From: an uncultured bacterium
GTDB lineage: Bacteria > Pseudomonadota > Alphaproteobacteria > Rhodospirillales > Rhodospirillaceae
Reading direction: 5' to 3'
Assembly (NCBI GenBank): GCA_903888485.1
Contig: CAISTS010000055.1
Span: 1 to 64,000 of the forward strand
DNA: 64,000 nucleotides
The position numbers were made by a program, and so were the translations under genes. Below, in pieces: positions 1-64,000 of this stretch (positions are counted from its first letter, which is position 1; each line of letters starts with the position of its first letter). Below the pieces are notes generated by a model. That model had not been told where the DNA came from, ran no database searches, and saw nothing but the letters and a program-made list of their open reading frames with translations.

Positions 1-936
1 GAAGAAAGCGCGCGGCGCGCCCTCATGGACGTAGACCGCCGTGGCTGCCGCCAACAGCGCGCCCAGCTCACGCCGCGGCAAGGGATCGATGAACGCGACA
101 TTCTTCCCGAGGACGCCGAGTTCGTGGGCCCGTGCTTCGAGAACTCCGCGCTCGGAACCATCGCCGGCAAGCACGAACGACACCGAAGGCGCCGCCGCGG
201 CGAGATCGAGAAGCCTCCCCAGGCTATCCGCGCTGCTCATGTGGCCCGCGTAGACCACCAGCGGTCCCTGGGCGAGATGTGCGGGCAAGGCCGGCGCATT
301 TCCGCCGCGTGTCAAAAGGGCCGTGTCGCAGCCTGCGGGGCACAGGGTGGTCTTGGCGATCCCGATGCCCTTGGCCATCAATGCCTGTTCAATCTCCGGC
401 GACAGCACGGCGATCTGCGTCGCCTTGCGCGCCGCCAGGCGGAACATTGCGCGTGACCACCATTGACCGAGGCGCGCCCCGAGCGGTGCGCCGGGCGGCG
501 CTGCATCGGGCAGCCCTTCGCGTACGTCCAGCACCAGCTGCGCGCCGCGCAGCCAGCAAAACCACAGCAGCAAAAGCGTGTTCAGCGGCCGGTCGGCCGT
601 GAGCACCACATCGATGTGTTTGATGCCCCAGACGCGCCAGCGCAGGGCGTTTGCAAAACGCGCCAGCAAGTCCGGCGGCGTGGGATGGCCGAAGCGCGCA
701 GGGTGCGGTGCTTTAACGGTTGTTACGGTGATACCATCCGTGGCCTCGGGCGCTGTGGCCGTCGTGGTCAGCACGCTGACGCGCTGGCCGCTCTGCGCGA
801 AGTGGCGTGCGAGATCGTAGCTGCGCGTGGCGCCGGGTTGGTCCGGCGTGCGGTAGACGGGATCGAGGAGAAGGATGTGCAAGGGGGCGTCGGCGGACGC
901 GCTGGACTTTGTTTCGGTGCGGGACGCAGCCTTCAT
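1..936 (-). CDS. Glycosyltransferase family 4 protein (3' end outside window)
   Basis: The frame is open from an ATG at 936 to the window edge: 312 residues with no stop, so the C-terminus is missing. The N-terminus carries a nucleotide-binding-type start (HILLLDPVYRTPDQPGATRS) followed by DLARHFAQSGQRVSVLT, the usual opening of WcaI/WbuB-like GT4 enzymes that use nucleotide sugars in cell-surface polysaccharide synthesis. A second Rossmann half begins near residue 235 with PLVVYAGHMSSADSL, then FVLAGDGSER and FIDPLPRRELGALLAA, typical of the GT-B donor domain. The sugar and acceptor cannot be told. It is followed upstream on the same strand by a polytopic membrane protein of glycosyltransferase type, so a shared polysaccharide role is possible. 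Confidence 0.85.
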   Translation of the reverse strand, partial: MKAASRTETKSSASADAPLHILLLDPVYRTPDQPGATRSYDLARHFAQSGQRVSVLTTTATAPEATDGITVTTVKAPHPARFGHPTPPDLLARFANALRWRVWGIKHIDVVLTADRPLNTLLLLWFCWLRGAQLVLDVREGLPDAAPPGAPLGARLGQWWSRAMFRLAARKATQIAVLSPEIEQALMAKGIGIAKTTLCPAGCDTALLTRGGNAPALPAHLAQGPLVVYAGHMSSADSLGRLLDLAAAAPSVSFVLAGDGSERGVLEARAHELGVLGKNVAFIDPLPRRELGALLAAATAVYVHEGAPRAFF

Positions 937-993
937 GGAGAGCGTTATACCGTTCACTGGGTCCGCTCGCCAGTGAACCCGTAGCGCTTCAAT

Positions 994-2664
994 CTATTGC
1001 ACCGCTTTGCGCCGATAGAGCCGCACCGTCGCGCCGCGATAGAGCGCCGCGCCGACCAGATCGAAGCGCGCATCGAGCGCGGCCAGCTGCGCCTTCTGAT
1101 CGATGCTGGCGTCCAACTGCAACAGCACCAGCTCGTAATCGCGGTCGAGCCAGCGCGCGAGGGTGGCATCGCTCCAGAAGGATTCCTCTTCCAGCGCCGC
1201 CTGCACGGCTTCGCGCGCCGCCCCAACCAAGCGCGGATTGATCACGCGCCGGCTGGCGGCGGGGTTAAGGCTCTGGGGCGGGAAGGGATGCTCGGCGAGG
1301 TATGCCGCATAGGGCAGCGAGGGAATCCGCTGCGTGCCCAGACTATGCAGAAGCAGGATCGGCTCGCGCGCCGGGGTGTTGGTGTTGAGCCAGCGCGCGA
1401 AGGCGTCGGCGTCGCTCGGCTCATTGGTGCGCACCGCCGCGGCCATCAGCGGCGCCGGAAACCCCTTGGCGTCGGCGCGCAGCGCCAAGAGGGGCGCGAA
1501 TGTATTGAGCGCCAGGGCAACGGCGGCGCCAACCAGAATGGCGGGCGCGGCGGAAACCTGGCTTTGCCGCGCCCGGACGGCGATCAGCGCCAAAGAGATC
1601 GCGGCGGCCAATGCGCCGATGGCGCTGAAGTAGGGCATATAGGTGGCGATACAGCGCGGGCAGTAGCCCTGTGAGCCCAGGTAGTGGGCCAGCGTCAAAA
1701 ACAGGAAGTAGAGCGGGACGATCCACAGAACCCGCAGCGCGCGCCCCGCCAGCGCAAACAGCGCGAGGGCCAGGATCAGCGTGCCGCTATAGGGCAGCAG
1801 GAAACCATCCACAAAATCGGCCGGAGCGATGCGGGCGAAGTCGGGCGCTAGGCCCGTGCCGCCCACCGTGCCGCGCTCGATCAGCGTGAAATTCGGCGCG
1901 ATAAGTCCGGCGCTCTCCAAAGCCGACCCGATCACCGGCAGGTGAAGCGCATAGAGGTGCAGGCGCTCGGGGAAACTCATCATCACGGCTGCCGTGACGG
2001 CGGCGAAAGCCGCGAGCAGGATGGCGGCATGTAACCCGCGCTGTTTGCCGATGCCGGCGATATACAAGGGCACAACGACGAGCACGCTCAGCAGCATGTT
2101 CTGGCGCGTGAGGAACATGGCGGCGCAGAGAACGCCCAAGGCGATGCTTGCAAGCGCGTGCGGTTTGCCGAGACGCGCGACGATCAGCAACACCGCGCCA
2201 AGATGCAGCATGGACGCGAACGCTGCGGGTGTCGCCGTTGCGAAGTAGAGCGCGGTCGCTGGGGTGCCGAGGAAAATCAGAACCGCCGCCGCGGCAGCCA
2301 ACGTGTTGGCGGTGAGACGCCGGCAGATCAGGAACAGCAGCAGGCCGTTAACGACACCAAAGCCCACCGACAAGAGGCGCGCGGGTATGGGGCCGAGACC
2401 GCTGGCCTGCTGCCAAAATCCGAGCAGGTAGAGGTACAGCGGCATCTGCCCTGTGGCGTCCGCGGTGGTGTAGGGCTTCACCTGCCCGCCGACGTACCAA
2501 AGGGAACGCACGACATTGGCGGCCTCGTCGGCCAGTAACGGCGCGTGCATCAGCGTCTGGTAAGCGATGCCGCCGAAGGCCAGGGCCGCTCCCAGGATCA
2601 GGGCGATGCGCGGCAGCACATCGGGCCGGGTGCGTGCGGAACCGCTGTCGGCGCTGTCGCTCAT
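994..2664 (-). CDS. Polytopic membrane protein, GT39/ArnT-like mannosyltransferase type
   Basis: A 556-residue protein with about ten hydrophobic segments (for example LALIGAALAFGG-type helix 1 and AAAAVLIFLGTPATALYF) and a soluble C-terminal third. The general plan, with an early extracytoplasmic loop holding acidic residues (ADEAANVVRSLWYVGG) followed by many helices, is that of lipid-linked-sugar transferases (GT-C, PMT/ArnT clan). I see no diagnostic motif that fixes the substrate. The start at 2664 gives MSDSADSG; an in-frame ATG at 2718 would add 18 residues with a weakly supported ribosome site. It lies 57 bp upstream of the GT4 gene on the same strand, so both may be one transcript. 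Confidence 0.6.
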   Translation of the reverse strand: MSDSADSGSARTRPDVLPRIALILGAALAFGGIAYQTLMHAPLLADEAANVVRSLWYVGGQVKPYTTADATGQMPLYLYLLGFWQQASGLGPIPARLLSVGFGVVNGLLLFLICRRLTANTLAAAAAVLIFLGTPATALYFATATPAAFASMLHLGAVLLIVARLGKPHALASIALGVLCAAMFLTRQNMLLSVLVVVPLYIAGIGKQRGLHAAILLAAFAAVTAAVMMSFPERLHLYALHLPVIGSALESAGLIAPNFTLIERGTVGGTGLAPDFARIAPADFVDGFLLPYSGTLILALALFALAGRALRVLWIVPLYFLFLTLAHYLGSQGYCPRCIATYMPYFSAIGALAAAISLALIAVRARQSQVSAAPAILVGAAVALALNTFAPLLALRADAKGFPAPLMAAAVRTNEPSDADAFARWLNTNTPAREPILLLHSLGTQRIPSLPYAAYLAEHPFPPQSLNPAASRRVINPRLVGAAREAVQAALEEESFWSDATLARWLDRDYELVLLQLDASIDQKAQLAALDARFDLVGAALYRGATVRLYRRKAVQ

Positions 2665-3035
2665 GGGCGCTCGCTCATAGATGCTCCCAATACCCGCCCG
2701 GCGTCTGAAAGCAGCCATGGCTAAAGGTCCGGATTGTGAAAATCCCCATCCCCGCTGGCCATTGTACCCGTTTCCCGGAAAGGCGCATCAAAATTCTCGG
2801 TTAGTCCATTGAAGGACAACGATTTCTTAAATTTTTCGTGGAAGGGTGGCAGGGTGCGCAGACCTCTCCGCGCTCCGGTGGAAAACCCGGCGTTTCACGC
2901 GCGGGGTTCGCCATGGACAGCTTGTTAACCAAAGATCATAATGCCCTCGATCACACGGGATTTAACGGTTCTACGAGGCTTGGCGCGCAACGGGGTCACC
3001 GCTGCGCGCGTTTGTGTTTCTAGGCCGTCATAGTC
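2665..3035. other. Divergent intergenic region
   Basis: This 371-bp stretch separates the leftward membrane-protein gene from the rightward S8 protease. It contains AT-rich patches (TTCTTAAATTTTTCG and TTGTTAACCAAAGATC) but no -35/-10 pair with good spacing that I could defend. The short open frames in it lack a ribosome site and have no recognisable protein character. Confidence 0.4.
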
Positions 3036-5165
3036 ATGTCCTCCGTTTTCCCCCGCACCCTCAGCCGTAACGTCTCGGGCTGGCTATCCGCCGCGCTGCT
3101 GGCTTTTGCCGTCAGCGCGCCTGCCGGTGCGGCCGACGTTGAGGATGCGATGAAGCGGATTGCCCGTGACGGTCATGCCCGCGTGCTGCTGCGTATGAAG
3201 GCCGATATCGGCCTTTCAAACTGGACGCCGACGCAGCCTGCTGGGCGCCAGCGCGCCGCCGTCGCCGCCGCGCTCGAGAACACCCAGCCGGCCCTGCGCC
3301 GCGCGCGGATCGCAAACTTGAAGACCTTCAGCACGCTGCCGCTGGTGGCCGCCACGGTGACGCGCGAACAGTTGCTTGAACTGGTTTCCGCGCCGGAGGT
3401 CGAGCAGGTCTATCTGGTGCAGCGCGAACGCAAGCAGCAGGACGTGCCGGCGCTTTATCGCAGCCGCGAGACCATCCAGCTAGCCACCTCGGTGCCGTCC
3501 ATCGACGTGCTGGATGCCTGGGCCAAGGGTTATGACGGCACGGGCTATTCGGTCGCCGTCATCGACGACGGTTTCAACCTCAACCACCCGATGCTGCGCG
3601 GCAAGAACGTGGGCGATGCCTGCTTCAGCCCGACGTACGAGACCGCGAAGTCCAACTGCCCGTCGGGCCAGACGCCGCAGATCGGCACGGGCGCGGCGTC
3701 CAACTGCCCGGTGGGGCGTTGCAACCACGGCACCGGTGTCGCTTCCATCGCCATCGGAAACGACGGCGCCAATTATGGCGTCGCGCGCGGCGCCAAGCTG
3801 GTGCCCATCGACGTCTTCTCGACCGAGACCAGCGTGGCGGAATGCGCCCCGGAAGCCGCGCCGTGTGAGCTTACGGACTCGCTCGCGGTGCTTGATGCGC
3901 TCAACTACATCAATGAAAACGCCGCGGCGCTGAAGATCGCGGCGGTGAACCTCAGCTTCGGCGGCGTGGCCCGCGACGGTTACTGCGATGATGATCCACG
4001 CAAGGGCGTCATCGATATGCTGCGCCAAAAGGGGATTGCCGTCGCCGCGGCAGCCAGCAACGAAGGCCTCACCGGCAAGATCAGCCCGCCGGCCTGTATC
4101 TCCTCGGCCATCGGTGTCGGCGCCACCAATGACGGCACGACCGTCGCGACGTTCTCCAATTTCGCCGCCACGCTTGATGTGATGGCGCCCGGCGTCAGCA
4201 TTCAGGCGGCTGCCGGCAGCGGCGTGGGCCTTTCAACCACCAACGGCACCTCAGCCGCCGCGCCGCACGTGGCCGGCGCCTGGGCGGTGATGCGCTCGGC
4301 ATTCCCGCAAGCAAGCTTCGACCAGTTGGAAACCGCTCTCAAGCAGACCGGTCTGCCGGTGACACGTGTTGGATCGGGCGTAAGCCTTCCCAAAATCCAG
4401 GTGATGAGCGCCATCAACCGCTTGCAGGGCCGCGATCGGCGTGTGTTCAACAACATGGTCAGCTCGAGCGCGCCGGCGCTCGGTCAATCGTTCTTGCGCT
4501 TCTTCAACAACTCAACCGCCTCCGGCACGGTCACGGTCACCTTGCGCGACAGTTCTTCCGGCGTTGTCGTCGGCACCTGGACCAGTCCGGTGATCCCGCC
4601 GCAGGCTTCGCCGCAGATCGCCGTCGAGACCATCGAGCGCGAGGCCTCGCCGGTCAGCGCGCAGCTGCCGGTGCGGGGAGTGCGCACCTACTTCAACATC
4701 GACGTCACCAGCCCCTTCCGTGGCTACATGCAGCACGTGCTGTGGGCGCGCGCCGGCGGCGTGTTCGCCAACCTGTCGAGCTGCGCCAGCGGCTTCGCCG
4801 ACGACGCGTCGGTGCTTCTGAACGTGCACGCCTCGACCAACAGCAGCTATGGTTCGCGCATCCGCATCGTCAACACGGGCGCCAACCCCGATGTGGCGCA
4901 GCTCTCGTTTTACAATCCCGTTAGCGGCGCGGAGATTGCGCAGTGGACCAGTCCACAAATCGCGCCGGGAGCGTCGCTTGAGGTGACCGCCGATGACCTC
5001 GAAGCCCAGATCGGCGCGCTACGTCTCAGCGGCGATACGCTGCTGCAGTACAACGTGCGCCTATCGAACCTGTCGGGCTATCTCCAACACGTGGTCGAGA
5101 ACAGCGCGGTCGGTGCACTGGTCGACATGTCGTCGAAATGCGACCTGGGTGTGGCGAGTAACTAG
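3036..5165 (+). CDS. Secreted S8 (subtilisin-type) serine protease with two C-terminal Cys-bounded modules
   Basis: A 709-residue secreted protease. Residues 1-33 form a signal peptide (LSAALLAFAVSAPAGA). The subtilase triad is complete: Asp177 in VAVIDDGF, His231 in NHGTGVAS and Ser406 in NGTSAAAPHVAG, with oxyanion Asn342. Residues 34-150 look like an inhibitor-type propeptide. After the catalytic domain come two beta-rich modules: A (about 480-583), with QSFLRFFNN, GTWTSPVIPP, GYMQHVLW and a terminal SSC; and B (about 590-702), with RIRIVNTG, QWTSPQIAP, GYLQHVV and a terminal SSKC. The same A and B modules occur twice in the secreted protein at 56107-58572, so they are probably surface, export or substrate-binding units. 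Two hairpins follow the stop. Confidence 0.9.
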   Translation: MSSVFPRTLSRNVSGWLSAALLAFAVSAPAGAADVEDAMKRIARDGHARVLLRMKADIGLSNWTPTQPAGRQRAAVAAALENTQPALRRARIANLKTFSTLPLVAATVTREQLLELVSAPEVEQVYLVQRERKQQDVPALYRSRETIQLATSVPSIDVLDAWAKGYDGTGYSVAVIDDGFNLNHPMLRGKNVGDACFSPTYETAKSNCPSGQTPQIGTGAASNCPVGRCNHGTGVASIAIGNDGANYGVARGAKLVPIDVFSTETSVAECAPEAAPCELTDSLAVLDALNYINENAAALKIAAVNLSFGGVARDGYCDDDPRKGVIDMLRQKGIAVAAAASNEGLTGKISPPACISSAIGVGATNDGTTVATFSNFAATLDVMAPGVSIQAAAGSGVGLSTTNGTSAAAPHVAGAWAVMRSAFPQASFDQLETALKQTGLPVTRVGSGVSLPKIQVMSAINRLQGRDRRVFNNMVSSSAPALGQSFLRFFNNSTASGTVTVTLRDSSSGVVVGTWTSPVIPPQASPQIAVETIEREASPVSAQLPVRGVRTYFNIDVTSPFRGYMQHVLWARAGGVFANLSSCASGFADDASVLLNVHASTNSSYGSRIRIVNTGANPDVAQLSFYNPVSGAEIAQWTSPQIAPGASLEVTADDLEAQIGALRLSGDTLLQYNVRLSNLSGYLQHVVENSAVGALVDMSSKCDLGVASN

Positions 5166-5172
5166 CCGCGCC

Positions 5173-5190
5173 GCCGGCCGAAGCCGGCAA
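5173..5190 (+). terminator. Hairpin after S8 protease gene
   Basis: GCCGGC-CGAA-GCCGGC forms a perfect 6-bp stem eight bases after the protease stop and is followed by an A-rich run. It lacks a U-tract, so it may stabilise or pause rather than terminate. Confidence 0.35.
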
Positions 5191-5199
5191 ACCTAAAAT

Positions 5200-5222
5200 A
5201 AGCGCGGGGACTACCCGCGCTT
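5200..5222 (-). terminator. Terminator of the DUF2937 gene, between convergent genes
   Basis: AAGCGCGGG and CCCGCGCTT form a 9-bp stem with a 5-base loop that contains the DUF2937 stop codon. Read leftward, the stem is followed by ATTTTAGG, giving a weak U-tract, so it suits the leftward transcript and could also stop the protease transcript. Confidence 0.5.
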
Positions 5223-5699
5223 GCGGAACTTGCGCTGGCGCGGTTCGGTGAGCAGCAAAATCGGCAGCTTCACGAACTCATAAACCAGGAAGCCCAGGAT
5301 CATCGCCATGGCGATGTAGAAGATGCTGTCGCTGGACGTCGGCAGCATCGGCACGAAGTCGCGCCACGTGCCTTCGAGCATGACCGGGTCGGCGTGACGG
5401 AGCAGCATGAATGGCTTAGCGATGACGTTAGAATCGACGATGGCCTGATAGGCATCCTGCAGCGCTTTGACGCGCGCCTCTGCCTCCGCCTTCAGTTCCT
5501 TCTGCACAGCTTCGCTCATCAATTGATAGCGTAGCCCGGTGGTGACGGCCGTCAGTTGCCGTTTGGCCTCATCGAGGGCCCCGCCCAGGCGCTGCACGTA
5601 CTGCACCATGAAGGCCTGTGCCTGGCTCGCGGCAATGCCCGCCGCCGCCACGACCACGGCCCCAATAAAAGTATCAATCTTGCGCCAAATCCAATCCAC
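5211..5699 (-). CDS. DUF2937 family membrane protein
   Basis: The protein has an N-terminal hydrophobic segment (FIGAVVVAAAGIAAS), the QYVQRLGGALDEAKRQL stretch I associate with DUF2937, a helical middle rich in Glu, Ala and Lys, and a second membrane segment near the C-terminus (IFYIAMAMILGFLVYEF). Function is unknown in the family as far as I know. I prefer a GTG start at 5699 (VDWIWRKID, with GGGACTTAAGGGC upstream). An in-frame ATG at 5780 would leave only five bases to the divergent queA and an N-terminus without family character. The gene runs divergently from queA and convergently with the protease gene. Confidence 0.65.
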   Translation of the reverse strand: MDWIWRKIDTFIGAVVVAAAGIAASQAQAFMVQYVQRLGGALDEAKRQLTAVTTGLRYQLMSEAVQKELKAEAEARVKALQDAYQAIVDSNVIAKPFMLLRHADPVMLEGTWRDFVPMLPTSSDSIFYIAMAMILGFLVYEFVKLPILLLTEPRQRKFRKRG

Positions 5700-5785
5700 G
5701 CCCTTAAGTCCCCACTGCTCCGTCTTTGCATTCTTCGGCCCGTTGACTATAAGGCCGCATCCCGAAGTTCGTAAGAGCATGCAGC

Positions 5786-6811
5786 ATGCGCGTTGATCTG
5801 TTCGATTTCGCCTTGCCGCCCGAGCGTATTGCCGCCCGTCCCGCCGTTCCGCGCGACGCCGCGCGTCTTTTGCACGTACCTGCGCAAAATCTCGTCGACA
5901 GCACCGTGAAGGCCCTGCCGCAGCTTCTCCGGCGCGGAGATATCATGGTCTTCAACGACACCCGTGTATTCCCCGCACGCCTTCTGGGGCGGCGCGGGGC
6001 CGCGGCCGTCGAGATACTCTTGCATAAGCAACGAACGCCTGAGACGTGGCAGGGGTTCGCGCGTCCGGCGAAGCGGTTGAAGCCGGGCCAGATCGTGGAA
6101 ATCCCCGGCGGACTGGCCGCGGAGGTCATGGACCGCGAAGGCCCCTTCGTGACCGTGCGCTTCAATCTCGCGGGCGCCGCGCTCATGGCCAAGCTCGGTG
6201 AAGTGGGCCACATCCCGCTGCCGCCCTATATTCAACGCCCCGACGACGCCCAGGACCGCAGCGACTATCAAACCGTTTATGCCGCCCGCGAGGGGGCCAT
6301 TGCGGCGCCTACGGCGGGGCTTCACTTCACGCCGGAGTTGATCGCCGCGCTGGATGCTGCCGGCATTGCGCGCGTGCATGTGACGCTGCATGTGGGTGCA
6401 GGCACGTTCCTGCCGGTCTCGGCCGAAGACACCAAGGACCACGTCATGCACGCCGAGTGGGGCGAGATCACGCCCGCGGCCGCCGACGCTATCAACGCCG
6501 CGCGCGCTAAGGGTGGCCGTGTTGTCGCCGTCGGCACCACGGCGCTGCGCCTGATCGAGACTGCTGCCGGCGAGAACGGGATCATCGCGCCCTATTGCGG
6601 AGAGACCGCTATCTTCATCACCCCGGGGGTCCCCATCCGCGGCGCCGACCTGCTCATGACCAACTTCCATCTGCCGCGTTCGACGCTGTTCATGCTGGTC
6701 TGCGCTTTCGCCGGCACGGAACGCATGCACGCGGCCTACGCCCATGCTATTGCATCGGGCTACCGCTTCTATTCCTACGGCGACGCCAGCCTGCTCGAAC
6801 GCGCATCATGA
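5786..6811 (+). CDS. queA: S-adenosylmethionine:tRNA ribosyltransferase-isomerase
   Basis: QueA transfers and isomerises the ribosyl part of S-adenosylmethionine onto preQ1-modified tRNA to make epoxyqueuosine. The 341-residue product has the family start [16 protein letters not shown], the conserved [11 protein letters not shown] and [17 protein letters not shown] blocks, [14 protein letters not shown], and a C-terminal [17 protein letters not shown]. Length matches the family. Its TGA overlaps the tgt ATG by 4 bp (ATGA), and queG follows, so all later steps of queuosine synthesis on tRNA are in one operon. No riboswitch-like element is visible in the short region before it. Confidence 0.97.
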
Positions 6812-7953
6812 CCGTCGCATTTTCCTACGAACTTCTTGCCAGCGATGGCCATGCGCGCCGTGGTCGCATCGCGACGGCCCATGGCGCGATTGACACGCCG
6901 GCCTTCATGCCCGTGGGCACCGCGGGCACAGTCAAAGCGATGTTCCCAGAGACGGTCGCCTCCACCGGCGCGCAGATCGTACTCGGCAACACCTATCACC
7001 TCATGCTGCGCCCGGGCGCGGAACGCATCGCCGCACTCGGTGGTTTGCGCCGCTTCATGAACTGGCCGGGTCCGGTGCTCACGGATTCGGGCGGCTTTCA
7101 GGTGATGTCGCTCGCCAAGCTGCGCAAGATGAAAGAGGACGGCGTCACTTTTCAGTCGCACATCGACGGCTCAAAGCATCACCTCTCGCCTGAGCGTTCG
7201 ATCCAGATTCAACACGCGCTCGATTCCACCATCACCATGGCCTTCGACGAGTGCACACCGTTCCCCGCCGAGAAGGACGAGGTCGCCGAGAGCATGCGCA
7301 TGTCCATGCGCTGGGCACGGCGTTCGAAGGACGCCTTCGTCGCACGGCCGGGCTATGCACTGTTCGGCATTGTGCAGGGCGGGATTCACGAAGATCTGCG
7401 CGCCGAATCCGCCGCAGCGCTGCAGGAAATCGGCTTCGACGGTTATGCCGTGGGCGGCCTTGCCGTGGGCGAGGGCCAGGAGCTGATGTTCGCAACGCTG
7501 GGCCACACCATCCCGCACCTGCCGGCGGACAAGCCGCGCTATCTCATGGGCGTCGGCAAGCCGCTCGATATTCTCGGCGCGGTGATGCGCGGCTGCGATA
7601 TGTTCGACTGCGTGTTGCCGACCCGCTCGGGGCGCACGGCGCAGGCCTTCACGCGTCATGGCACGCTCAACATGCGCAACGCGCGCCACGCGGGCGATGC
7701 GCGCCCGCTCGATGAGAGCGTTGATTGTCCGGCCAGCCGCATCTATAGCCGCGCTTACTATCATCACCTCATCCGTTGCGATGAGGTGCTTGGGCTCATG
7801 CTGCTGTCCTGGCACAACGTCGCCTTCTACCAGCAAATCATGCGCGATATGCGCGAGGCCATCGCGGCGGGCAACCTCGCGGCATATGCTGCCTCTTTCG
7901 CCGCCGATCAAGCGCGCGGTGATGTCGATCCCGAAGATGACCCCGGCGCCTGA
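6808..7953 (+). CDS. tgt: Queuine/preQ1 tRNA-guanine transglycosylase with altered zinc motif
   Basis: Tgt swaps guanine-34 of GUN-anticodon tRNAs for preQ1. The 381-residue product shows [13 protein letters not shown], the nucleophile-region motif [13 protein letters not shown], the substrate loop GIVQGG and [18 protein letters not shown] with the catalytic Asp. The ATG at 6808 lies in the queA stop (ATGA). An extended frame back to 6595 exists but runs inside queA. Oddity: the usual CxCxxC zinc motif before YSRAYxHHL reads VDCPAS here, so two of three zinc cysteines are absent, while the later His (SWHN) is kept. Either the enzyme binds zinc differently or does without. The operon context argues that it is functional. 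Confidence 0.95.
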
Positions 7954-9049
7954 CCGCGAGGCGATCCGCGCCGAGGCCCGCGCGCAGGGCTTTGATGTGG
8001 TACGCTTTGCACGCGCCGAAACCGCCGAACAAACCCGCATCCATTTCGCCAAATTTATCGCCGAAGGCATGCACGGCGATATGGGTTGGATGGAGGCCAA
8101 TGCCGACCGCCGCGCCGATCCCAAGGTGCTGTGGCCTGAAGCGCGCACCGTGATCATGGTGGGCCTCAACTATGGCCCTTCCGGCGATCCGCGCGAAACC
8201 CTCAAAGATCCCGGTGCGGCGTCCATGAGCGTCTATGCGCGCAACCGCGATTACCACGACGTCTTGAAAAAACGCCTCAAGCGCTTTGCCACTTGGCTGG
8301 CGGAGTGGTCCGAGGTGAAGCTCTTCGTCGATACCGCACCCGTGTTGGAAAAGCCGCTGGCGCAAGCTGCCGGTCTCGGCTGGCAGGGCAAGCACACTAA
8401 TCTGGTCTCACGCGATTTCGGCTCCTGGTTGTTCCTGGGCGAGGTCTTCACGACCCTCGCCATTGCACCCGACGATGCAGAACCCGACCATTGCGGTGCG
8501 TGCCACGCGTGTCTCGACATCTGCCCGACGCAGGCCTTCACCGGCCCCTACAAGCTCGATGCGCGCCGCTGCATCTCGTATCTGACCATTGAGCACAAGG
8601 GCCCGATCGCGCGCGAACTGCGGCCCATGCTGGCAAATCGCATCTATGGCTGCGACGACTGCCTTGCGGTTTGTCCGTGGAACAAGTTCGCGCGCGCCAC
8701 CGCCGAAGCCGATTTTCTGCCGCGCGCCGCGCTCACAACGCCGCGGCTGAAAGACTTCATCGGATTGGATGACGCCGCTTTCCGTACGCTCTTCTCAGGC
8801 TCGCCGGTCAAGCGCATCGGCCGCGCGCGGTTCATCAGGAATGTATTGATGGCCGTCGGAAACAGCGGCGACGGCGCTTTTGTACCGGACGTCGAGAAGC
8901 TGCTTAGTGACGAATCACCGCTGGTGCGCGGAGCGGCAATCTGGGCGTTGGGGCGGCTCGCACCCGCCGCCGCACGATCACGGCGACATGACGCCCTCGC
9001 AAGGGAAGACGACGCTTCCGTGCGCTCGGAATGGTTGGCCGAGGTTTAG
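7922..9049 (+). CDS. queG: Epoxyqueuosine reductase
   Basis: QueG removes the epoxide oxygen in the last step of queuosine synthesis, using cobalamin and two [4Fe-4S] clusters. The product of about 375 residues has FTTLAIAPD, the cluster motifs [16 protein letters not shown] and [14 protein letters not shown], and a C-terminal HEAT-like segment ([15 protein letters not shown]). Two in-frame ATGs are possible, 7922 (MSIPKM) and 7937 (MTPAPD); both overlap the tgt 3' end, consistent with translational coupling. The length agrees with family members that carry the C-terminal HEAT repeat. Confidence 0.95.
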
Positions 9050-9130
9050 AGCGCGTCCGCTTCTCGGGCACGATCCAACAAAACATTCTGTTTCCCCCGG
9101 CCTAACCGACCATCCCCCCGGACGGCGGTA

Positions 9131-9520
9131 TTACTGCTGCACCGCAAGCGCGCGGGCCAGCTGGCTCAGCGCTTCTTGGTGCTTCTGGTTGCCGATGCTG
9201 GCGAAGTTGCGCGCGAGCTCGAGGCACATGCGTTGCCGCGGATTCATCGCATCCTCTTCGGCGGCTTCGAGGCCTTCGAAGAAATAGGTGATCGGGACAT
9301 TGAGTACGCGGGTGATCTCGTACAGGCGCCCGGCCGAGATGCGATTGATGCCGCGCTCGTATTTGTGGGCCTGCTGATAGGTGACGCCGATCATGTCAGC
9401 CATCTGCTGCTGGGACAGGCCCAGCATGATGCGCCGTTCGCGGATGCGCGCGCCGACATGGCGGTCGATCGAACTGGCCCGATTCGCGGGCGCCGCTTTG
9501 ATGGTAGCTCCACCGTCCAT
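9131..9520 (-). CDS. XRE-family helix-turn-helix regulator
   Basis: A 129-residue DNA-binding protein. Residues about 20-80 hold a Cro/CI helix-turn-helix: IRERRIMLGLSQQQMADMIG with recognition helix YQQAHKYERGINRIS, then LYEITRVLNVPITYFFEGL. This arrangement belongs to a group of small regulators found in several copies in alphaproteobacteria. I chose the ATG at 9520 (MDGGATIK) because GGGGA lies about ten bases upstream. The open frame reaches back to 9649, but those residues have no domain character. A small inverted repeat (ACACA-CGGA-TGTGT, 9551-9564) sits just upstream and may be its own operator. Targets are unknown. Confidence 0.8.
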   Translation of the reverse strand: MDGGATIKAAPANRASSIDRHVGARIRERRIMLGLSQQQMADMIGVTYQQAHKYERGINRISAGRLYEITRVLNVPITYFFEGLEAAEEDAMNPRQRMCLELARNFASIGNQKHQEALSQLARALAVQQ

Positions 9521-9881
9521 TGTGACTGAATCCCCAACCTGGAGTGTTAAACACACGGATGTGTAATGTCCGTTCCGCCTGCCAACGGCGAGGTCCCCAC
9601 CCGCTGCCGACACCGAGGATTGTAAGAAACGCCTTCCGGCTTTACTCAAAGTTTCTTGTAAAAAATTGTTATTTCACGTTATGCGATTGTTAAAAATATG
9701 ACTCTGCTCATGAATCCAGACTACGGCCCTGCAGCGGGCCTTTAAATTCAACCGCTGGCTCAATTTTCCGGACATCGCCCCGGCGCAGATCATCCCAAGG
9801 CCGCGCGCGTGTTTCACGCTCGGCGCTGTAACAACCGTCGGTCGATTTAATAATTTAACGGGAAGGTTGAAAAGAAGACGG
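9521..9881. other. Intergenic region between phaR and the XRE gene
   Basis: This 361-bp stretch has no gene I can support. It holds the inverted repeat ACACA-CGGA-TGTGT at 9551-9564 just upstream of the XRE gene, an AT-rich tract (9655-9700) that may contain its promoter, and a short GC hairpin (GGCCC-TGCAGC-GGGCC) at 9725-9740. Confidence 0.4.
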
Positions 9882-10502
9882 CTAGGTCCGGTCTTTGGCC
9901 AGCTTTTCGATCTGCGCCTGCATGGCGTTGAGCTGGCTCTTGAGGGAATCGATGTCCTCGCCTTTTTCCGGCGATGCGGCAGTGCTGTTGCTGGGCGCAG
10001 CGGTCGCACCAGGCGCGCCGGGCATCCGGTTCGCCTGCGCAAAGGGGTTCCACATCTTCATGGCGTTCTCGAACAGGGCCATGTTTTGTTTGCCCATCTC
10101 TTCCAGGCGCTGCATTGGGAATAGGCCCTTCAGCGCTTCTTGCATGGCGCCGCGCATATGCGATTCGTTCTGATGGAAGGCTTCCATGCTGTGCTCAAGA
10201 TAGCGCGGCACCAGGCCGCCCAATGAATCGCCGTAAAAACCGATGACTTGGCGCAAGAACTTGATGGGCAGCAGGTTCTGCCCCTTGCCTTCCTGCTCGA
10301 CGATGATCTGGGTCAGTACCGAACGGGTGATGTCCTCGCCGGTCTTGGCGTCGGTGACGACGAAATCGGCGCCTTCCTTGACCATTTCGGCCAGGTGGTC
10401 GAGCGTCACATAGCTTGAGGTCGAGGTATTGTAGAGCCGCCTGTTGGCGTACTTCTTGATCGTAATGACGTTGCTTTTAGCGCCGCTATCTTGTTCGGCC
10501 AT
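9882..10502 (-). CDS. phaR: Polyhydroxyalkanoate synthesis repressor PhaR
   Basis: PhaR senses PHA granules and represses phasin and PHA synthesis genes. The 206-residue product has the N-terminal DNA/PHA-accumulation domain (KKYANRRLYNTSTSSYVTLDHLAEMV) and the second conserved block (LLPIKFLRQVIGFYGDSLGGLVPRYLEHSM), then a flexible Ala/Pro segment and a C-terminal coiled coil (LKSQLNAMQAQIEKL). It is divergent from the PhaE/PhaC-like genes, with the 17-bp palindrome ATTGTGCTATGCACAAT in the 103-bp gap, a sensible place for autoregulation and control of the synthase. Confidence 0.93.
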   Translation of the reverse strand: MAEQDSGAKSNVITIKKYANRRLYNTSTSSYVTLDHLAEMVKEGADFVVTDAKTGEDITRSVLTQIIVEQEGKGQNLLPIKFLRQVIGFYGDSLGGLVPRYLEHSMEAFHQNESHMRGAMQEALKGLFPMQRLEEMGKQNMALFENAMKMWNPFAQANRMPGAPGATAAPSNSTAASPEKGEDIDSLKSQLNAMQAQIEKLAKDRT

Positions 10503-10534
10503 GTTTTAGGCACCCAGAAGTCGCTGTTATTGTT

Positions 10535-10551
10535 ATTGTGCTATGCACAAT
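10535..10551. promoter_or_regulatory. Palindromic operator between phaR and the PhaE/PhaC-like genes
   Basis: ATTGTGC-TAT-GCACAAT is a perfect palindrome with 7-base arms in the divergent promoter region. By position it is a candidate PhaR site. The identity of the binding protein is inference. Confidence 0.5.
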
Positions 10552-10605
10552 GGGGCCCTGTAAAGACAATAGGAAGCGCTCTTTCGACGCGACCGGCATG
10601 CACAA

Positions 10606-11001
10606 ATGACCGAAAAACCGCCGCCCACCGATTACGAGGCTCTCGCCAAGCGCTACCTCGATCTTTGGCAGGAACAGGTGGCCAAATTGGCGCGTGACCC
10701 TGGCCAGATTTCCGGCGCGGCCGCCGCGTGGGGCCAGATGGCGTCCACGATGATGCAAAATACCCAACCCAAATCGGCGTCTTCCCATGACCCAACATCC
10801 GCAAGCACCCCCGCGGCTGGGCCCACGGCCCCTGCCGCTGCATATGGCCATGGAGGGATGGATTTTGCAGATGTCCTTCGCCGGCTTGATGGCCTCGAAA
10901 GGCGCCTTACCGCTCTCGAAAGATCTGCTGCAAAGCCTGTCCGCGCCGCTCGCGCGCCTGCTGGCGGAAGCGGGCGAAAAAAATCCCCCGACCAAACCTG
11001 A
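10606..11001 (+). CDS. Small PhaE/phasin-like protein overlapping the PhaC-like gene
   Basis: A 131-residue protein beginning DYEALAKRYLDLWQEQVAKLARDP, an amphipathic start reminiscent of PHA-synthase partner proteins or phasins. Then come a low-complexity Ala/Pro/Ser linker, a short coiled coil (VLRRLDGLERRLTALE) and a basic tail. The last 215 bases (10787-11001) are read in another frame as the N-terminus of the PhaC-like protein. Both frames show protein character, so this looks like a true overlap. Its place directly upstream of the synthase suggests a subunit or granule-binding role. Family assignment is by pattern only. Confidence 0.6.
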   Translation: MTEKPPPTDYEALAKRYLDLWQEQVAKLARDPGQISGAAAAWGQMASTMMQNTQPKSASSHDPTSASTPAAGPTAPAAAYGHGGMDFADVLRRLDGLERRLTALERSAAKPVRAARAPAGGSGRKKSPDQT

Positions 11002-12025
11002 AGCCTTCATCCACGCCACTGCGCGTGAGGCGACGCAGCGCATGGAAGAATTCGTGCGCGGCGTGCGCGCTTACCAGGCGCATCCATTCCGCCGCAGTTT
11101 GAGCGCGCCGCCGCCGGTATGGCGGCGCGGCGCGGCGACATTGCATGACTACGGCGGCGAGGGCGCGCCGGTGCTCTACGTGCCTTCGCTCGTCAACCGC
11201 GCCTACATCCTCGATCTTGCGGAAGACCGCAGTCTCTTGCGCACGTCCGCCGCACAGGGTTTGCGCAGCTATCTGCTCGATTGGGGCGATCCGGGTCCGG
11301 CGGAGCGCCAGTTCACGATGACAGATTATGTCGAAGGCGTTTTGATCCCGGCGCTGGAAGAGATCAAAGCGCAGAGCGGGCGCGCGCCGCATCTCGTCGG
11401 CTACTGCATGGGCGGCACGCTCGCCGTGGTTCCCGCTGTGCTGCGTCCCGACCTCGTGGCGAGCCTCGTGGTGCTGGCCGCGCCTTGGGACTTCCACGCC
11501 GGCACCGAAGCCTCGCGCATGCTGCTCGGCTTCTCGCGTCCGATGGTCGAATTGATGTTAGAGACCGAACACGTGCTGTCGGTCGATGTGCTGAATGCGC
11601 TCTTCGCTTCGCTCGATCCGACCTTGGTAGGCCGCAAGTTCCGCCGCTTTGCCGCGATGGATTCTGCATCCGACGCGGCGCAGCGTTTTGTCGAGCTGGA
11701 GGATTGGCTCAATGATGGCGTGCCGCTCGCCGGGCCCGTTGCACGCGAAGCGCTGTTTGGATGGTACTTTGAGAACACACCCGCCTCGCGCCAATGGCGT
11801 GTCGGCGGCGCGGTCATCGACCCCGCGCGCATTTCATGCCGCACGCTCGCCTTCATCCCCGCGCAAGACCGCATTGTCCCGCCGGAGTCAGCCCAGGCGC
11901 TGGTGGCCGCCATCCCCGGCGCCGAGGCCGTCAGTGTCGATCTTGGGCATATCGGAATGACGGCGGCCGGAAACGCGCCCACGGCGGTTTACAGACAATT
12001 GCTGCACTGGCTGAAAAGCGCCTAA
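10787..12025 (+). CDS. PhaC-like poly(3-hydroxyalkanoate) synthase (short, class III-like)
   Basis: A 412-residue alpha/beta-hydrolase of the PHA-synthase family. The lipase-box-like motif reads GYCMGG with Cys207 as nucleophile, as in PhaC rather than a lipase Ser. Asp361 (PAQDRIVP) and His388 (DLGHIG) complete the triad. The length is well below class I synthases (about 590) and nearer class III PhaC, which needs a PhaE partner. The gene just upstream could be that partner. The N-terminal PRLGPRPLPLH stretch supports the start at 10787 although no clear ribosome site is visible; an ATG at 11042 would avoid the overlap but lose this stretch. Confidence 0.8.
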   Translation: MTQHPQAPPRLGPRPLPLHMAMEGWILQMSFAGLMASKGALPLSKDLLQSLSAPLARLLAEAGEKNPPTKPEAFIHATAREATQRMEEFVRGVRAYQAHPFRRSLSAPPPVWRRGAATLHDYGGEGAPVLYVPSLVNRAYILDLAEDRSLLRTSAAQGLRSYLLDWGDPGPAERQFTMTDYVEGVLIPALEEIKAQSGRAPHLVGYCMGGTLAVVPAVLRPDLVASLVVLAAPWDFHAGTEASRMLLGFSRPMVELMLETEHVLSVDVLNALFASLDPTLVGRKFRRFAAMDSASDAAQRFVELEDWLNDGVPLAGPVAREALFGWYFENTPASRQWRVGGAVIDPARISCRTLAFIPAQDRIVPPESAQALVAAIPGAEAVSVDLGHIGMTAAGNAPTAVYRQLLHWLKSA

Positions 12026-12044
12026 GACGTTGATGCAAAAGCGC

Positions 12045-12060
12045 ATTGCTGCGCTGCAAT
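12045..12060. promoter_or_regulatory. Imperfect palindrome upstream of phaA
   Basis: ATTGC-TGCGCT-GCAAT lies 80 bp before phaA and shares the ATTG...GCAAT ends with the palindrome beside phaR. It is a candidate PhaR operator by position and similarity only. Confidence 0.3.
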
Positions 12061-12140
12061 AATGACCTTGCTGGGTCCAATCCCCGGACCTAGATTGCGC
12101 CCAGCCTTTGTTCCAGGACCGAATTTTATAGGAGTTTTCC

Positions 12141-13316
12141 ATGACCGACATCGTCATCACCTCGGCCGTGCGTACGCCCATCGGCGCCTTCAACGGCGCG
12201 CTCGCCGGACACTCCGCTGCCGAACTCGGCCAGGTCGTCATCGCCGAAGCTTTGAAGCGCGCGAACATATCGCCCGCCGATGTTTCCGAAGTGCTGATGG
12301 GCCAGGTGCTGACAGCGGCCAACGGCCAGAATCCGGCGCGCCAGGCGTCCATGAAGGCCGGCGTGCCCAAGGAAGTGCCGGCCATGACCGTCAACCAGGT
12401 TTGCGGTTCGGGACTGAAGTCCGTCGCGCTCGGCGCCATGAGCATCGCGACGGGCGATTCCACCATCGTCGTGGCCGGCGGTCAGGAAAGCATGAGCCAG
12501 TCGGTGCACGCCATGCAGCTTCGTAACGGCGTGAAGATGGGCAACGCCACCATGGTCGACACCATGATCACCGATGGCCTCTGGGATGCGTTCAACAACT
12601 ACCACATGGGCACCACGGCCGAGAACATTGCCCAGAAGTGGCAACTGACGCGCGGCGCGCAGGATGAATTCGCCGCCGCCTCGCAGACCAAAGCCGAAGC
12701 CGCCATCAAGGCCGGCAAGTTCAAGGACGAGATCGTCCCGGTGATGATCACCGTGAAGAAAGAACAGAAGGCTTTCGACGCCGACGAATATCCGCGCGCC
12801 GGCACTACGGCGGACTCTCTCGGCAAACTGAAGCCGGCGTTCTCCAAGGACGGCACCGTCACCGCGGGCAATGCCTCGGGCATCAACGACGGCGCGGCCG
12901 CCGTTACGCTCATGAGCGCCGATGAAGCCAAGAAGCGCGGTATCAAGCCGCTCGCGCGCATCGTGTCCTGGGCCCAGGCCGGCGTCGATCCCGCGATCAT
13001 GGGCACCGGCCCGATCCCGGCGTCGCGTCTGGCGCTGAAGAAAGCCGGCTGGAGCGTTAGCGATCTCGACCTCATCGAAGCCAACGAAGCCTTCGCCGCG
13101 CAGTCGCTGGCGGTCTGCAACGACCTCGGATTTGACCCCGCGAAGGTCAATGTCAACGGCGGCGCCATCGCCCTTGGCCATCCCATCGGCGCTTCGGGCA
13201 CCCGCGTGCTGGTGACGCTGCTGTACGCGCTCGAGAAGAGCGGCGGCAAGAAAGGCCTTGCCACCCTCTGCATCGGCGGCGGCATGGGAATAGCGATGTG
13301 TGTCGAACGCCTCTAG
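12141..13316 (+). CDS. phaA: Acetyl-CoA C-acetyltransferase (thiolase)
   Basis: This thiolase condenses two acetyl-CoA to acetoacetyl-CoA, the first step of PHB synthesis. The 391-residue product shows the biosynthetic-thiolase triad: Cys88 in [11 protein letters not shown], His347 in [14 protein letters not shown] and Cys377 in CIGGGMG. Length and N-terminus ([19 protein letters not shown]) match PhaA/AtoB. A strong ribosome site TAGGAGTTTTCC precedes the ATG. It is separated from phaB by a leftward MATE gene, so phaA and phaB are not co-transcribed. A 12-bp perfect hairpin spans its stop codon. Confidence 0.93.
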
Positions 13317-13327
13317 GCGTTCGACAC
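13300..13327. terminator. Perfect 12-bp hairpin across the phaA stop codon
   Basis: GTGTCGAACGCC and GGCGTTCGACAC form a perfect 12-bp stem with loop TCTA. The TAG stop of phaA is 13314-13316, at the loop. No U-tract follows on either strand, so it is more a transcript-end or RNA-stability hairpin between convergent genes than a classic terminator. Confidence 0.6.
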
Positions 13328-13345
13328 AGCCCGCCCGCTTAATCT

Positions 13346-14674
13346 CTAGAAGCGTGTATTGAGCACCACCGCCGCGGTCGCAAGGCCGATGGCCAGGCCC
13401 CACCACACGCCGGGGCCGCCCCAGCCGAGCGGGAAGGCGAGCGTCCACGCCACGGGGAAGCCGACGCCCCAATAGCTGAGGCCCGCCAGCACTGCGGGCA
13501 CGCGCGTATCCTTCATCCCGCGCAGCGCGCCTGCGGCAATGGTCTGCGCGCCGTCGAAGACCTGGAAGAAGGCGCAGATCAGCATCAGGCGCGCGATCAG
13601 GTCGATGACTTCGGCATCGGATGCATCCATGGGATCGAGATTGAACAACAGCGCGAGCTGGTAAGGCGCGATCAGCATGGCGATGGCCGCGACGGCCATG
13701 AAGCTGACGCCCATGGCAAAAGCGGTGAAGGCCGCGCGCCGCGCCGCCAGCGGCTCATGGGCGCCCATGTGGAAGCCTACTCGCACGTTGGCCGCTTGCG
13801 CCACCGCCAGCGGCACCATGAACGTCACCGAGGCGACGTTGATGGTGACGTGATGCGCGGCGAGGGCCGTCGCGCCCAGCACGCCCATCATCAGTGCGCC
13901 GACCAGAAACAGCAGGATCTCGACGCCCATAGTGACGGCGATGGGCCAGCCCAGCGCCACAAGTTCGCGCACCACCCGCCAGTCGATGGGAGCAGGCGCG
14001 AAGGTGTGGCTCTCCGCGCGCCGCATGCCGATGGTGGTGGCGACGAACATCGCCCACACCGCAATCAGCGTCGCTGTGCACGAGCCGAGATAGCCCATCT
14101 CCGGCAGACCAAACGCGCCGTGGATCAGGCCGTAGTTGAGGAAGCCGTTCAGCAGCAACGCGCCAAAGGCAACGACCATGACCAGCCGCGTGTTGTCGAC
14201 GGCGGCGAGGTAGGAGCGCTGCACGCCCAACCACAGGGACGCCGGCACCGCGAACAGGAGAATGCGGATGTAGTTGGTCACGTCGTGCGCGAGCTGCTGC
14301 GGTTCGCCGATCAGCAGCAACAGGGGCTCGATGTGCCACAGCAGCAACATCAGCGGCAGAGCCGCCAAGGCCGCGAGTATATAGCCGCTGCGGAGCAGCG
14401 CCGGGATCTTGTGCGGCTCGTCGGCGCCCCGCGCATGCGCGACCAGGATGCCGACGCTCATGACCAGCCCCTGGACGACGATGGTGGTGGTGAAGAAAAG
14501 GCCCGAACCGAGGCCGCCGGCGGCCAGCGCGTCGCGGCCGAGCGCGCCCAGCAGCACGGTGTCGGTCAGGCCCATGCCCATCTGCGCCAGTTGCGCGAGA
14601 GCCAAGGGCGCCGCGATGCGCAGGGTGGCCTTCAGTTCGTCTTTGAAGCGGGGAGATCGGATGGTCGCTAACAT
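13346..14674 (-). CDS. MATE-family efflux transporter
   Basis: A 442-residue inner-membrane protein with about 12 hydrophobic segments and the MATE pattern: ATLRIAAPLALAQLAQMGMGLTDTVLLGALG at the start, LFAVPASLWLGVQRSYLAAVDNTR in helix 4-5, and the pseudo-repeat PIAVTMGVEILLFLVGALMMGVLGATALAAHH in the second half. Such proteins export drugs or metabolites in exchange for Na+ or H+. The substrate cannot be read. The leader is unusual: a 31-codon ORF with a strong ribosome site and a stem that covers the bases just before this ATG lie immediately upstream, suggesting translational control. Confidence 0.92.
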   Translation of the reverse strand: MLATIRSPRFKDELKATLRIAAPLALAQLAQMGMGLTDTVLLGALGRDALAAGGLGSGLFFTTTIVVQGLVMSVGILVAHARGADEPHKIPALLRSGYILAALAALPLMLLLWHIEPLLLLIGEPQQLAHDVTNYIRILLFAVPASLWLGVQRSYLAAVDNTRLVMVVAFGALLLNGFLNYGLIHGAFGLPEMGYLGSCTATLIAVWAMFVATTIGMRRAESHTFAPAPIDWRVVRELVALGWPIAVTMGVEILLFLVGALMMGVLGATALAAHHVTINVASVTFMVPLAVAQAANVRVGFHMGAHEPLAARRAAFTAFAMGVSFMAVAAIAMLIAPYQLALLFNLDPMDASDAEVIDLIARLMLICAFFQVFDGAQTIAAGALRGMKDTRVPAVLAGLSYWGVGFPVAWTLAFPLGWGGPGVWWGLAIGLATAAVVLNTRF

Positions 14675-14734
14675 GTGTCGGTCTTTCGGGTTCAGGTCCG
14701 CCGCAAGGCGGCTTTCCAGGAAAGACCGCGCGGG
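14675..14734 (-). promoter_or_regulatory. Candidate translational attenuator before the MATE gene
   Basis: On the leftward transcript, CGGTCTTTC (14728-14720) pairs perfectly with GAAAGACCG (14687-14679), which lies just before the MATE ATG. Inside is a second stem (CCGCC/GGCGG, 14711-14698). The first arm can instead pair locally (CTTTC-CTG-GAAAG, 14724-14712), so two structures exclude each other. The first arm begins six bases after the leader ORF stop, within reach of a terminating ribosome. Confidence 0.6.
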
Positions 14735-14830
14735 CTAGGCGAGTGTGGTGTGCAGGGTAAGGATGAGGGCTGCCGGTCGCGGAGCGGTCAGGCAGCCGAG
14801 GGCGGTATTACATGCGCGCATGTCGGTCAT
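14735..14830 (-). CDS. 31-residue leader peptide upstream of the MATE gene
   Basis: An ATG at 14830 is preceded by AAGGAGGG, a near-perfect ribosome site, at a normal distance, and the frame runs 31 codons to TAG. The peptide starts MTDMRACNTALGCL and has a hydrophobic second half (AALILTLHTTLA). It is not a signal peptide I recognise and has no domain. A ribosome site stronger than that of the transporter itself, the position right before paired RNA and the short length make a regulatory leader the best reading; a small functional protein is the alternative. Confidence 0.6.
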   Translation of the reverse strand: MTDMRACNTALGCLTAPRPAALILTLHTTLA

Positions 14831-14934
14831 GGAAACGGCCCTCCTTGGTTTGAATTGGCCCGAAGCGGCAGGGTGGTCCGCTTGTCCGGATATGAAGTCA
14901 ATCACACCTGGCTGGCGTATCGTAACATTGTGTT

Positions 14935-14952
14935 CAACTGCGTGAGCAGTTG
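14935..14952. promoter_or_regulatory. Palindrome upstream of phaB, candidate PhaR site
   Basis: CAACTGC-GTGA-GCAGTTG is a perfect 7-base-arm palindrome about 130 bp upstream of phaB and about 105 bp upstream of the leader ORF on the other strand. Its core CTGC-N4-GCAG agrees with the PhaR recognition sequence I remember for Rhodobacter-type PhaR (CTGC-N3/4-GCAG). It could serve either divergent transcript. Confidence 0.5.
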
Positions 14953-15079
14953 CAGCAAAAATGCCGCAGGCGCTTGAGCTTTTGTCATGCGTGTATCGCT
15001 TTGCCGGGCCGCGCACCGTGACTATGATGCTTAAAAAAGCGGCTCTGTTCAAAAAAGAGAATCTCAGAAGGGGACGACC

Positions 15080-15805
15080 ATGACTTCACGTGTAGCTGTG
15101 GTGACAGGCGGAACGCGCGGCATCGGCAAGGCGATCTCCATCGCCCTCAAGGCTGCGGGGCACAAGGTCGCGGCCAATTACGGCGGCAGCGATGAAGCGG
15201 CCAAGGCTTTCAATGCCGAAACCGGCATTCCCATTTACAAGTTCGACGTCTCCAACTTCGCCGCTGTGCAGGCCGGCGTTGCGAAGATTACCGCAGAGTT
15301 GGGCCCCATCGACATCGTGGTCAACAACGCGGGCATCACGCGCGATGGCACACTCCATAAGATGGAGCAGGACCAATGGCAGGCGGTGATCGACACTAAC
15401 CTCGGCTCCTGCTTCAACATGTGCCGCGCGGTGATCGACGGCATGCGCGCACGCAGCTTCGGGCGCATCGTCAACATCGGTTCCATCAACGGTCAGGCCG
15501 GCCAGTATGGCCAGGTGAACTACGCCGCCGCCAAGTCGGGCATGCACGGATTCACCAAGGCGCTGGCACAGGAAGGCGCGGGCAAGGGCATCACCGTCAA
15601 CGCCATCGCGCCGGGCTATGTCGATACGGACATGGTGCGCGCCGTGCCGCCGGCGGTTCTGGAAAAAATCATCGCGCGCATTCCGGTGGGCCGCCTCGGC
15701 CATGCCGAAGACATCGCGCGAGGCGTGCTGTTCCTCACCGCCGATGACGCCGACTTCATCACCGGCTCGACCCTGTCGATCAACGGCGGCCAGCATATGT
15801 ACTGA
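15080..15805 (+). CDS. phaB: Acetoacetyl-CoA reductase (NADPH)
   Basis: PhaB reduces acetoacetyl-CoA to (R)-3-hydroxybutyryl-CoA, the PHB monomer. The 241-residue SDR has the cofactor motif TGGTRGIG, the NNAG motif (VVNNAGITRDGTLHKM), catalytic Ser in NIGSINGQAGQYGQVNY with YxxxK (YAAAKSG), and the C-terminal STLSINGGQHMY typical of PhaB. AGAAGGGGACGACC precedes the ATG. It stands alone, some 1.8 kb from phaA, but a CTGC-N4-GCAG palindrome upstream suggests PhaR control. Confidence 0.95.
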   Translation: MTSRVAVVTGGTRGIGKAISIALKAAGHKVAANYGGSDEAAKAFNAETGIPIYKFDVSNFAAVQAGVAKITAELGPIDIVVNNAGITRDGTLHKMEQDQWQAVIDTNLGSCFNMCRAVIDGMRARSFGRIVNIGSINGQAGQYGQVNYAAAKSGMHGFTKALAQEGAGKGITVNAIAPGYVDTDMVRAVPPAVLEKIIARIPVGRLGHAEDIARGVLFLTADDADFITGSTLSINGGQHMY

Positions 15806-15854
15806 GGCGCGTTTTCCGGAAGAGTGATCCCGCGAAAATGCGACCAAAGAAATA

Positions 15855-16376
15855 TTAGCCGCCTGAAGCTTCAAGGGTTTGGATCGGCGTCTTCGGGTCG
15901 AGGATGACCTTGCCCGGCTCGTAGCGGCTGAGTTTGCGGTGGGCGTACCACCCGCCGGGATAGCGCACGCCGTTGAAGGCGATGGCCGATTCTCCGCCCG
16001 GGATGCGGTTGGCGATCTCGCGCCAGCCGTTGACCTTGGTATCGAGCACGCGGATCGGCAGATAGAGCGCGAGCAGGAGCGACTGGAAGCGGTACTTCGC
16101 CCCGTCCGGCTCGAGCACGAGAGTCGAGCAGCCGCCGGTGATGCACCAGAGCCCGCTGGTGAAGTGGACGATGGCTTCGTCCTTGCCGTCGTCGTTGAGG
16201 TCGGCGAATCCAACCGCGTAAGTCGTCGGCGCGCCTTTCACATAGTCTTTGACGGCGTCGGCGACGGCCTGCATGCGTGCATCGGGCGCGCGCGTCTGTG
16301 CATCGGCCGCGCCGATCCAAACACAGGCGGCCAATGCAGCCATAAGGCTGCGTGCTCCCATTCCCCCCGCCATCAA
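15855..16376 (-). CDS. Secreted protein with an FG-GAP/EF-hand-like Asp motif
   Basis: A 173-residue protein with a signal peptide (LMAALAACVWIGAADA). The mature part contains GFADLNDDGKDEAIVHF, which resembles a DxNxDGxxE calcium-binding or FG-GAP loop, followed by WCITGGCSTLVLE with two cysteines that could form a disulfide. I recognise no named family. Its start overlaps the gloB stop by four bases on the same strand, so it is translated with gloB, though no functional link is evident. Confidence 0.6.
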   Translation of the reverse strand: MMAGGMGARSLMAALAACVWIGAADAQTRAPDARMQAVADAVKDYVKGAPTTYAVGFADLNDDGKDEAIVHFTSGLWCITGGCSTLVLEPDGAKYRFQSLLLALYLPIRVLDTKVNGWREIANRIPGGESAIAFNGVRYPGGWYAHRKLSRYEPGKVILDPKTPIQTLEASGG

Positions 16377-17143
16377 AAAACATCCTTTCTGCGCCGTACC
16401 TCGGCGAAGACTTCTACGGCATCGCGCCCCGTCATGCCAACTGCCGCCGCGATTTCGGGCGCATCGGCCCGCAAAAAGGGGTTGGCGGTGCGCTCGTCAC
16501 CCATAAGTGAAGGCACGGAATACCGCCCCGCCTGACGCAGGGCTTTCACTTCGGCGGCGCGGTTCCGTAGCGCGGCATTGTCCGGATCGACCGTCAGCGC
16601 GAAGCGGATGTTGCTCTCGGTGTATTCATGAGCGCAGTAGATTTTCGTCGCGGCGGGCAGGGCGCGCAGGCGCGAGAGGCTCGCCCACATCTGCTGCGCC
16701 GTACCCTCGAACAACCGTCCGCAGCCGATCGAGAACAGGGTGTCGCCGCAGAACAGGGCGTTCGAGCCCTGGAACCAGTAGGCGATGTGTCCGCGCGTGT
16801 GACCGGGCACAAAGAACACTTCGGCGCGCGCCTGGCCCAGGTCGAAGGTGTCTCCGTCCTTCAGCGCGATTTCTATGCCGGGAATGCGGTCGGGGTCGTG
16901 GGCCGGGCCGACGATGACGCAGCCCGTGGCCGCCTTGATCTCCATATTCCCGCCAACATGATCGCTATGATGGTGGGTGTTGAGAATATGGGTGATTCGC
17001 CAGCCGAGACGCTGGGCTTGCGCGAGCACCGGTGCAGCCACGGCCGGGTCCACCACGGCCACGGCCCCGCTCTTGGGCTCGCGCGCGAGGTAAATGAAGT
17101 TATCTTTCAGAACCGGGATTTGGCGGATGTCGAGTGCGGCCAT
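16373..17143 (-). CDS. gloB: Hydroxyacylglutathione hydrolase (glyoxalase II)
   Basis: The enzyme hydrolyses S-D-lactoylglutathione in methylglyoxal detoxification. The 256-residue product has the binuclear metal motif THHHSDHVGG (His57, His59, Asp61, His62), PGHTRGHIAYW, FCGDTLFSIGCGRLFEG and AHEYTESNIRFA, the glutathione-binding region of GloB, plus the C-terminal HAGH domain ending in NPFLR. Length is normal. It is the first gene of a two-gene leftward unit with the secreted protein at 15855-16376. Confidence 0.95.
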   Translation of the reverse strand: MAALDIRQIPVLKDNFIYLAREPKSGAVAVVDPAVAAPVLAQAQRLGWRITHILNTHHHSDHVGGNMEIKAATGCVIVGPAHDPDRIPGIEIALKDGDTFDLGQARAEVFFVPGHTRGHIAYWFQGSNALFCGDTLFSIGCGRLFEGTAQQMWASLSRLRALPAATKIYCAHEYTESNIRFALTVDPDNAALRNRAAEVKALRQAGRYSVPSLMGDERTANPFLRADAPEIAAAVGMTGRDAVEVFAEVRRRKDVF

Positions 17144-17332
17144 ATATCCTCCCTCAGACGTTTATGACCTAGTCGGCAGTCTAGGCCAAGAAATTGAACC
17201 GTGCGTATGAAGTCACATTGGCGAGGATTCATCGAAAAGAGGGCAACGGAGGGCAGCGCCCATACGTTGAATATGCTATGTGACGCGAGAGCGGCGAGAG
17301 TCGCGCACACACCCTGGTGGAGAGGCATTTTC

Positions 17333-18460
17333 GTGCGGGGGATAGAACCAGCCCTAAAAGCTGTGTCTAGCGCCGCCACCCGTCTGAGTCTCCTGATCCC
17401 AGCCCTTATTTTCATTGCCGGTTTGGCTGCCGCTCAAGAAACCTCCACGCGCGTCATGCGCATCGGCGCGGGTCCCACCGGCACAACGGAGTTTCCCTTC
17501 GGCGGCCTGGTCGCCAACGCCATCTCCAATCCGCCCGGCTCGCGCGACTGCGACAAAGGCGGCAACTGCGGCGTCCCCGGCCTGATCGCCGTCGCCCAGA
17601 CCACGCCCGACGTCGCCGAGAACCTGCGTGCCATTGCGCGCGGCGATCTCGAAATGGCGCTGTCGCAAGGCGACATCGCCGCCTGGGCCTACCAGGGCAC
17701 AGCCGCCTACGCCGAGGAGCCGCCCATGACCAACCTGCGCATCCTCGCGCGGCTTTATCCTGAGACTATCCATCTGGTCGTGCGCAAGGATTCAACCATC
17801 ACCGATGTCGCAGGGCTCAAGGGCAAGAAAGTCGCCATGGGACCGGAGAACTCGGGCACCGCGACCACCGCCAAGCTGATCCTGTCGGCCTATGCGGTGA
17901 AGTGGCCAAGCGTGCAGATGAAGTACATCGCCTTCACCGCCATGCCCGAGGCCTTCGCCAAGGGCGAGGTCGATGCCGCCTTCATCGTATCGGGTGCGCC
18001 GACCCTGGCGGTGGAAGAGATCGCGGCACGCACGCCGATCCGCATCGTGCCGATTTCGGGGCCCACCGCCGAGAAGCTTGCACAGATTTTTCCCTACTAC
18101 AGCCGCGGGACCATTCCTGCCGGCGCCTATGACGGTCAGCCCGCAGTCGAGACATTGGATGTGAGCTCGGTCCTGGTCAGCCGCGACACCATGGACCCCG
18201 AGCTCGCCTACGGCATCGCGCGCGCCATTTGGCACGAGCGCAACATCCCGCTATTCCAGGCGGGCCATCCGCGCGGCAAGCTCATGGACCGTGCGCGCGC
18301 CGCTTCGTACATGGGGGTGCCGATCCAGACTGGTGCCGACCGGTACTATGTTCAGAACGGTCTCATGGACCCTGCCGCCGTCGTACCGCCGCCCGCCAAA
18401 CCCGCCGCTAAGCCGCCGGCCAAAGCCGAGCGTTCCGAGCGCGCGCCCTCGCGCCTATAA
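17333..18460 (+). CDS. TAXI-family TRAP transporter substrate-binding protein
   Basis: A 375-residue periplasmic binding protein of the TAXI type (TRAP-associated extracytoplasmic immunogenic). A signal peptide (LLIPALIFIAGLAAA) is followed by MRIGAGPTGTTEFPFGGLVANAI, VVRKDSTITDVAGLKGKKVAMGPENSGTA and FAKGEVDAAFIVSGAP, all family features. I chose GTG at 17333 because GGAGAGG lies eight bases upstream and places the signal peptide near the start; the frame is open back to 17201. No TRAP membrane subunits are visible in the window, so it is an orphan receptor or pairs with a distant permease. The Pro/Ala/Lys tail is unusual. Confidence 0.8.
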   Translation: MRGIEPALKAVSSAATRLSLLIPALIFIAGLAAAQETSTRVMRIGAGPTGTTEFPFGGLVANAISNPPGSRDCDKGGNCGVPGLIAVAQTTPDVAENLRAIARGDLEMALSQGDIAAWAYQGTAAYAEEPPMTNLRILARLYPETIHLVVRKDSTITDVAGLKGKKVAMGPENSGTATTAKLILSAYAVKWPSVQMKYIAFTAMPEAFAKGEVDAAFIVSGAPTLAVEEIAARTPIRIVPISGPTAEKLAQIFPYYSRGTIPAGAYDGQPAVETLDVSSVLVSRDTMDPELAYGIARAIWHERNIPLFQAGHPRGKLMDRARAASYMGVPIQTGADRYYVQNGLMDPAAVVPPPAKPAAKPPAKAERSERAPSRL

Positions 18461-18481
18461 AATCTTTCGAGGAATTTTCAC

Positions 18482-19870
18482 GTGACCACGCCACCGCTCA
18501 ATCTGCTTGTCGATTCAACTTCAGCCACACCGCTGCACGCCGTTGCCGCCGATAAGCTCGAAGCTTGGCTCGGCGCGCAGACGCCGCGCACACGGGCGTG
18601 GATCGCGGGCGTGGGCTTCAAGGCCGATGCCGGTGCATATGTCGTCGTCGCCGGCGACGATGGCGCGATTGCGCAGGTTGTGCTGGGTCTCGGGCGCGGC
18701 GACGATCCCTGGGTCACCGGTGGTCTCGCCAAGGCTTTGCCCAAAGGCACCTACAAGCTCGCGTCCGTCACCGGCGGCGCGGCGGACTTCCCCACCTGGG
18801 CGGCGCTGGCCTGGGCGCTCGGCGGTTACGGCTTCGCGCGTTACAAAAGCGAGTCCGCCCCGGTGCGTGCGGCGCTGACCTGGCCCGAAGGCTGCGACCG
18901 CGCTTACGTCATGCAAGCGGTGAGCGGCGCGACGCTGAGCCGTGATCTCGTGAACACGCCGGCGGCCGACATGCTGCCCGATGCGCTGGAGCAAGCGGCG
19001 CGCGACGTCGCAGCCGCGCATGGCGCGGGCTTTTCCGTCATCACCGGTGACGAGCTTCTCACCCGCAATTATCCGATGATCCACGCCGTGGGCCGCGCGA
19101 GCAGCGTTGCGCCGCGCCTGATCGATTTTACCTGGGGGCAGGGACCGAAGGTCACGCTGGTCGGCAAAGGCGTATGCTTCGATACCGGCGGCCTCGATCT
19201 CAAACCGGCCAGCGCCATGGCGCTGATGAAAAAAGACATGGGTGGTGCTGCGACGGTGCTGGGCCTCGCGCAGATGATCATGGCGGCCAAGTTGCCGCTG
19301 CGTCTGCGCGTACTGGTGCCGGCGGTCGAGAACGCCGTGGCAGGCAATGCTTTCCGGCCCGGCGATGTGCTGAAGACGCGCAAGGGCATCACTGTCGAGA
19401 TCGGCAACACCGACGCCGAAGGCCGCCTCGTACTGGCTGACGCGCTCACCGATGCCGTCGCGGAAACGCCGGCGCTGCTCATCGACCTTGCCACGCTCAC
19501 CGGGGCGTGTCGCACAGCGCTTGGACCCGATATGCCGGGCTTCTTCACCGATGATGAATCCATCGCCACGGACTTCATGACCGCCGCCAAAGCCGCGCAT
19601 GATCCGGTCTGGCGTTTGCCGCTCCATGCGCCCTATCGCAAGATGATCGACAGCAAGGTCGCCGACATCAACAACGCCGGCGATTCACCCTTCGCCGGCG
19701 CCATCACGGCCGGGCTGTTCCTGAAGGAGTTCGTGACAGCCAATGTGCCGTGGCTGCACATCGACACCTACGCCTGGAACCCGGGCGACCGCCCGGGCCG
19801 CCCCGCCGGAGGCGAAGCGCTGGCTCAGCGCGCCTTGTTCGGCTTGCTGCGCGCCCGCTTCGCGCGCTGA
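18482..19870 (+). CDS. Leucyl aminopeptidase family (M17) metallopeptidase
   Basis: A 462-residue M17 aminopeptidase. The metal and catalytic region is clear: VGKGVCFDTGGLDLKPASAMALMKKDMGGAATVLG and NTDAEGRLVLADALTDA, with Lys, Asp and Glu ligands in register. The N-terminal third is the variable regulatory domain. GTG at 18482 is the start, 21 bases after the TAXI gene, so the two are probably one operon. Such enzymes release N-terminal residues from peptides in the cytoplasm. The 3' end overlaps the convergent M61 gene by 46 bp. Confidence 0.92.
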   Translation: MTTPPLNLLVDSTSATPLHAVAADKLEAWLGAQTPRTRAWIAGVGFKADAGAYVVVAGDDGAIAQVVLGLGRGDDPWVTGGLAKALPKGTYKLASVTGGAADFPTWAALAWALGGYGFARYKSESAPVRAALTWPEGCDRAYVMQAVSGATLSRDLVNTPAADMLPDALEQAARDVAAAHGAGFSVITGDELLTRNYPMIHAVGRASSVAPRLIDFTWGQGPKVTLVGKGVCFDTGGLDLKPASAMALMKKDMGGAATVLGLAQMIMAAKLPLRLRVLVPAVENAVAGNAFRPGDVLKTRKGITVEIGNTDAEGRLVLADALTDAVAETPALLIDLATLTGACRTALGPDMPGFFTDDESIATDFMTAAKAAHDPVWRLPLHAPYRKMIDSKVADINNAGDSPFAGAITAGLFLKEFVTANVPWLHIDTYAWNPGDRPGRPAGGEALAQRALFGLLRARFAR

Positions 19871-21801
19871 TCCACCGGCAACTTTGCATCCAGAATCGCG
19901 CCCAGACGGTCCGGCGTGCCTTCGATGCGTTCCAGCTTGGCATAGCGCAGCCCGTCGAAGTAATCGAAGCGCACGGTGCGGTAGTTATCGCCCGTCTTCA
20001 GCAGGAGTTCGATCGGGGTCTTAGTCTTCTTGGCATCGGTGATCGCCGTTTTGATGCGGTCGCCGGTGTAGGCGACGTTGTTCACCGCGATCACCTGCGC
20101 TCCCGGGGTCAGGCCTTGTTTGAAGGCTAGGCCCTCCCACAGCACATCGGTGATACGGCCCTCGCGGCCGATGGTCATGCCGAGGGAGTAGGTCATACCC
20201 ACCGAGCCGTTGTCGGACTCGATGTCTTTGGTCCACGTCGAGGGTTTTTCGTCAAACACCAGCTTGTAGCCACCGCGCGGAAAGCCATCGAGCGGCGCGT
20301 TGGTGGTGGTGCTTTCCACACGCTCCTTGAGGAACGCGGCCCAGTCGTGGGGCTGCACGGCGTTCAGCGCCGCGACCACGTCGTCGAAGGTATAGGTCGC
20401 AGGCACGTGACTGCCGTTGTTCACGCCAAAGAAAGCGCCGGCGAAATCGTCCAGCGATTTCTTGCCGCCCGACTTCTCGCGGATCAAGGTGTCGGCGTCG
20501 AGCCAGATGAGCTGGCCTTCCTGATAGTAATCCTCGCTGCGCTGCCAGCTGCGCCAAGGCAGGCTGCGGCGCGCGGCGACAATCGGATCGTTGGTGGTGT
20601 CGGCCAGCGGCTTCCACTGCCGCCCGATACGGTGATCGTAGGCTGCTCCCGTCGCGGCGAAAGCCTCCAGTACTTGTTCCTTGCTCATCAGCCCTGCACG
20701 CGCCGCCAGCACATAGCCCCAATACTGCGTCTGACCTTCGTAGACCCACAGCAGACTATCGCGCATGGGCGTCGCGAAGGTCGGCGTCCACAGGTCCGCG
20801 GGCCGGCGGAACTTGCCGTTCCATGAGTGCGCATATTCGTGCGGCAGCAGGTCGCGCCCGAAGTATTTCTTGTCCCACTCGGTGAAGTACTCGGCATCGG
20901 TGCCGTTCTCGCTCGATTGATGATGCTCGAGCCCGATGCCGCCCATGCGATCGGTGAGCGCCAGCAGGAAATCGTAGTGGCCGAAGTGGTGGCTTTTGAA
21001 CAGGGCCTCGGCCTCGCGCACGAGATTCCTGTGGGCGTCCTCATGCTCGGGTTTGGACTCGAGCAGCTCAGGTTTATCGGCCACGATATTTAGGCGCACC
21101 GGCGCGCCGCCGGTGGTGCCGAGCTCGACACGCTTGAAGTGTTTTCCGGCGAAGATCGGTGAGTCCGCCAGTTCCTCGAAGCTGGTGGTCTTGAACGTCG
21201 TCGTATTGCCTTCGGTTCTGGCGGTCTCCAGCGCCGTGGCCACTTGCCAGCCGTCCGGCATCTTGACGCTGGCCTCGACCGGAATCTGGCGGGTGAAGTA
21301 ACCGGCGGGATACAGCGCCACCGACACCCACTGCAGATTCATCATCTCCTGGGTGATGAGCACGCGGCCCTGATTGCCTTCGAGCGCGGTGAGGAATTGG
21401 AACTCGATCTCGAGCGCGCTCACGCCCGCCGGAACGTCGATGTGAAAGGCATAGACATCCACGGGATCTCGCCGCCACGACAGGCGCGCGCCATTGCCCT
21501 TGATCGTCAGGCCCGCCAACGCTTCGATGCGCCCCGAGGGCGAGTGGCTGCCCGGCAGCCATTTGGGATACAGCAGCGTTGCGGTCTTCCCGCCTTCCAC
21601 CGGAATGGTTTCGCGCACCTGGAAGATGCGGCGCGTGATGTCGGTGGCGTCCACATCGACGCGGAGCGTGCCTGGATACGCCACATCTTGAGGCGTTGCG
21701 ATCGCCGCCGGCATCGGCAACGGCATCGGCGGTGAGGCGGCATGAACGGCGCCAGCGAGAATCAACGCGGCGCATGCAAGGCTGAGTTTTGCGAGGCTCA
21801 T
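19825..21801 (-). CDS. M61 (glycyl aminopeptidase-like) peptidase with PDZ domain, secreted
   Basis: A 658-residue peptidase. The signal peptide is SLACAALILAGAVHA. The N-terminal beta domain (RRIFQVRETIPVEGG) leads to the zinc motif HEYAHSW (His321, Glu322, His325). A C-terminal PDZ-like part carries GMTIGREGRITDVLWEGLAFKQGLTPGAQVIAVN. I start at 21801 (MSLAKLSL) because a G-rich ribosome site (GGGGGGAAATTTC) precedes it and the signal peptide follows at once; the frame is open to 21888. It faces the TPR/GT41 gene head to head, leaving about 67 bp for both promoters. Confidence 0.9.
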   Translation of the reverse strand: MSLAKLSLACAALILAGAVHAASPPMPLPMPAAIATPQDVAYPGTLRVDVDATDITRRIFQVRETIPVEGGKTATLLYPKWLPGSHSPSGRIEALAGLTIKGNGARLSWRRDPVDVYAFHIDVPAGVSALEIEFQFLTALEGNQGRVLITQEMMNLQWVSVALYPAGYFTRQIPVEASVKMPDGWQVATALETARTEGNTTTFKTTSFEELADSPIFAGKHFKRVELGTTGGAPVRLNIVADKPELLESKPEHEDAHRNLVREAEALFKSHHFGHYDFLLALTDRMGGIGLEHHQSSENGTDAEYFTEWDKKYFGRDLLPHEYAHSWNGKFRRPADLWTPTFATPMRDSLLWVYEGQTQYWGYVLAARAGLMSKEQVLEAFAATGAAYDHRIGRQWKPLADTTNDPIVAARRSLPWRSWQRSEDYYQEGQLIWLDADTLIREKSGGKKSLDDFAGAFFGVNNGSHVPATYTFDDVVAALNAVQPHDWAAFLKERVESTTTNAPLDGFPRGGYKLVFDEKPSTWTKDIESDNGSVGMTYSLGMTIGREGRITDVLWEGLAFKQGLTPGAQVIAVNNVAYTGDRIKTAITDAKKTKTPIELLLKTGDNYRTVRFDYFDGLRYAKLERIEGTPDRLGAILDAKLPVDQRAKRARSKPNKAR

Positions 21802-21868
21802 GAAATTTCCCCCCTGGCATATTAGAAGCCACATTCCCCGGCGCGGGCAACATGTTATAGCTGGCGGC

Positions 21869-23731
21869 ATGGAACCCGACTTCAGCAAAGCGCCGCCGCC
21901 GCGCCCTGAATCCTATTTCAATGCCGTGCCCGCCTTATTCAATGCGGCGCTAGCCCTTGCGGAAGCCGGCGATCATGCGGGGGCCATAGCGGGTTATAGG
22001 CGGTGTCTCGCCCTTGAGCCGGCGAACGCCGCAGCCCAGAACAACCTGGCTGTCAGTCTCCGCGCGGTGAGGGACTTCGCCGGGGCATTGACCGCCAGCG
22101 AGGCCGCCGTGGCGCTGGCGCCGGATAACCCTGATTTTCACAATACCCGCGCTGCGATTCTGATGGATCTTGGTCACCTTACCGAAGGCCTTGTGGCGGC
22201 CGAACGCGCCGTCGCACTCAGACCCGATCTCATCGACGCGCATCTCAGCCGTGGCGCGCTCCTCGAAAGGCTTGACCGTTTGCCGGAGGCCCTGGCCGCC
22301 TATGAACGCGCCACTGCGATCAGCCCTGCCTTTGCCGAAGGGCACCGCGCGCGAGGCGTGCTGCTGGGCCGTCTCAATCAATTCCCCGCCGCCGTCGCCG
22401 CCTTCGACCGGGCGCTCAAGCTTCAGCCAGGTCTTCCGCAAGTGCACGGCACGCGGCTGCATTACAAGATGCAGACCTGCGATTGGAACGGCATTGACGC
22501 TGACATCGGCGATCTGTGCCGGCGTGTGCGCCAGGGGGAGCCCGCCACGGCGGCCTTTCCCTTGCTGGCCACGGTTGACGACCCTGAAATTCACCGGGCC
22601 GCGGCGGCGCTGTGGGCCGCGCGCCGACCCGTCGATACCTTGGGAGAATACCCGCCCGCGCGTCGGCCGCGCGCGAATATCCGCATCGGCTATTTCTCGT
22701 CCGACTTCCGCGATCACCCCGTTGCGACGCTGACGGCGCGCCTGTTCGAGATCCACGACCGCGCGCGTTTCGAGATCATCGGCTTCTCCACCGGGCCCGA
22801 CACCGGCGATCCCATGCGCAAACGCCTGGAAAAGGCTTTCGACCGTTTCGTCGACGTGCGCACGAAAACTGACCGCGAGATCGCGGTGCTTGCGCGCGAG
22901 CTGGGGATAGATATCGCCGTCGATCTCGCCGGCCACACGGGTGCGGGCCGCACCGGCATCTTCGCGCTGCGTGCCGCCCCGGTGCAGATCAACTGGCTGG
23001 GCTATCCCGGCACAATGGCCGCCGACTATATGGATTATATCATCGCCGATCCGGTCATCATCGGTGAGGCCGACCTGCGCTACTACGCGGAAAAGCCCAT
23101 TCTTCTTCCGTGTTTCCAGCCGACCGATCCGACACGCCCTCTCCCGGGGCCGCCCCCGCCGCGCGCGAGCCTCGGTCTGCCCGCGGAAGGTTTCGTTTTT
23201 TGCTGCCTCAACGGCGCTTACAAAATCACCGCCGAGGTATTTGCCGTCTGGATGCGCATTTTGGGGCGTGTGCCGAAGAGCGTGCTTTGGCTGCGCGGCA
23301 ATAACGCCGACATGCAGGCCAACTTGCGCCGCATGGCGGGCGCCCTTGGCGTCGACCCGGCGCGTCTCATTTTTGCGGGGCAGGTCTCGGCGGCCGATCA
23401 CATGGCGCGCACGGGCGCAGCCGACCTGTTCCTCGACACCACGCCCTACAACGCGCACACCACCGCGAGCGATGCGCTGTGGTCGGGGCTGCCGATTCTC
23501 ACCACGTCCGGGAAATCGTATGCGGCGCGCGTCACGGCGAGTCTGCTCAAAGCGGTAGGGTTGCCGCTGGTGGCGGACTCGCTTGAGCAATACGAAGAGA
23601 TGGCGGTTGCACTTGCGGCCGATCCCGCACGCATCGCCGCGTTCAAGAAACAGCTCAAGGACCCGGCGCGCTTGCCGCTTTTCGATATCGCCGCTTTTGC
23701 GCGCGGGCTCGAGGAGGCGTACGGGCGCGTC

Positions 23732-23743
<12 letters not shown>
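21869..23743 (+). CDS. TPR-repeat protein with GT41 (OGT/SPINDLY-like) glycosyltransferase domain
   Basis: A 624-residue cytoplasmic protein. Residues about 20-200 are tetratricopeptide repeats (FNAALALAEAGDHAGAIAGYRRCLALEPANAAAQNNLA and similar units). From about 265 the GT41 domain follows: RIGYFSSDFRDHPVATL, DIAVDLAGHTGAGRTGIFALRAAPVQINWLGYPGTM, FCCLNGAYKITAEVF, and ADLFLDTTPYNAHTTASDALWSGLPILT. In other bacteria such proteins glycosylate proteins such as flagellins or adhesins. No flagellin is in view. The ATG at 21869 is preferred because an upstream ATG at 21800 lies inside the divergent gene's leader. Confidence 0.88.
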
Positions 23744-28285
<4,542 letters not shown>

Positions 28286-28286
28286 G

Positions 28287-29756
28287 TCACGACGCCCTGC
28301 GCAGCGACGCATCGGCCGGCTGGGCCGCGCGCGCCTGGATGAAAGTGTGGATGCTGGCCGCCACGTCGCGGCCGTCGCGGATCGCCCAGACGACGAGCGA
28401 GGCGCCACGCACGATGTCGCCGCAGGCGAACACGCCGTCCATGGTGGTCATGAGGGTGCGGAAGTCGGTCTTCAGTGTGCCCCAGCGCGTGATGCCGAGC
28501 TGCGGCTCGTTGAACATCGCCGGCAACTCCTCGGGATCGAAGCCGAGCGCTTCGATCACCAGGTCCGCGGGGATGACGAACTGCGAGCCTTCGATCTCTT
28601 CGGGCGCGGCGCGGCCCGAGGCGTCGGGGGTGCCGAGGCGCATGCGCAGCGCGCGCACGCCTGTGGCCTTATTGTTCGCGTCATGCAGCACCGCTTCCGG
28701 CGCCGACAGCCAGACGAAGTCGACGCCTTCTTCGATGGCGTTGGTCACTTCGCGCTGAGAGCCGGGCATGTTTTCGCGGTCGCGGCGATAGAGGCATTTC
28801 ACCGATTTCGCGCCCTGGCGGATGGCGGTGCGCACGCAGTCCATGGCGGTGTCGCCGCCCCCGATGACGACGACGTCTTTGCCCGCGGCATTCAGGGCGC
28901 CGTTGTCGAAGGCCGGCATCTTGTCGCCGAGGTCCTTGCGGTTCGACGCGGTCAAATAGTCCATAGCCTTGTAGACGCCCTCGGCGCCGACGCCGGGGCA
29001 GGTCATGGCGCGCGCCTTGTAGACGCCGGTCGCCACCAGCACCGCGTCGTGTTTGGCGCGCAATGACGCGAAGGAGACACTGGTGCCGACGTTGACGTTG
29101 CGGTGGAAGGTGACGCCAGACTGTTCGAGCAGCTGCACGCGGCGCTGCACCACGCTCTTTTCGAGCTTGAAGTTGGGAATGCCGTAGATCATCAAGCCTC
29201 CGGCGCGGTCGTAGCGGTCGTAGACGTGCACCTGATAGCCTTGCTTGCGCAGCTCTTCGGCCGCGGCCATCCCGCCCGGACCTGCGCCGATGATGCCGAC
29301 GGATTGTGCGCGTTCGAACGCGGGCGTGACCGGTTTCACCCAGCCCTTTTCCCAGGCCGTGTCGGTGATGTACTTCTCGACGGCGCCTATGGTGACGGTG
29401 CCGTGACCCGACTGCTCCAGCACGCAAGAGCCTTCGCACAGACGATCCTGCGGACAGATGCGGCCACACACTTCGGGCATGTTGTTGGTGGCGCTGGAGA
29501 CCGCGTAGGCCTCCTCAAGGCGTCCCTCTGCTACTAACTTGAGCCAGTCGGGGATGTTGTTCTGCACCGGGCAATGCACCTGGCAGAACGGAATGCCGCA
29601 TTGCTCGCAGCGCGAAGCCTGGTCGCCCGCGTCCTGGTCCGGCCATTCCTCGTAGATCTCGCCGAAGTCCTTGCGGCGTGCATCGGCGTCGCGTTTGGTC
29701 GGGCCGGCCTGCTCAAGACGAAGGAACTGCAGCATGTTGCGCGGAGTGGTCGTCAT
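28287..29756 (-). CDS. gltD: Glutamate synthase (NADPH) small subunit
   Basis: GltD passes electrons from NADPH through FAD and two [4Fe-4S] clusters to GltB. The 489-residue product has the cluster motifs CEQCGIPFCQVHCPVQNNIPDW and CGRICPQDRLCEGSC, the FAD motif VGIIGAGPGGMAAAEEL, the NADPH motif VVVIGGGDTAMDC, and the C-terminal GVFACGDIVRGASLVV. The ATG at 29756 has GAGGAGA nine bases upstream. The open frame to 29906 lacks family similarity. It is first in the two-gene unit. Confidence 0.97.
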   Translation of the reverse strand: MTTTPRNMLQFLRLEQAGPTKRDADARRKDFGEIYEEWPDQDAGDQASRCEQCGIPFCQVHCPVQNNIPDWLKLVAEGRLEEAYAVSSATNNMPEVCGRICPQDRLCEGSCVLEQSGHGTVTIGAVEKYITDTAWEKGWVKPVTPAFERAQSVGIIGAGPGGMAAAEELRKQGYQVHVYDRYDRAGGLMIYGIPNFKLEKSVVQRRVQLLEQSGVTFHRNVNVGTSVSFASLRAKHDAVLVATGVYKARAMTCPGVGAEGVYKAMDYLTASNRKDLGDKMPAFDNGALNAAGKDVVVIGGGDTAMDCVRTAIRQGAKSVKCLYRRDRENMPGSQREVTNAIEEGVDFVWLSAPEAVLHDANNKATGVRALRMRLGTPDASGRAAPEEIEGSQFVIPADLVIEALGFDPEELPAMFNEPQLGITRWGTLKTDFRTLMTTMDGVFACGDIVRGASLVVWAIRDGRDVAASIHTFIQARAAQPADASLRRAS

Positions 29757-29943
29757 CGCCGGGCGTCTCCTCAGGTTTCTTTTCCTCTGGTCAGGGCAAA
29801 GCCGCCCTGCTGCCGATGCCGCCGCCTTCCCGCCCACAGCCTGGCTTTTCACATCCCCCGATGTTGCGAAAAGCGACCGCGCCTCTGACGCGCGAGCGCG
29901 GAACATAGGGTTGAACGGCGCGGCAAACCATAGAATTTTGACA

Positions 29944-29968
29944 AATAGGTCACCTTTAGTGACCTATT
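29944..29968. promoter_or_regulatory. 25-bp inverted repeat, candidate operator
   Basis: AATAGGTCAC and GTGACCTATT are perfect 10-base arms around CTTTA. The repeat begins directly after a TTGACA hexamer on the + strand, so a bound protein would occlude a promoter reading toward the uppP-like gene. The binding protein is unknown. Confidence 0.55.
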
Positions 29969-30029
29969 ACACCGATGCCGGAGGGGTATCGGATTCTTCG
30001 ATCACAGCTTCGTAAATTTAGACGCATAT

Positions 30030-30049
30030 TAGTAATCAAATGATTACTA
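30030..30049. promoter_or_regulatory. 20-bp perfect palindrome, candidate operator
   Basis: TAGTAATCAAATGATTACTA is a perfect palindrome 79 bp upstream of the uppP-like GTG. Length and AT-rich ends resemble MarR-type or similar dimer sites. It differs in sequence from the repeat at 29944. Confidence 0.55.
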
Positions 30050-30127
30050 TGCTCATCTCTCTTGGCGCTTTGGCCAATGACTCCATGGTGTTATAACCAT
30101 CCGGGGTACAAGGGATAGGCGAGGTCT

Positions 30128-30934
30128 GTGGAGCTCACGCAATTAATTGTGCTTGCGGTGTACCACAGCCTGTCCGAGGTCTGGCCCCTTGGCGCTGCGG
30201 GACACCACAGCCTCACCTCCCAAATCCTGGACTGGCCGCCGCCTGGGGCTTCGCTGCTCCTCGCCGTCAGAATCGGCCTGCTGCTGGGCGTCATGGCCTA
30301 CCTTTGGCGCGACCTCGCCGATATTGCGGTGGGTGTGGCGCGCGCGGCCAAGGGCAAGCGCAACACCGACGCCGCGCTGGCGCTCCAGCTTCTTGTCGCC
30401 GCCGTCCCCACGCTGGGCCTTGGATTCGCTTACACCGTCTATGCGCCCACCGATTGGCAAACCGCCCAGGTGATGGGGTGGAGCATCGTCGGCGGCGCGC
30501 TGGTGCTCTGGTTCTTCGACCGCATGAGCATGACGGTCAAACGCGTCGAGCACGCGACCTATGTCGATGCTCTCGTCATCAGCCTGGCGCAGGTGATTGC
30601 CCTCGTGCCCGGCCTGGGCAGCGCCGCCGTCGGCTTCACGCTTGCGCGGATGCTCGGCTATGAGCGCAACAACGCGACCAGGCTTTATTTCCTGCTCAGC
30701 ATCCCCGTGTCGATTGTCGTGATCGCGCGCGACGCTTACACGCTCGCGACCTCCGGCGGCGAGATCACCAACAGCGAAATCCTGGGCGGCATCGTCGCCT
30801 TCTTCACCGCGCTCATCGGTTTTGCGATCCTGCAAGCCTGGCTGCGGCGCGCAACTTTTACGCCCTTCATTATCTACCGCTTGCTTCTGGGCGCGGCGCT
30901 GCTGGCGCTGGCTTACGATGTGATTACGCCCTAA
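30128..30934 (+). CDS. Undecaprenyl-diphosphatase-like (UppP/BacA) membrane protein with degenerate motifs
   Basis: A 268-residue polytopic membrane protein with UppP architecture. The two active-site regions are recognisable but altered: EVWPLGAAGHHSL replaces the usual EFLPxSSTGHL, keeping Glu and His but losing the serines, and VPGLGSAAVGFT replaces PGTSRSGAT, losing the conserved Arg. UppP removes the outer phosphate of undecaprenyl diphosphate during wall-carrier recycling. With these losses the protein may have a different reaction, carry lipid only, or be inactive. GTG at 30128 has GAGG upstream. A DedA-type protein follows 86 bp downstream, a family linked to undecaprenyl-phosphate recycling. 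Confidence 0.7.
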   Translation: MELTQLIVLAVYHSLSEVWPLGAAGHHSLTSQILDWPPPGASLLLAVRIGLLLGVMAYLWRDLADIAVGVARAAKGKRNTDAALALQLLVAAVPTLGLGFAYTVYAPTDWQTAQVMGWSIVGGALVLWFFDRMSMTVKRVEHATYVDALVISLAQVIALVPGLGSAAVGFTLARMLGYERNNATRLYFLLSIPVSIVVIARDAYTLATSGGEITNSEILGGIVAFFTALIGFAILQAWLRRATFTPFIIYRLLLGAALLALAYDVITP

Positions 30935-31020
30935 GCGCACTCCCGAAACAAAGTTGGCATTGCGCTCGTTGCCAAGTTGCCGCTATCTGGCGGTTCCCTT
31001 CGTTCCCGGATCATCCCGCC

Positions 31021-31599
31021 GTGCTCAGAAAACTCTACGACTGGACGATGAACCTTGCCGCGCGGCGCGATGCCTTGCGCGCGCTCGCCGTCGTGTCTTT
31101 TGCGGAAAGCTCGTTCTTCCCGATCCCGCCCGATGTGATGCTGATCCCCATGGTGATCGCGCAGCGCGCGCGCGCTTGGGCGATCGCCGGCGTATGCACC
31201 ATCGCCTCGGTGCTGGGCGCCATGCTGGGCTATGCCATCGGGCTTTATCTCTTCGATACCATCGGCATGTGGGTCATCGAGATTTACCACCTCGAGAACA
31301 AGGTCGAGCAGTTCCGTGCGTTCTACGATGAATATGGGCTGTTTGTGATCCTGATTAAGGGTCTAACGCCGATCCCCTTCAAGCTCATCACCATCATGAG
31401 CGGCGCGATGCACTTCGACATCCCGACTTTCATTGGGGCCTGCATCGTGACGCGCGGCTTCCGGTTCTTCATCGTCGCCGCGCTCTTGAAGCGCTTCGGC
31501 GAGCCGATCCGGGCCTTCATCGAAAGGCGCCTGACGCTGGTGTTCCTGGCGTTCCTCGTGCTGCTGATCGGCGGCTTCGTCGCCGTGACGTACCTCTAG
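31021..31599 (+). CDS. DedA/VTT-domain membrane protein, YqaA type
   Basis: A 192-residue membrane protein with the SNARE-associated/VTT pattern: ESSFFPIPPDVMLIPMV, then ASVLGAMLGYAIGLYLFDTIG, FVILIKGLTPIPFKLITIMSGAMHF and TRGFRFFIVAALLKRFGEP. The Glu-rich start and the Pro-Phe-Lys segment match the YqaA branch. DedA-family proteins are implicated in lipid-carrier flipping and membrane homeostasis; the exact substrate here is unknown. GTG at 31021 is the start. It follows the UppP-like gene in the same direction. Confidence 0.85.
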   Translation: MLRKLYDWTMNLAARRDALRALAVVSFAESSFFPIPPDVMLIPMVIAQRARAWAIAGVCTIASVLGAMLGYAIGLYLFDTIGMWVIEIYHLENKVEQFRAFYDEYGLFVILIKGLTPIPFKLITIMSGAMHFDIPTFIGACIVTRGFRFFIVAALLKRFGEPIRAFIERRLTLVFLAFLVLLIGGFVAVTYL

Positions 31600-31814
31600 C
31601 AGCAGCGCGACATCCCGCGCCCGTAGCGCGCTTCCATACGCTCGCGGAAGAAGGCCTCGTAGCTCGGGATCGCCTGACCGGGATGCCGGCTTTTCACATG
31701 CGCGACATAGACGTCGTAGTCGGGCAGGCCGCACATCAGGCGTGCGGATTGTTGCACGCGCTCGAACATCAGGGCGATGACGTTGCGCGAGGCTTCGTAG
31801 CCGAGCTTTCTCAT
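31596..31814 (-). CDS. YbdD/YjiX family small protein, CstA partner
   Basis: A 72-residue protein of the YbdD/YjiX family (DUF466), recognised by GLPDYDVYVAHVKSRHPGQAIPSYEAFFRERMEARYG. Family members are encoded next to cstA or btsT and are thought to support carbon or pyruvate uptake. The ATG overlaps the cstA stop (ATGA at 31811-31814), so the pair is translationally coupled. The C-terminus ends MSRCC; the two final cysteines are common in the family. Confidence 0.88.
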   Translation of the reverse strand: MRKLGYEASRNVIALMFERVQQSARLMCGLPDYDVYVAHVKSRHPGQAIPSYEAFFRERMEARYGRGMSRCC

Positions 31815-33847
31815 GCGCGCACCGGTTCGCCTTCTAACGTGCTGCCGCGCAACTGCAGCACCGAGCGGATGCCGAAGCCGATCATGGCCAGTACAACGGC
31901 CAGGAAGACCGCGGCCAGGGTCGCGTTGATATAGTCGTTGAGGATCAGGCGCTGCATCTCTTCGAGAGACGCGGCGGGCGCCAGCACGCGGCCCTCCTGC
32001 AGCGCGGCGTCGAGCATGTTGGCGTGCGAGATGAACCCCACCGCCGGCGCCGGATGCCAGATCTTCTGCACGCCGGCGGTGATGGTGCAGATCAGCAGCC
32101 ACGCGAGCGGCGCCATGGGCACCCAGACATAGCGGCTGAGCCCATACTTCACGAAAGCCACGGTGATGAACGTCAGCGCGATGGCGGCCAGCATTTGGTT
32201 GGCGACGCCGAACAGCGGCCACAGCGAGTTGATGCCGCCGAAGGGATCGACCACACCCTGATAGAGGAAGTAGCCCCAGGCGGCGACCGCGAGGGTCGTT
32301 GCGAGGATGTTGCCGGGCCAGGACGTGGTCCGTCCCAGCGCCGGCGAGACGTGGGCCAGCAGGTCCTGGATCATGAAGCGGGCGACGCGGGTGCCGGCGG
32401 TCAGCGTGGTCAGGATGAACAACGCCTCGAACAGGATGGCGAAGTGATACCAGAAGGCCATGGCGGCCTGGCCGCCCACGGCGCTGGAAAGAATCTGCGC
32501 CATGCCGAGGGCCAGCGTCGGCGCGCCGCCGGTGCGCGACAGGATCGAAGCCTCGCCGACATCCGCCGCGGTCTGGGTCAGAATCTCGGGCGTGATGACA
32601 AAACCCCATTCCGACACGGTTTGCGCGGCCTGGGCGGCGGTCGTGCCGATGAGGCCGGCGGGGCTGTTGACGGCGAAGTACAGGCCGGGCTCAAGCACGG
32701 TGGCCGCGGTCATCGCCATGATGGCGACGAAGCTTTCCATGGCCATGGAGCCGTAGCCGATGACGCGCGCTTGCGGCTCCTGGTCGAGCATCTTGGGTGT
32801 CGTGCCCGAGGAGATCAGCGCGTGGAAGCCCGAGATCGCGCCGCAGGCGATGGTGATGAAAAGGAACGGGAACAAAGAGCCCGAGAACACCGGGCCGGTG
32901 CCGTCGACGAAGCGGCTGATGGCCGGGAATTTGAGCTCGGGCAGGGTGACGAGAATGCCGATGGCAAGACCCAAGATGGTGCCGATCTTCAGGAACGTGG
33001 ACAGATAGTCGCGCGGCGCCTGCATCATCCACACCGGCATCACCGACGCAGCAAAGCCGTAGATGATCATGGCCCACGCCAGCTGCGGGCCGGTGAGGGT
33101 GAAGATCGGTCCCCAGGTCGGATCTTGCGCGACCGCATTGCCGCCGATGAGCGCCAGCATCAGAAGCGCGATGCCCACCGCCGAAATCTCCATCACGCGG
33201 CCCGGGCGGATGTAGCGCATGTAGAAGCCCATCAAGAGGGCTATGGGAATGGTCATGGCGACGGTGAAGGTGCCCCAGGGCGAAGCGGCCAGCGCCTTGA
33301 CGACGACGAGGCCCAGCACGGCGAGCAGGATCACCATGATCGCCAGGATGCCGATCTGCGCGACGATGCCCGCTTCGCGGCCCATGATGTTCTTGATCAT
33401 CGCGCCCAAGCTCTCGCCATTCCGGCGCGACGAGAACACCAGGATGATGAAATCCTGCACGCAGCCGGCAAAAACCGCGCCGATGATGATCCACAAGGTG
33501 CCCGGCAGATAACCCATCTGCGCGGCGAGCACGGGACCGATCAGCGGGCCCGCGCCGGCGATAGCAGCGAAGTGGTGGCCGAACAGCACCCACTTGTTGG
33601 TGGGCACGTAGTCGAGGCCGTCGGTCATCTTGTGCGCCGGCGTGATGTTGGCGTCACTGAGTTTGAGAACGCGCGCGGCGATGAAGTGCGAATAGAAGCG
33701 GTAGCCGACGAGGTAGGAGCAGACCGCGGCGATCACCAGCCAGGCGGCGTTGATCGGCTCGTTGCGGGTGAGGGCGACGATACCGAGCGCCACCGCGCCC
33801 AGAACGCTCACGCCGATCCACGTCGCATTTTTGACTGCGCCACTCAT
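31811..33847 (-). CDS. cstA: Carbon starvation protein A, pyruvate/peptide transporter
   Basis: A 678-residue transporter with some 16-18 membrane segments. The family start is clear: INAAWLVIAAVCSYLVGYRFYSHFIA, then LDYVPTNKWVLFGHHFAAIAGAGPLIGPVLAAQMGYLPG, and CVQDFIILVFSSRRNGESLG. CstA imports peptides or pyruvate during carbon limitation. I chose the ATG at 33847 because GGGGAGGCTTCTC precedes it; the open frame upstream to 34180 has no family character. It is followed by the YbdD partner with a 4-bp overlap. Confidence 0.95.
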   Translation of the reverse strand: MSGAVKNATWIGVSVLGAVALGIVALTRNEPINAAWLVIAAVCSYLVGYRFYSHFIAARVLKLSDANITPAHKMTDGLDYVPTNKWVLFGHHFAAIAGAGPLIGPVLAAQMGYLPGTLWIIIGAVFAGCVQDFIILVFSSRRNGESLGAMIKNIMGREAGIVAQIGILAIMVILLAVLGLVVVKALAASPWGTFTVAMTIPIALLMGFYMRYIRPGRVMEISAVGIALLMLALIGGNAVAQDPTWGPIFTLTGPQLAWAMIIYGFAASVMPVWMMQAPRDYLSTFLKIGTILGLAIGILVTLPELKFPAISRFVDGTGPVFSGSLFPFLFITIACGAISGFHALISSGTTPKMLDQEPQARVIGYGSMAMESFVAIMAMTAATVLEPGLYFAVNSPAGLIGTTAAQAAQTVSEWGFVITPEILTQTAADVGEASILSRTGGAPTLALGMAQILSSAVGGQAAMAFWYHFAILFEALFILTTLTAGTRVARFMIQDLLAHVSPALGRTTSWPGNILATTLAVAAWGYFLYQGVVDPFGGINSLWPLFGVANQMLAAIALTFITVAFVKYGLSRYVWVPMAPLAWLLICTITAGVQKIWHPAPAVGFISHANMLDAALQEGRVLAPAASLEEMQRLILNDYINATLAAVFLAVVLAMIGFGIRSVLQLRGSTLEGEPVRA

Positions 33848-33939
33848 GAGAAGCCTCCCCGTCCCCGCGCGCGGGCCCGATGGCCGCGCCGAATAAGCGT
33901 ACCCCGGCGGCGGAGGCCGTCCAACAATGTTACAGAGTG

Positions 33940-34920
33940 TTAGCGCGCCTGGAGGCGCAGCTTCTTGGTTTGCTGGGTGGGCCGGAAGCGCTTGAGATAT
34001 GTCGGCACCACCACCTCTACGGTCGTCGGCGTGATGCCGAACACCGCAAGGCCCGGCCGGCGGCCCGTGGCCACGTTTCCGAGCCGCAACAGCTTCACCT
34101 GATCGGGGGTGAGAAGGGGCTTGGGCAGGAACTGCAGGACCATCGCGCCGATTTCGGCGAGCAGGAACGGCACACCCCACACCATGCGTTTGCGTTGGGT
34201 CTCGCGGTTCACGATGTGCATGATCTCGCGCATGTCGTACACGCGCGGGCCCGCCAGTTCATAGATCTTGCCGGCATGGCCCTCGCCGGTCAGGGCCTGG
34301 GCCATGGCTTCGACCACGTCGCCGACATAGACCGGCTGGAACTTCGGGCCGCCGCCCGTGGGCGAATGCGGGTGGGCGTTGGTGAAGAAGGTGAGAGCCG
34401 GGAACCATGCCGCGATGGCGCCGAACAGGTTGAAGAAGCCGTCCTCGGTGCCGAACACCACGCTCGGGCGGAAGATGGTCGCGCCCGGGAAGGCGTTGCG
34501 CACGGCCATTTCGCCGGCCTCCTTGCTGCGGGCATAGGACGAAGGCGACTGGTCGTCGGCGCCGAGGGCCGACAAGTGCAGCAGACGCTTCACACCGGCC
34601 GCCGCCGCGGCCTTGGCGACGATGGTCGCGCCGTCCACGTGGATGCGCTGGAAGGTGCGCCCGCCGCGTTCAAACAGGATGCCGACCAGGTTGATCACCG
34701 CATCGGCCCCGGCCACGGCCTTGGCGACGGCGGCCTCATCGGTGACCGAGCAGGGGACGAGGGCGATCTGACCGGTGTTGCCGGCCGGCTTCAAGAAGCC
34801 TGCCTGCGCGGTGTCGCGCACGGCCACCCGCACGCGCCAACCCTGGGCCGCCAGATGGCGCACCAGATAGCGGCCGATGAAGCCCGAACCGCCGAAAATC
34901 GTCACCAGTTTTCCGCTCAT
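33940..34920 (-). CDS. Complex I NDUFA9-like NAD(P)-binding protein
   Basis: A 326-residue atypical SDR. The N-terminal nucleotide motif is VTIFGGSGFIGRYLVRHLAAQGWRVRVAVRD; then INLVGILFERGGRTFQRIHVDGA, the active-site-like YARSKEAGE, FRPSVVFGTEDGFFNLF, and FQPVYVGDVVEAMAQAL. This is the pattern of the NDUFA9 subunit family associated with respiratory complex I in alphaproteobacteria and mitochondria. The ATG at 34920 is preferred over 35034 because the Rossmann motif then begins at residue 5. It appears to stand alone. Confidence 0.88.
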   Translation of the reverse strand: MSGKLVTIFGGSGFIGRYLVRHLAAQGWRVRVAVRDTAQAGFLKPAGNTGQIALVPCSVTDEAAVAKAVAGADAVINLVGILFERGGRTFQRIHVDGATIVAKAAAAAGVKRLLHLSALGADDQSPSSYARSKEAGEMAVRNAFPGATIFRPSVVFGTEDGFFNLFGAIAAWFPALTFFTNAHPHSPTGGGPKFQPVYVGDVVEAMAQALTGEGHAGKIYELAGPRVYDMREIMHIVNRETQRKRMVWGVPFLLAEIGAMVLQFLPKPLLTPDQVKLLRLGNVATGRRPGLAVFGITPTTVEVVVPTYLKRFRPTQQTKKLRLQAR

Positions 34921-35062
34921 ACGTCCCGCCCCAAAAAGCGCCGAATCACGATCCTGTGCCTCTTCAGTCGCACAAAAAGACCTGGACTGGCAACATGTTG
35001 GCCGGGTGGGAAAGGCGCTTTTCCGGCCAAGCACTTAGCCGGGTGGCTTTAGCCCGGTTGCA

Positions 35063-35091
35063 TTGACATCGGGGGTAGGGCGCTGTATCCG
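35063..35091 (+). promoter_or_regulatory. Sigma-70-type promoter of tRNA-Leu
   Basis: TTGACA (35063-35068) and TATCCG (35086-35091) are separated by 17 bp and lie 50 bp upstream of the tRNA. Confidence 0.65.
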
Positions 35092-35140
35092 TCTCGCCCT
35101 GTTCGACAACGGGGCCGTTCGGCTCCGCACCCCTCAAAGT

Positions 35141-35227
<87 letters not shown>

Positions 35228-35385
35228 AACTTTCCAAGTGATTGATATTCCGACGTTGTGTGAATCCGGTGCGACAGCTGCGCCGGATTTTTCATTGTCG
35301 CGCTGCTGAAATTCCATGGATTATCAACGCGGGTGGTAGTCAGAGGCGAGTTCACACATTCACCCCCGCTAGAGTGACCAATCTT

Positions 35386-36105
35386 ATGTCACAGACAACT
35401 GAAATTGGACGTGTCGCCGGGCTCTATCGGTATCCCGTCAAGTTGATGCGCGGTGAGTCCGTTAGCGCGGTTGATGTGCGCTGGAGCGGGATCGATGGCG
35501 ATCGGCAGTACGCATTTTACAAGAGAAACGATAAATCGAGATTTCCCTGGCTTACCGCCCGCGCCGTTTCAAAAATGGTGCTGTTCGAAGCCCTGTATGA
35601 TGACGGCAGCAATCCCAGAACATCGCGTGTTACCGTAAATACACCGGATGGTGGCACGTTTGACGTCACGTCGGATGCACTCGCTGCGTTGTTGTCTAGT
35701 GAGGCCGGAGAAGATGTGGCGTTGCTCCAGGTGGGACGGGGTACATTCGACAGCATGCCGATATCCGTTGTCGGCGACGCCACGTTAGCCGCGCTTGGCC
35801 GCGTTTATGGCCGAGATGTCGAAGCCGTTAGATTTCGGCCCAACATTGTGATTGATAGTGGCAATGAACGGGATTGGCTGAATGGTTGCTTGATATTTGG
35901 CGATGCCGAAGGTGGCGTACAGATACGCTTAAACAAGCCGATTGATCGCTGTAGCCTCGTTACTGTCGATCCCCGCACGGCGTCGCGAGAGCCCGGACTG
36001 TTGCGTGCGGTTGTAGAAAATTTCCAGAACGAAATCGGCGCATATGGGGTTGCAGAACGTCTCGGCAGGTTGGAAATTGGTATGAAGGTCTGGCTTCCGA
36101 AATAG
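35386..36105 (+). CDS. MOSC domain-containing protein inside a tRNA-flanked mini-island
   Basis: A 239-residue protein with the MOSC N-terminal beta barrel (VAGLYRYPVKLMRGESVSAVDV, GIDGDRQYAFY) and the MOSC domain (FRPNIVI, NGCLIFGDAEGGVQIRLNKPIDRCSLVTVDP with the conserved Cys). MOSC proteins use molybdenum-cofactor sulfur chemistry in oxidoreductases; partners are not visible here. The ATG at 35386 fits; the frame is open from 35242. Codon use is less GC-biased than neighbouring genes. The gene is the only cargo between two exact 29-bp repeats, and a 5'-truncated paralogue lies at 40259-40513. Confidence 0.85.
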   Translation: MSQTTEIGRVAGLYRYPVKLMRGESVSAVDVRWSGIDGDRQYAFYKRNDKSRFPWLTARAVSKMVLFEALYDDGSNPRTSRVTVNTPDGGTFDVTSDALAALLSSEAGEDVALLQVGRGTFDSMPISVVGDATLAALGRVYGRDVEAVRFRPNIVIDSGNERDWLNGCLIFGDAEGGVQIRLNKPIDRCSLVTVDPRTASREPGLLRAVVENFQNEIGAYGVAERLGRLEIGMKVWLPK

Positions 36106-36760
36106 GTGCGACAATAGCCGTTACAACGCCAGCAGATGACGAAATCCCGGTTTGTCGCACTTGCCGCTAAGTCGTTGATTTAAATCATTTGCGGCACACC
36201 TATCCTGGGCACCAAACTTTCCAAGTGCGCGTTTTACTTTATTGGGATTTTTGCCTTCCTCGTCCGCACCGTTCCGTTGCGAACAAAAAGTGCGACGTTC
36301 TGGGGAGTTGTTGGTGGAAACCTCCGTCGAAATCACTGTTTGCGTAGACGAGGTCGTCCTTCGCGTTAGTGTTGCTTGGCTACAGCAAACGCATAGCTGA
36401 AGCGGCGAGCTGCGCTCAGCAGCGTGCAATACGCGCCGCCCATCGCAGTGCCGTCGATGCCGCGGCCCCGTGAAGGCAAAATCGGCAACCCAATTCTCTC
36501 CTCAAGCGGCGCTGCCGCTTTGCGAATAAGCATTCGAGCCGAAATTTATTTGCGCCCAGCGGGGCTTCTAATGCAGATCAACTCCTATCAGTCCTGGGCG
36601 ATCGTGCGACGGCAAGATTTTGTCCAATCAGCGGTGGATTTATGGGCGCCGTCATTTAGCTCGATCGGATGACGGCGCTTTCTCTTTTTGGGAGTTCCGG
36701 CTTTTTTTAAGTCTTTGGTTACCGCGAATGGCGAGGCTGAGGCCTGTTCGTCTCATTTGA
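36106..36760. other. Non-coding tail of the mini-island and following spacer
   Basis: After the MOSC stop, GTGCGACAA (36106-36114) and TTGTCGCAC (36152-36160) form a 9-bp inverted repeat with a long loop that may end the transcript. The right 29-bp repeat sits at 36199-36227. From there to 36760 I see only short open frames without ribosome sites or protein character. Base composition is lower in GC than the flanks. Confidence 0.5.
36199..36227 (+). repeat. Right attachment-like repeat
   Basis: Exact 29-bp copy of the tRNA-Leu 3' end and its flank (35212-35240), 987 bp downstream. The bases on either side differ between the two copies, so the repeat boundary is sharp. Confidence 0.85.
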
Positions 36761-37228
36761 ATGAAGGCTGCTGTGTTCGCGGACTTGAGATTTCTGGTTG
36801 TCGATGACGACATTTCGTCCATTGAGGGCTTGTCGCACCTCCTGGGGCGGCTTGGCGCCATCAAGGTTTCGATGGCTCGCTCGGGACACGAGGCGTTCGA
36901 AATTCTCGCTAAAAGTCGGCAACGCTTTGATTGTCTCATCAGCGATGTTTTCATGGCCGATGGCAACGGCCTCGAATTGCTACATCAAATACGCACGACA
37001 AGCGTGGCCCGGTCTTTTCGCCCTGATATGAGCATCGTGCTGATGTCTGGGATGGCTTCAGCGACCATTGCCGATACCGCGAGGCGTCTGGATGCAAATG
37101 CGTTCATTGTGAAGCCGTTCACAATGCACAAGCTGCAGGCGACAATTGCGGCATCGCGCCGCCGTGCCTTCCCACTCAATCGCGATCGGTACATCCAGAT
37201 AGATACTAAAGAATTGCAGGTCGCATAG
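36761..37228 (+). CDS. Stand-alone response regulator receiver
   Basis: A 155-residue single receiver domain: acidic triad at VVDDD (Asp15-17), phosphoacceptor Asp62 in LISDVFMADGNG, switch Ser96 (VLMSG) and Lys118 (FIVKPF). A basic tail follows (IAASRRRAFPLNRDRY). There is no output domain, so it acts by protein contact. A close relative at 37710-38174 has Glu in place of the phosphoacceptor. The neighbouring kinase (42307-43716) has its own adjacent receiver, so the partner is uncertain. Confidence 0.85.
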   Translation: MKAAVFADLRFLVVDDDISSIEGLSHLLGRLGAIKVSMARSGHEAFEILAKSRQRFDCLISDVFMADGNGLELLHQIRTTSVARSFRPDMSIVLMSGMASATIADTARRLDANAFIVKPFTMHKLQATIAASRRRAFPLNRDRYIQIDTKELQVA

Positions 37229-37302
37229 CGGGGCCAAAGTCGCGCCGCGCAATGTTGACTAACAGCAAATCCCAGCGCCGTTTATTAGCAAAGACAAAGA
37301 TC

Positions 37303-37485
37303 ATGCCCGCGACAAATACGATCTATATTCGGTTACTCAATGCATGCGTGACGCACAAAGCCGAACCTGCCGAAATCATAAGTCTTCTGGCTTTCAATGC
37401 GTTCGTTGAGCAAAACAATGAGAGGCTGCACTTTTGGAGGCGCATGGCCGACGTCGATATGCACCGGCGCCTGCGCTTTACCTAG
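37303..37485 (+). CDS. Small hypothetical protein
   Basis: A 60-residue frame (MPATNTIYIRLLNACVTHKAEP) between two receiver genes, in the same direction. The composition is protein-like, with a helical middle (AEIISLLAFNAFVEQNNERLHFW). An ATG at 37252 would add 17 residues. Neither start has a good ribosome site. I recognise no family. Confidence 0.35.
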   Translation: MPATNTIYIRLLNACVTHKAEPAEIISLLAFNAFVEQNNERLHFWRRMADVDMHRRLRFT

Positions 37486-37670
37486 CTAAGGCAAAGGAAG
37501 TGGTTCGGCGCCGTGGCCGTACGATGGTCTGTTCTAAACGAATAGTTGTTCTGATGGCCGGGCAATTGCACCGCTAGAAGGAAACCGCGGAACGGCTGAC
37601 CGCGGCCACGAACTAAAGTGCAACCTTGTACGGACGTGCTAAATGTCTCGCGCATTTGACCTGACAGATC

Positions 37671-37696
37671 GGTTCGAGTCCCTCCCATTTTCACCA
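37671..37696 (+). other. tRNA 3'-end-like fragment
   Basis: GGTTCGAGTCCC followed by CACCA at about the distance expected of a tRNA T-arm and 3' end. The T-stem partner and the rest of a tRNA are missing upstream, and the spacing is off by about one base, so it is at most a relic of an integration site. Confidence 0.25.
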
Positions 37697-37709
37697 AGCA
37701 GTCTCAGCG

Positions 37710-38174
37710 ATGCCAACCGTCGAGCAAGTTCTTCTCCGAATCGTCGCACTTGTCGTTGACGACAACCCCGATCACCAAAACCTACTCGCGCTCCAACTCC
37801 TGAGCCTCGGCGCAAAGGAGGTTCTGACTGCGGCGAACGGCCTGGAGGCGATTGCTCTTCTGAAGGGGCGCACGCAGACGTTGGACTTGATCGTTGCAGA
37901 GGTGCGCATGCCCAATGGCAACGGCCTGCAGCTTTTGCAAGCTGTACGCTGCGGCCTGACTAAGAACATGCGGGTGAACTCGACATTTGTGCTCGTTACA
38001 GCCAAGCCCGAAGTGGGGATCATACAAACCGCCTCGGCCCTCGACGCCAACGGCTTCATCGCGAAGCCGATCAAGGGGGCGAAACTGGAGCCCGCCATTT
38101 TGAAGGCGCGCCGCACGGTTTTCCCGCCAAACTTCGCCCGCTACAACGAAGTTTATGTACCGGACAATATCTGA
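37710..38174 (+). CDS. Receiver-domain protein with Glu in place of the phosphoacceptor Asp
   Basis: A 154-residue receiver. It keeps the acidic pair (VVDDN, Asp17-18), Thr97 (LVTA) and Lys119 (FIAKPI). The phosphorylation position reads IVAEVRMPNGNG, so Glu64 stands where its neighbour has Asp62 (ISDVFMADGNG). Glu at this site often mimics the phosphorylated state. It probably works as an always-on or phosphorylation-independent partner. The DUF2336 gene follows after 12 bases, so the two form one unit. Confidence 0.85.
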   Translation: MPTVEQVLLRIVALVVDDNPDHQNLLALQLLSLGAKEVLTAANGLEAIALLKGRTQTLDLIVAEVRMPNGNGLQLLQAVRCGLTKNMRVNSTFVLVTAKPEVGIIQTASALDANGFIAKPIKGAKLEPAILKARRTVFPPNFARYNEVYVPDNI

Positions 38175-38186
38175 GGGTCACGACAG

Positions 38187-39299
38187 ATGGAAACTGACCC
38201 ACCGCTTCCTTCAAGAGCACCAACGTCGTCAAACGCCGCCGATGGGGTGCAGGGCCTGAGCGCGGCGGAGTATCTGGCGGCGGAAGACCGGCTTACGGCG
38301 GCGGAAAAAGCAGCACTCGCCAGTCATCTCGCCGCGGGCTTGGGTTCACCTGCGCACGAAGGCATTGTGGAGGCCGAGGCGGTATTGCGGCTCATAGCGT
38401 GGAATGCCGAGCCGCCTGTATTGGAGGCGATGGCGGAGGCTGCCGCGGCCAATCCAAATACACCGCGCAGCATCGCCTGGGCTTTGGCGAACGACCACGA
38501 AGCCGCGGCGATGGTGGTGCTGGAAGTCTGTGCCGCACTGTCAGACGAAGATCTCATAGGCATTGTGCAAGCTGGGACCAGCTCTAGCAAGGCGTGCGCC
38601 ATTGCCCGTCGCCCGGAGGTCAGCGAAAAAGTCTCAAGCTGCCTTGTCGATCAAGGTGGTGAGGACGCTGTGCATGCGCTCCTTGCCAACGTGAAGGCGG
38701 CGATTCCCAGCGACGCTTTTAGCAAGGTGCTAGACCGATTCAGCGACAGTGAGCGTATCCACGAAGGCATTCTTGACCGACCATCCGTGCCCGGCTTTCT
38801 CGTGCAGCGGCTGTCAACCTTGGTGAGCGCGAAACTACGCACCAAACTGGCCGAGCGCAGCGTGCTGGACGTGTTGCCGGGCTACGCGGACGAACGCAGC
38901 GCTGCTGAATGGGATAAGCATCTTGCGGCCATGGTGCGTGATGGGTCTCTCGATGAAACCAGACTCGTGCGTGAATTGTGTTCGGGAAATCTCGAGTTCT
39001 TTGTCCGCGCTTTGTCGGCTTTAAGCGGAACGAGTTATGTGGAGGTTCGGGGCGCTGTGCTAGATACGCCGCCGGCGCTTGCGTCGGCTTGGGAGAAAGC
39101 CGCCTTGCCCAAGGGTTGGATGCCCGTGGCGGCGGCAGTCGTGGCCGCGCTTATCCAAACAGACCGTAGCGCAGGCCACACCGACCGTGATTTGTTCTGC
39201 CGCAATATAGTCACTTGCACCTTAGCTAACCTCAGGGCCGCGAATTTCACGCTCACCGACGCCCAACGGCGACTCTTTCACACCCACCGAGGGCGTTAA
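38187..39299 (+). CDS. DUF2336 domain-containing protein
   Basis: A 370-residue helical, Ala-rich protein with the DUF2336 pattern: ACAIARRPEVSEKVSSCLVDQGG, then AVHALLANVKAAIPSDAFSKVLDRF and HEGILDRPSVPGFLVQRL, resembling HEAT-like repeats. The family is typical of alphaproteobacteria and often found near two-component genes; its biochemical role is not known to me. It follows the Glu-type receiver by 12 bp and probably partners it. No signal peptide or membrane segment is visible. Confidence 0.8.
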   Translation: METDPPLPSRAPTSSNAADGVQGLSAAEYLAAEDRLTAAEKAALASHLAAGLGSPAHEGIVEAEAVLRLIAWNAEPPVLEAMAEAAAANPNTPRSIAWALANDHEAAAMVVLEVCAALSDEDLIGIVQAGTSSSKACAIARRPEVSEKVSSCLVDQGGEDAVHALLANVKAAIPSDAFSKVLDRFSDSERIHEGILDRPSVPGFLVQRLSTLVSAKLRTKLAERSVLDVLPGYADERSAAEWDKHLAAMVRDGSLDETRLVRELCSGNLEFFVRALSALSGTSYVEVRGAVLDTPPALASAWEKAALPKGWMPVAAAVVAALIQTDRSAGHTDRDLFCRNIVTCTLANLRAANFTLTDAQRRLFHTHRGR

Positions 39300-39436
39300 T
39301 CCCGGAGAGCATTGCGCGGGCTGTGTGCGTGGTCCGCGCCGGAAGCGCCAATATCTCAGGTTGAGCGTACCAATGCCTTGACCACCGATCCGGCGAAAAC
39401 CCGACAGAGGGTGAGGTTTGTGCGCGGCCGCGTGAT

Positions 39437-40138
39437 TTAGTCGATTTTGACGCGGTTCACGGGTTCACAGTCCCTCTGGGATGCGATCTCCCGGCCGCGA
39501 TCTTTGAGGCTGGGCATCGAGAAGGCCAGCCGAAATCCCTCGGCGTTCACTTCAAAGGTTGTCGAGATGCCATCCCGTGCCTGATGCAGGGGCTCGTCGC
39601 CAATTTTGAAGCCGAATTTCTGCGACAGGTCTGCGATGAGCGCGACATATTCCGGCGTGTTTGGCCTGGTGCGAAAGACGCGCGCGATTGATTTTACGCC
39701 CAGGCGCACGTGATCATCCGCATCAATCACATCGAACTCGACAGCGGTCGAATGCCCGCTGTCGGATGTAAAAATGGCGACAAACGGCGCAATCGATGCA
39801 CAAACACCCTTAATTCTCAAAAATATGCGCAGCGTTTTTTGATCGAGGAGAAAGCGGCCATCCTCGGTCACGTGCCCGGCCAAGAGCTTGCGATCGGGGT
39901 CGTTAAGTTCGGGTAAGGCCGCCTTTAAATCGAGGGCGGCGGGGCGGCTGTTGGCGATGCGCGAGAGATCGTTGATCTCTACGGCATTCAGAACGGAAGG
40001 CGGATCGCCAAGACATATGTCCGAAAAGCAATACAGCCGCTCAGCCGCCGCGGCAGGAGACGGCATTGCCCACAAAGCGACCATCGCCGCTGTAGATGCT
40101 AATGCGGCGTAAAGGTGTGGTTGATGAAGTCGCGGCAC
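39437..40138 (-). CDS. Secreted hypothetical protein
   Basis: A 233-residue protein with a signal peptide (AALASTAAMVALWAMPSPAAA) and a mature part starting ERLYCFSDICLGDPPS with two cysteines. The middle (LRIFLRIKGVCASIAPFVAIFTSDSG) and the Phe-rich end give a mixed alpha/beta prediction. I recognise no family. It lies in the accessory region between the DUF2336 gene and a MOSC relic, with no operon partner. Confidence 0.65.
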   Translation of the reverse strand: MPRLHQPHLYAALASTAAMVALWAMPSPAAAAERLYCFSDICLGDPPSVLNAVEINDLSRIANSRPAALDLKAALPELNDPDRKLLAGHVTEDGRFLLDQKTLRIFLRIKGVCASIAPFVAIFTSDSGHSTAVEFDVIDADDHVRLGVKSIARVFRTRPNTPEYVALIADLSQKFGFKIGDEPLHQARDGISTTFEVNAEGFRLAFSMPSLKDRGREIASQRDCEPVNRVKID

Positions 40139-40258
40139 GGGGATGACGCTAAGCGTTATTGCCGACCACGTCTATGCATCATTGTTGCGGCTCAACGGGG
40201 ATCGGAGTTGTGTTTTTGTAGATCCGCCGATTCTGATGTTAGGTGACGAACTCGCCGA

Positions 40259-40513
40259 ATCGATAGGGGTAATGAACGGGATTGGCTGAATGGGCGCCTG
40301 ATATTTGGCGATGCCGAAGGTAGCGTACGGCTCCGCTTAAACAAGCGGATTGACCGCTGCAGCCTCATTACTGTCGATCCCCGCACGGCGTTGCGAGAGC
40401 CCGGACTGTTACGTGCGGTTGTAGAAAATTTCCACAACGAAATCGGCGCATACGGGGTTGCAGAACATCTTGGCAAGCTAGAAATTGGTATGAAGGTCTG
40501 GCTTCAGAAATAG
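40259..40513 (+). pseudogene. 5'-truncated MOSC gene copy
   Basis: These 255 bases align end to end with 35851-36105, the 3' third of the MOSC gene, with scattered differences. The reading frame is still open (NERDWLNGRLIFGDAEGSVRL to KVWLQK-stop) and has no start codon of its own. Similarity starts abruptly at 40259 and fades a few bases after the stop. It is a remnant of a second MOSC copy, not a functional gene. Confidence 0.85.
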
Positions 40514-40530
40514 ATGCGAAAATAGAAAAC

Positions 40531-40546
40531 AATTCGTACCAGGTAC
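40531..40546 (+). repeat. Short repeat before the cyclophilin gene
   Basis: AATTCGTACCAGGTAC, containing the palindrome GTACC-A-GGTAC. A copy with the central base changed to T lies at 41145-41160, so the two bracket the cyclophilin gene. Confidence 0.6.
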
Positions 40547-40566
40547 CATTAAATTTCGGCCCGGCC

Positions 40567-41139
40567 ATGACCATGAAAATCGTGCTCCTCTTCTTCGCGT
40601 TGTTTGCGGCTTTTCCAGCCACTGCTGCGTCGACCGATGGCAAGGCGGGCGCAAGACAGTCAACACCGTCATCTGACAAGAAGGACGTGCTTTTCATCGA
40701 TCTGAAAGATGGCCGCGTCCTCATCAAGATGCATCCCGAACTGGCCCCCAAGCACGTCGCGCGAATCAAGGAACTTGTGGGCCAAGGCTTCTACAACGGC
40801 CTGCGATGGTTCCGCGTCATTGACGGGTTTATGGCGCAAACCGGCGGCTCCTACGGCGACCGTGGCGGCAGCGGACAGACGATTCCCGCCGAGATCAATG
40901 CGGGCCCGACGACGCGCGGCGGCGTATTCATGTCGCACGGGAAAGACATCAACTCCGCCGATAGTCAATTCTTCATCTTGCTTGGGGACGCACCCCACAT
41001 CAAAGACAACTTCACCTATTGGGGCGAAGTCATCTCAGGTATGGACGCGGTTGATAAAATCGCCAAAGGGAACTCGTTGAATGGAAGCGTCGACCGGCCC
41101 GACCGCGTTATAAAGATGGGTCTGCTAGCCAACGAATAG
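40567..41139 (+). CDS. Secreted cyclophilin-type peptidylprolyl isomerase
   Basis: A 190-residue isomerase. The signal peptide (IVLLFFALFAAFPATAA) is followed by a cyclophilin core: LAPKHVARIKELVGQGFYNGLRWFRVIDGFMAQTGG, GVFMSHGKDINSADSQFFILLGDAPH and FTYWGEVISGMDAVDKI. It should speed proline isomerisation in the periplasm. The gene sits alone between two near-identical 16-bp palindrome-containing repeats (40531-40546 and 41145-41160), next to the MOSC relic, in a region of lower GC. This suggests that it moved as a unit. Confidence 0.9.
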   Translation: MTMKIVLLFFALFAAFPATAASTDGKAGARQSTPSSDKKDVLFIDLKDGRVLIKMHPELAPKHVARIKELVGQGFYNGLRWFRVIDGFMAQTGGSYGDRGGSGQTIPAEINAGPTTRGGVFMSHGKDINSADSQFFILLGDAPHIKDNFTYWGEVISGMDAVDKIAKGNSLNGSVDRPDRVIKMGLLANE

Positions 41140-41144
41140 GAATG

Positions 41145-41160
41145 AATTCGTACCTGGTAC
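41145..41160 (+). repeat. Short repeat after the cyclophilin gene
   Basis: AATTCGTACCTGGTAC, identical to 40531-40546 except for the central base of the palindrome. A second GAATTC follows a few bases later. Confidence 0.6.
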
Positions 41161-41171
41161 GATGAATTCCG

Positions 41172-41666
41172 TTAGCGCCGAATCTGCTTTTGCATGATCA
41201 GCAGATCGTCAAATCCATAGGCCAACTTCACGGATTTCTTTTCCTCGCCGCAGAGTTCGAATCCCATCTTGCGCCCCAGCTCTCGCGCGGGCTTGTTTTT
41301 GCGAACGACACAAAAAAGTATCATATCAAATTTGCCGCGAGACATTTTCAATACGCCTGCCGCCAGTTTTGTGCCCAGGCCTTTTCCCCTGTACTCCGGG
41401 AGGAGGAACATCAAGAAGTCACCGCCGTGGCTCAGCGCAGGCACGCCGGCGCGGTACACGGCGGCCCAGCCGACAACACGCTCTCCATCCACGGCAACCA
41501 ACATGGGCGTCTTCTTACGCAAACTCCTCCGCAGATTCGCCCGTACTTCCCACAGCGGCGGAGCTTCGTACCAATATAAGTACCGGCGTTCTTTCGCCAC
41601 GGCGTCCCAGCATTGCCTGTAGCTCGCGGCGTCCGCGAGGGCGATCGGTCTGATTTTCAAGCCCAT
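41172..41666 (-). CDS. GNAT-family N-acetyltransferase
   Basis: A 164-residue acetyltransferase with the GNAT fold: LVAVDGERVVGWAAVYR (beta 2-4), the acetyl-CoA loop LPEYRGKGLGTKLAAGVLK, and a C-terminal MILFCVVRKNKPARELGRKMGFEL. Substrate is unknown. It is a tandem paralogue of the downstream-coded gene at 41699-42196; both share the N-terminal RPI-LxDAASYRxCWDAVAKERRY pattern and the C-terminal MQKQI ending, so they arose by local duplication. Confidence 0.88.
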   Translation of the reverse strand: MGLKIRPIALADAASYRQCWDAVAKERRYLYWYEAPPLWEVRANLRRSLRKKTPMLVAVDGERVVGWAAVYRAGVPALSHGGDFLMFLLPEYRGKGLGTKLAAGVLKMSRGKFDMILFCVVRKNKPARELGRKMGFELCGEEKKSVKLAYGFDDLLIMQKQIRR

Positions 41667-41698
41667 GGCTTGTGCTCCCCCGTCGGTCTGCTGGAGTA

Positions 41699-42196
41699 TT
41701 AGCGGTGGATCTGCTTTTGCATGAGAAGCGCATCGTCAGATCCATAGGCCAACCCCTTCACGTAGTTCTTGATCCGGCCACAGGGCTTGAATCCGATTTT
41801 TTTGTAGAGGTGGTATGCACGCTTGTTTTTCCCAAAGACTTCTAAATACAAACAAGCAAATTTGCCTCGGGACAATTTCAAGACTCCGGCCATCAATTTT
41901 GAGCCCAAGCCGATTTCTCGATATGCCGGAAGGAGCGCTATCCCGACGTTTCCGCCATGGCTCAGCGAAGGCAAGCCGCGGCGGTAAGCGGCCGCAAACC
42001 CGACGACATGCTCTCCATCCACGGCAACCAAAAAGGGGACCTTCTCGCGCAAAGTTTTCCGAAATTGCGCGCGTACTTCAGATAATGGCGGGGCTTTACG
42101 TTCAGTGATGTACCGCCGTTCCTTCGCGACGGCGTCCCAGCATCGCCTGTAGCTCGCGGCGTCCTTAAGAACGATAGGTCTGATTATTACGGCCAT
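41699..42196 (-). CDS. GNAT-family N-acetyltransferase (tandem paralogue)
   Basis: A 165-residue acetyltransferase. The core is LVAVDGEHVVGFAAAYR, then the acetyl-CoA loop LPAYREIGLGSKLMAGVLK (Glu-Ile replacing the usual Gly-Lys) and LYLEVFGKNKRAYHLYKKIGFKPCG, which is more canonical than in its neighbour. The ATG at 42196 begins MAVIIRPIVL and matches the paralogue's start; an upstream ATG at 42256 adds 20 residues of doubtful value. It is first in a two-gene leftward unit. Confidence 0.88.
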   Translation of the reverse strand: MAVIIRPIVLKDAASYRRCWDAVAKERRYITERKAPPLSEVRAQFRKTLREKVPFLVAVDGEHVVGFAAAYRRGLPSLSHGGNVGIALLPAYREIGLGSKLMAGVLKLSRGKFACLYLEVFGKNKRAYHLYKKIGFKPCGRIKNYVKGLAYGSDDALLMQKQIHR

Positions 42197-42306
42197 GTCT
42201 CTACCGTCCCGGACGTGCGCATGGATCCCCCACGAGGCCTCGGTGGGCGTGAGCATAGCAATTCGCTGGAATATCCTGGAAGGGCCAGAGTCCCCAAACC
42301 CTGGCG

Positions 42307-43716
42307 TTAGGCTGCGGCGCGCGCAGGTCCGCTGGCGACGGGCGTGCCGAGCCTGGGCAAAAGGATGGCGACAGTCGTTCCCGTGCCATCCGGCAGCGAA
42401 GCGGCAATCGTGCCGCCAAGCTGACGGACGAAGATCGTGATGTAATTAAAGCCGCGCCGCTCGGACGATTTTGCGGTGTCCGGATCTTTCGTGGCGATGC
42501 CGATGCCGTTGTCGCTGACGGTAAGCGCGATGCTATCGCCGGCCTGTTTCACGCTCAGCACGACGCGCCCGATGCCGTCGGGAAAGGCATGCTTGACGGC
42601 ATTGGTCGCCAATTCGTTCACCAGCAAGCCAAAGGGCACTGCCTTGTCCGGATCGAGGTCCAGGGCTTCGGCGTCGACCTCGATCTTTATGTTCGAAGCC
42701 TCGCCCAGCAAGGTCGCCGACAGCGTCTTGGCGATGCCGCGCAAGTAAGAGTCAGCGGTGATGGCGCCGTTGCGGCTGGAATGGGAGATCAGGTCGTAGA
42801 GTTCGGCAATGGCGCCGATCCGGGTCTGCATGGCTTTGTAGCCCACGACGTTCGCGTCCGGCATCGACTTGGCCTCGAAGCCGATAAGGCCGACGATGAT
42901 CTGCAGGTTATTCTTGATGCGGTGCGAAATCTCGTTCTTCAGCACTTCGGCGTCGCGCTCGCGCTGCTTGCGGTCGGTGATGTCCTCAAAAACGATCAGC
43001 ATGCGATGGGCATGGTTTCCCGGCTGAGAAATTTTTCGCGCGTTCAGATTGAAGACGCGCCGGCCCAGGCCGGGAAAATCATCCTCGATCTCGAAGCTTT
43101 CAATGGGCTTATTCTCCGGCAGCACCTTCTTCATCAAATGGCGCAGCGCCGGAACGTCCCACTGGCGCTGACCCAGTTCGGACAGTCGCTGCCCGCGCGT
43201 CTCGGCTTCGGTGATTCCAAAGATTGTTAAAAAGGTCTTGCTCGCGGTGACGATGGTCATGTCATTTTCGAGCACAACCAGCGGATCGCGAATGGTGTCG
43301 ACAATGCTTTGGGTCAGACGCCACGTGCGCTCGATCTCGCTCCGGGCGGCGCGTTCGACGCTGACATCCTCGATGGCCAGCAGGATCGCGCCGTCGAGTT
43401 CGCCGGGTCGCACGATCCTACGGGCGTTGACCAGCATGGTGCGCCTGCCGATATTGGGAAAGTCGTGCTCGACTTCGAATTTTTCCACCAACGTCTGACG
43501 CGGGATAACGCTTTCCAGCAAGGTGCGCACCGCCGGAATGTCCCACTGGCCGTTGCCCAAGGCGTAGATGTGGCTTCCTTCCGTCTCGGCGGGGCTCGTG
43601 CGGAACATCAGGTAGAACGCGCGGTTGGCGGACGTGATGTTCAGATTGCGGTCGAGAATCATCAACGCGCTTGGAACGGTCTCAACGATCTCGCTCGCGA
43701 TTACGTCGGCGGTCAT
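42307..43716 (-). CDS. PAS-PAS sensor histidine kinase, HWE/HisKA_2 family
   Basis: A 469-residue kinase with no membrane segment. Two PAS domains (about 5-120 and 130-250) repeat each other closely (GQWDIPAVRTLLESVIP, RQWDVPALRHLMKKVLP; HDFPNIGRR, DDFPGLGRR). The HisKA_2 phosphoacceptor is His265 in EISHRIKNNLQ, and the ATPase part has LVNELATNAVKHAFP and SDNGIGI. It should phosphorylate the receiver encoded 11 bp upstream (43728-44093). The signal is presumably cytoplasmic, such as redox or a small ligand; nothing in the PAS domains fixes a cofactor. Confidence 0.92.
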   Translation of the reverse strand: MTADVIASEIVETVPSALMILDRNLNITSANRAFYLMFRTSPAETEGSHIYALGNGQWDIPAVRTLLESVIPRQTLVEKFEVEHDFPNIGRRTMLVNARRIVRPGELDGAILLAIEDVSVERAARSEIERTWRLTQSIVDTIRDPLVVLENDMTIVTASKTFLTIFGITEAETRGQRLSELGQRQWDVPALRHLMKKVLPENKPIESFEIEDDFPGLGRRVFNLNARKISQPGNHAHRMLIVFEDITDRKQRERDAEVLKNEISHRIKNNLQIIVGLIGFEAKSMPDANVVGYKAMQTRIGAIAELYDLISHSSRNGAITADSYLRGIAKTLSATLLGEASNIKIEVDAEALDLDPDKAVPFGLLVNELATNAVKHAFPDGIGRVVLSVKQAGDSIALTVSDNGIGIATKDPDTAKSSERRGFNYITIFVRQLGGTIAASLPDGTGTTVAILLPRLGTPVASGPARAAA

Positions 43717-43727
43717 ATTAGAGGCCC

Positions 43728-44093
43728 CTAAACCGCAAGCATCTCTTCAACGGAATGTTGAAGTTGGGTTTCCGTATATGGCTTGCGCAAAAAATGCCGG
43801 CCGTCGACAAACAAGGACTTCATCTTCTCGGTGACGCTGTTGCCGGTGGTGTAGAGGACGCGCAAGTCCGGGCGCAGCGCGACGGCTTCCTGCGCCACAT
43901 CGCAGCCGCCGAGGACTGTTTCCTTGAGATAGATGTCGGTAAAGAGCGCGTCGATGGGTTGCGGGGAGCGAAGGTGTGTGAGGGCTTCCTCCACGTCGCT
44001 CGCCACGAGCGTTTTGTGACCCCAGTCTTGAATCATCATTTCCGCCAAGCCGCGGATGAAGAGGTCGTCCTCGACGATCAGAATCAGGGCCAT
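43728..44093 (-). CDS. Response regulator receiver, partner of the adjacent kinase
   Basis: A 121-residue single receiver domain: LIVEDD (acidic residues 8-10), phosphoacceptor Asp53 in FTDIYLKE, Thr83 in YTTGN and Lys104 in FLRKPY. No output domain. The insertion KETVLGG after the phosphorylation site is a pattern I associate with receivers paired with HWE kinases. It is the first gene of a receiver-kinase unit. A 17-bp palindrome (44122-44138) lies just upstream. Confidence 0.9.
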   Translation of the reverse strand: MALILIVEDDLFIRGLAEMMIQDWGHKTLVASDVEEALTHLRSPQPIDALFTDIYLKETVLGGCDVAQEAVALRPDLRVLYTTGNSVTEKMKSLFVDGRHFLRKPYTETQLQHSVEEMLAV

Positions 44094-44437
44094 TTACGTC
44101 TTTCTGTGGGGCATATGCGCAGCTTAGGCAGCCTAAGCGCGGCTGGGCTGCCCACTTTTGAACAGCTGCGCTCGGTTATTCTTGAGGCTGACAAGAAGGC
44201 GGCAGGGCCTGAAATATCAAGCTGCCACAGAGCTATCCCCCATAGAACGTCTCACGGTTGTGGATTGTTCTGGGGAATCGGTCCGTCCGTCCGTTTAAGC
44301 CGCCGCGCGGCTGTCATTTCAGCCCCCCGCGGCCATCAAGACCCGTGTAAGGTCATGGCCGAACTGCCTCCCTCTCGTTCTGCGCGACCCGGCGTGCTTC
44401 GCGCGGCGGCGCAACCCTTTTTCACCGGGCCCCTGCC
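44094..44437. other. Divergent spacer between the receiver-kinase unit and the Crp/Fnr gene
   Basis: A 344-bp region without a supported gene. It contains the palindrome GCTTAGG-CAG-CCTAAGC (44122-44138), 28 bp from the receiver ATG, and a short CCGT repeat (about 44281-44295). I found no Fnr-type TTGAT-N4-ATCAA site. Confidence 0.45.
44122..44138. promoter_or_regulatory. 17-bp palindrome upstream of the receiver-kinase unit
   Basis: GCTTAGG-CAG-CCTAAGC, perfect 7-base arms. At 28 bp from the receiver ATG it could be an operator or a leader hairpin. Confidence 0.45.
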
Positions 44438-45178
44438 GTGCAGCGCATCAAGAAGAAATCGAAGCCAAAGTCGCCTGCGAAAGCGCGCTCTAAAAGAGCG
44501 TTGCCGCCCCAAGGCGCCGTTCAGAAAGTCCGCAAGCTGGCGCGGTTTGATGCCCAGGCGTTTCTCGACACGGTTGGGGTGGGCAGGTTCATCGGGAAGT
44601 ACCAAAAGGGTGAGACCGTTTTCCTGCAGGGAGATCCTGCCGACGCCGTATTCTACATCCAAAAAGGCAAGGTGCAGATCCTCGTCCTATCGAAGCAGGG
44701 CAAGGAAGGTGTTATTGCCGGCTTGGGCCCGGGCGAGTTCTTCGGCGAGGGATGCCTTGCGGGTCAGCCCCTGCACATCGCCACGGCAACCGTGACGGCG
44801 GACTCCTCGATCATCAAGATCGAGAAGCAAACCATGATACGTGTGTTGCGCGACGAACCCACGTTGTCGCAGATCTTCATGTCGTTTCTCCTGTCGCGCA
44901 ACGTCCAGGTCGAGGCCGATCTCATCGATCAGCTCTTCAATTCGAGCGAGAAACGCCTGGCCCGCATTCTTTTGTTGCTGTGCTCTATCGGCAAGGAGGG
45001 GAAGATGGAAACCATCCCCAAGATCAATCAGGATGTGCTCGCGGCGCGCGTGGGCACCACGCGCTCGCGCATCAATTTCTTCATGAATAAATTCCGCAGG
45101 CTGGGTTTCATCGATTACGACGACTCCAATACGCTGAAGATCCACAGTTCGCTGCTGAACGTCATCGTCCACGATTAA
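44438..45178 (+). CDS. Crp/Fnr-family transcriptional regulator
   Basis: A 246-residue regulator. After a Lys-rich tail (KKKSKPKSPAKARSKR) comes the cNMP-like sensor domain (YQKGETVFLQGDPADAVFYIQKGKVQILVLS, LGPGEFFGEGCLAGQP) and a C-terminal winged helix (INQDVLAARVGTTRSRINFFMNKFRRLGFIDYD). The Arg-Ser-Ala of cAMP-binding CRP is absent and no Fnr-type cysteine cluster is seen, so the ligand is unknown. GTG at 44438 is the start. It lies upstream of genes for a small protein, an entericidin-type lipoprotein and an ECF sigma factor. Confidence 0.88.
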   Translation: MQRIKKKSKPKSPAKARSKRALPPQGAVQKVRKLARFDAQAFLDTVGVGRFIGKYQKGETVFLQGDPADAVFYIQKGKVQILVLSKQGKEGVIAGLGPGEFFGEGCLAGQPLHIATATVTADSSIIKIEKQTMIRVLRDEPTLSQIFMSFLLSRNVQVEADLIDQLFNSSEKRLARILLLLCSIGKEGKMETIPKINQDVLAARVGTTRSRINFFMNKFRRLGFIDYDDSNTLKIHSSLLNVIVHD

Positions 45179-45216
45179 AGCGGACCACCTCCAACACTCC
45201 AGTGTGAAGGCACGCC

Positions 45217-45453
45217 ATGAAGTTTTTGATCGAGCGCACCTCGGAGCGAGGAATGCTGAGCGAGGAGCCGCCGGCGCCGGGTGCTGTGCGCTGCCCAGAC
45301 AAAAAGGCGTGGGAAATCGAATTTTCCGATCTGGAGCAGCTTGTTAGCATCATAGATACCCTTGAAGAGCCGATCATATTGAGTAGACGAAAGGGGCCAG
45401 GGAGCGTGGTTGCCATAGAGATATACGACGATATGCGCGAAGAATTCCTGTGA
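45217..45453 (+). CDS. Small hypothetical protein
   Basis: A 78-residue acidic protein (MKFLIERTSERGMLSEEPPAPGAVRCPD, then FSDLEQLVSIIDTLEEPIILSR and SVVAIEIYDDMREEFL). The alternating hydrophobic pattern is that of a small alpha/beta fold. ATG at 45217. It follows the Crp/Fnr gene by 38 bp. I recognise no family. Confidence 0.6.
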   Translation: MKFLIERTSERGMLSEEPPAPGAVRCPDKKAWEIEFSDLEQLVSIIDTLEEPIILSRRKGPGSVVAIEIYDDMREEFL

Positions 45454-45470
45454 TTCGGAACGAGGCTGAC

Positions 45471-45488
45471 GTGTTCAATAGTGAACAC
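45471..45488. promoter_or_regulatory. 18-bp palindrome upstream of the entericidin-type gene
   Basis: GTGTTCAATAGTGAACAC has perfect 7-base arms and lies 120 bp before the lipoprotein gene and just after the small gene at 45217. It is a candidate operator; the protein is unknown. Confidence 0.45.
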
Positions 45489-45607
45489 GCACTATTCGTC
45501 AGGCTTGTGCTGTATGGGACAGCGCAACCGTTCGCGGGGGGCTAGAGTCCCGGTATGTGCGGCACACTGTGTCGCCGCGCCAAACAACGCTCCCACAGGA
45601 ATCACAC

Positions 45608-45769
45608 ATGAACGTTTCAAAGAAATCCATCACGCGCGCCACCATCCTCGCTCTCGGCGCGCTCATCGTCGCGGTCGGATTTACGGCCTGCAACACCATT
45701 GAAGGCGCCGGCCAAGACATGAAGAGCACGGGCAAAGCCATCGAGAAGACCGCCGACGACAACAAATAA
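45608..45769 (+). CDS. Entericidin A/B-type lipoprotein
   Basis: A 53-residue protein with a lipoprotein signal (ATILALGALIVAVGFTAC, lipobox ending in Cys) followed by NTIEGAGQDMKSTGKAIEKTADDNK, the entericidin pattern. Such small outer-membrane lipoproteins are stress-induced in other bacteria. The ATG at 45608 has AGGA about nine bases upstream; the frame is open from 45557. An ECF sigma gene follows in the same direction. Confidence 0.88.
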   Translation: MNVSKKSITRATILALGALIVAVGFTACNTIEGAGQDMKSTGKAIEKTADDNK

Positions 45770-45821
45770 CTGCGGCCTCGAAGCCCAAGTCCCCCGATAC
45801 AACCCAGAGAGAACCGATCAT

Positions 45822-46394
45822 ATGTCGAAAGAATTCCAGGAGATGCTTCTGCAGCAGCTTCCGCGTATGCGCGGTTTCGCTCTGGGGATGACGCGCAGTC
45901 CCGCCGATGCCGACGACCTTGTGCAGATCGCCGCGGAGCGCATTTTAAAATACGAATCCTACTTCAAGGTCGGATCCAACTTTCGCGCGTGGTCTTACCG
46001 CATCATGAAAAATAGCCACATCAGCATGTGCCGTGCGCGCATCCGGCGCCCGGTTTCCATAGACCAGTTTGCCGATGTCGCCAGCCCACCGACGTCGCTG
46101 GTGTCCAGCCCGCTTCAAGAGGATCACGTGTATTCGCGCGAAGTGGTGCGCGCCATGGATAAGCTGAATGCGCCTTTGCGGGAAGTTCTCATGGTGGTTT
46201 GCGGCGCCCAGATCCCCTATGAGGAAGCGGCAGTCCTGCTCGCTTGCTCCGTCGAGACCGTGAAAAGCCGCCTGCATCGTGCGCGCGCGCAGATGAAGAG
46301 CCTGCTGCTCGACATTGTCCCGCGCGAATTCAGCGCCGTCCAGGCGCCGCGCAGCAGCGCTGCGTCGCTTGAGGCAGAGGTCCTCGCCTGCTGA
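45822..46394 (+). CDS. ECF-type RNA polymerase sigma factor
   Basis: A 190-residue sigma factor. Region 2 is RMRGFALGMTRSPADADDLVQIAAERILKYE with FRAWSYRIMKNSHIS; region 4 is LNAPLREVLMVVCGAQIPYEEAAVLLACSVETVKSRLHRARAQMKSLL, a clear DNA-binding helix. No anti-sigma gene is adjacent, and no PhyR/NepR pair is visible in the window, so I do not call it EcfG. A truncated glycosyltransferase abuts its stop on the opposite strand, which marks a rearrangement point. Confidence 0.9.
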   Translation: MSKEFQEMLLQQLPRMRGFALGMTRSPADADDLVQIAAERILKYESYFKVGSNFRAWSYRIMKNSHISMCRARIRRPVSIDQFADVASPPTSLVSSPLQEDHVYSREVVRAMDKLNAPLREVLMVVCGAQIPYEEAAVLLACSVETVKSRLHRARAQMKSLLLDIVPREFSAVQAPRSSAASLEAEVLAC

Positions 46395-46763
46395 TGCCGA
46401 TCTTCGTCGATCCGCCGTGCCAACGCCATCGTGCAGAGCATCGGCGGCTATATCGACCGCTGCCTCTGAGATCACGATATCCGCATCCAGCCAGATGATG
46501 CGCTCGTAGCGTGCGGCCCACGGCTGCTCGAGGATGAGGAGCTTTTGCCACGCGGGCGATCTCGCGCGGCTGGTTTCGGACTTATCGAGGAAGTCCGCGA
46601 TGACGAAGAGGTCGTAGCCATGAATATCGGCGTAGCTGCGCCAGTTCGCCTCGCACAGCGTCTTCCATATTTTCAGGTATTCTGCGCCGATGATGACAGT
46701 GACGATGGCATTCTTGGCGCATGGGTTCTGCTCCCAAGTGCGCTCATGAGCGTCAAACAGCAC
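46395..46763 (-). pseudogene. Truncated GMA12/MNN10-like glycosyltransferase
   Basis: The leftward frame from a possible GTG at 46763 reads AIVTVIIGAEYLKIW, ANWRSYADIHGYDLFVIADFLD, SPAWQKLLIL and RYERIIWLDADIVIS, including the donor-binding DxD. This is the N-terminal half of a galactosyltransferase-type GT (GMA12/MNN10). Similarity stops near 46395-46430, where the ECF sigma gene begins, and the frame runs into antisense of that gene. The acceptor half is missing, so it is a remnant. Confidence 0.7.
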
Positions 46764-46928
46764 GGTGCCCCCGGAAACGTCCCCGCGATGGCTGATTATG
46801 TCGCGCGCCGCGGGAGGGCGATAGGCCTCCGGCGGGCACCCCTTGCCGGGCCCGCCCGGTAAATTTTGCCTTAACGGCGCCGGCGGCCGGGACGTCCCGT
46901 GCGACTTCCTTTGAAAGGCCCGGTAAAT

Positions 46929-46943
46929 ACTGATTAAATCAGT
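46929..46943. promoter_or_regulatory. Palindrome just upstream of the sigma-54 promoter
   Basis: ACTGATT-A-AATCAGT is a perfect 15-bp palindrome ending eight bases before the -24 element at 46952. It is too close for a usual enhancer and could bind a repressor or bending protein. Confidence 0.4.
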
Positions 46944-46951
46944 GTTAAAGC

Positions 46952-46968
46952 TTGGCACGTTTTTTGCT
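46952..46968 (+). promoter_or_regulatory. Sigma-54 promoter of the octapeptide-repeat gene
   Basis: TTGGCACG-TTTT-TTGCT matches the -24/-12 consensus almost perfectly, with GG (46954-46955) and GC (46966-46967) ten bases apart. The expected start of transcription near 46979 excludes the upstream in-frame codon at 46952 as translation start. Confidence 0.85.
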
Positions 46969-47047
46969 GATCTGCCCTTGCAGATTGGTCCGATCTCGAT
47001 CCCCAAGCCCGGTTGTCATGGGGACCCGAGATATTTGGAGTGCGTGT

Positions 47048-50000
47048 GTGGTGTCTTCGGTTGCCGGACTGAGTGTCGCGCAGATCGCCGGTCTTTCCCG
47101 GACGGCCATCGAAGGACTGACGGCGAACGACATCGCCGGTCTAGCGACCACGCAGATTGTCGCCTTCACCGTCGAGCAGATCGAAGCCTTCAGCGGCACG
47201 CAGCTTCAGGCGCTTTCGCCCAAGCAGATGCGCAGCCTGACGCCCGAGCAGATCGCGGCTCTGCAGCCCGGGCAGATCAGCTTCACCTCCGTCCAGCTCT
47301 CGGTGCTGCTGGCGGCGCAGATCGAGGCCTTTGGCGTCGACGACATCGCCATTCTGTCGACGCAGCAAATCAAGGGTTTGACCGCCGCCGAGCTCTCGGC
47401 CTTGACCCCGGCGCAACTGGCGGTGCTTTCGCCGACGCAGCTGGGCGCGCTCACGATCAGCCAGGTTCAGGGTCTGAGCGCGACGACGCTGGGTGCGCTC
47501 ACCACGGCGCAGATGACGGGGTTCAGCACAACGCAGATTTCCGCACTCTCGCCCATGCAGGTCAGGGCGCTTACATCCACCCAGGTCTCATCGTTTTCGG
47601 CGAGCCAATTCGGCGCATTGACCGCGGCCCAGATCGCGGCGTTGACCGCCTCCGATATCGCGGCGCTGACGCTGGACCAGGTGGCCGGACTGAACGCTAC
47701 GCAAATCAAAAGTCTGTCGGGAACCGAGCTCGCGGCCTTCAGCACCACGCAATTCGCAGTCCTCTCATCGGATCAAATCGCAACGCTGACCGGCGCCCAA
47801 GTGAGGGGCCTCAGCGCCGCGCGTCTCGGCGATCTCAGCCGCGCACAGTTCGAGGCCCTCACCGCAACGCAGCTCGCGGTGCTGGCAAGCTCGCACGCGA
47901 CAGCACTGACCGCAGGCGAGATGGCCGACCTCACGACGCTGGAGGTCCGCGCTTTGGCCAGCTCGGTCATCGCCGCGCTCAGCAGTACGCAAATCGCGGC
48001 CCTGAACCAGACGCAAGTGGCGGCCTTGAACGCCGGCCAGATCAAGGCACTCACGGCCAGCGGCCTCGCCGCGCTGATCCCCGGCCAACTGGATGCGCTG
48101 AGCTCTCTGCAAGTCGCGGCGCTGACCACGGGCCAGATCAAGCTGCTGCCAGGCAGTTGGGTCGCGGCGTTGAACGACACGCAGCTCGCCGCACTCACGT
48201 CGAGCCAGCTTGCCGGGTTGACGGCGGCGAATGTGCAGGCGTTAGGAGCGGGACAAATCTCGGCGCTGACCGTCAGCCAGCTCAAAGGATTGACTGCGAC
48301 CGGCATAACCGCCCTGACCTTGACGCAAGTGGCGGCTTTGGGGACGGCGCAGTTAAGTGCGCTGACGGCCGCGCAAGTCAGGGCGCTCACGACAACCGCC
48401 GTCAGCACGCTGGGCACATCGCACGTGAAGGCGCTGACCGCCACGCAAATCGCGAGCCTGACGAGCCAACAGCTGCGAAGCCTGACCCTCGAGCAGGTGT
48501 CGGCGCTGAGCACGACCCAGGTCAAGGCCATCACCGCGACGTCGGTGGGCACGCTCACGGCCGAGCAGATTGCAAGCTTGAGCGCGGCGCAAATCGTAAA
48601 CTTAAGTTCGGTGCAAATTGCCGGCCTCACCGGCGCGTCGGTCGCCGCCTTGTCGTCCACGCAACTCGCCGCCCTGGGCACACGCCAGATCGCCGCATTC
48701 CTGATGCCGCAAATCCGCGGCCTGACCGATAGTCAGATCGCCGCGCTCAATACGACGCAAATGGCGGCCTTGAGCGCCGCGCAAATCGCCGCTTTCACCA
48801 GCACGCAGATTGACGCGTTGACGCCCGCGCAGCTGCAGAATCTTTCAGCCACGCAGATCAAGGGCCTGACGACGGCCGCGCTCGCGGCGCTCGAAGCCAG
48901 CCAGCTCGCCTCGATCTCGGCGACGCAAATCGCCGGCCTGAACACGGTTCAAATCCGGGCGCTGACGCCTGACAGCGTGGCGGCATTGACGACGGAACAG
49001 CTGCAGGCGCTGCAGCCCATCCAGGTTCAGTCACTACTCGCGCCGCAAATCGCGGCCCTGACCACGTCGCAGATCGAGAACCTGACGGTCCCGCAGATAC
49101 GCGCCCTCGGCCCGGGTGCAGTGTCGGTGCTCGCGGCGACACAGATCGGCGCACTGTCCGGGACGCAGATCGCCGCGATTACCGCAACGCAGATTGCCGG
49201 GCTCCTATCTTCCGGTGTGGAGGCCCTGGCGCCCGAACAAATCGATCTGCTTTCGTCCAGCCAAATCGGCGCGCTTACCACGTCCGCCCTTGCCGGCCTG
49301 ACGAGTGAACAGGTCGCTCGCCTCAGTGTTCCGCAAATCGGTGCGCTGGGCTCAAGCGGCCTAGCGGCGCTCACGGCTACACAGTTCGGCGCTCTGACGT
49401 CGGCGCAGATCGCCGCTCTGAACGCGACGCAGATCAGATACCTGTCCAACGCGCAGATCGGCGTGTTGATGTTCAATCAGTTCGACGCCCTGACGGACGG
49501 CCAGCTCGCGGCGCTCACCGCCGGACAGATCGCCGGTTTGACGCAGACGCAACTGGCCACGCTGACGCCGGGTCAGATTGGTGCCCTGGCGCCCGCCGCG
49601 ATCGGCGGCATGAGCGCAACCGATCTTACCGCGCTCAGCGCGGCACAAATTGAAGCGCTCCGTCCGGCTCAGGTCGGCGCGCTGGCGACGTCGGCGATCA
49701 TGGGTCTGACGGCGGACCAGCTGACGGCGCTCACCCTGACTCAGCTTTCGGCGTTGACGTCGTTCCAGCTTGCGGCGCTGTCGACAGCGCAGATCGCCGA
49801 GCTCACGGCCACGCAGCTTGGCGCTCTCAACGCCGCACAGATCAAAGGTCTTAACGCTGCGGCTTTGGACTCAACGCAGCTTGCGGCGCTCCGCACCTCA
49901 CAGCTCGCGGCCCTTGCCACGGGCGCCATTGCCGCCTGGACCGCCACGCAGGTCGAGGGCCTTGCGTCCACGCAGCTCGCCGCCCTGACCGCCGCGCAAA

Positions 50001-51565
50001 TCGGCGCTTTGTCGACATCCGGACTAGACGGTCTGTCCTCCACCGCGCTCGCCGCGTTAAGCACCGCGCAGCTGGCCGGCTTGACGGCGACGGCGCTCAA
50101 TACATTTGACGCCGCCCAAGTTGGCGCGCTGTCACCGACCCAGATCGCCAATCTTTCGAGCACCCAGATCAAGGGACTCGATTCCACCAGCATCGGCCGC
50201 CTTACGCCTGCGCAGGCGGCGGCGCTTACGACGACCCAGATCAATGCCCTTTCGGCGGCTGGCGTTGGCGGTCTGACGGATACGCAGCTCGCCGGCCTAA
50301 ATACCACGCAGTTCGGCGCGCTGACGGCCACGGGCCTTGCCGGGTTGACCGCCAGCCAGGTTGCACAACTGTCCGCGGACCGGTTCGCAGCGCTTTCAGC
50401 GACGCAGATCACCGGACTTTCCACGACCGCGATCGTCGGCCTGTCCAGCGCGCAGATTCAAGCCCTCAATGGCACGCAGCTCGGCGCATTGACGGGTGCG
50501 CAACTGGGCGCGCTGAGCACGACGCAATTCGACGCGTTATCTCCGGCACAGATGGCGGCTCTCTCGACCTCGCAACTCAAAGGACTGAATGCGTCCAGCA
50601 TCGCCGCTCTTACGGCCACGCAGATCGCGGGACTGAAAACAACGCAAGTCGCGGCGCTGGCGGCTACCGCCGTCGGCGGCTTGAGCGCGGAGCAAGTGGC
50701 GGCGCTCGCGGCGACGCAGCTCGCCGTGCTCAGCGCCAGCCAAATCGGCGCGCTGTCGGCGACCGGCCTCGATGGTTTGCGTGCGACCGATCTTGCCGCC
50801 ATGAGCGCGGCGCAGATCGCGGGGCTGACGGCCCCCGGCGTCGCATCGCTGGACACGGCGCAAGTGGCGGCCCTCTCGACCACGCAGATCGGCGCGCTCA
50901 CGAGCGCGGCCTTTGGCGGGCTGACGGCGGACCAGCTCGGGGCATTGTCGGCCACGCAGTTCGGCGGCCTGACGGCGGCGCAGCTCGCCAGCATCTCGTC
51001 CGCCGGCATCGCCGGGCTGACCGATCAGCAGCTCGGGGGTCTCAGCGGCACGAAATTCAATGCGCTCAGCACCACCCAACTGGCCGCGATCTCGCCCGCG
51101 GCTATGAGCGGGTTGACAACAACCGCCATCGCCGCGCTTTCGGCGACACAGCTCGGTGCGCTCGAGCGTATGCAGCTGCGTGCGTTGACTATGGCTCAGC
51201 TCGGCGCCCTCTCGCCGGGGCAAGTCGGCGCGCTGACGCCCACACAAATTTCGAACCTGACGATCACCGAGATCGCGGCGCTGAATACGGCGCAGTTCGC
51301 GGCCCTCAGCGCATCGCATATCTCGGCGCTCACGGTCACGCAGGTCCAGAACCTGACGACGACCGAGATCGGCGCGCTGTCGATGAGCCAGTTGGGCGGC
51401 CTGTCCACCACGCAGCTGGGGGGCCTGACGTCCACGGCGATCGGCGCCCTGACGCCGTCGCAGATCGAGGCCCTGCTGCCGGTTCAGATCGGCGGCTTCA
51501 CCGAAACGCAGCTCGCGTCCATGACCCCGGCGCAGCGCACTGCCATCGAGACGGCGCTGTCCTAG
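47048..51565 (+). CDS. Giant octapeptide-repeat protein, sigma-54-controlled
   Basis: About 1,505 residues made almost wholly of some 185 tandem octapeptides of consensus x-A/G-L-T/S-x-x-Q-I/L/V, for example AALTTAQI and GALSTTQF. I found only two slips of phase: a 7-residue unit near residue 75 and a shortened unit around KGLNAAALDSTQL. There is no signal peptide, membrane segment or other domain; Cys and His are almost absent. Thr/Ser at position 4 and Gln at position 7 could form an N-cap box, favouring a chain of short helices, but a beta-solenoid is possible too. GTG at 47048 has GGAG seven bases upstream; ATG at 47018 would add ten residues. Family and function are unknown to me. Confidence 0.85.
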   Translation: MVSSVAGLSVAQIAGLSRTAIEGLTANDIAGLATTQIVAFTVEQIEAFSGTQLQALSPKQMRSLTPEQIAALQPGQISFTSVQLSVLLAAQIEAFGVDDIAILSTQQIKGLTAAELSALTPAQLAVLSPTQLGALTISQVQGLSATTLGALTTAQMTGFSTTQISALSPMQVRALTSTQVSSFSASQFGALTAAQIAALTASDIAALTLDQVAGLNATQIKSLSGTELAAFSTTQFAVLSSDQIATLTGAQVRGLSAARLGDLSRAQFEALTATQLAVLASSHATALTAGEMADLTTLEVRALASSVIAALSSTQIAALNQTQVAALNAGQIKALTASGLAALIPGQLDALSSLQVAALTTGQIKLLPGSWVAALNDTQLAALTSSQLAGLTAANVQALGAGQISALTVSQLKGLTATGITALTLTQVAALGTAQLSALTAAQVRALTTTAVSTLGTSHVKALTATQIASLTSQQLRSLTLEQVSALSTTQVKAITATSVGTLTAEQIASLSAAQIVNLSSVQIAGLTGASVAALSSTQLAALGTRQIAAFLMPQIRGLTDSQIAALNTTQMAALSAAQIAAFTSTQIDALTPAQLQNLSATQIKGLTTAALAALEASQLASISATQIAGLNTVQIRALTPDSVAALTTEQLQALQPIQVQSLLAPQIAALTTSQIENLTVPQIRALGPGAVSVLAATQIGALSGTQIAAITATQIAGLLSSGVEALAPEQIDLLSSSQIGALTTSALAGLTSEQVARLSVPQIGALGSSGLAALTATQFGALTSAQIAALNATQIRYLSNAQIGVLMFNQFDALTDGQLAALTAGQIAGLTQTQLATLTPGQIGALAPAAIGGMSATDLTALSAAQIEALRPAQVGALATSAIMGLTADQLTALTLTQLSALTSFQLAALSTAQIAELTATQLGALNAAQIKGLNAAALDSTQLAALRTSQLAALATGAIAAWTATQVEGLASTQLAALTAAQIGALSTSGLDGLSSTALAALSTAQLAGLTATALNTFDAAQVGALSPTQIANLSSTQIKGLDSTSIGRLTPAQAAALTTTQINALSAAGVGGLTDTQLAGLNTTQFGALTATGLAGLTASQVAQLSADRFAALSATQITGLSTTAIVGLSSAQIQALNGTQLGALTGAQLGALSTTQFDALSPAQMAALSTSQLKGLNASSIAALTATQIAGLKTTQVAALAATAVGGLSAEQVAALAATQLAVLSASQIGALSATGLDGLRATDLAAMSAAQIAGLTAPGVASLDTAQVAALSTTQIGALTSAAFGGLTADQLGALSATQFGGLTAAQLASISSAGIAGLTDQQLGGLSGTKFNALSTTQLAAISPAAMSGLTTTAIAALSATQLGALERMQLRALTMAQLGALSPGQVGALTPTQISNLTITEIAALNTAQFAALSASHISALTVTQVQNLTTTEIGALSMSQLGGLSTTQLGGLTSTAIGALTPSQIEALLPVQIGGFTETQLASMTPAQRTAIETALS
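47057..51550 (+). repeat. 24-bp-period coding repeat array
   Basis: The octapeptide gene repeats with a 24-base period over about 4.5 kb. Units vary in nucleotide sequence while keeping the protein pattern, so the array is old and under selection rather than freshly expanded. It is not a CRISPR array: no constant repeat with unique spacers. Confidence 0.85.
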
Positions 51566-51572
51566 CGGATTT

Positions 51573-51588
51573 TTGGGCATCAGCCCAA
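51573..51588 (+). other. Hairpin after the octapeptide-repeat gene
   Basis: TTGGGC-ATCA-GCCCAA, a perfect 6-bp stem eight bases after the stop. Confidence 0.4.
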
Positions 51589-51619
51589 GGCGCGGTCACG
51601 TTAAACCCTTGTTTTGACT

Positions 51620-51646
51620 AAACCGCAGGTCATGTGCCGGTTTTTT
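51620..51646 (+). terminator. Rho-independent terminator of the octapeptide-repeat gene
   Basis: AAACCG-CA and TG-CCGGTTT pair with one bulge and are followed by TTTTTT (51641-51646). This separates the repeat gene from the next gene at 51688. Confidence 0.75.
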
Positions 51647-51687
51647 CATTTGTCGCGTAAGGCGAACCTCGGGGAAGATCGACGCCC

Positions 51688-53022
51688 ATGCCGTTTCCTC
51701 ATCCCGTCCTACGCGTCGCCGCGTTCATTGCCGTGCTTGCCGGCGGATCGCCGAAGGCGGCCGAACAACTTTCCGCTGAATTAACGGGCGCTTTGGATGC
51801 GATTGCCGACACCGGCGGGGGCAGTGTTGCCGAAGCGCAAGCGATGTCCCGCGCCATTGCCGTGGTGCGCCCGATGAAATCGCCGCCAACCGTCGCGGAC
51901 AGCGCCCGCAACGACGCCGCGCGCGGCGATGCACTGGGCGAGCGCGCAAAGACGCTGGCGGATTTCGCGCGCGCCGCGACCGAGTTCGCCCGCGCCGTGC
52001 GTGTCGCGCCCTGGGTGGCGGAGTACCACTACCAACACGGTCGCATGCTGGTGAAGGCCGGGCGGCCCTTGGAGGCGGTGCGCGCCTTTGTGCTCTATCT
52101 CGAAGCCGCGCCGCGCGCGAGCGACCGCGCCGAAGTAACCCGGCTCGTGGCCGCCTTGCGCGCAGCCGCGCCCGCTTCAGAAACGCCTGCCGCTGTGCTC
52201 CCGGCGGGCCATGTCTTCCGTGACTGCCCCGATTGCCCCGACATGGTCGCGATTCCCGCCGGGCGGTTCAGGATGGGGAGCCCCTCGTCAGAGCAAGGAC
52301 GCTTCGACGCCGAGGGGCCGCAGCGCATGGTGACCGTGCGGCCCTTTGCGCTCAGTGTCCTCAACGTCACCGGGGAGCAGTTCTCGCGATTTCTCGCCGA
52401 GACCGGATACCAGCCCGCGCCCTGCAATCCGCTGCTGGACAAAAGTTGGCGCTCGCCCGGTAGCGGGCTCGTCTATCCGCCCGGTTCGGCTGACTTGCCG
52501 CCGCAGCCGGCGGTCTGCATCAACTGGCACGACGTCCAGGCGTACATCGACTGGCTCAATCTGCACATCGCCCGCTTCACGCCGGAATTGAAGATCGTCT
52601 ATCGGCTGCCCAGCGAAGCCGAATGGGAATATGCCGCGCGGGCGGGGACGACCACCAGCCGGTGGTGGGGCGAGGAGGTCGGCGTCGGCAAAGCCAACTG
52701 TCAGGGCTGCGGTAGCGCGTGGGACAACACTTTGATCGCGCCGGGCGGTAGCTTCGGCCCCAATCCCTTTGGACTCTTCGACGTGCTCGGCAATGTCTGG
52801 CAGTGGACCGCCGACTGCTGGAATGAAAGTTATGCCGGCGCGCCCAGCGACGGCGGTGCGTGGCTGGCAGGCGACTGCAGCAAGCGCGTCCTGCGCGGCG
52901 GCTCCTGGAGCAACTTGCCGAAATTTGTGCGCTCGGCCACACGCAGCAAGGCCGATGCCGGCGGCGCCGACTTCGATTTTTCCGGCTACGCCGGCTTTCG
53001 CGTCGCGCGATCGCTGGAGTGA
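51688..53022 (+). CDS. Secreted FGE-sulfatase-fold protein lacking catalytic cysteines
   Basis: A 444-residue protein with a signal peptide (VAAFIAVLAGGSPKAA), a TPR-like helical part (about 85-160: AEYHYQHGRMLVKAGRPLEAVRAFVLYLE) and a C-terminal SUMF1/FGE domain: MVAIPAGRFRMGS, VTGEQFSRFLAETGYQ, RLPSEAEWEYAARAG, NPFGLFDVLGNVWQW, and RVLRGGSWSNLPKFVRSATR. Formylglycine-generating enzymes have two Cys shortly after GGS; here that segment is SNLPKFV, so it cannot make formylglycine in the known way. Such domains often bind ligands or modify targets in the periplasm. No sulfatase is nearby. Confidence 0.88.
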   Translation: MPFPHPVLRVAAFIAVLAGGSPKAAEQLSAELTGALDAIADTGGGSVAEAQAMSRAIAVVRPMKSPPTVADSARNDAARGDALGERAKTLADFARAATEFARAVRVAPWVAEYHYQHGRMLVKAGRPLEAVRAFVLYLEAAPRASDRAEVTRLVAALRAAAPASETPAAVLPAGHVFRDCPDCPDMVAIPAGRFRMGSPSSEQGRFDAEGPQRMVTVRPFALSVLNVTGEQFSRFLAETGYQPAPCNPLLDKSWRSPGSGLVYPPGSADLPPQPAVCINWHDVQAYIDWLNLHIARFTPELKIVYRLPSEAEWEYAARAGTTTSRWWGEEVGVGKANCQGCGSAWDNTLIAPGGSFGPNPFGLFDVLGNVWQWTADCWNESYAGAPSDGGAWLAGDCSKRVLRGGSWSNLPKFVRSATRSKADAGGADFDFSGYAGFRVARSLE

Positions 53023-53023
53023 T

Positions 53024-53788
53024 TCATCGCATGGCATCCTTGGTATTGAGATCCAAGGTGAAGTCCAGCTTGTCGCCTGAGATGCCGGGCGGCAGTTGCA
53101 ATGGCGACGACAGCAATGCAGCGTCACGCCCGGCGACCGTGACCAGGCGGTAGAGCGGATCGTCCTTTCGCGCCGGGTCCTCGACGATCTCGGCGCGCTC
53201 GACGTCGCCGTCGGCGCCCAGCACCAGACGCAGCGAGACGACCATATGCCGCCCGCCCAGACGGCGTGCGTCCACCTGCCAGCGCCGTTCGATCTGCGCG
53301 CGGATGAAATCTTTCAGCGCGGTATTGCCGAGGCTGCCGCGGACAACGTCATCCTCGCCGCCGCCGATGGCGGCAACCACGTCCGCCGCCTCGTGCTCCG
53401 GCTGGCTACGAATGGTTTCAGGACGGTGCGCGCGTTCGACCATGGCCAGCAGCGCGCCCAGGTTCGGGCGCGCGGTTTCGGTGGCGGCGGCCGAGGGCCG
53501 GCCCTTCACCGGAATTTGAGGGCGCGGGGATTCAGAAGGTCGCGCGGTTGTCTCGCCGGCGGCGGGCTCGATTGCAGGAATTTCCTCCTGCACGAGATCG
53601 GCAATGATCTCGGACATCACCACGGGCGGGTGGATGTTCTCCCGACCGAAAAATATGAGCGTGAGCGCGATGAGCGCGTGCAGCGCGATGGAAAGACCGA
53701 AACCCACCGCGCGCGCCGAGTCTTGCGTACGCGCACGGCGGCGCGTCCACAGACGGACGATGATCGGTATGCGGCGCATCGGCATCAT
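53024..53788 (-). CDS. TonB/TolA-like energy-transducing protein
   Basis: A 254-residue protein with one N-terminal membrane anchor (FGLSIALHALIALTLIFFG), an early acidic and Pro-rich linker (EEIPAIEPAAGETTARPSESPRPQ) and a C-terminal domain (ALKDFIRAQIERRWQVDARRLGGRHMVVSLRLVLGADGDVERAEIV) like TonB/TolA C-termini. It should link the inner membrane to an outer-membrane receptor. No ExbB/ExbD or TonB-dependent receptor is adjacent. It is convergent with the FGE-fold gene, with only one base between them. Confidence 0.75.
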   Translation of the reverse strand: MMPMRRIPIIVRLWTRRRARTQDSARAVGFGLSIALHALIALTLIFFGRENIHPPVVMSEIIADLVQEEIPAIEPAAGETTARPSESPRPQIPVKGRPSAAATETARPNLGALLAMVERAHRPETIRSQPEHEAADVVAAIGGGEDDVVRGSLGNTALKDFIRAQIERRWQVDARRLGGRHMVVSLRLVLGADGDVERAEIVEDPARKDDPLYRLVTVAGRDAALLSSPLQLPPGISGDKLDFTLDLNTKDAMR

Positions 53789-54022
53789 CAGGCGCTATAC
53801 TATCGCGAACGGTCCCGTGGGCGCCACGATTCCCGCTCACCTTGCGCCTGATTCGGTCTAAGTCGCCGCCGGCTCCGAGTATTTAAAGACCAGCCGTCCG
53901 GGCGCGAACTCCGGCGAAAGCGCCTTATGCAATCTCACTTGCAGCGTGATGCGGAAGCGGTCGGCCGGGTTCGGCGCCGAGCGTCTCAAACTTGGAAATG
54001 GACCGCGCTACCAGACCGCGTG

Positions 54023-55975
54023 TCACTTGCCCTGCTTTTTCTTCTTCTGCTTCTGTCGGAAGCCCTCCGGCTTTTTGCGATCACCGCCGGGATGCGTGTT
54101 CGCGAAGGCAGGCTTCTCGTAGGGCTTGCCGTGGGGCTTCCCATGAGGCTTGCCGCCGTGATGCTTGGGTTTGCCCGCCCATCTCGGTTTCTCAAAGGGC
54201 TTCTCAAAGCGTTTTTCGCGCGGCTTTTCGAACGACTTTTCGCGGGGTTTATCTAACGGTTTTTCGTGAGATTTTTCGTGTGGTTTTTCCGGCGCGCGTT
54301 CGGCTGACGACTCTTGGTCCGCGCGTTTGTCTCTCGGCTTCCAGTCCTTCTTGCCGTCGTGAGGTGGGCGCGGGCGGCGCACATGGCCGCCATCGGCGGG
54401 CGCCTCGGTCGGGCCGATGAAAATATCGCCGCTTTTCACGCGCGCGATGTTACCCGCGAACGCATCGGCCGCCGCGGCGTCGATCTCGAACTTGGTTTCA
54501 TCGTCGAAAATGCGGATCGCGCCTATCTCGCGCTTGGTGATCTTGCCTTGGCGGCAGATCTCAGGGATCAGCCACTTGGGATCGGCCTTGCGCTGGCGAC
54601 CGACATTGAGCCGGAACCACACCGCGCTGGAGAGGCCCGTGCGCGGCGCGCGCGGAGGCGGCATGCCGGTATCGGCCACGTCTTCGGGCGCGGGCAGGCG
54701 TGCGCGATAGATGCGCACGAGGGCCGCCGCGATATCCTCCGGCGAACGTTGCGCCAGCAGTTCGCGCGCGAGCGCGAGATCTTCGGCATCGCCGGTTTCG
54801 GCCGTCAGCATGTTCTGCAGCAAGCGCTCGTTGTCTACTTTGCGGATCGCATCGGGCGTGGGCGGATTGATCCAGGCGGCCTTGATGCCTGCATGCCCCA
54901 GCAGGCGTTCAGCTTTGCGGTGCTGCGCGGACGTGACGAGCAATACGCTCACGCCCTTGCGGCCGGCGCGCCCGGTTCGTCCGCTCCGGTGCTGCAGGGT
55001 CTCGGCGTCGTTCGGCAGATCGGAATGAATGACGAGGTCGAGATTGGGCAGGTCGAGCCCGCGCGCGGCGACATCGGTGGCGACGCACACCCGGGCGCGG
55101 CCGTCGCGCAGCGCTTGGAGCGCGTGGTTGCGCTCGGCCTGGCTGAACTCGCCCGAGAGCGACACCGCGGCAAACCCGCGCTCGACCAAGGCGGCATGAA
55201 GGTGGCGCACACCGTCGCGCGTGTTGCAGAACACAAGTGTCGCGGGTGAGTCCACGAAGCGCACGACGTTGACGACGGCGTGGATGGCGTCTTGCGGCGC
55301 GATGCGCATGGCGCGGTATTCGATGTCGGCGTGGGCGCGCCCGCCGCCGGTGGCCTCGATGCGCAGCGCGTTGTTTTGATACTGCTTCGCCAAATTCACG
55401 ATGCCGCGCGGCAAGGTGGCCGAGAACAGCAGCGTGCGGCGTTCCTTTGGCGTGGTTTCAAGAATGAACTCGAGATCCTCGCGGAAACCCAGGTCGAGCA
55501 TTTCGTCGGCCTCATCGAGCACGACGGTCTTGAGGTCCGCGATCCTCAGGCTGCTGCGCTCCAGGTGATCGCGCAGACGCCCCGGTGTGCCCACGACGAC
55601 GTGGCAGCCGGCATTGAGTTGTTGGCGCTCGGCGCGCGGGTCCATGCCGCCGACGCAGGCTACGATCCGCGCGCCGATATAGTGATAGAGCCAGACGAGT
55701 TCGCGCTGGACCTGGAGCGCCAGTTCGCGCGTCGGCGCGACGATCAGCGCCATGGGATTTTGCGCCCGGTCCAAAGTCTCCGCGCCGTCCAACAACGTTT
55801 CGGCGATGGCCAGTCCGAACGCGACGGTCTTGCCCGACCCGGTTTGCGCCGACACCAGGAGGTCGCGGCCCGCGGTTTCGGGCGCCAGGACCGCAGCTTG
55901 CACGGCGGTCGGCTCGGTGTAGTCGCGCTCGGTAAGGGCGCGGGCAAGCGAGGGTGTCGTTACGGGAAATGCCAA
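54023..55975 (-). CDS. DEAD-box ATP-dependent RNA helicase with DbpA-type RNA-binding domain
   Basis: A 650-residue helicase. Motifs in order: AQTGSGKT, PTRELA, GTPGRL, DEAD in VVLDEADEMLDLGF, SAT, then FCNTRDG, ATDVAARGLD and HRSGRTGRAG. After the core comes a DbpA-like RNA-binding part (WFRLNVGRQRKADPKWLIPEICRQGKITKREIGAIRIFDDETKFEI) and a basic tail of EKP-rich repeats (about 545-650). This plan matches the DeaD/RhlE group that acts in ribosome assembly and RNA turnover, often in the cold. The tail probably binds RNA loosely. Confidence 0.92.
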   Translation of the reverse strand: MAFPVTTPSLARALTERDYTEPTAVQAAVLAPETAGRDLLVSAQTGSGKTVAFGLAIAETLLDGAETLDRAQNPMALIVAPTRELALQVQRELVWLYHYIGARIVACVGGMDPRAERQQLNAGCHVVVGTPGRLRDHLERSSLRIADLKTVVLDEADEMLDLGFREDLEFILETTPKERRTLLFSATLPRGIVNLAKQYQNNALRIEATGGGRAHADIEYRAMRIAPQDAIHAVVNVVRFVDSPATLVFCNTRDGVRHLHAALVERGFAAVSLSGEFSQAERNHALQALRDGRARVCVATDVAARGLDLPNLDLVIHSDLPNDAETLQHRSGRTGRAGRKGVSVLLVTSAQHRKAERLLGHAGIKAAWINPPTPDAIRKVDNERLLQNMLTAETGDAEDLALARELLAQRSPEDIAAALVRIYRARLPAPEDVADTGMPPPRAPRTGLSSAVWFRLNVGRQRKADPKWLIPEICRQGKITKREIGAIRIFDDETKFEIDAAAADAFAGNIARVKSGDIFIGPTEAPADGGHVRRPRPPHDGKKDWKPRDKRADQESSAERAPEKPHEKSHEKPLDKPREKSFEKPREKRFEKPFEKPRWAGKPKHHGGKPHGKPHGKPYEKPAFANTHPGGDRKKPEGFRQKQKKKKQGK

Positions 55976-56106
55976 AAGAATGACCTTTGTTCAGGGAAGG
56001 GGAACGCGCGCGCCCCTAAGTTGGAGCGTGCATAGACCAAAGGCCTATGGTTTGTCCCCTTTAACCCGTCATTTGGTCGGTTTTATCGCAAGAAATGGCG
56101 GCGGGC

Positions 56107-58572
56107 CTACATTCCGCACATCAGCGTCATGTCGGTGACGACGCCGTTCGAACTGACGTAATGCTGCAGAAAGCCGTTGAAGCCATCCTCGAGCTTGACG
56201 ACGTAGTGCATGGCGCCGCTCGGGCTGACCTGGGCGGCTGTTTCCAGCGCCGCGGACGTGTATTGCCGCTGGGCATTGGCCGGAATGCTCACCGAAAAGC
56301 CGCCGAGGCGCCCGCCGGTGTTGGCGTCGAACACGCCGACCTTGGCGGTCGCCGTACCGCCGCTCGTGTTGTTGACGATCACTGTGCTGGGATAGCCGGC
56401 GTTCGCCAGCACCGATGCGTGCACGGCGATGGCCGTCGTCCCGTCAGGCGCGGCGCCGCCGGCGCAGGAACTGGCGTTTGACAGCGGTCCCGTACCGCGC
56501 ATGAGCACGTGCTGGAACGCGCCGTCAAAGCTTGCATCCACCGACACCGTGTACTGCGGATGGGTTGTCACTCCCGTCTCGGCCTCGATCCGCGCGAGGG
56601 GGATTTGCAGTTCGCCGTTCGGCGGAACGCTCGGGCTGGTCCAGCTCGTCAGCGCCTTGCCGTAGTCGACTTCGTGCAGAGTCACCGTCACGGGTGCGGC
56701 GGTCGTTCCGCCGTTATAGAAGCGCAAGTACGACTGCGATGCGGCATTGCTGGCCGAGAATACGTTGCCCGCGACCACAGGCGTCAGCACCGTGTTGTCG
56801 GCGAAACCGCTCGTCGAGCAATGCGCCGTCATGTCGGCAATCAGCCCCGCGCCGACGTCGTCGACCAGGTGGGCGGTGTAGGCCATGGGGAAGCGGTAAT
56901 TGGAGGAATTCAGAGCGAAGTGCAACGCATCGACGGTCGCGCCGGCTCCGGTTCCGAGTTCCGTCGCGAGCGAGACTGCTTGTGCGTGCGGCCCGATCGA
57001 ACCGTGGTTGGGAGCCTGGGGGCTGTCGATGGTGATCGTTGCCCCACCCGCGGCGCTCCGCAGGATGAGATTTGGGAAAATCCCGGGCGTGCCGGTGGCA
57101 TTCGTAAAGACAATGGTGCTGGGGTAGTTCGTCGCCAGACGCGGACCATGCACTCCGACGAAATCCACCGGATTGCCGTAGACGCCCCGGCCTCCCGAGC
57201 ACGAACTGGCGTTGGTGAGCGCACCGTTAGAAAGGTTGAACAGCACGTGCTGGAATGTTCCGTAGAAGGTCGTACCCGTTACGCGCAGACCATAGGCCGC
57301 GGGCCGTGTGAAGCCCGCCGGCGCGGCGGTTTCGAGATCGGCGACCGAGAACTGCTGCGCGGTGCGCGCTGGAATCACAGGGCTCGTCCAGGTCGCGACG
57401 GTGTTGCCGCTCGCGCCGTCGTAGAGCGCGATAGTGATTGTTCCCGGCGTGTTGCCGGTGTTGAGGACGCGCAGCAAAGATTGAGTTCCGGCGGACGACG
57501 GCGGAAAGACGCCGCCGAGCCGCGCGTCGAATGGGGGAATCTTGTCCGGCGCATAGACCGAGGCGATGTATTCAATCGAGGACGCGGCTTGGGTGTCGTC
57601 GTTGCCGGACTGGCTCAATGTCAATCGGCAGATGCCGGGCCTGCGAAACGACACCGTCGCGCCCGTCTCCGTCGCACCCGAAATCGCGCAAACCTTGGGC
57701 GCGGTGGAACTGAGCGTCACCGGCAGCCCCGATGACGCCGTCGCCGTGATCGTCTGCGGCGTGTCGCCGACGGTATATACGTATGACGCTGTCGGCAGTG
57801 ACGTCGTAATGGTCTGGGTCAAGGCCCCGCCGGTCAGCGCCACGAAGTCGGTTGCTGCTGGCAGAATGGGGTTGATAAAGGTCGAGCCACCGCAGGTGAA
57901 GCGCGCGGCATCGCGCTCTTCGCGCGTAAAGATCATCTGCTCGCGCGTCGTAATGCCGCGCGCTTGGTACTGTGCAAAGGCGGCGTCCGTCAGAGTCTCA
58001 AAATAGGAGACGTGGTGATAACCCCGGGGCGTATGCACCGCCACCGCGATGTCGGAGTAGGTCTGCGTGCCGACGTGGTGGCCGAGCTCTTGACCCGCAG
58101 TGACGAGCGTTCCCACCGGCAGGTCGACCGTGAGTTCGACGTGAAAGATGTAGAAGGTGAAGGCCGGCTGCACGTCCGACGTAATCTGAAGCTGCGTGCC
58201 GCCGATGGCCTCGTCGAAGCGCCGCGAGATCACGCCCGACGTGGGCGCGTAGATCTTCACGCCCGCGTCCGGCGCAATGAAGTAATGCTTCATCGAGCGG
58301 CAGCGCTCGAGTCCTGAAGGAAAGAAATAGGATTCGGCATTGAACTGCGAGCCGTCCGAAAACTCATGACCGACCGCCGAACGGAATTTGGAGATCTGCG
58401 TGATCTTGCGCAAATCGATGTAGTTCACATCGACGAATTTCGGCACGCCCAGCGTGGCCCAGTCGTAGGTCGCGGTGTCGTACTGCGTGAAGGCGGCGTC
58501 CGCCGCCGGTTTCCACAACCCTACCGCCAAGGCGGCGAGGAGACACGCGCGCGCGATTTTACGAAGAAACAT
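56107..58572 (-). CDS. Large secreted M23-like protein with repeated A/B C-terminal modules
   Basis: An 821-residue secreted protein. Signal peptide at 1-26. Residues about 65-185 resemble an M23-type peptidase fold (GHEFSDGS, YAPTSGVI, FYIFHVEL, VAVHTPRG); zinc ligands are plausible but I cannot confirm activity. An Ig-like segment (263-335) follows with ITATASSGLPVTLSS. The rest is two A-B pairs: A1 360-458, B1 462-585, A2 605-703, B2 710-819. A units carry QSxLRxxN, TWTSPxxP, QHVL and end in SSC; B units carry YPSTxxxxN and end in a Cys. The S8 protease at 3036 has one A-B pair, so both are built on a common surface module. Confidence 0.8.
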   Translation of the reverse strand: MFLRKIARACLLAALAVGLWKPAADAAFTQYDTATYDWATLGVPKFVDVNYIDLRKITQISKFRSAVGHEFSDGSQFNAESYFFPSGLERCRSMKHYFIAPDAGVKIYAPTSGVISRRFDEAIGGTQLQITSDVQPAFTFYIFHVELTVDLPVGTLVTAGQELGHHVGTQTYSDIAVAVHTPRGYHHVSYFETLTDAAFAQYQARGITTREQMIFTREERDAARFTCGGSTFINPILPAATDFVALTGGALTQTITTSLPTASYVYTVGDTPQTITATASSGLPVTLSSTAPKVCAISGATETGATVSFRRPGICRLTLSQSGNDDTQAASSIEYIASVYAPDKIPPFDARLGGVFPPSSAGTQSLLRVLNTGNTPGTITIALYDGASGNTVATWTSPVIPARTAQQFSVADLETAAPAGFTRPAAYGLRVTGTTFYGTFQHVLFNLSNGALTNASSCSGGRGVYGNPVDFVGVHGPRLATNYPSTIVFTNATGTPGIFPNLILRSAAGGATITIDSPQAPNHGSIGPHAQAVSLATELGTGAGATVDALHFALNSSNYRFPMAYTAHLVDDVGAGLIADMTAHCSTSGFADNTVLTPVVAGNVFSASNAASQSYLRFYNGGTTAAPVTVTLHEVDYGKALTSWTSPSVPPNGELQIPLARIEAETGVTTHPQYTVSVDASFDGAFQHVLMRGTGPLSNASSCAGGAAPDGTTAIAVHASVLANAGYPSTVIVNNTSGGTATAKVGVFDANTGGRLGGFSVSIPANAQRQYTSAALETAAQVSPSGAMHYVVKLEDGFNGFLQHYVSSNGVVTDMTLMCGM

Positions 58573-58768
58573 GCTCAGCCTGGTTTTCGGAAATGCCCCG
58601 TGGCGCTATGTACGTAAGCTCGCCCGCCTTGGATTAAGGGCTCCAAAGATAGCGCAGGCCCATGCGGCCGGGCAAACACCTGTAAATAATCATAAAATTA
58701 ACCGTTTGGCGGCAAGGTGTATAAAGCGGTTTTCAACCGGTTTGCGCTCGTATAGACACCTCATCCCA

Positions 58769-59377
58769 ATGACCAATCACCTGCACCGCGGCGATCTTCC
58801 CAGCAACGTCACTTTCACAGGAAGTGTCGCTGTCGACACCGAGACCATGGGGCTGCGCCTGCATCGCGACCGGCTTTGCTTGGTCCAGCTGTCGGCCGGC
58901 GACGGCCATGCGCATCTGGTTCAGATCAATCCGGGTACGCCTTCGCCCCATCTCACGGCCGTGCTGAGTGACAAAAAACTCGTCAAAATCTTCCACTTTG
59001 CGCGCTTCGATCTGGCCATGATCCAGCGCACATTCAAAGTGCGTTGCGAGCCGGTCTATTGCACACGCACGGCGTCGCGCCTGGTGCGCACCAACACCGA
59101 CAAACACGGCCTTAAGGACCTCTGCAAGGAACTGCTGGGCATCGAGCTTTCCAAGCAGCAGCAGACCTCGGACTGGGGCGCGCCGTCGCTCAGCGCAGAA
59201 CAGATCGACTACGCCGCCGCCGACGTCCTCTATCTGCATCGTCTGAAGGCCGAGATGGAGAAATTGGTCGAACGGGAGGGCCGGACCGGTCTTCTGGAGG
59301 CCTGCCACCGCTTCCTGCCCGATCAGGCCGCCCTTGACCTGGCCGGCTGGGCGGACGATGACATCTTCGCTCACTAG
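58769..59377 (+). CDS. Ribonuclease D-type 3'-5' exonuclease
   Basis: A 202-residue DEDDy exonuclease. Catalytic motifs: VAVDTETMGL (Asp and Glu), IFHFARFDLAMI (Asp), and the C-terminal QIDYAAADVLYL (Tyr and Asp). There is no HRDC domain, so it is shorter than E. coli RNase D, a size common in alphaproteobacteria. It should trim RNA 3' ends. The ATG at 58769 fits the family start (MTNHLHRGDLP); the frame is open from 58475 but the added part has no family character. Confidence 0.9.
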   Translation: MTNHLHRGDLPSNVTFTGSVAVDTETMGLRLHRDRLCLVQLSAGDGHAHLVQINPGTPSPHLTAVLSDKKLVKIFHFARFDLAMIQRTFKVRCEPVYCTRTASRLVRTNTDKHGLKDLCKELLGIELSKQQQTSDWGAPSLSAEQIDYAAADVLYLHRLKAEMEKLVEREGRTGLLEACHRFLPDQAALDLAGWADDDIFAH

Positions 59378-59546
59378 GGCGCGGGTCTTCGGCTATCCCA
59401 CTGATTATTAAAATGAATTTATCTAGATTGCGCGGTGCCAAGCCCGCCCGCGCGGTTGACCCCCGGCCCCTTCCAGCGATACTTTTCGCCTCCCTGTTGC
59501 GCGAGCTGCCGGAACGCGAAGCCCCGGTTACCGTTCAGTCATAGCT

Positions 59547-59563
59547 TTGGCACATACTTTGCT
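59547..59563 (+). promoter_or_regulatory. Sigma-54-like promoter upstream of kdsD
   Basis: TTGGCAC-ATACT-TTGCT has GG (59549-59550) and GC (59561-59562) ten bases apart and matches the -24/-12 consensus except at one or two positions. Transcription would start near 59574, ahead of kdsD. Confidence 0.6.
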
Positions 59564-59583
59564 TAGAAACGCGCCTCGCGGTA

Positions 59584-60615
59584 TTGGATCGCCGCGGGGA
59601 AACAAGGAACACGGCCATCTCGTCCATCGGATCCAGCAAGGCGTCCACGCCGTCTAAGAATGCCACCACCGACGACGTGGCGGCGGGCCGGCGCGTGCTC
59701 GAGCACGCCAAGGCCGGGCTGCAGGCGCTGTCCGACGGGCTGGGCGCAGACTTTGTCGCCGCCGTCGGCATCTTCTCGGCGGTCACGGGGCGTGTTGTCG
59801 TCAGCGGCGTCGGCAAGAGCGGCCATGTCGGGCGCAAGATCGCGGCCACGCTGGCCTCCACGGGCACGCCGGCGTTCTTTGTGCACGCCGGCGAAGCCAG
59901 CCACGGCGATCTCGGCATGGTCGCCAAGGGCGACGCCATCCTGGCCATCTCCAATTCCGGCGAAGTCGTCGAGCTGCACGACATCATCGCCTACGCCAAG
60001 CGCTTCGACATTCCGCTGGTGGCCATTACCAGCAAGCCGTCCTCAACCCTGGCGCAGGCCGCGAGTGTGACGCTGCTGCTGCCGCCCGTCTCCGAAGCCT
60101 GCACCATCACTTCGGCGCCGACGACCTCAACCACCATGACGCTGGCGCTCGGCGATGCGCTCGCGGTCGCGCTGCTCGAGCGCCGCGGCTTCACCGCCGA
60201 CGACTACCGCGTATTCCATCCCGGCGGCCAGCTCGGCCGCAAGCTGCTGAAAGTCCGCGAGCTGATGCACGCCGGCGACGAGGTGCCGCTTGTATCGCCC
60301 ACTACACCCATGTCCGACGTGGTCTTGGTAATGACCAAGAAGACCTTCGGTGTCGCGGGCGTTGTCGATGCCGGCGGAGACCTCATCGGCATCGTTACCG
60401 ACGGCGATTTGCGCCGCCGCCTGACCGATATCTTCAAGCTCACCGCCGGCGAGGTCATGACGAAAGATCCTAAGACCACGCCGCCGTCCGCCTTTGCCGC
60501 CGAGGCCATGCGCCGCATGAACGAGTGGAAGATCACCAGCGTGTTCGTGGTCGATGACGGCAAGCCGGTCGGCATCCTGCGCATGCACGATATCCTCAGG
60601 GCGGGCGCGGTATGA
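59584..60615 (+). CDS. kdsD: D-arabinose 5-phosphate isomerase (KpsF/GutQ type)
   Basis: KdsD converts ribulose 5-phosphate to arabinose 5-phosphate, the first step to Kdo for LPS. The product of about 343 residues has a SIS domain (VVVSGVGKSGHVGRKIAATLASTGTPAFFVHAGEASHGDLG, ISNSGEVVEL, the PTTSTTMTLALGDALAVALL helix) and two CBS domains (about 215-340). No ATG lies near the start. TTG at 59584 gives the longest frame but has no ribosome site; AAGGA at 59604-59608 is ideally spaced for an ATC at 59617 in the same frame. The 3' end overlaps lptC by four bases. Confidence 0.92.
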   Translation: MDRRGETRNTAISSIGSSKASTPSKNATTDDVAAGRRVLEHAKAGLQALSDGLGADFVAAVGIFSAVTGRVVVSGVGKSGHVGRKIAATLASTGTPAFFVHAGEASHGDLGMVAKGDAILAISNSGEVVELHDIIAYAKRFDIPLVAITSKPSSTLAQAASVTLLLPPVSEACTITSAPTTSTTMTLALGDALAVALLERRGFTADDYRVFHPGGQLGRKLLKVRELMHAGDEVPLVSPTTPMSDVVLVMTKKTFGVAGVVDAGGDLIGIVTDGDLRRRLTDIFKLTAGEVMTKDPKTTPPSAFAAEAMRRMNEWKITSVFVVDDGKPVGILRMHDILRAGAV

Positions 60616-61298
60616 CCGAGCACAAGCCGGGCGACACGCCGATCTGGGAGCCGCGCGAAACCGCGGTTGCGCGCGAAGTCGCCCAGTACAGCCGCTTCGT
60701 CTCGTGGATGAAACTCGCGCTGCCGATTGCGGCGGGTCTGTTGCTCCTGCTCGTCGTTGTGCTGCCGCAGTTCCGCGGCGAAGACGAGCGCTTCCGTGTT
60801 GGGACGAATCTCGTCAAAGGCGGCGGGAACGATACGCTCAGCATGACCAACGCGCGTTACTTCGGCACCGACGACGAGGGTCAGCCCTTCCAGGTCACCG
60901 CCGCGGGCGTGCGCCAGCAGGAACGCGGCGATGACTCCGTCAACCTGGTCTCGCCCAAGGCCGAGATCAATCTCAACAACGGCGACTATATGTCGGCCGC
61001 GGCGTCCTATGGCCTTTATGACCGCGATAACCAGAAGCTCGATCTCGGCGGCCAGGTGACGGTGTTCCAGGGCGACGGCAACCAGCTCACCACCACGGCC
61101 GCCATCGTCAAACTCAAGGAAGGCACCGCCAGCGGACGCGAGCCCGTGAGCGGCGAGGGGCCGCTCGGCACCATGCAGGCCTCGGGTGGTTTCGATCTCA
61201 CCGACCGCGGCCGCAATATCAAGTTCTATGGCCCGGGCAAGCTGACCATCAATCGCGGGGCCTCACCCCCCGCACCGCCTGCGGAAGCGAAACAATGA
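60612..61298 (+). CDS. lptC: LPS export protein LptC
   Basis: LptC anchors the periplasmic LPS bridge to the LptBFG transporter. The 228-residue product has a single N-terminal membrane helix (LALPIAAGLLLLLVVVLP) and an LptC-like beta-jellyroll (NDTLSMTNARYFGTDDEGQPFQVTAAGVR, YDRDNQKLDLGGQVTVFQGDGNQL, LTDRGRNIKFYGPGKLTI). The ATG is in the kdsD stop (ATGA), and the TGA overlaps lptA. The gene order kdsD-lptC-lptA-lptB-rpoN is a hallmark of proteobacteria. Confidence 0.92.
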   Translation: MTEHKPGDTPIWEPRETAVAREVAQYSRFVSWMKLALPIAAGLLLLLVVVLPQFRGEDERFRVGTNLVKGGGNDTLSMTNARYFGTDDEGQPFQVTAAGVRQQERGDDSVNLVSPKAEINLNNGDYMSAAASYGLYDRDNQKLDLGGQVTVFQGDGNQLTTTAAIVKLKEGTASGREPVSGEGPLGTMQASGGFDLTDRGRNIKFYGPGKLTINRGASPPAPPAEAKQ

Positions 61299-62206
61299 AG
61301 CTCCGGTACGCAATGGCTCTCGCAACTGCTGCGATGTTCGCGGCGCAGGCGCAGGCGCAGTCGCTGAAATTCGGCGGCGACCGCGCGATCGACGTCACCG
61401 CCGAGGGCGGCTTCGAAGTACAGCAAGACAACAAGCGCGTCATCGCCCGCGGCAACGCCAAGGCCGTGCAAGGAGAAGTCACCGTCGTAGGTGACGAACT
61501 GATCGCCGACTACCGCACCAAGGCCGACGGCTCCACGGAAGTCTACCGCGTCTTCGCGAGCGGCAACGTCAGTATGAAATCGACCAGTGAAACCGCCTCC
61601 GGCGACACCGCGATATACGACTTCGATAAGGGCGTGCTCGTGCTCGAGGGCAAGACCGTCACGCTGGTCAATCCCGAAGGCTCGGTCACTGCGCACCAAG
61701 CGCTGCAGTATTGGGCCAACGAACGTGTCGCTGTCGCCGAAGGCAATGCCGTCGCGGTCGATAAGGACAAGCGCACGCTGGCCGCCGACAAGCTGATCGC
61801 CTTTTTCAAGCAAGACGCCGCAGCCGCCAAGACCGAAGGCAGCAAGCCCGTGTTGCCGGGCAACCGCGGCGATATCGAGCTGTTGCAGGGCTTCGGCAAC
61901 GTGCGCATGCAAACTGCCAAGGAAATCGTACGCGGCAACCGCGGCACGTACAACCTAGCGACCGGCGTCGCTACGCTCGACGGCGATGTGAAGATCACTC
62001 AGAACAACAACCAGCTCGGCGGCGGCTTCGCGGTCGTCAACGTGCGCGGCGGCACCAGCCGGCTCTTTGCCAATGCCCAGCAAGCCGGCATGCAAAGTGT
62101 GCGCGAGAACGGCCGCGTCGCGGCGCTGATCGCGCCCAGCACGCAGAAAGACACTCCGCCCGCGACTGCTCCCGCAGCCGCGCCCGCCGCGCCCGCCAAG
62201 CGATAA
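61295..62206 (+). CDS. lptA: LPS transport periplasmic protein LptA
   Basis: LptA forms the periplasmic bridge for LPS. The 303-residue product has a signal peptide (ALATAAMFAAQAQA) and an OstA-type beta-jellyroll: IDVTAEGGFEVQQDNKRVIARGNAKAVQGEVTVVGDELIADYR, GDTAIYDFDKGVLVLEGKTVTL, RGNRGTYNLATGVATLDGDVKITQNNNQLGG. It is longer than E. coli LptA (185), with an Ala/Pro tail. It overlaps lptC by four bases and precedes lptB by 12. Confidence 0.93.
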   Translation: MKLRYAMALATAAMFAAQAQAQSLKFGGDRAIDVTAEGGFEVQQDNKRVIARGNAKAVQGEVTVVGDELIADYRTKADGSTEVYRVFASGNVSMKSTSETASGDTAIYDFDKGVLVLEGKTVTLVNPEGSVTAHQALQYWANERVAVAEGNAVAVDKDKRTLAADKLIAFFKQDAAAAKTEGSKPVLPGNRGDIELLQGFGNVRMQTAKEIVRGNRGTYNLATGVATLDGDVKITQNNNQLGGGFAVVNVRGGTSRLFANAQQAGMQSVRENGRVAALIAPSTQKDTPPATAPAAAPAAPAKR

Positions 62207-62218
62207 GAAGGACTTGGA

Positions 62219-62995
62219 ATGACCCCCGACACGCTTCCGGAAACGCGCGCGGCTGCACCGCAGCCGGTCCCCGAGACCGGCCTCGTCGTGCGCAATCTCG
62301 GCAAGACCTTCAAGAGCCGCCCTGTGCTGCGCGACGTGAGCTTGTCCGTCAAACGCGGCGAAGCGGTCGGTCTGCTCGGACCCAACGGCGCCGGCAAGAC
62401 AACGTCGTTCTATTGCGTGACCGGCCTCATCAGCCCCGACCAGGGCAAGATCTATCTCGACGGCCAGGACATCACGGCACTGCCGATGTACCGCCGCGCG
62501 CGTCTCGGCATCGGTTATCTGCCGCAGGAAGCCTCGATCTTCCGCGGCATGACGGTCGAGGGTAACATCCGCGCTGTTGCCGAAGTGGTTGAGACCGACA
62601 AGGCCGCGCAGGGCGAGTTGGTCGATGCGCTATTGCGCGAGTTTTCCATCGAGCACTTGCGCCGCTCGCCGGCGCTCGCTCTCTCCGGCGGCGAACGCCG
62701 CCGCTGCGAGATCGCACGCGCGCTGGCCTCACGGCCCAGCTTCATTCTGCTCGACGAACCGCTCGCCGGCATCGATCCCATTGCGGTGGGCGAAATCCGC
62801 GAGATGGTTTCTCACCTCAAGGACCGTGGGCTCGGTGTGCTCATCACCGATCACAACGTGCGCGAGACCCTGGACATCATCGACCGCGCCTACATCCTGC
62901 ACGAAGGCACCGTACTCTTCGAAGGCAGCCCGTCGGAGATCGTCGCCCACGAAGGCGTGCGGCGCGTCTATCTCGGCGAACGCTTCAGTCTCTAA
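62219..62995 (+). CDS. lptB: LPS export ABC transporter ATPase LptB
   Basis: LptB is the ATPase that drives LPS extraction from the inner membrane. The 258-residue product has Walker A GPNGAGKTTSFYC, signature LSGGERRRCEIARAL, Walker B FILLDEPLAGIDP and the switch His in LITDHNVRETLDI. The segment GYLPQEASIFRGMTVEGNI is typical of LptB. LptF and LptG are not in the window. Confidence 0.96.
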   Translation: MTPDTLPETRAAAPQPVPETGLVVRNLGKTFKSRPVLRDVSLSVKRGEAVGLLGPNGAGKTTSFYCVTGLISPDQGKIYLDGQDITALPMYRRARLGIGYLPQEASIFRGMTVEGNIRAVAEVVETDKAAQGELVDALLREFSIEHLRRSPALALSGGERRRCEIARALASRPSFILLDEPLAGIDPIAVGEIREMVSHLKDRGLGVLITDHNVRETLDIIDRAYILHEGTVLFEGSPSEIVAHEGVRRVYLGERFSL

Positions 62996-63057
62996 AGTTT
63001 TTTTGATCGGGAGACTCCGGGAGGATGTCACCACATCTTAAACTTTCCCAATCAGAG

Positions 63058-63073
63058 TGGACCGATTCTTGCA
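63058..63073 (+). promoter_or_regulatory. Sigma-54-like promoter upstream of rpoN
   Basis: TGGACCG-ATTC-TTGCA has GG (63059-63060) and GC (63071-63072) ten bases apart. The -12 part is perfect; the -24 part differs at two positions from TGGCACG. It lies 27 bp before the rpoN ATG, so it could serve autoregulation. Weaker than the site at 46952. Confidence 0.45.
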
Positions 63074-63099
63074 TGAAAGGTCGCCGGTAAACCCACGTC

Positions 63100-64000
63100 A
63101 TGGCTCTCGCGCCACGCTTAGATCTCAGGCAGAGCCAAAGCCTGGTCATTACCCCGCAGCTGCAGCAGGCGATCAAGCTGTTGCAGCTCTCGGCCGTGGA
63201 ACTGGCTGAGTACGTCGAAGAAGAACTCACCACCAATCCCCTACTCGAGACCGACGAAACGTCCGACGGCGGCGCGCTGGTCGAGAGCATGGGCAACGGC
63301 GAGGACCGCAACGACGAGGTCTCCGTCATCGACGCCGTCGACGGCCAGGACGAAAGTCCGCTGGACGCCGAACATGCCGTCGATACGGACACCGCGCTCG
63401 GCGGCGACAGCATGGATACGCACAGCGCCGAGACCTGGGGAAGCGGCGGCGCCGGCGGCGAGATGCCCGACCTCGAGCGCACCGTGGCCGATGCGCCCGA
63501 CCTGCGCAGTCATCTCGTGCAGCAGCTCAATCTCTCCGTCGTCGAGCCCGGCGACCGGCTCATCGGCATTTATCTCATCGACCAGCTCGACGAGAGCGGC
63601 TACCTACGCGTGCCTCTGGATGAAGTGGCAGAGCAGCTCGGCGCAGAGCCCGCACGCGTTTCCCGCATCCTCGCGCTGCTGCAGCGCTTCGATCCCGCCG
63701 GGATCTTCGCGCGCGATCTGAAAGAATGCCTGCGCCTGCAGCTCGAGGATCGCAATCGCTTCGACCCCGCCATGGCGGCTTTCGTCGCGAACATTGAATT
63801 GCTCGCCGCGCGCGACATCAAGAAGCTGCGCGAGATCTGCGGCGTGTCGATGGAGGATATTCAAGACATGATCGCCGAAGTGCGGGCGCTCGACCCCAAG
63901 CCCGCACTGCGCTTCGAGCGCGCGGTCAGCGAGTCCGTCATCCCCGACGTCATCATGAGCGCCCGCCCTGACGGCGGGTGGCGCGTTGAGCTCAACACCG
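63100..64000 (+). CDS. rpoN: RNA polymerase sigma-54 factor (3' end outside window)
   Basis: Three hundred codons of sigma-54. Region I is LRQSQSLVITPQLQQAIKLLQLSAVELAEYVEEELTTNPLLE, needed for activator response. An acidic region II follows, then the core-binding part (GYLRVPLDEVAEQLG, VSRILALLQRFDPAGIFARDLKECL). The DNA-binding region and RpoN box lie beyond the window. The gene follows lptB by 104 bp and has its own sigma-54-like element, which suggests feedback control. Confidence 0.96.
   Translation, partial: MALAPRLDLRQSQSLVITPQLQQAIKLLQLSAVELAEYVEEELTTNPLLETDETSDGGALVESMGNGEDRNDEVSVIDAVDGQDESPLDAEHAVDTDTALGGDSMDTHSAETWGSGGAGGEMPDLERTVADAPDLRSHLVQQLNLSVVEPGDRLIGIYLIDQLDESGYLRVPLDEVAEQLGAEPARVSRILALLQRFDPAGIFARDLKECLRLQLEDRNRFDPAMAAFVANIELLAARDIKKLREICGVSMEDIQDMIAEVRALDPKPALRFERAVSESVIPDVIMSARPDGGWRVELNT

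Follow-up and report, generated by a model that had tools for sequence, protein, structure and literature searches.

In Caulobacter, as described in PMC3930126, the activator FlbD works at ftr sites, one of which, ftr4, is located upstream of fliF, and PMC7591256 describes FlmG, a TPR glycosyltransferase, as modifying flagellins in the cytoplasm of the same bacterium. For the ALTTAQ repeat, catalogued in Pfam as PF20080, our literature search returned no paper under that name, under the accession or under HeliScrew, and ALTTTQ did not occur in the papers listed, subscription papers being mostly outside the scope of the search. Here we analyze a gene composed of such repeats in a 64,000-nucleotide stretch of DNA (hereafter the window; positions 1 to 64,000 of contig CAISTS010000055.1, assembly GCA_903888485.1) from an uncultured bacterium of the Rhodospirillaceae.

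The window contains an open frame at 46952-51565. GTG at 47048 is the most likely start because the VVSS encoded here aligns with the MVSS starts of orthologues, and GGAG at 47037-47040 (plus strand) reads as a likely ribosome-binding site. The resulting gene (47048-51565, plus strand) encodes a protein of 1505 residues built from about 185-188 octads, in agreement with the first-pass annotation, which had described a single gene of about 185 octapeptide repeats. Its further claim that the repeats belong to no known family was wrong: a profile search matched the array to PF20080 with an E-value of 5e-203 and 656.9 bits against a curated cut-off of 26.4, across 58 stretches, and because of this match the gene product falls in a named repeat family without a given role. 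In all, the Pfam scan returned four families at an E-value of 1 or better, none of them flagellar (FlgE, FliD and flagellin domains were not matched), while a search of NCBIfam gave no match. Hits to CAAP1, EndoS LRR and SAM_3 in Pfam, and to LRR chains in the PDB, were set aside as presumed overlaps of the leucine-rich low-complexity pattern. As first reported, neither an export signal nor a second domain was seen in the translation or the Pfam scan. Successive leucines stand eight residues apart in 117 of 190 pairs. The octad register slips twice: near residue 85, within the conserved N-terminal part (residues 1-140; 47048-47467, plus strand), and near residue 935 (49850-49885, plus strand). 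A second conserved part, defined by C-terminal alignment of orthologues, spans the last approximately 60 residues (51383-51562, plus strand). The protein contains no cysteine, 13% threonine and 10% serine. The proposed terminator of the gene is weak, with three terminator-like sites in the region versus a shuffle mean of 4.2 and a fold z-score of -1.1 for 51600-51650, 3' of the gene. The downstream gene (51688-53022) has an FGE-sulfatase domain, weak TPR matches and, by eye, a signal peptide-like start. On the minus strand, a frame at 46395-47006 with a weak match to Glyco_transf_34 (E 0.006, under the curated cut-off) runs into a sigma-70-like gene at 45822-46394 and is perhaps a remnant.

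Structure prediction of consecutive units supports the earlier guess of a solenoid. When 320 residues were modelled without an alignment, AlphaFold gave most octads a single helix some five residues long (pLDDT 80), and it predicted the same arrangement of one short helix per octad for the first 200 residues modelled with 28 sequences (pLDDT 91.8, pTM 0.79). Over-confidence of AlphaFold on perfect repeats is described for beta-solenoids (PMC11795689); the octads modelled here are diverged rather than perfect, and the second model drew on the 28 sequences. Searching the PDB with Foldseek gave mesothelin as the first match for both models, with TM-scores of 0.23 and 0.32, and the best VIA-align Z-scores were 8.1 (beta-catenin) and 5.9 (designed solenoids). 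The likeness to armadillo proteins and mesothelin was therefore kept as a fold class only; at these scores it probably reflects no more than a common arrangement. A viral structure library yielded weak matches only. The solenoid is also supported by PDB sequence 9zem (HeliScrew4), whose 120-residue chain has the same octad (E 5e-15 and 3e-16); HeliScrew4 appears from its name to be a designed protein, and 9zem was absent among the Foldseek matches listed.

The closest orthologue found, at locus L071, has an identical length and is 71% identical without gaps, with a dN of 0.199 and a dS of 1.177. This comparison confirmed the earlier view that the array is under selection, and indicates that, between these two genes, purifying selection keeps the array with no units gained or lost. 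Across wider distances, orthologous frames range from about 1,500 to 4,209 residues. An orthologous group with conserved ends (group A) is found in Magnetospirillum-type alphaproteobacteria: the conserved N-terminal part occurs in records named Magnetospirillum, Paramagnetospirillum, Telmatospirillum and Phaeospirillum, as well as in other Rhodospirillaceae and Rhodospirillales and in some Caulobacteraceae and Hyphomonadaceae. Five close orthologues (L071, L072, L075, L077 and L084) come from metagenome-assembled genome records titled Candidatus Marinimicrobia, titles that may be wrong. PF20080 is carried by 18 of 199 genomes in a sample of the order and by 6 of 385 in a sample of the class, and Caulobacter vibrioides was the sole carrier among 14 control genomes. 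Co-occurrence with FlgE_D2 was not discriminating, as this domain was matched in 17 of the 18 carriers versus 152 of the 181 other genomes of the order. The window's own genome has further ALTTAQ genes elsewhere, one of them encoding 4332 residues on contig C88. At that locus (G000:C88:29678-42676; L009 and L010) a second frame of 616 residues lies immediately upstream of the 4332-residue ALTTAQ frame, and no pair of sigma-54 site and palindrome, of the kind described below, stands before them.

The near-perfect -24/-12 promoter that had been proposed for the gene is present. Its elements, TTGGCACGTTTTTTGCT at 46952-46968 (plus strand), score 15.5, and no other site on either strand of the window reaches 15. 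Among 31 orthologues (30 named loci and the window), 19 have a -24/-12 score of at least 13 within 270 bp upstream, compared to a shuffle mean of 0.98 and a maximum of 3 in 60 runs that ignore kinship, L089/L091 and L082/L087 looking closely related. An alignment of ten promoters has six invariant columns, which are the GG and TGC of the -24/-12 elements plus one T. This conservation strongly supports sigma-54 control of the repeat gene, as the first-pass annotation had proposed. Genome-wide, the strict pattern YTGGCAYRNNNNTTGCW matches seven times versus once for a reversed-pattern control. Of the seven sites, one lies before FlgE and another before a stretch containing a gene that is FliG-like by eye; the others precede PspA-, KpsF- and AmtB-side genes (by eye) and one gene without an assigned name. 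Within the window, a strict sigma-54 site at 59547-59563 stands directly before a gene that resembles KpsF/GutQ by eye, upstream of rpoN, and rpoN itself lies directly past the window's end (C55:64075-64554).

Upstream of this promoter, the initial reading was correct in part. The palindrome it had placed beside the promoter, ACTGATTAAATCAGT at 46929-46943, is real, but no match to it was found at L071, the nearest orthologue. The reading missed a probable enhancer palindrome that also stands before flagellar genes. Most group members have a palindrome upstream of the sigma-54 site, CCGGCAAnnnTTGCCGG at best. Before the window gene we find two candidate FlbD (ftr-like) enhancers on the plus strand, each with nine of the ten core letters: GGTAAATTTTGCC at 46858-46870, 95 bp upstream of the -24 element, and GGCACCCCTTGCC at 46835-46847, 118 bp upstream. 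The palindrome was counted in the 22 of 31 members with a sigma-54 score of at least 12.5. This revealed GGCARNNNYTGCC with 9-10 of its 10 letters in 19 members (shuffle mean 0.81, maximum 4, 200 runs) and a complete ten-letter core in 13 (mean 0.03, maximum 1, 200 runs), with the best sites 73-119 bp upstream of the sigma-54 site. The pair of palindrome and sigma-54 site lies further up in L078 and L092, is missing from the 700 bp searched upstream in 7 of the 31 orthologues, and was found before none of nine paralogous ALTTAQ genes (C88a, C88b and C79 from the window's genome, the others from relatives).

Since one and the same set of promoters served both to discover the palindrome and to count it, independent sites matter. 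Over five whole genomes the palindrome was not commoner than a reversed control. From the 40 sites in these genomes, 16 were fetched, chosen by eye and mostly with AT-rich centres, and seven of these had a sigma-54 site in the correct order. The genes behind the seven pairs are one FlgE, two FliD, one EF-hand protein, two small orphans and one gene without a Pfam match, with recognised flagellar genes accounting for three of the seven (FlgE in genome G102, FliD in G102 and G146). Small, similar-looking proteins of 85-89 residues are encoded behind the same pair in two relatives (L195 and L201). The pair, with the same palindrome and spacing as at the repeat gene, also precedes the window genome's own FlgE on contig C45 (L211), a locus fetched on account of its sigma-54 site. 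A palindrome without a sigma-54 site precedes fliF in G087 (by Pfam) and in G146 (by eye), and the fliF region of the window's genome has a degenerate palindrome only. The same genome encodes an FlbD-like activator in an apparent flagellar gene cluster. Taken together, these comparisons suggest that the upstream palindrome is probably an FlbD (ftr) enhancer, and we infer that FlbD is the protein that binds it. Of the new points in this analysis, the one we hold most firmly is that the gene belongs to the late flagellar regulon, and we consider it very probable from the promoter sequences that the repeat gene is under late-flagellar control by FlbD and sigma-54.

The initial reading had also missed a GT41 glycosyltransferase gene beside many relatives. 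Among complete group-A loci in the sample of the order, a GT41-type gene is next, 12-38 bp downstream, in six of ten; Pfam assignment covers three of these six, and the stretch at L065 holds only the first 84 residues of its GT41 protein. Of the members with room downstream, the window gene and L071, L072, L075 and L094 have no GT41 gene next downstream. In genome G083, the ALTTAQ, GT41 and FlgE genes lie on one strand with gaps of 12 and 13 bp. When every ALTTAQ frame with room downstream is considered, a GT41 gene follows directly in 19 of 57 rows, a count in which window/L013 and L068/L115 duplicate the same genes and which excludes the partial GT41 of L065 and a short ALTTAQ end in L012; at L112 and L139, GT41 is upstream rather than downstream. 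The rows with GT41 next span Magnetospirillum-type genomes, Rhizobium, Hyphomicrobium, Caulobacteraceae and one betaproteobacterium, Noviherbaspirillum. Of the 23 linked GT41 proteins, 22 group together in a single clade (support 100/100) that leaves out ten other GT41 proteins encoded by the window's genome; the sole linked protein outside it is that of Noviherbaspirillum. The window's genome has a large number of GT41 genes (39 matched stretches, about 20 genes when counted by place), and its member of the linked clade is on contig C80, beside another ALTTAQ gene. A further TPR-GT41 gene at 21800-23743 of the window is outside the linked clade. At distant ALTTAQ loci, where 87 of 156 listed neighbour frames were scanned, the matches listed (25 of 109) include at least four GT41, at least four UDP-galactopyranose mutase and at least two MCP neighbours. 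Two loci from Agrobacterium and one from Rhizobium have a UDP-galactopyranose mutase gene beside GT41 and ALTTAQ, a hint as to the sugar used there. By analogy with FlmG, we lean towards O-glycosylation of the family by the linked GT41 clade; for the product of the window gene, modification in trans from another contig is possible and is less likely than for the family as a whole.

In 93 ALTTAQ frames, some of them counted twice through overlapping loci, there are 22 cysteines in 200,183 residues, and acidic residues outnumber basic ones in 89. As read from the sequences, such a composition suits exported fibrous proteins, although it is partly the result of growth by repeats. With regard to the roles first suggested, a cytoplasmic scaffold, a binding protein or an exported fibre, the near absence of cysteine and the GT41 link favour an exported glycoprotein. 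We propose that the repeat gene is part of the late flagellar hierarchy, in which completion of the basal body would allow FlbD to bind the upstream palindrome and activate the sigma-54 RNA polymerase at 46952. The gene would encode a giant, acidic protein, free of cysteine, in which each octad adds one short helix to a stack and both ends are conserved. Across many of the relatives, a dedicated TPR-GT41 enzyme in the cytoplasm would O-glycosylate its many threonines and serines, as FlmG does with flagellin in Caulobacter, while in the window's genome this enzyme would need to act from another contig. We hypothesize that the protein leaves the cell without a signal peptide, most simply via the flagellar export gate, and would then serve the flagellum or the swimming cell as a coat, sheath or tether made of glycoprotein. 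A protein so large would be unusual cargo for the flagellar gate, and we count this against the proposal. Our belief is evenly divided on its core, namely that a late-flagellar, cysteine-free, acidic helical solenoid is O-glycosylated in the cytoplasm and leaves the cell together with the flagellum or onto it. That the protein sits on the flagellum is a tentative suggestion, doubted somewhat more than it is believed. The most detailed version, in which FlbD and sigma-54 time a giant solenoid glycoprotein, a co-evolving GT41 clade O-glycosylates it, and export without a signal through the flagellar gate lets it coat or tether the length of the flagellum in Magnetospirillum-type bacteria, is more speculative again, and we think it rather unlikely to hold in every part.

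The same promoter evidence would also fit a surface adhesin, or a coat around the cell body, that shares only its timing with the flagellum, as part of a swimmer-cell programme, and leaves by another route. Related genes have a GT41 neighbour in Rhizobium and Hyphomicrobium loci, which are distant matches; no flagellar family is found among the matches listed (25 of 109) beside distant ALTTAQ genes; and genome G188 has an ALTTAQ gene with no FlgE match. A surface protein of this kind is harder to reconcile with the lack of a visible signal peptide or second domain in the window protein, and with the close-spaced ALTTAQ, GT41 and FlgE genes on the same strand in G083, and we judge it unlikely. 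A long, armadillo-like helical solenoid, as predicted, could also act as a scaffold, cytoplasmic or polar, on which the flagellum is assembled, offering a long binding surface and not being exported, in keeping with the lack of a seen export signal and with the cytoplasmic location of both FlbD and the TPR-GT41 enzymes. The scarcity of cysteine across the family and the dedicated GT41 clade better suit exported glycoproteins, making a scaffold improbable.

Sigma-54 control could instead be exerted through another activator, such as NtrC in response to nitrogen, and be unrelated to flagella. Judged by eye from position and sequence, the genome encodes activators resembling NtrC, NtrX and PspF in addition to the FlbD-like one, and one of its strict sigma-54 sites lies before an outer-membrane gene that has an AmtB-like gene behind it. 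No such palindrome was seen by eye before this AmtB-side site, however, whereas the genome's own hook-gene promoter shares both palindrome and spacing with the repeat gene, so that control by NtrC or the like is very improbable. Our choice is to rank a flagellum-associated coat or tether first, a swimmer-cell surface protein second and a cytoplasmic scaffold third. With this analysis, a repeat family known here by its Pfam name alone gains a testable role, comprising a late flagellar FlbD/sigma-54 regulon, a likely modifying enzyme from one GT41 clade, and a fold. If the preferred coat or tether is correct, some flagella bear a giant glycoprotein that current inventories of flagellar parts omit, and one of the bacterial GT41 enzymes gains a natural substrate with many regularly spaced threonines and serines.

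The whole array of the window matches the ALTTAQ repeat of PF20080, a name that gives no function and to which the present analysis adds control, GT41 neighbours and conserved ends. With HeliScrew4 (PDB 9zem), compared by sequence only, the window protein has the octad in common, and with the mesothelin and armadillo solenoids the predicted repeat protein would have in common a superhelix of short helices. As described in PMC7591256, FlmG of Caulobacter combines TPRs and a glycosyltransferase and acts on signal-less flagellar proteins in the cytoplasm before their export; its substrate is flagellin, and the GT41 clade is likened to it here by analogy rather than by sequence comparison. Unlike the products of the late flagellar genes of Caulobacter, such as the hook protein and flagellins, that of the window gene is no known axial protein, and its FlbD site is a candidate; like those genes, which are controlled by FlbD and sigma-54, the window gene has a sigma-54 site with a palindrome upstream.
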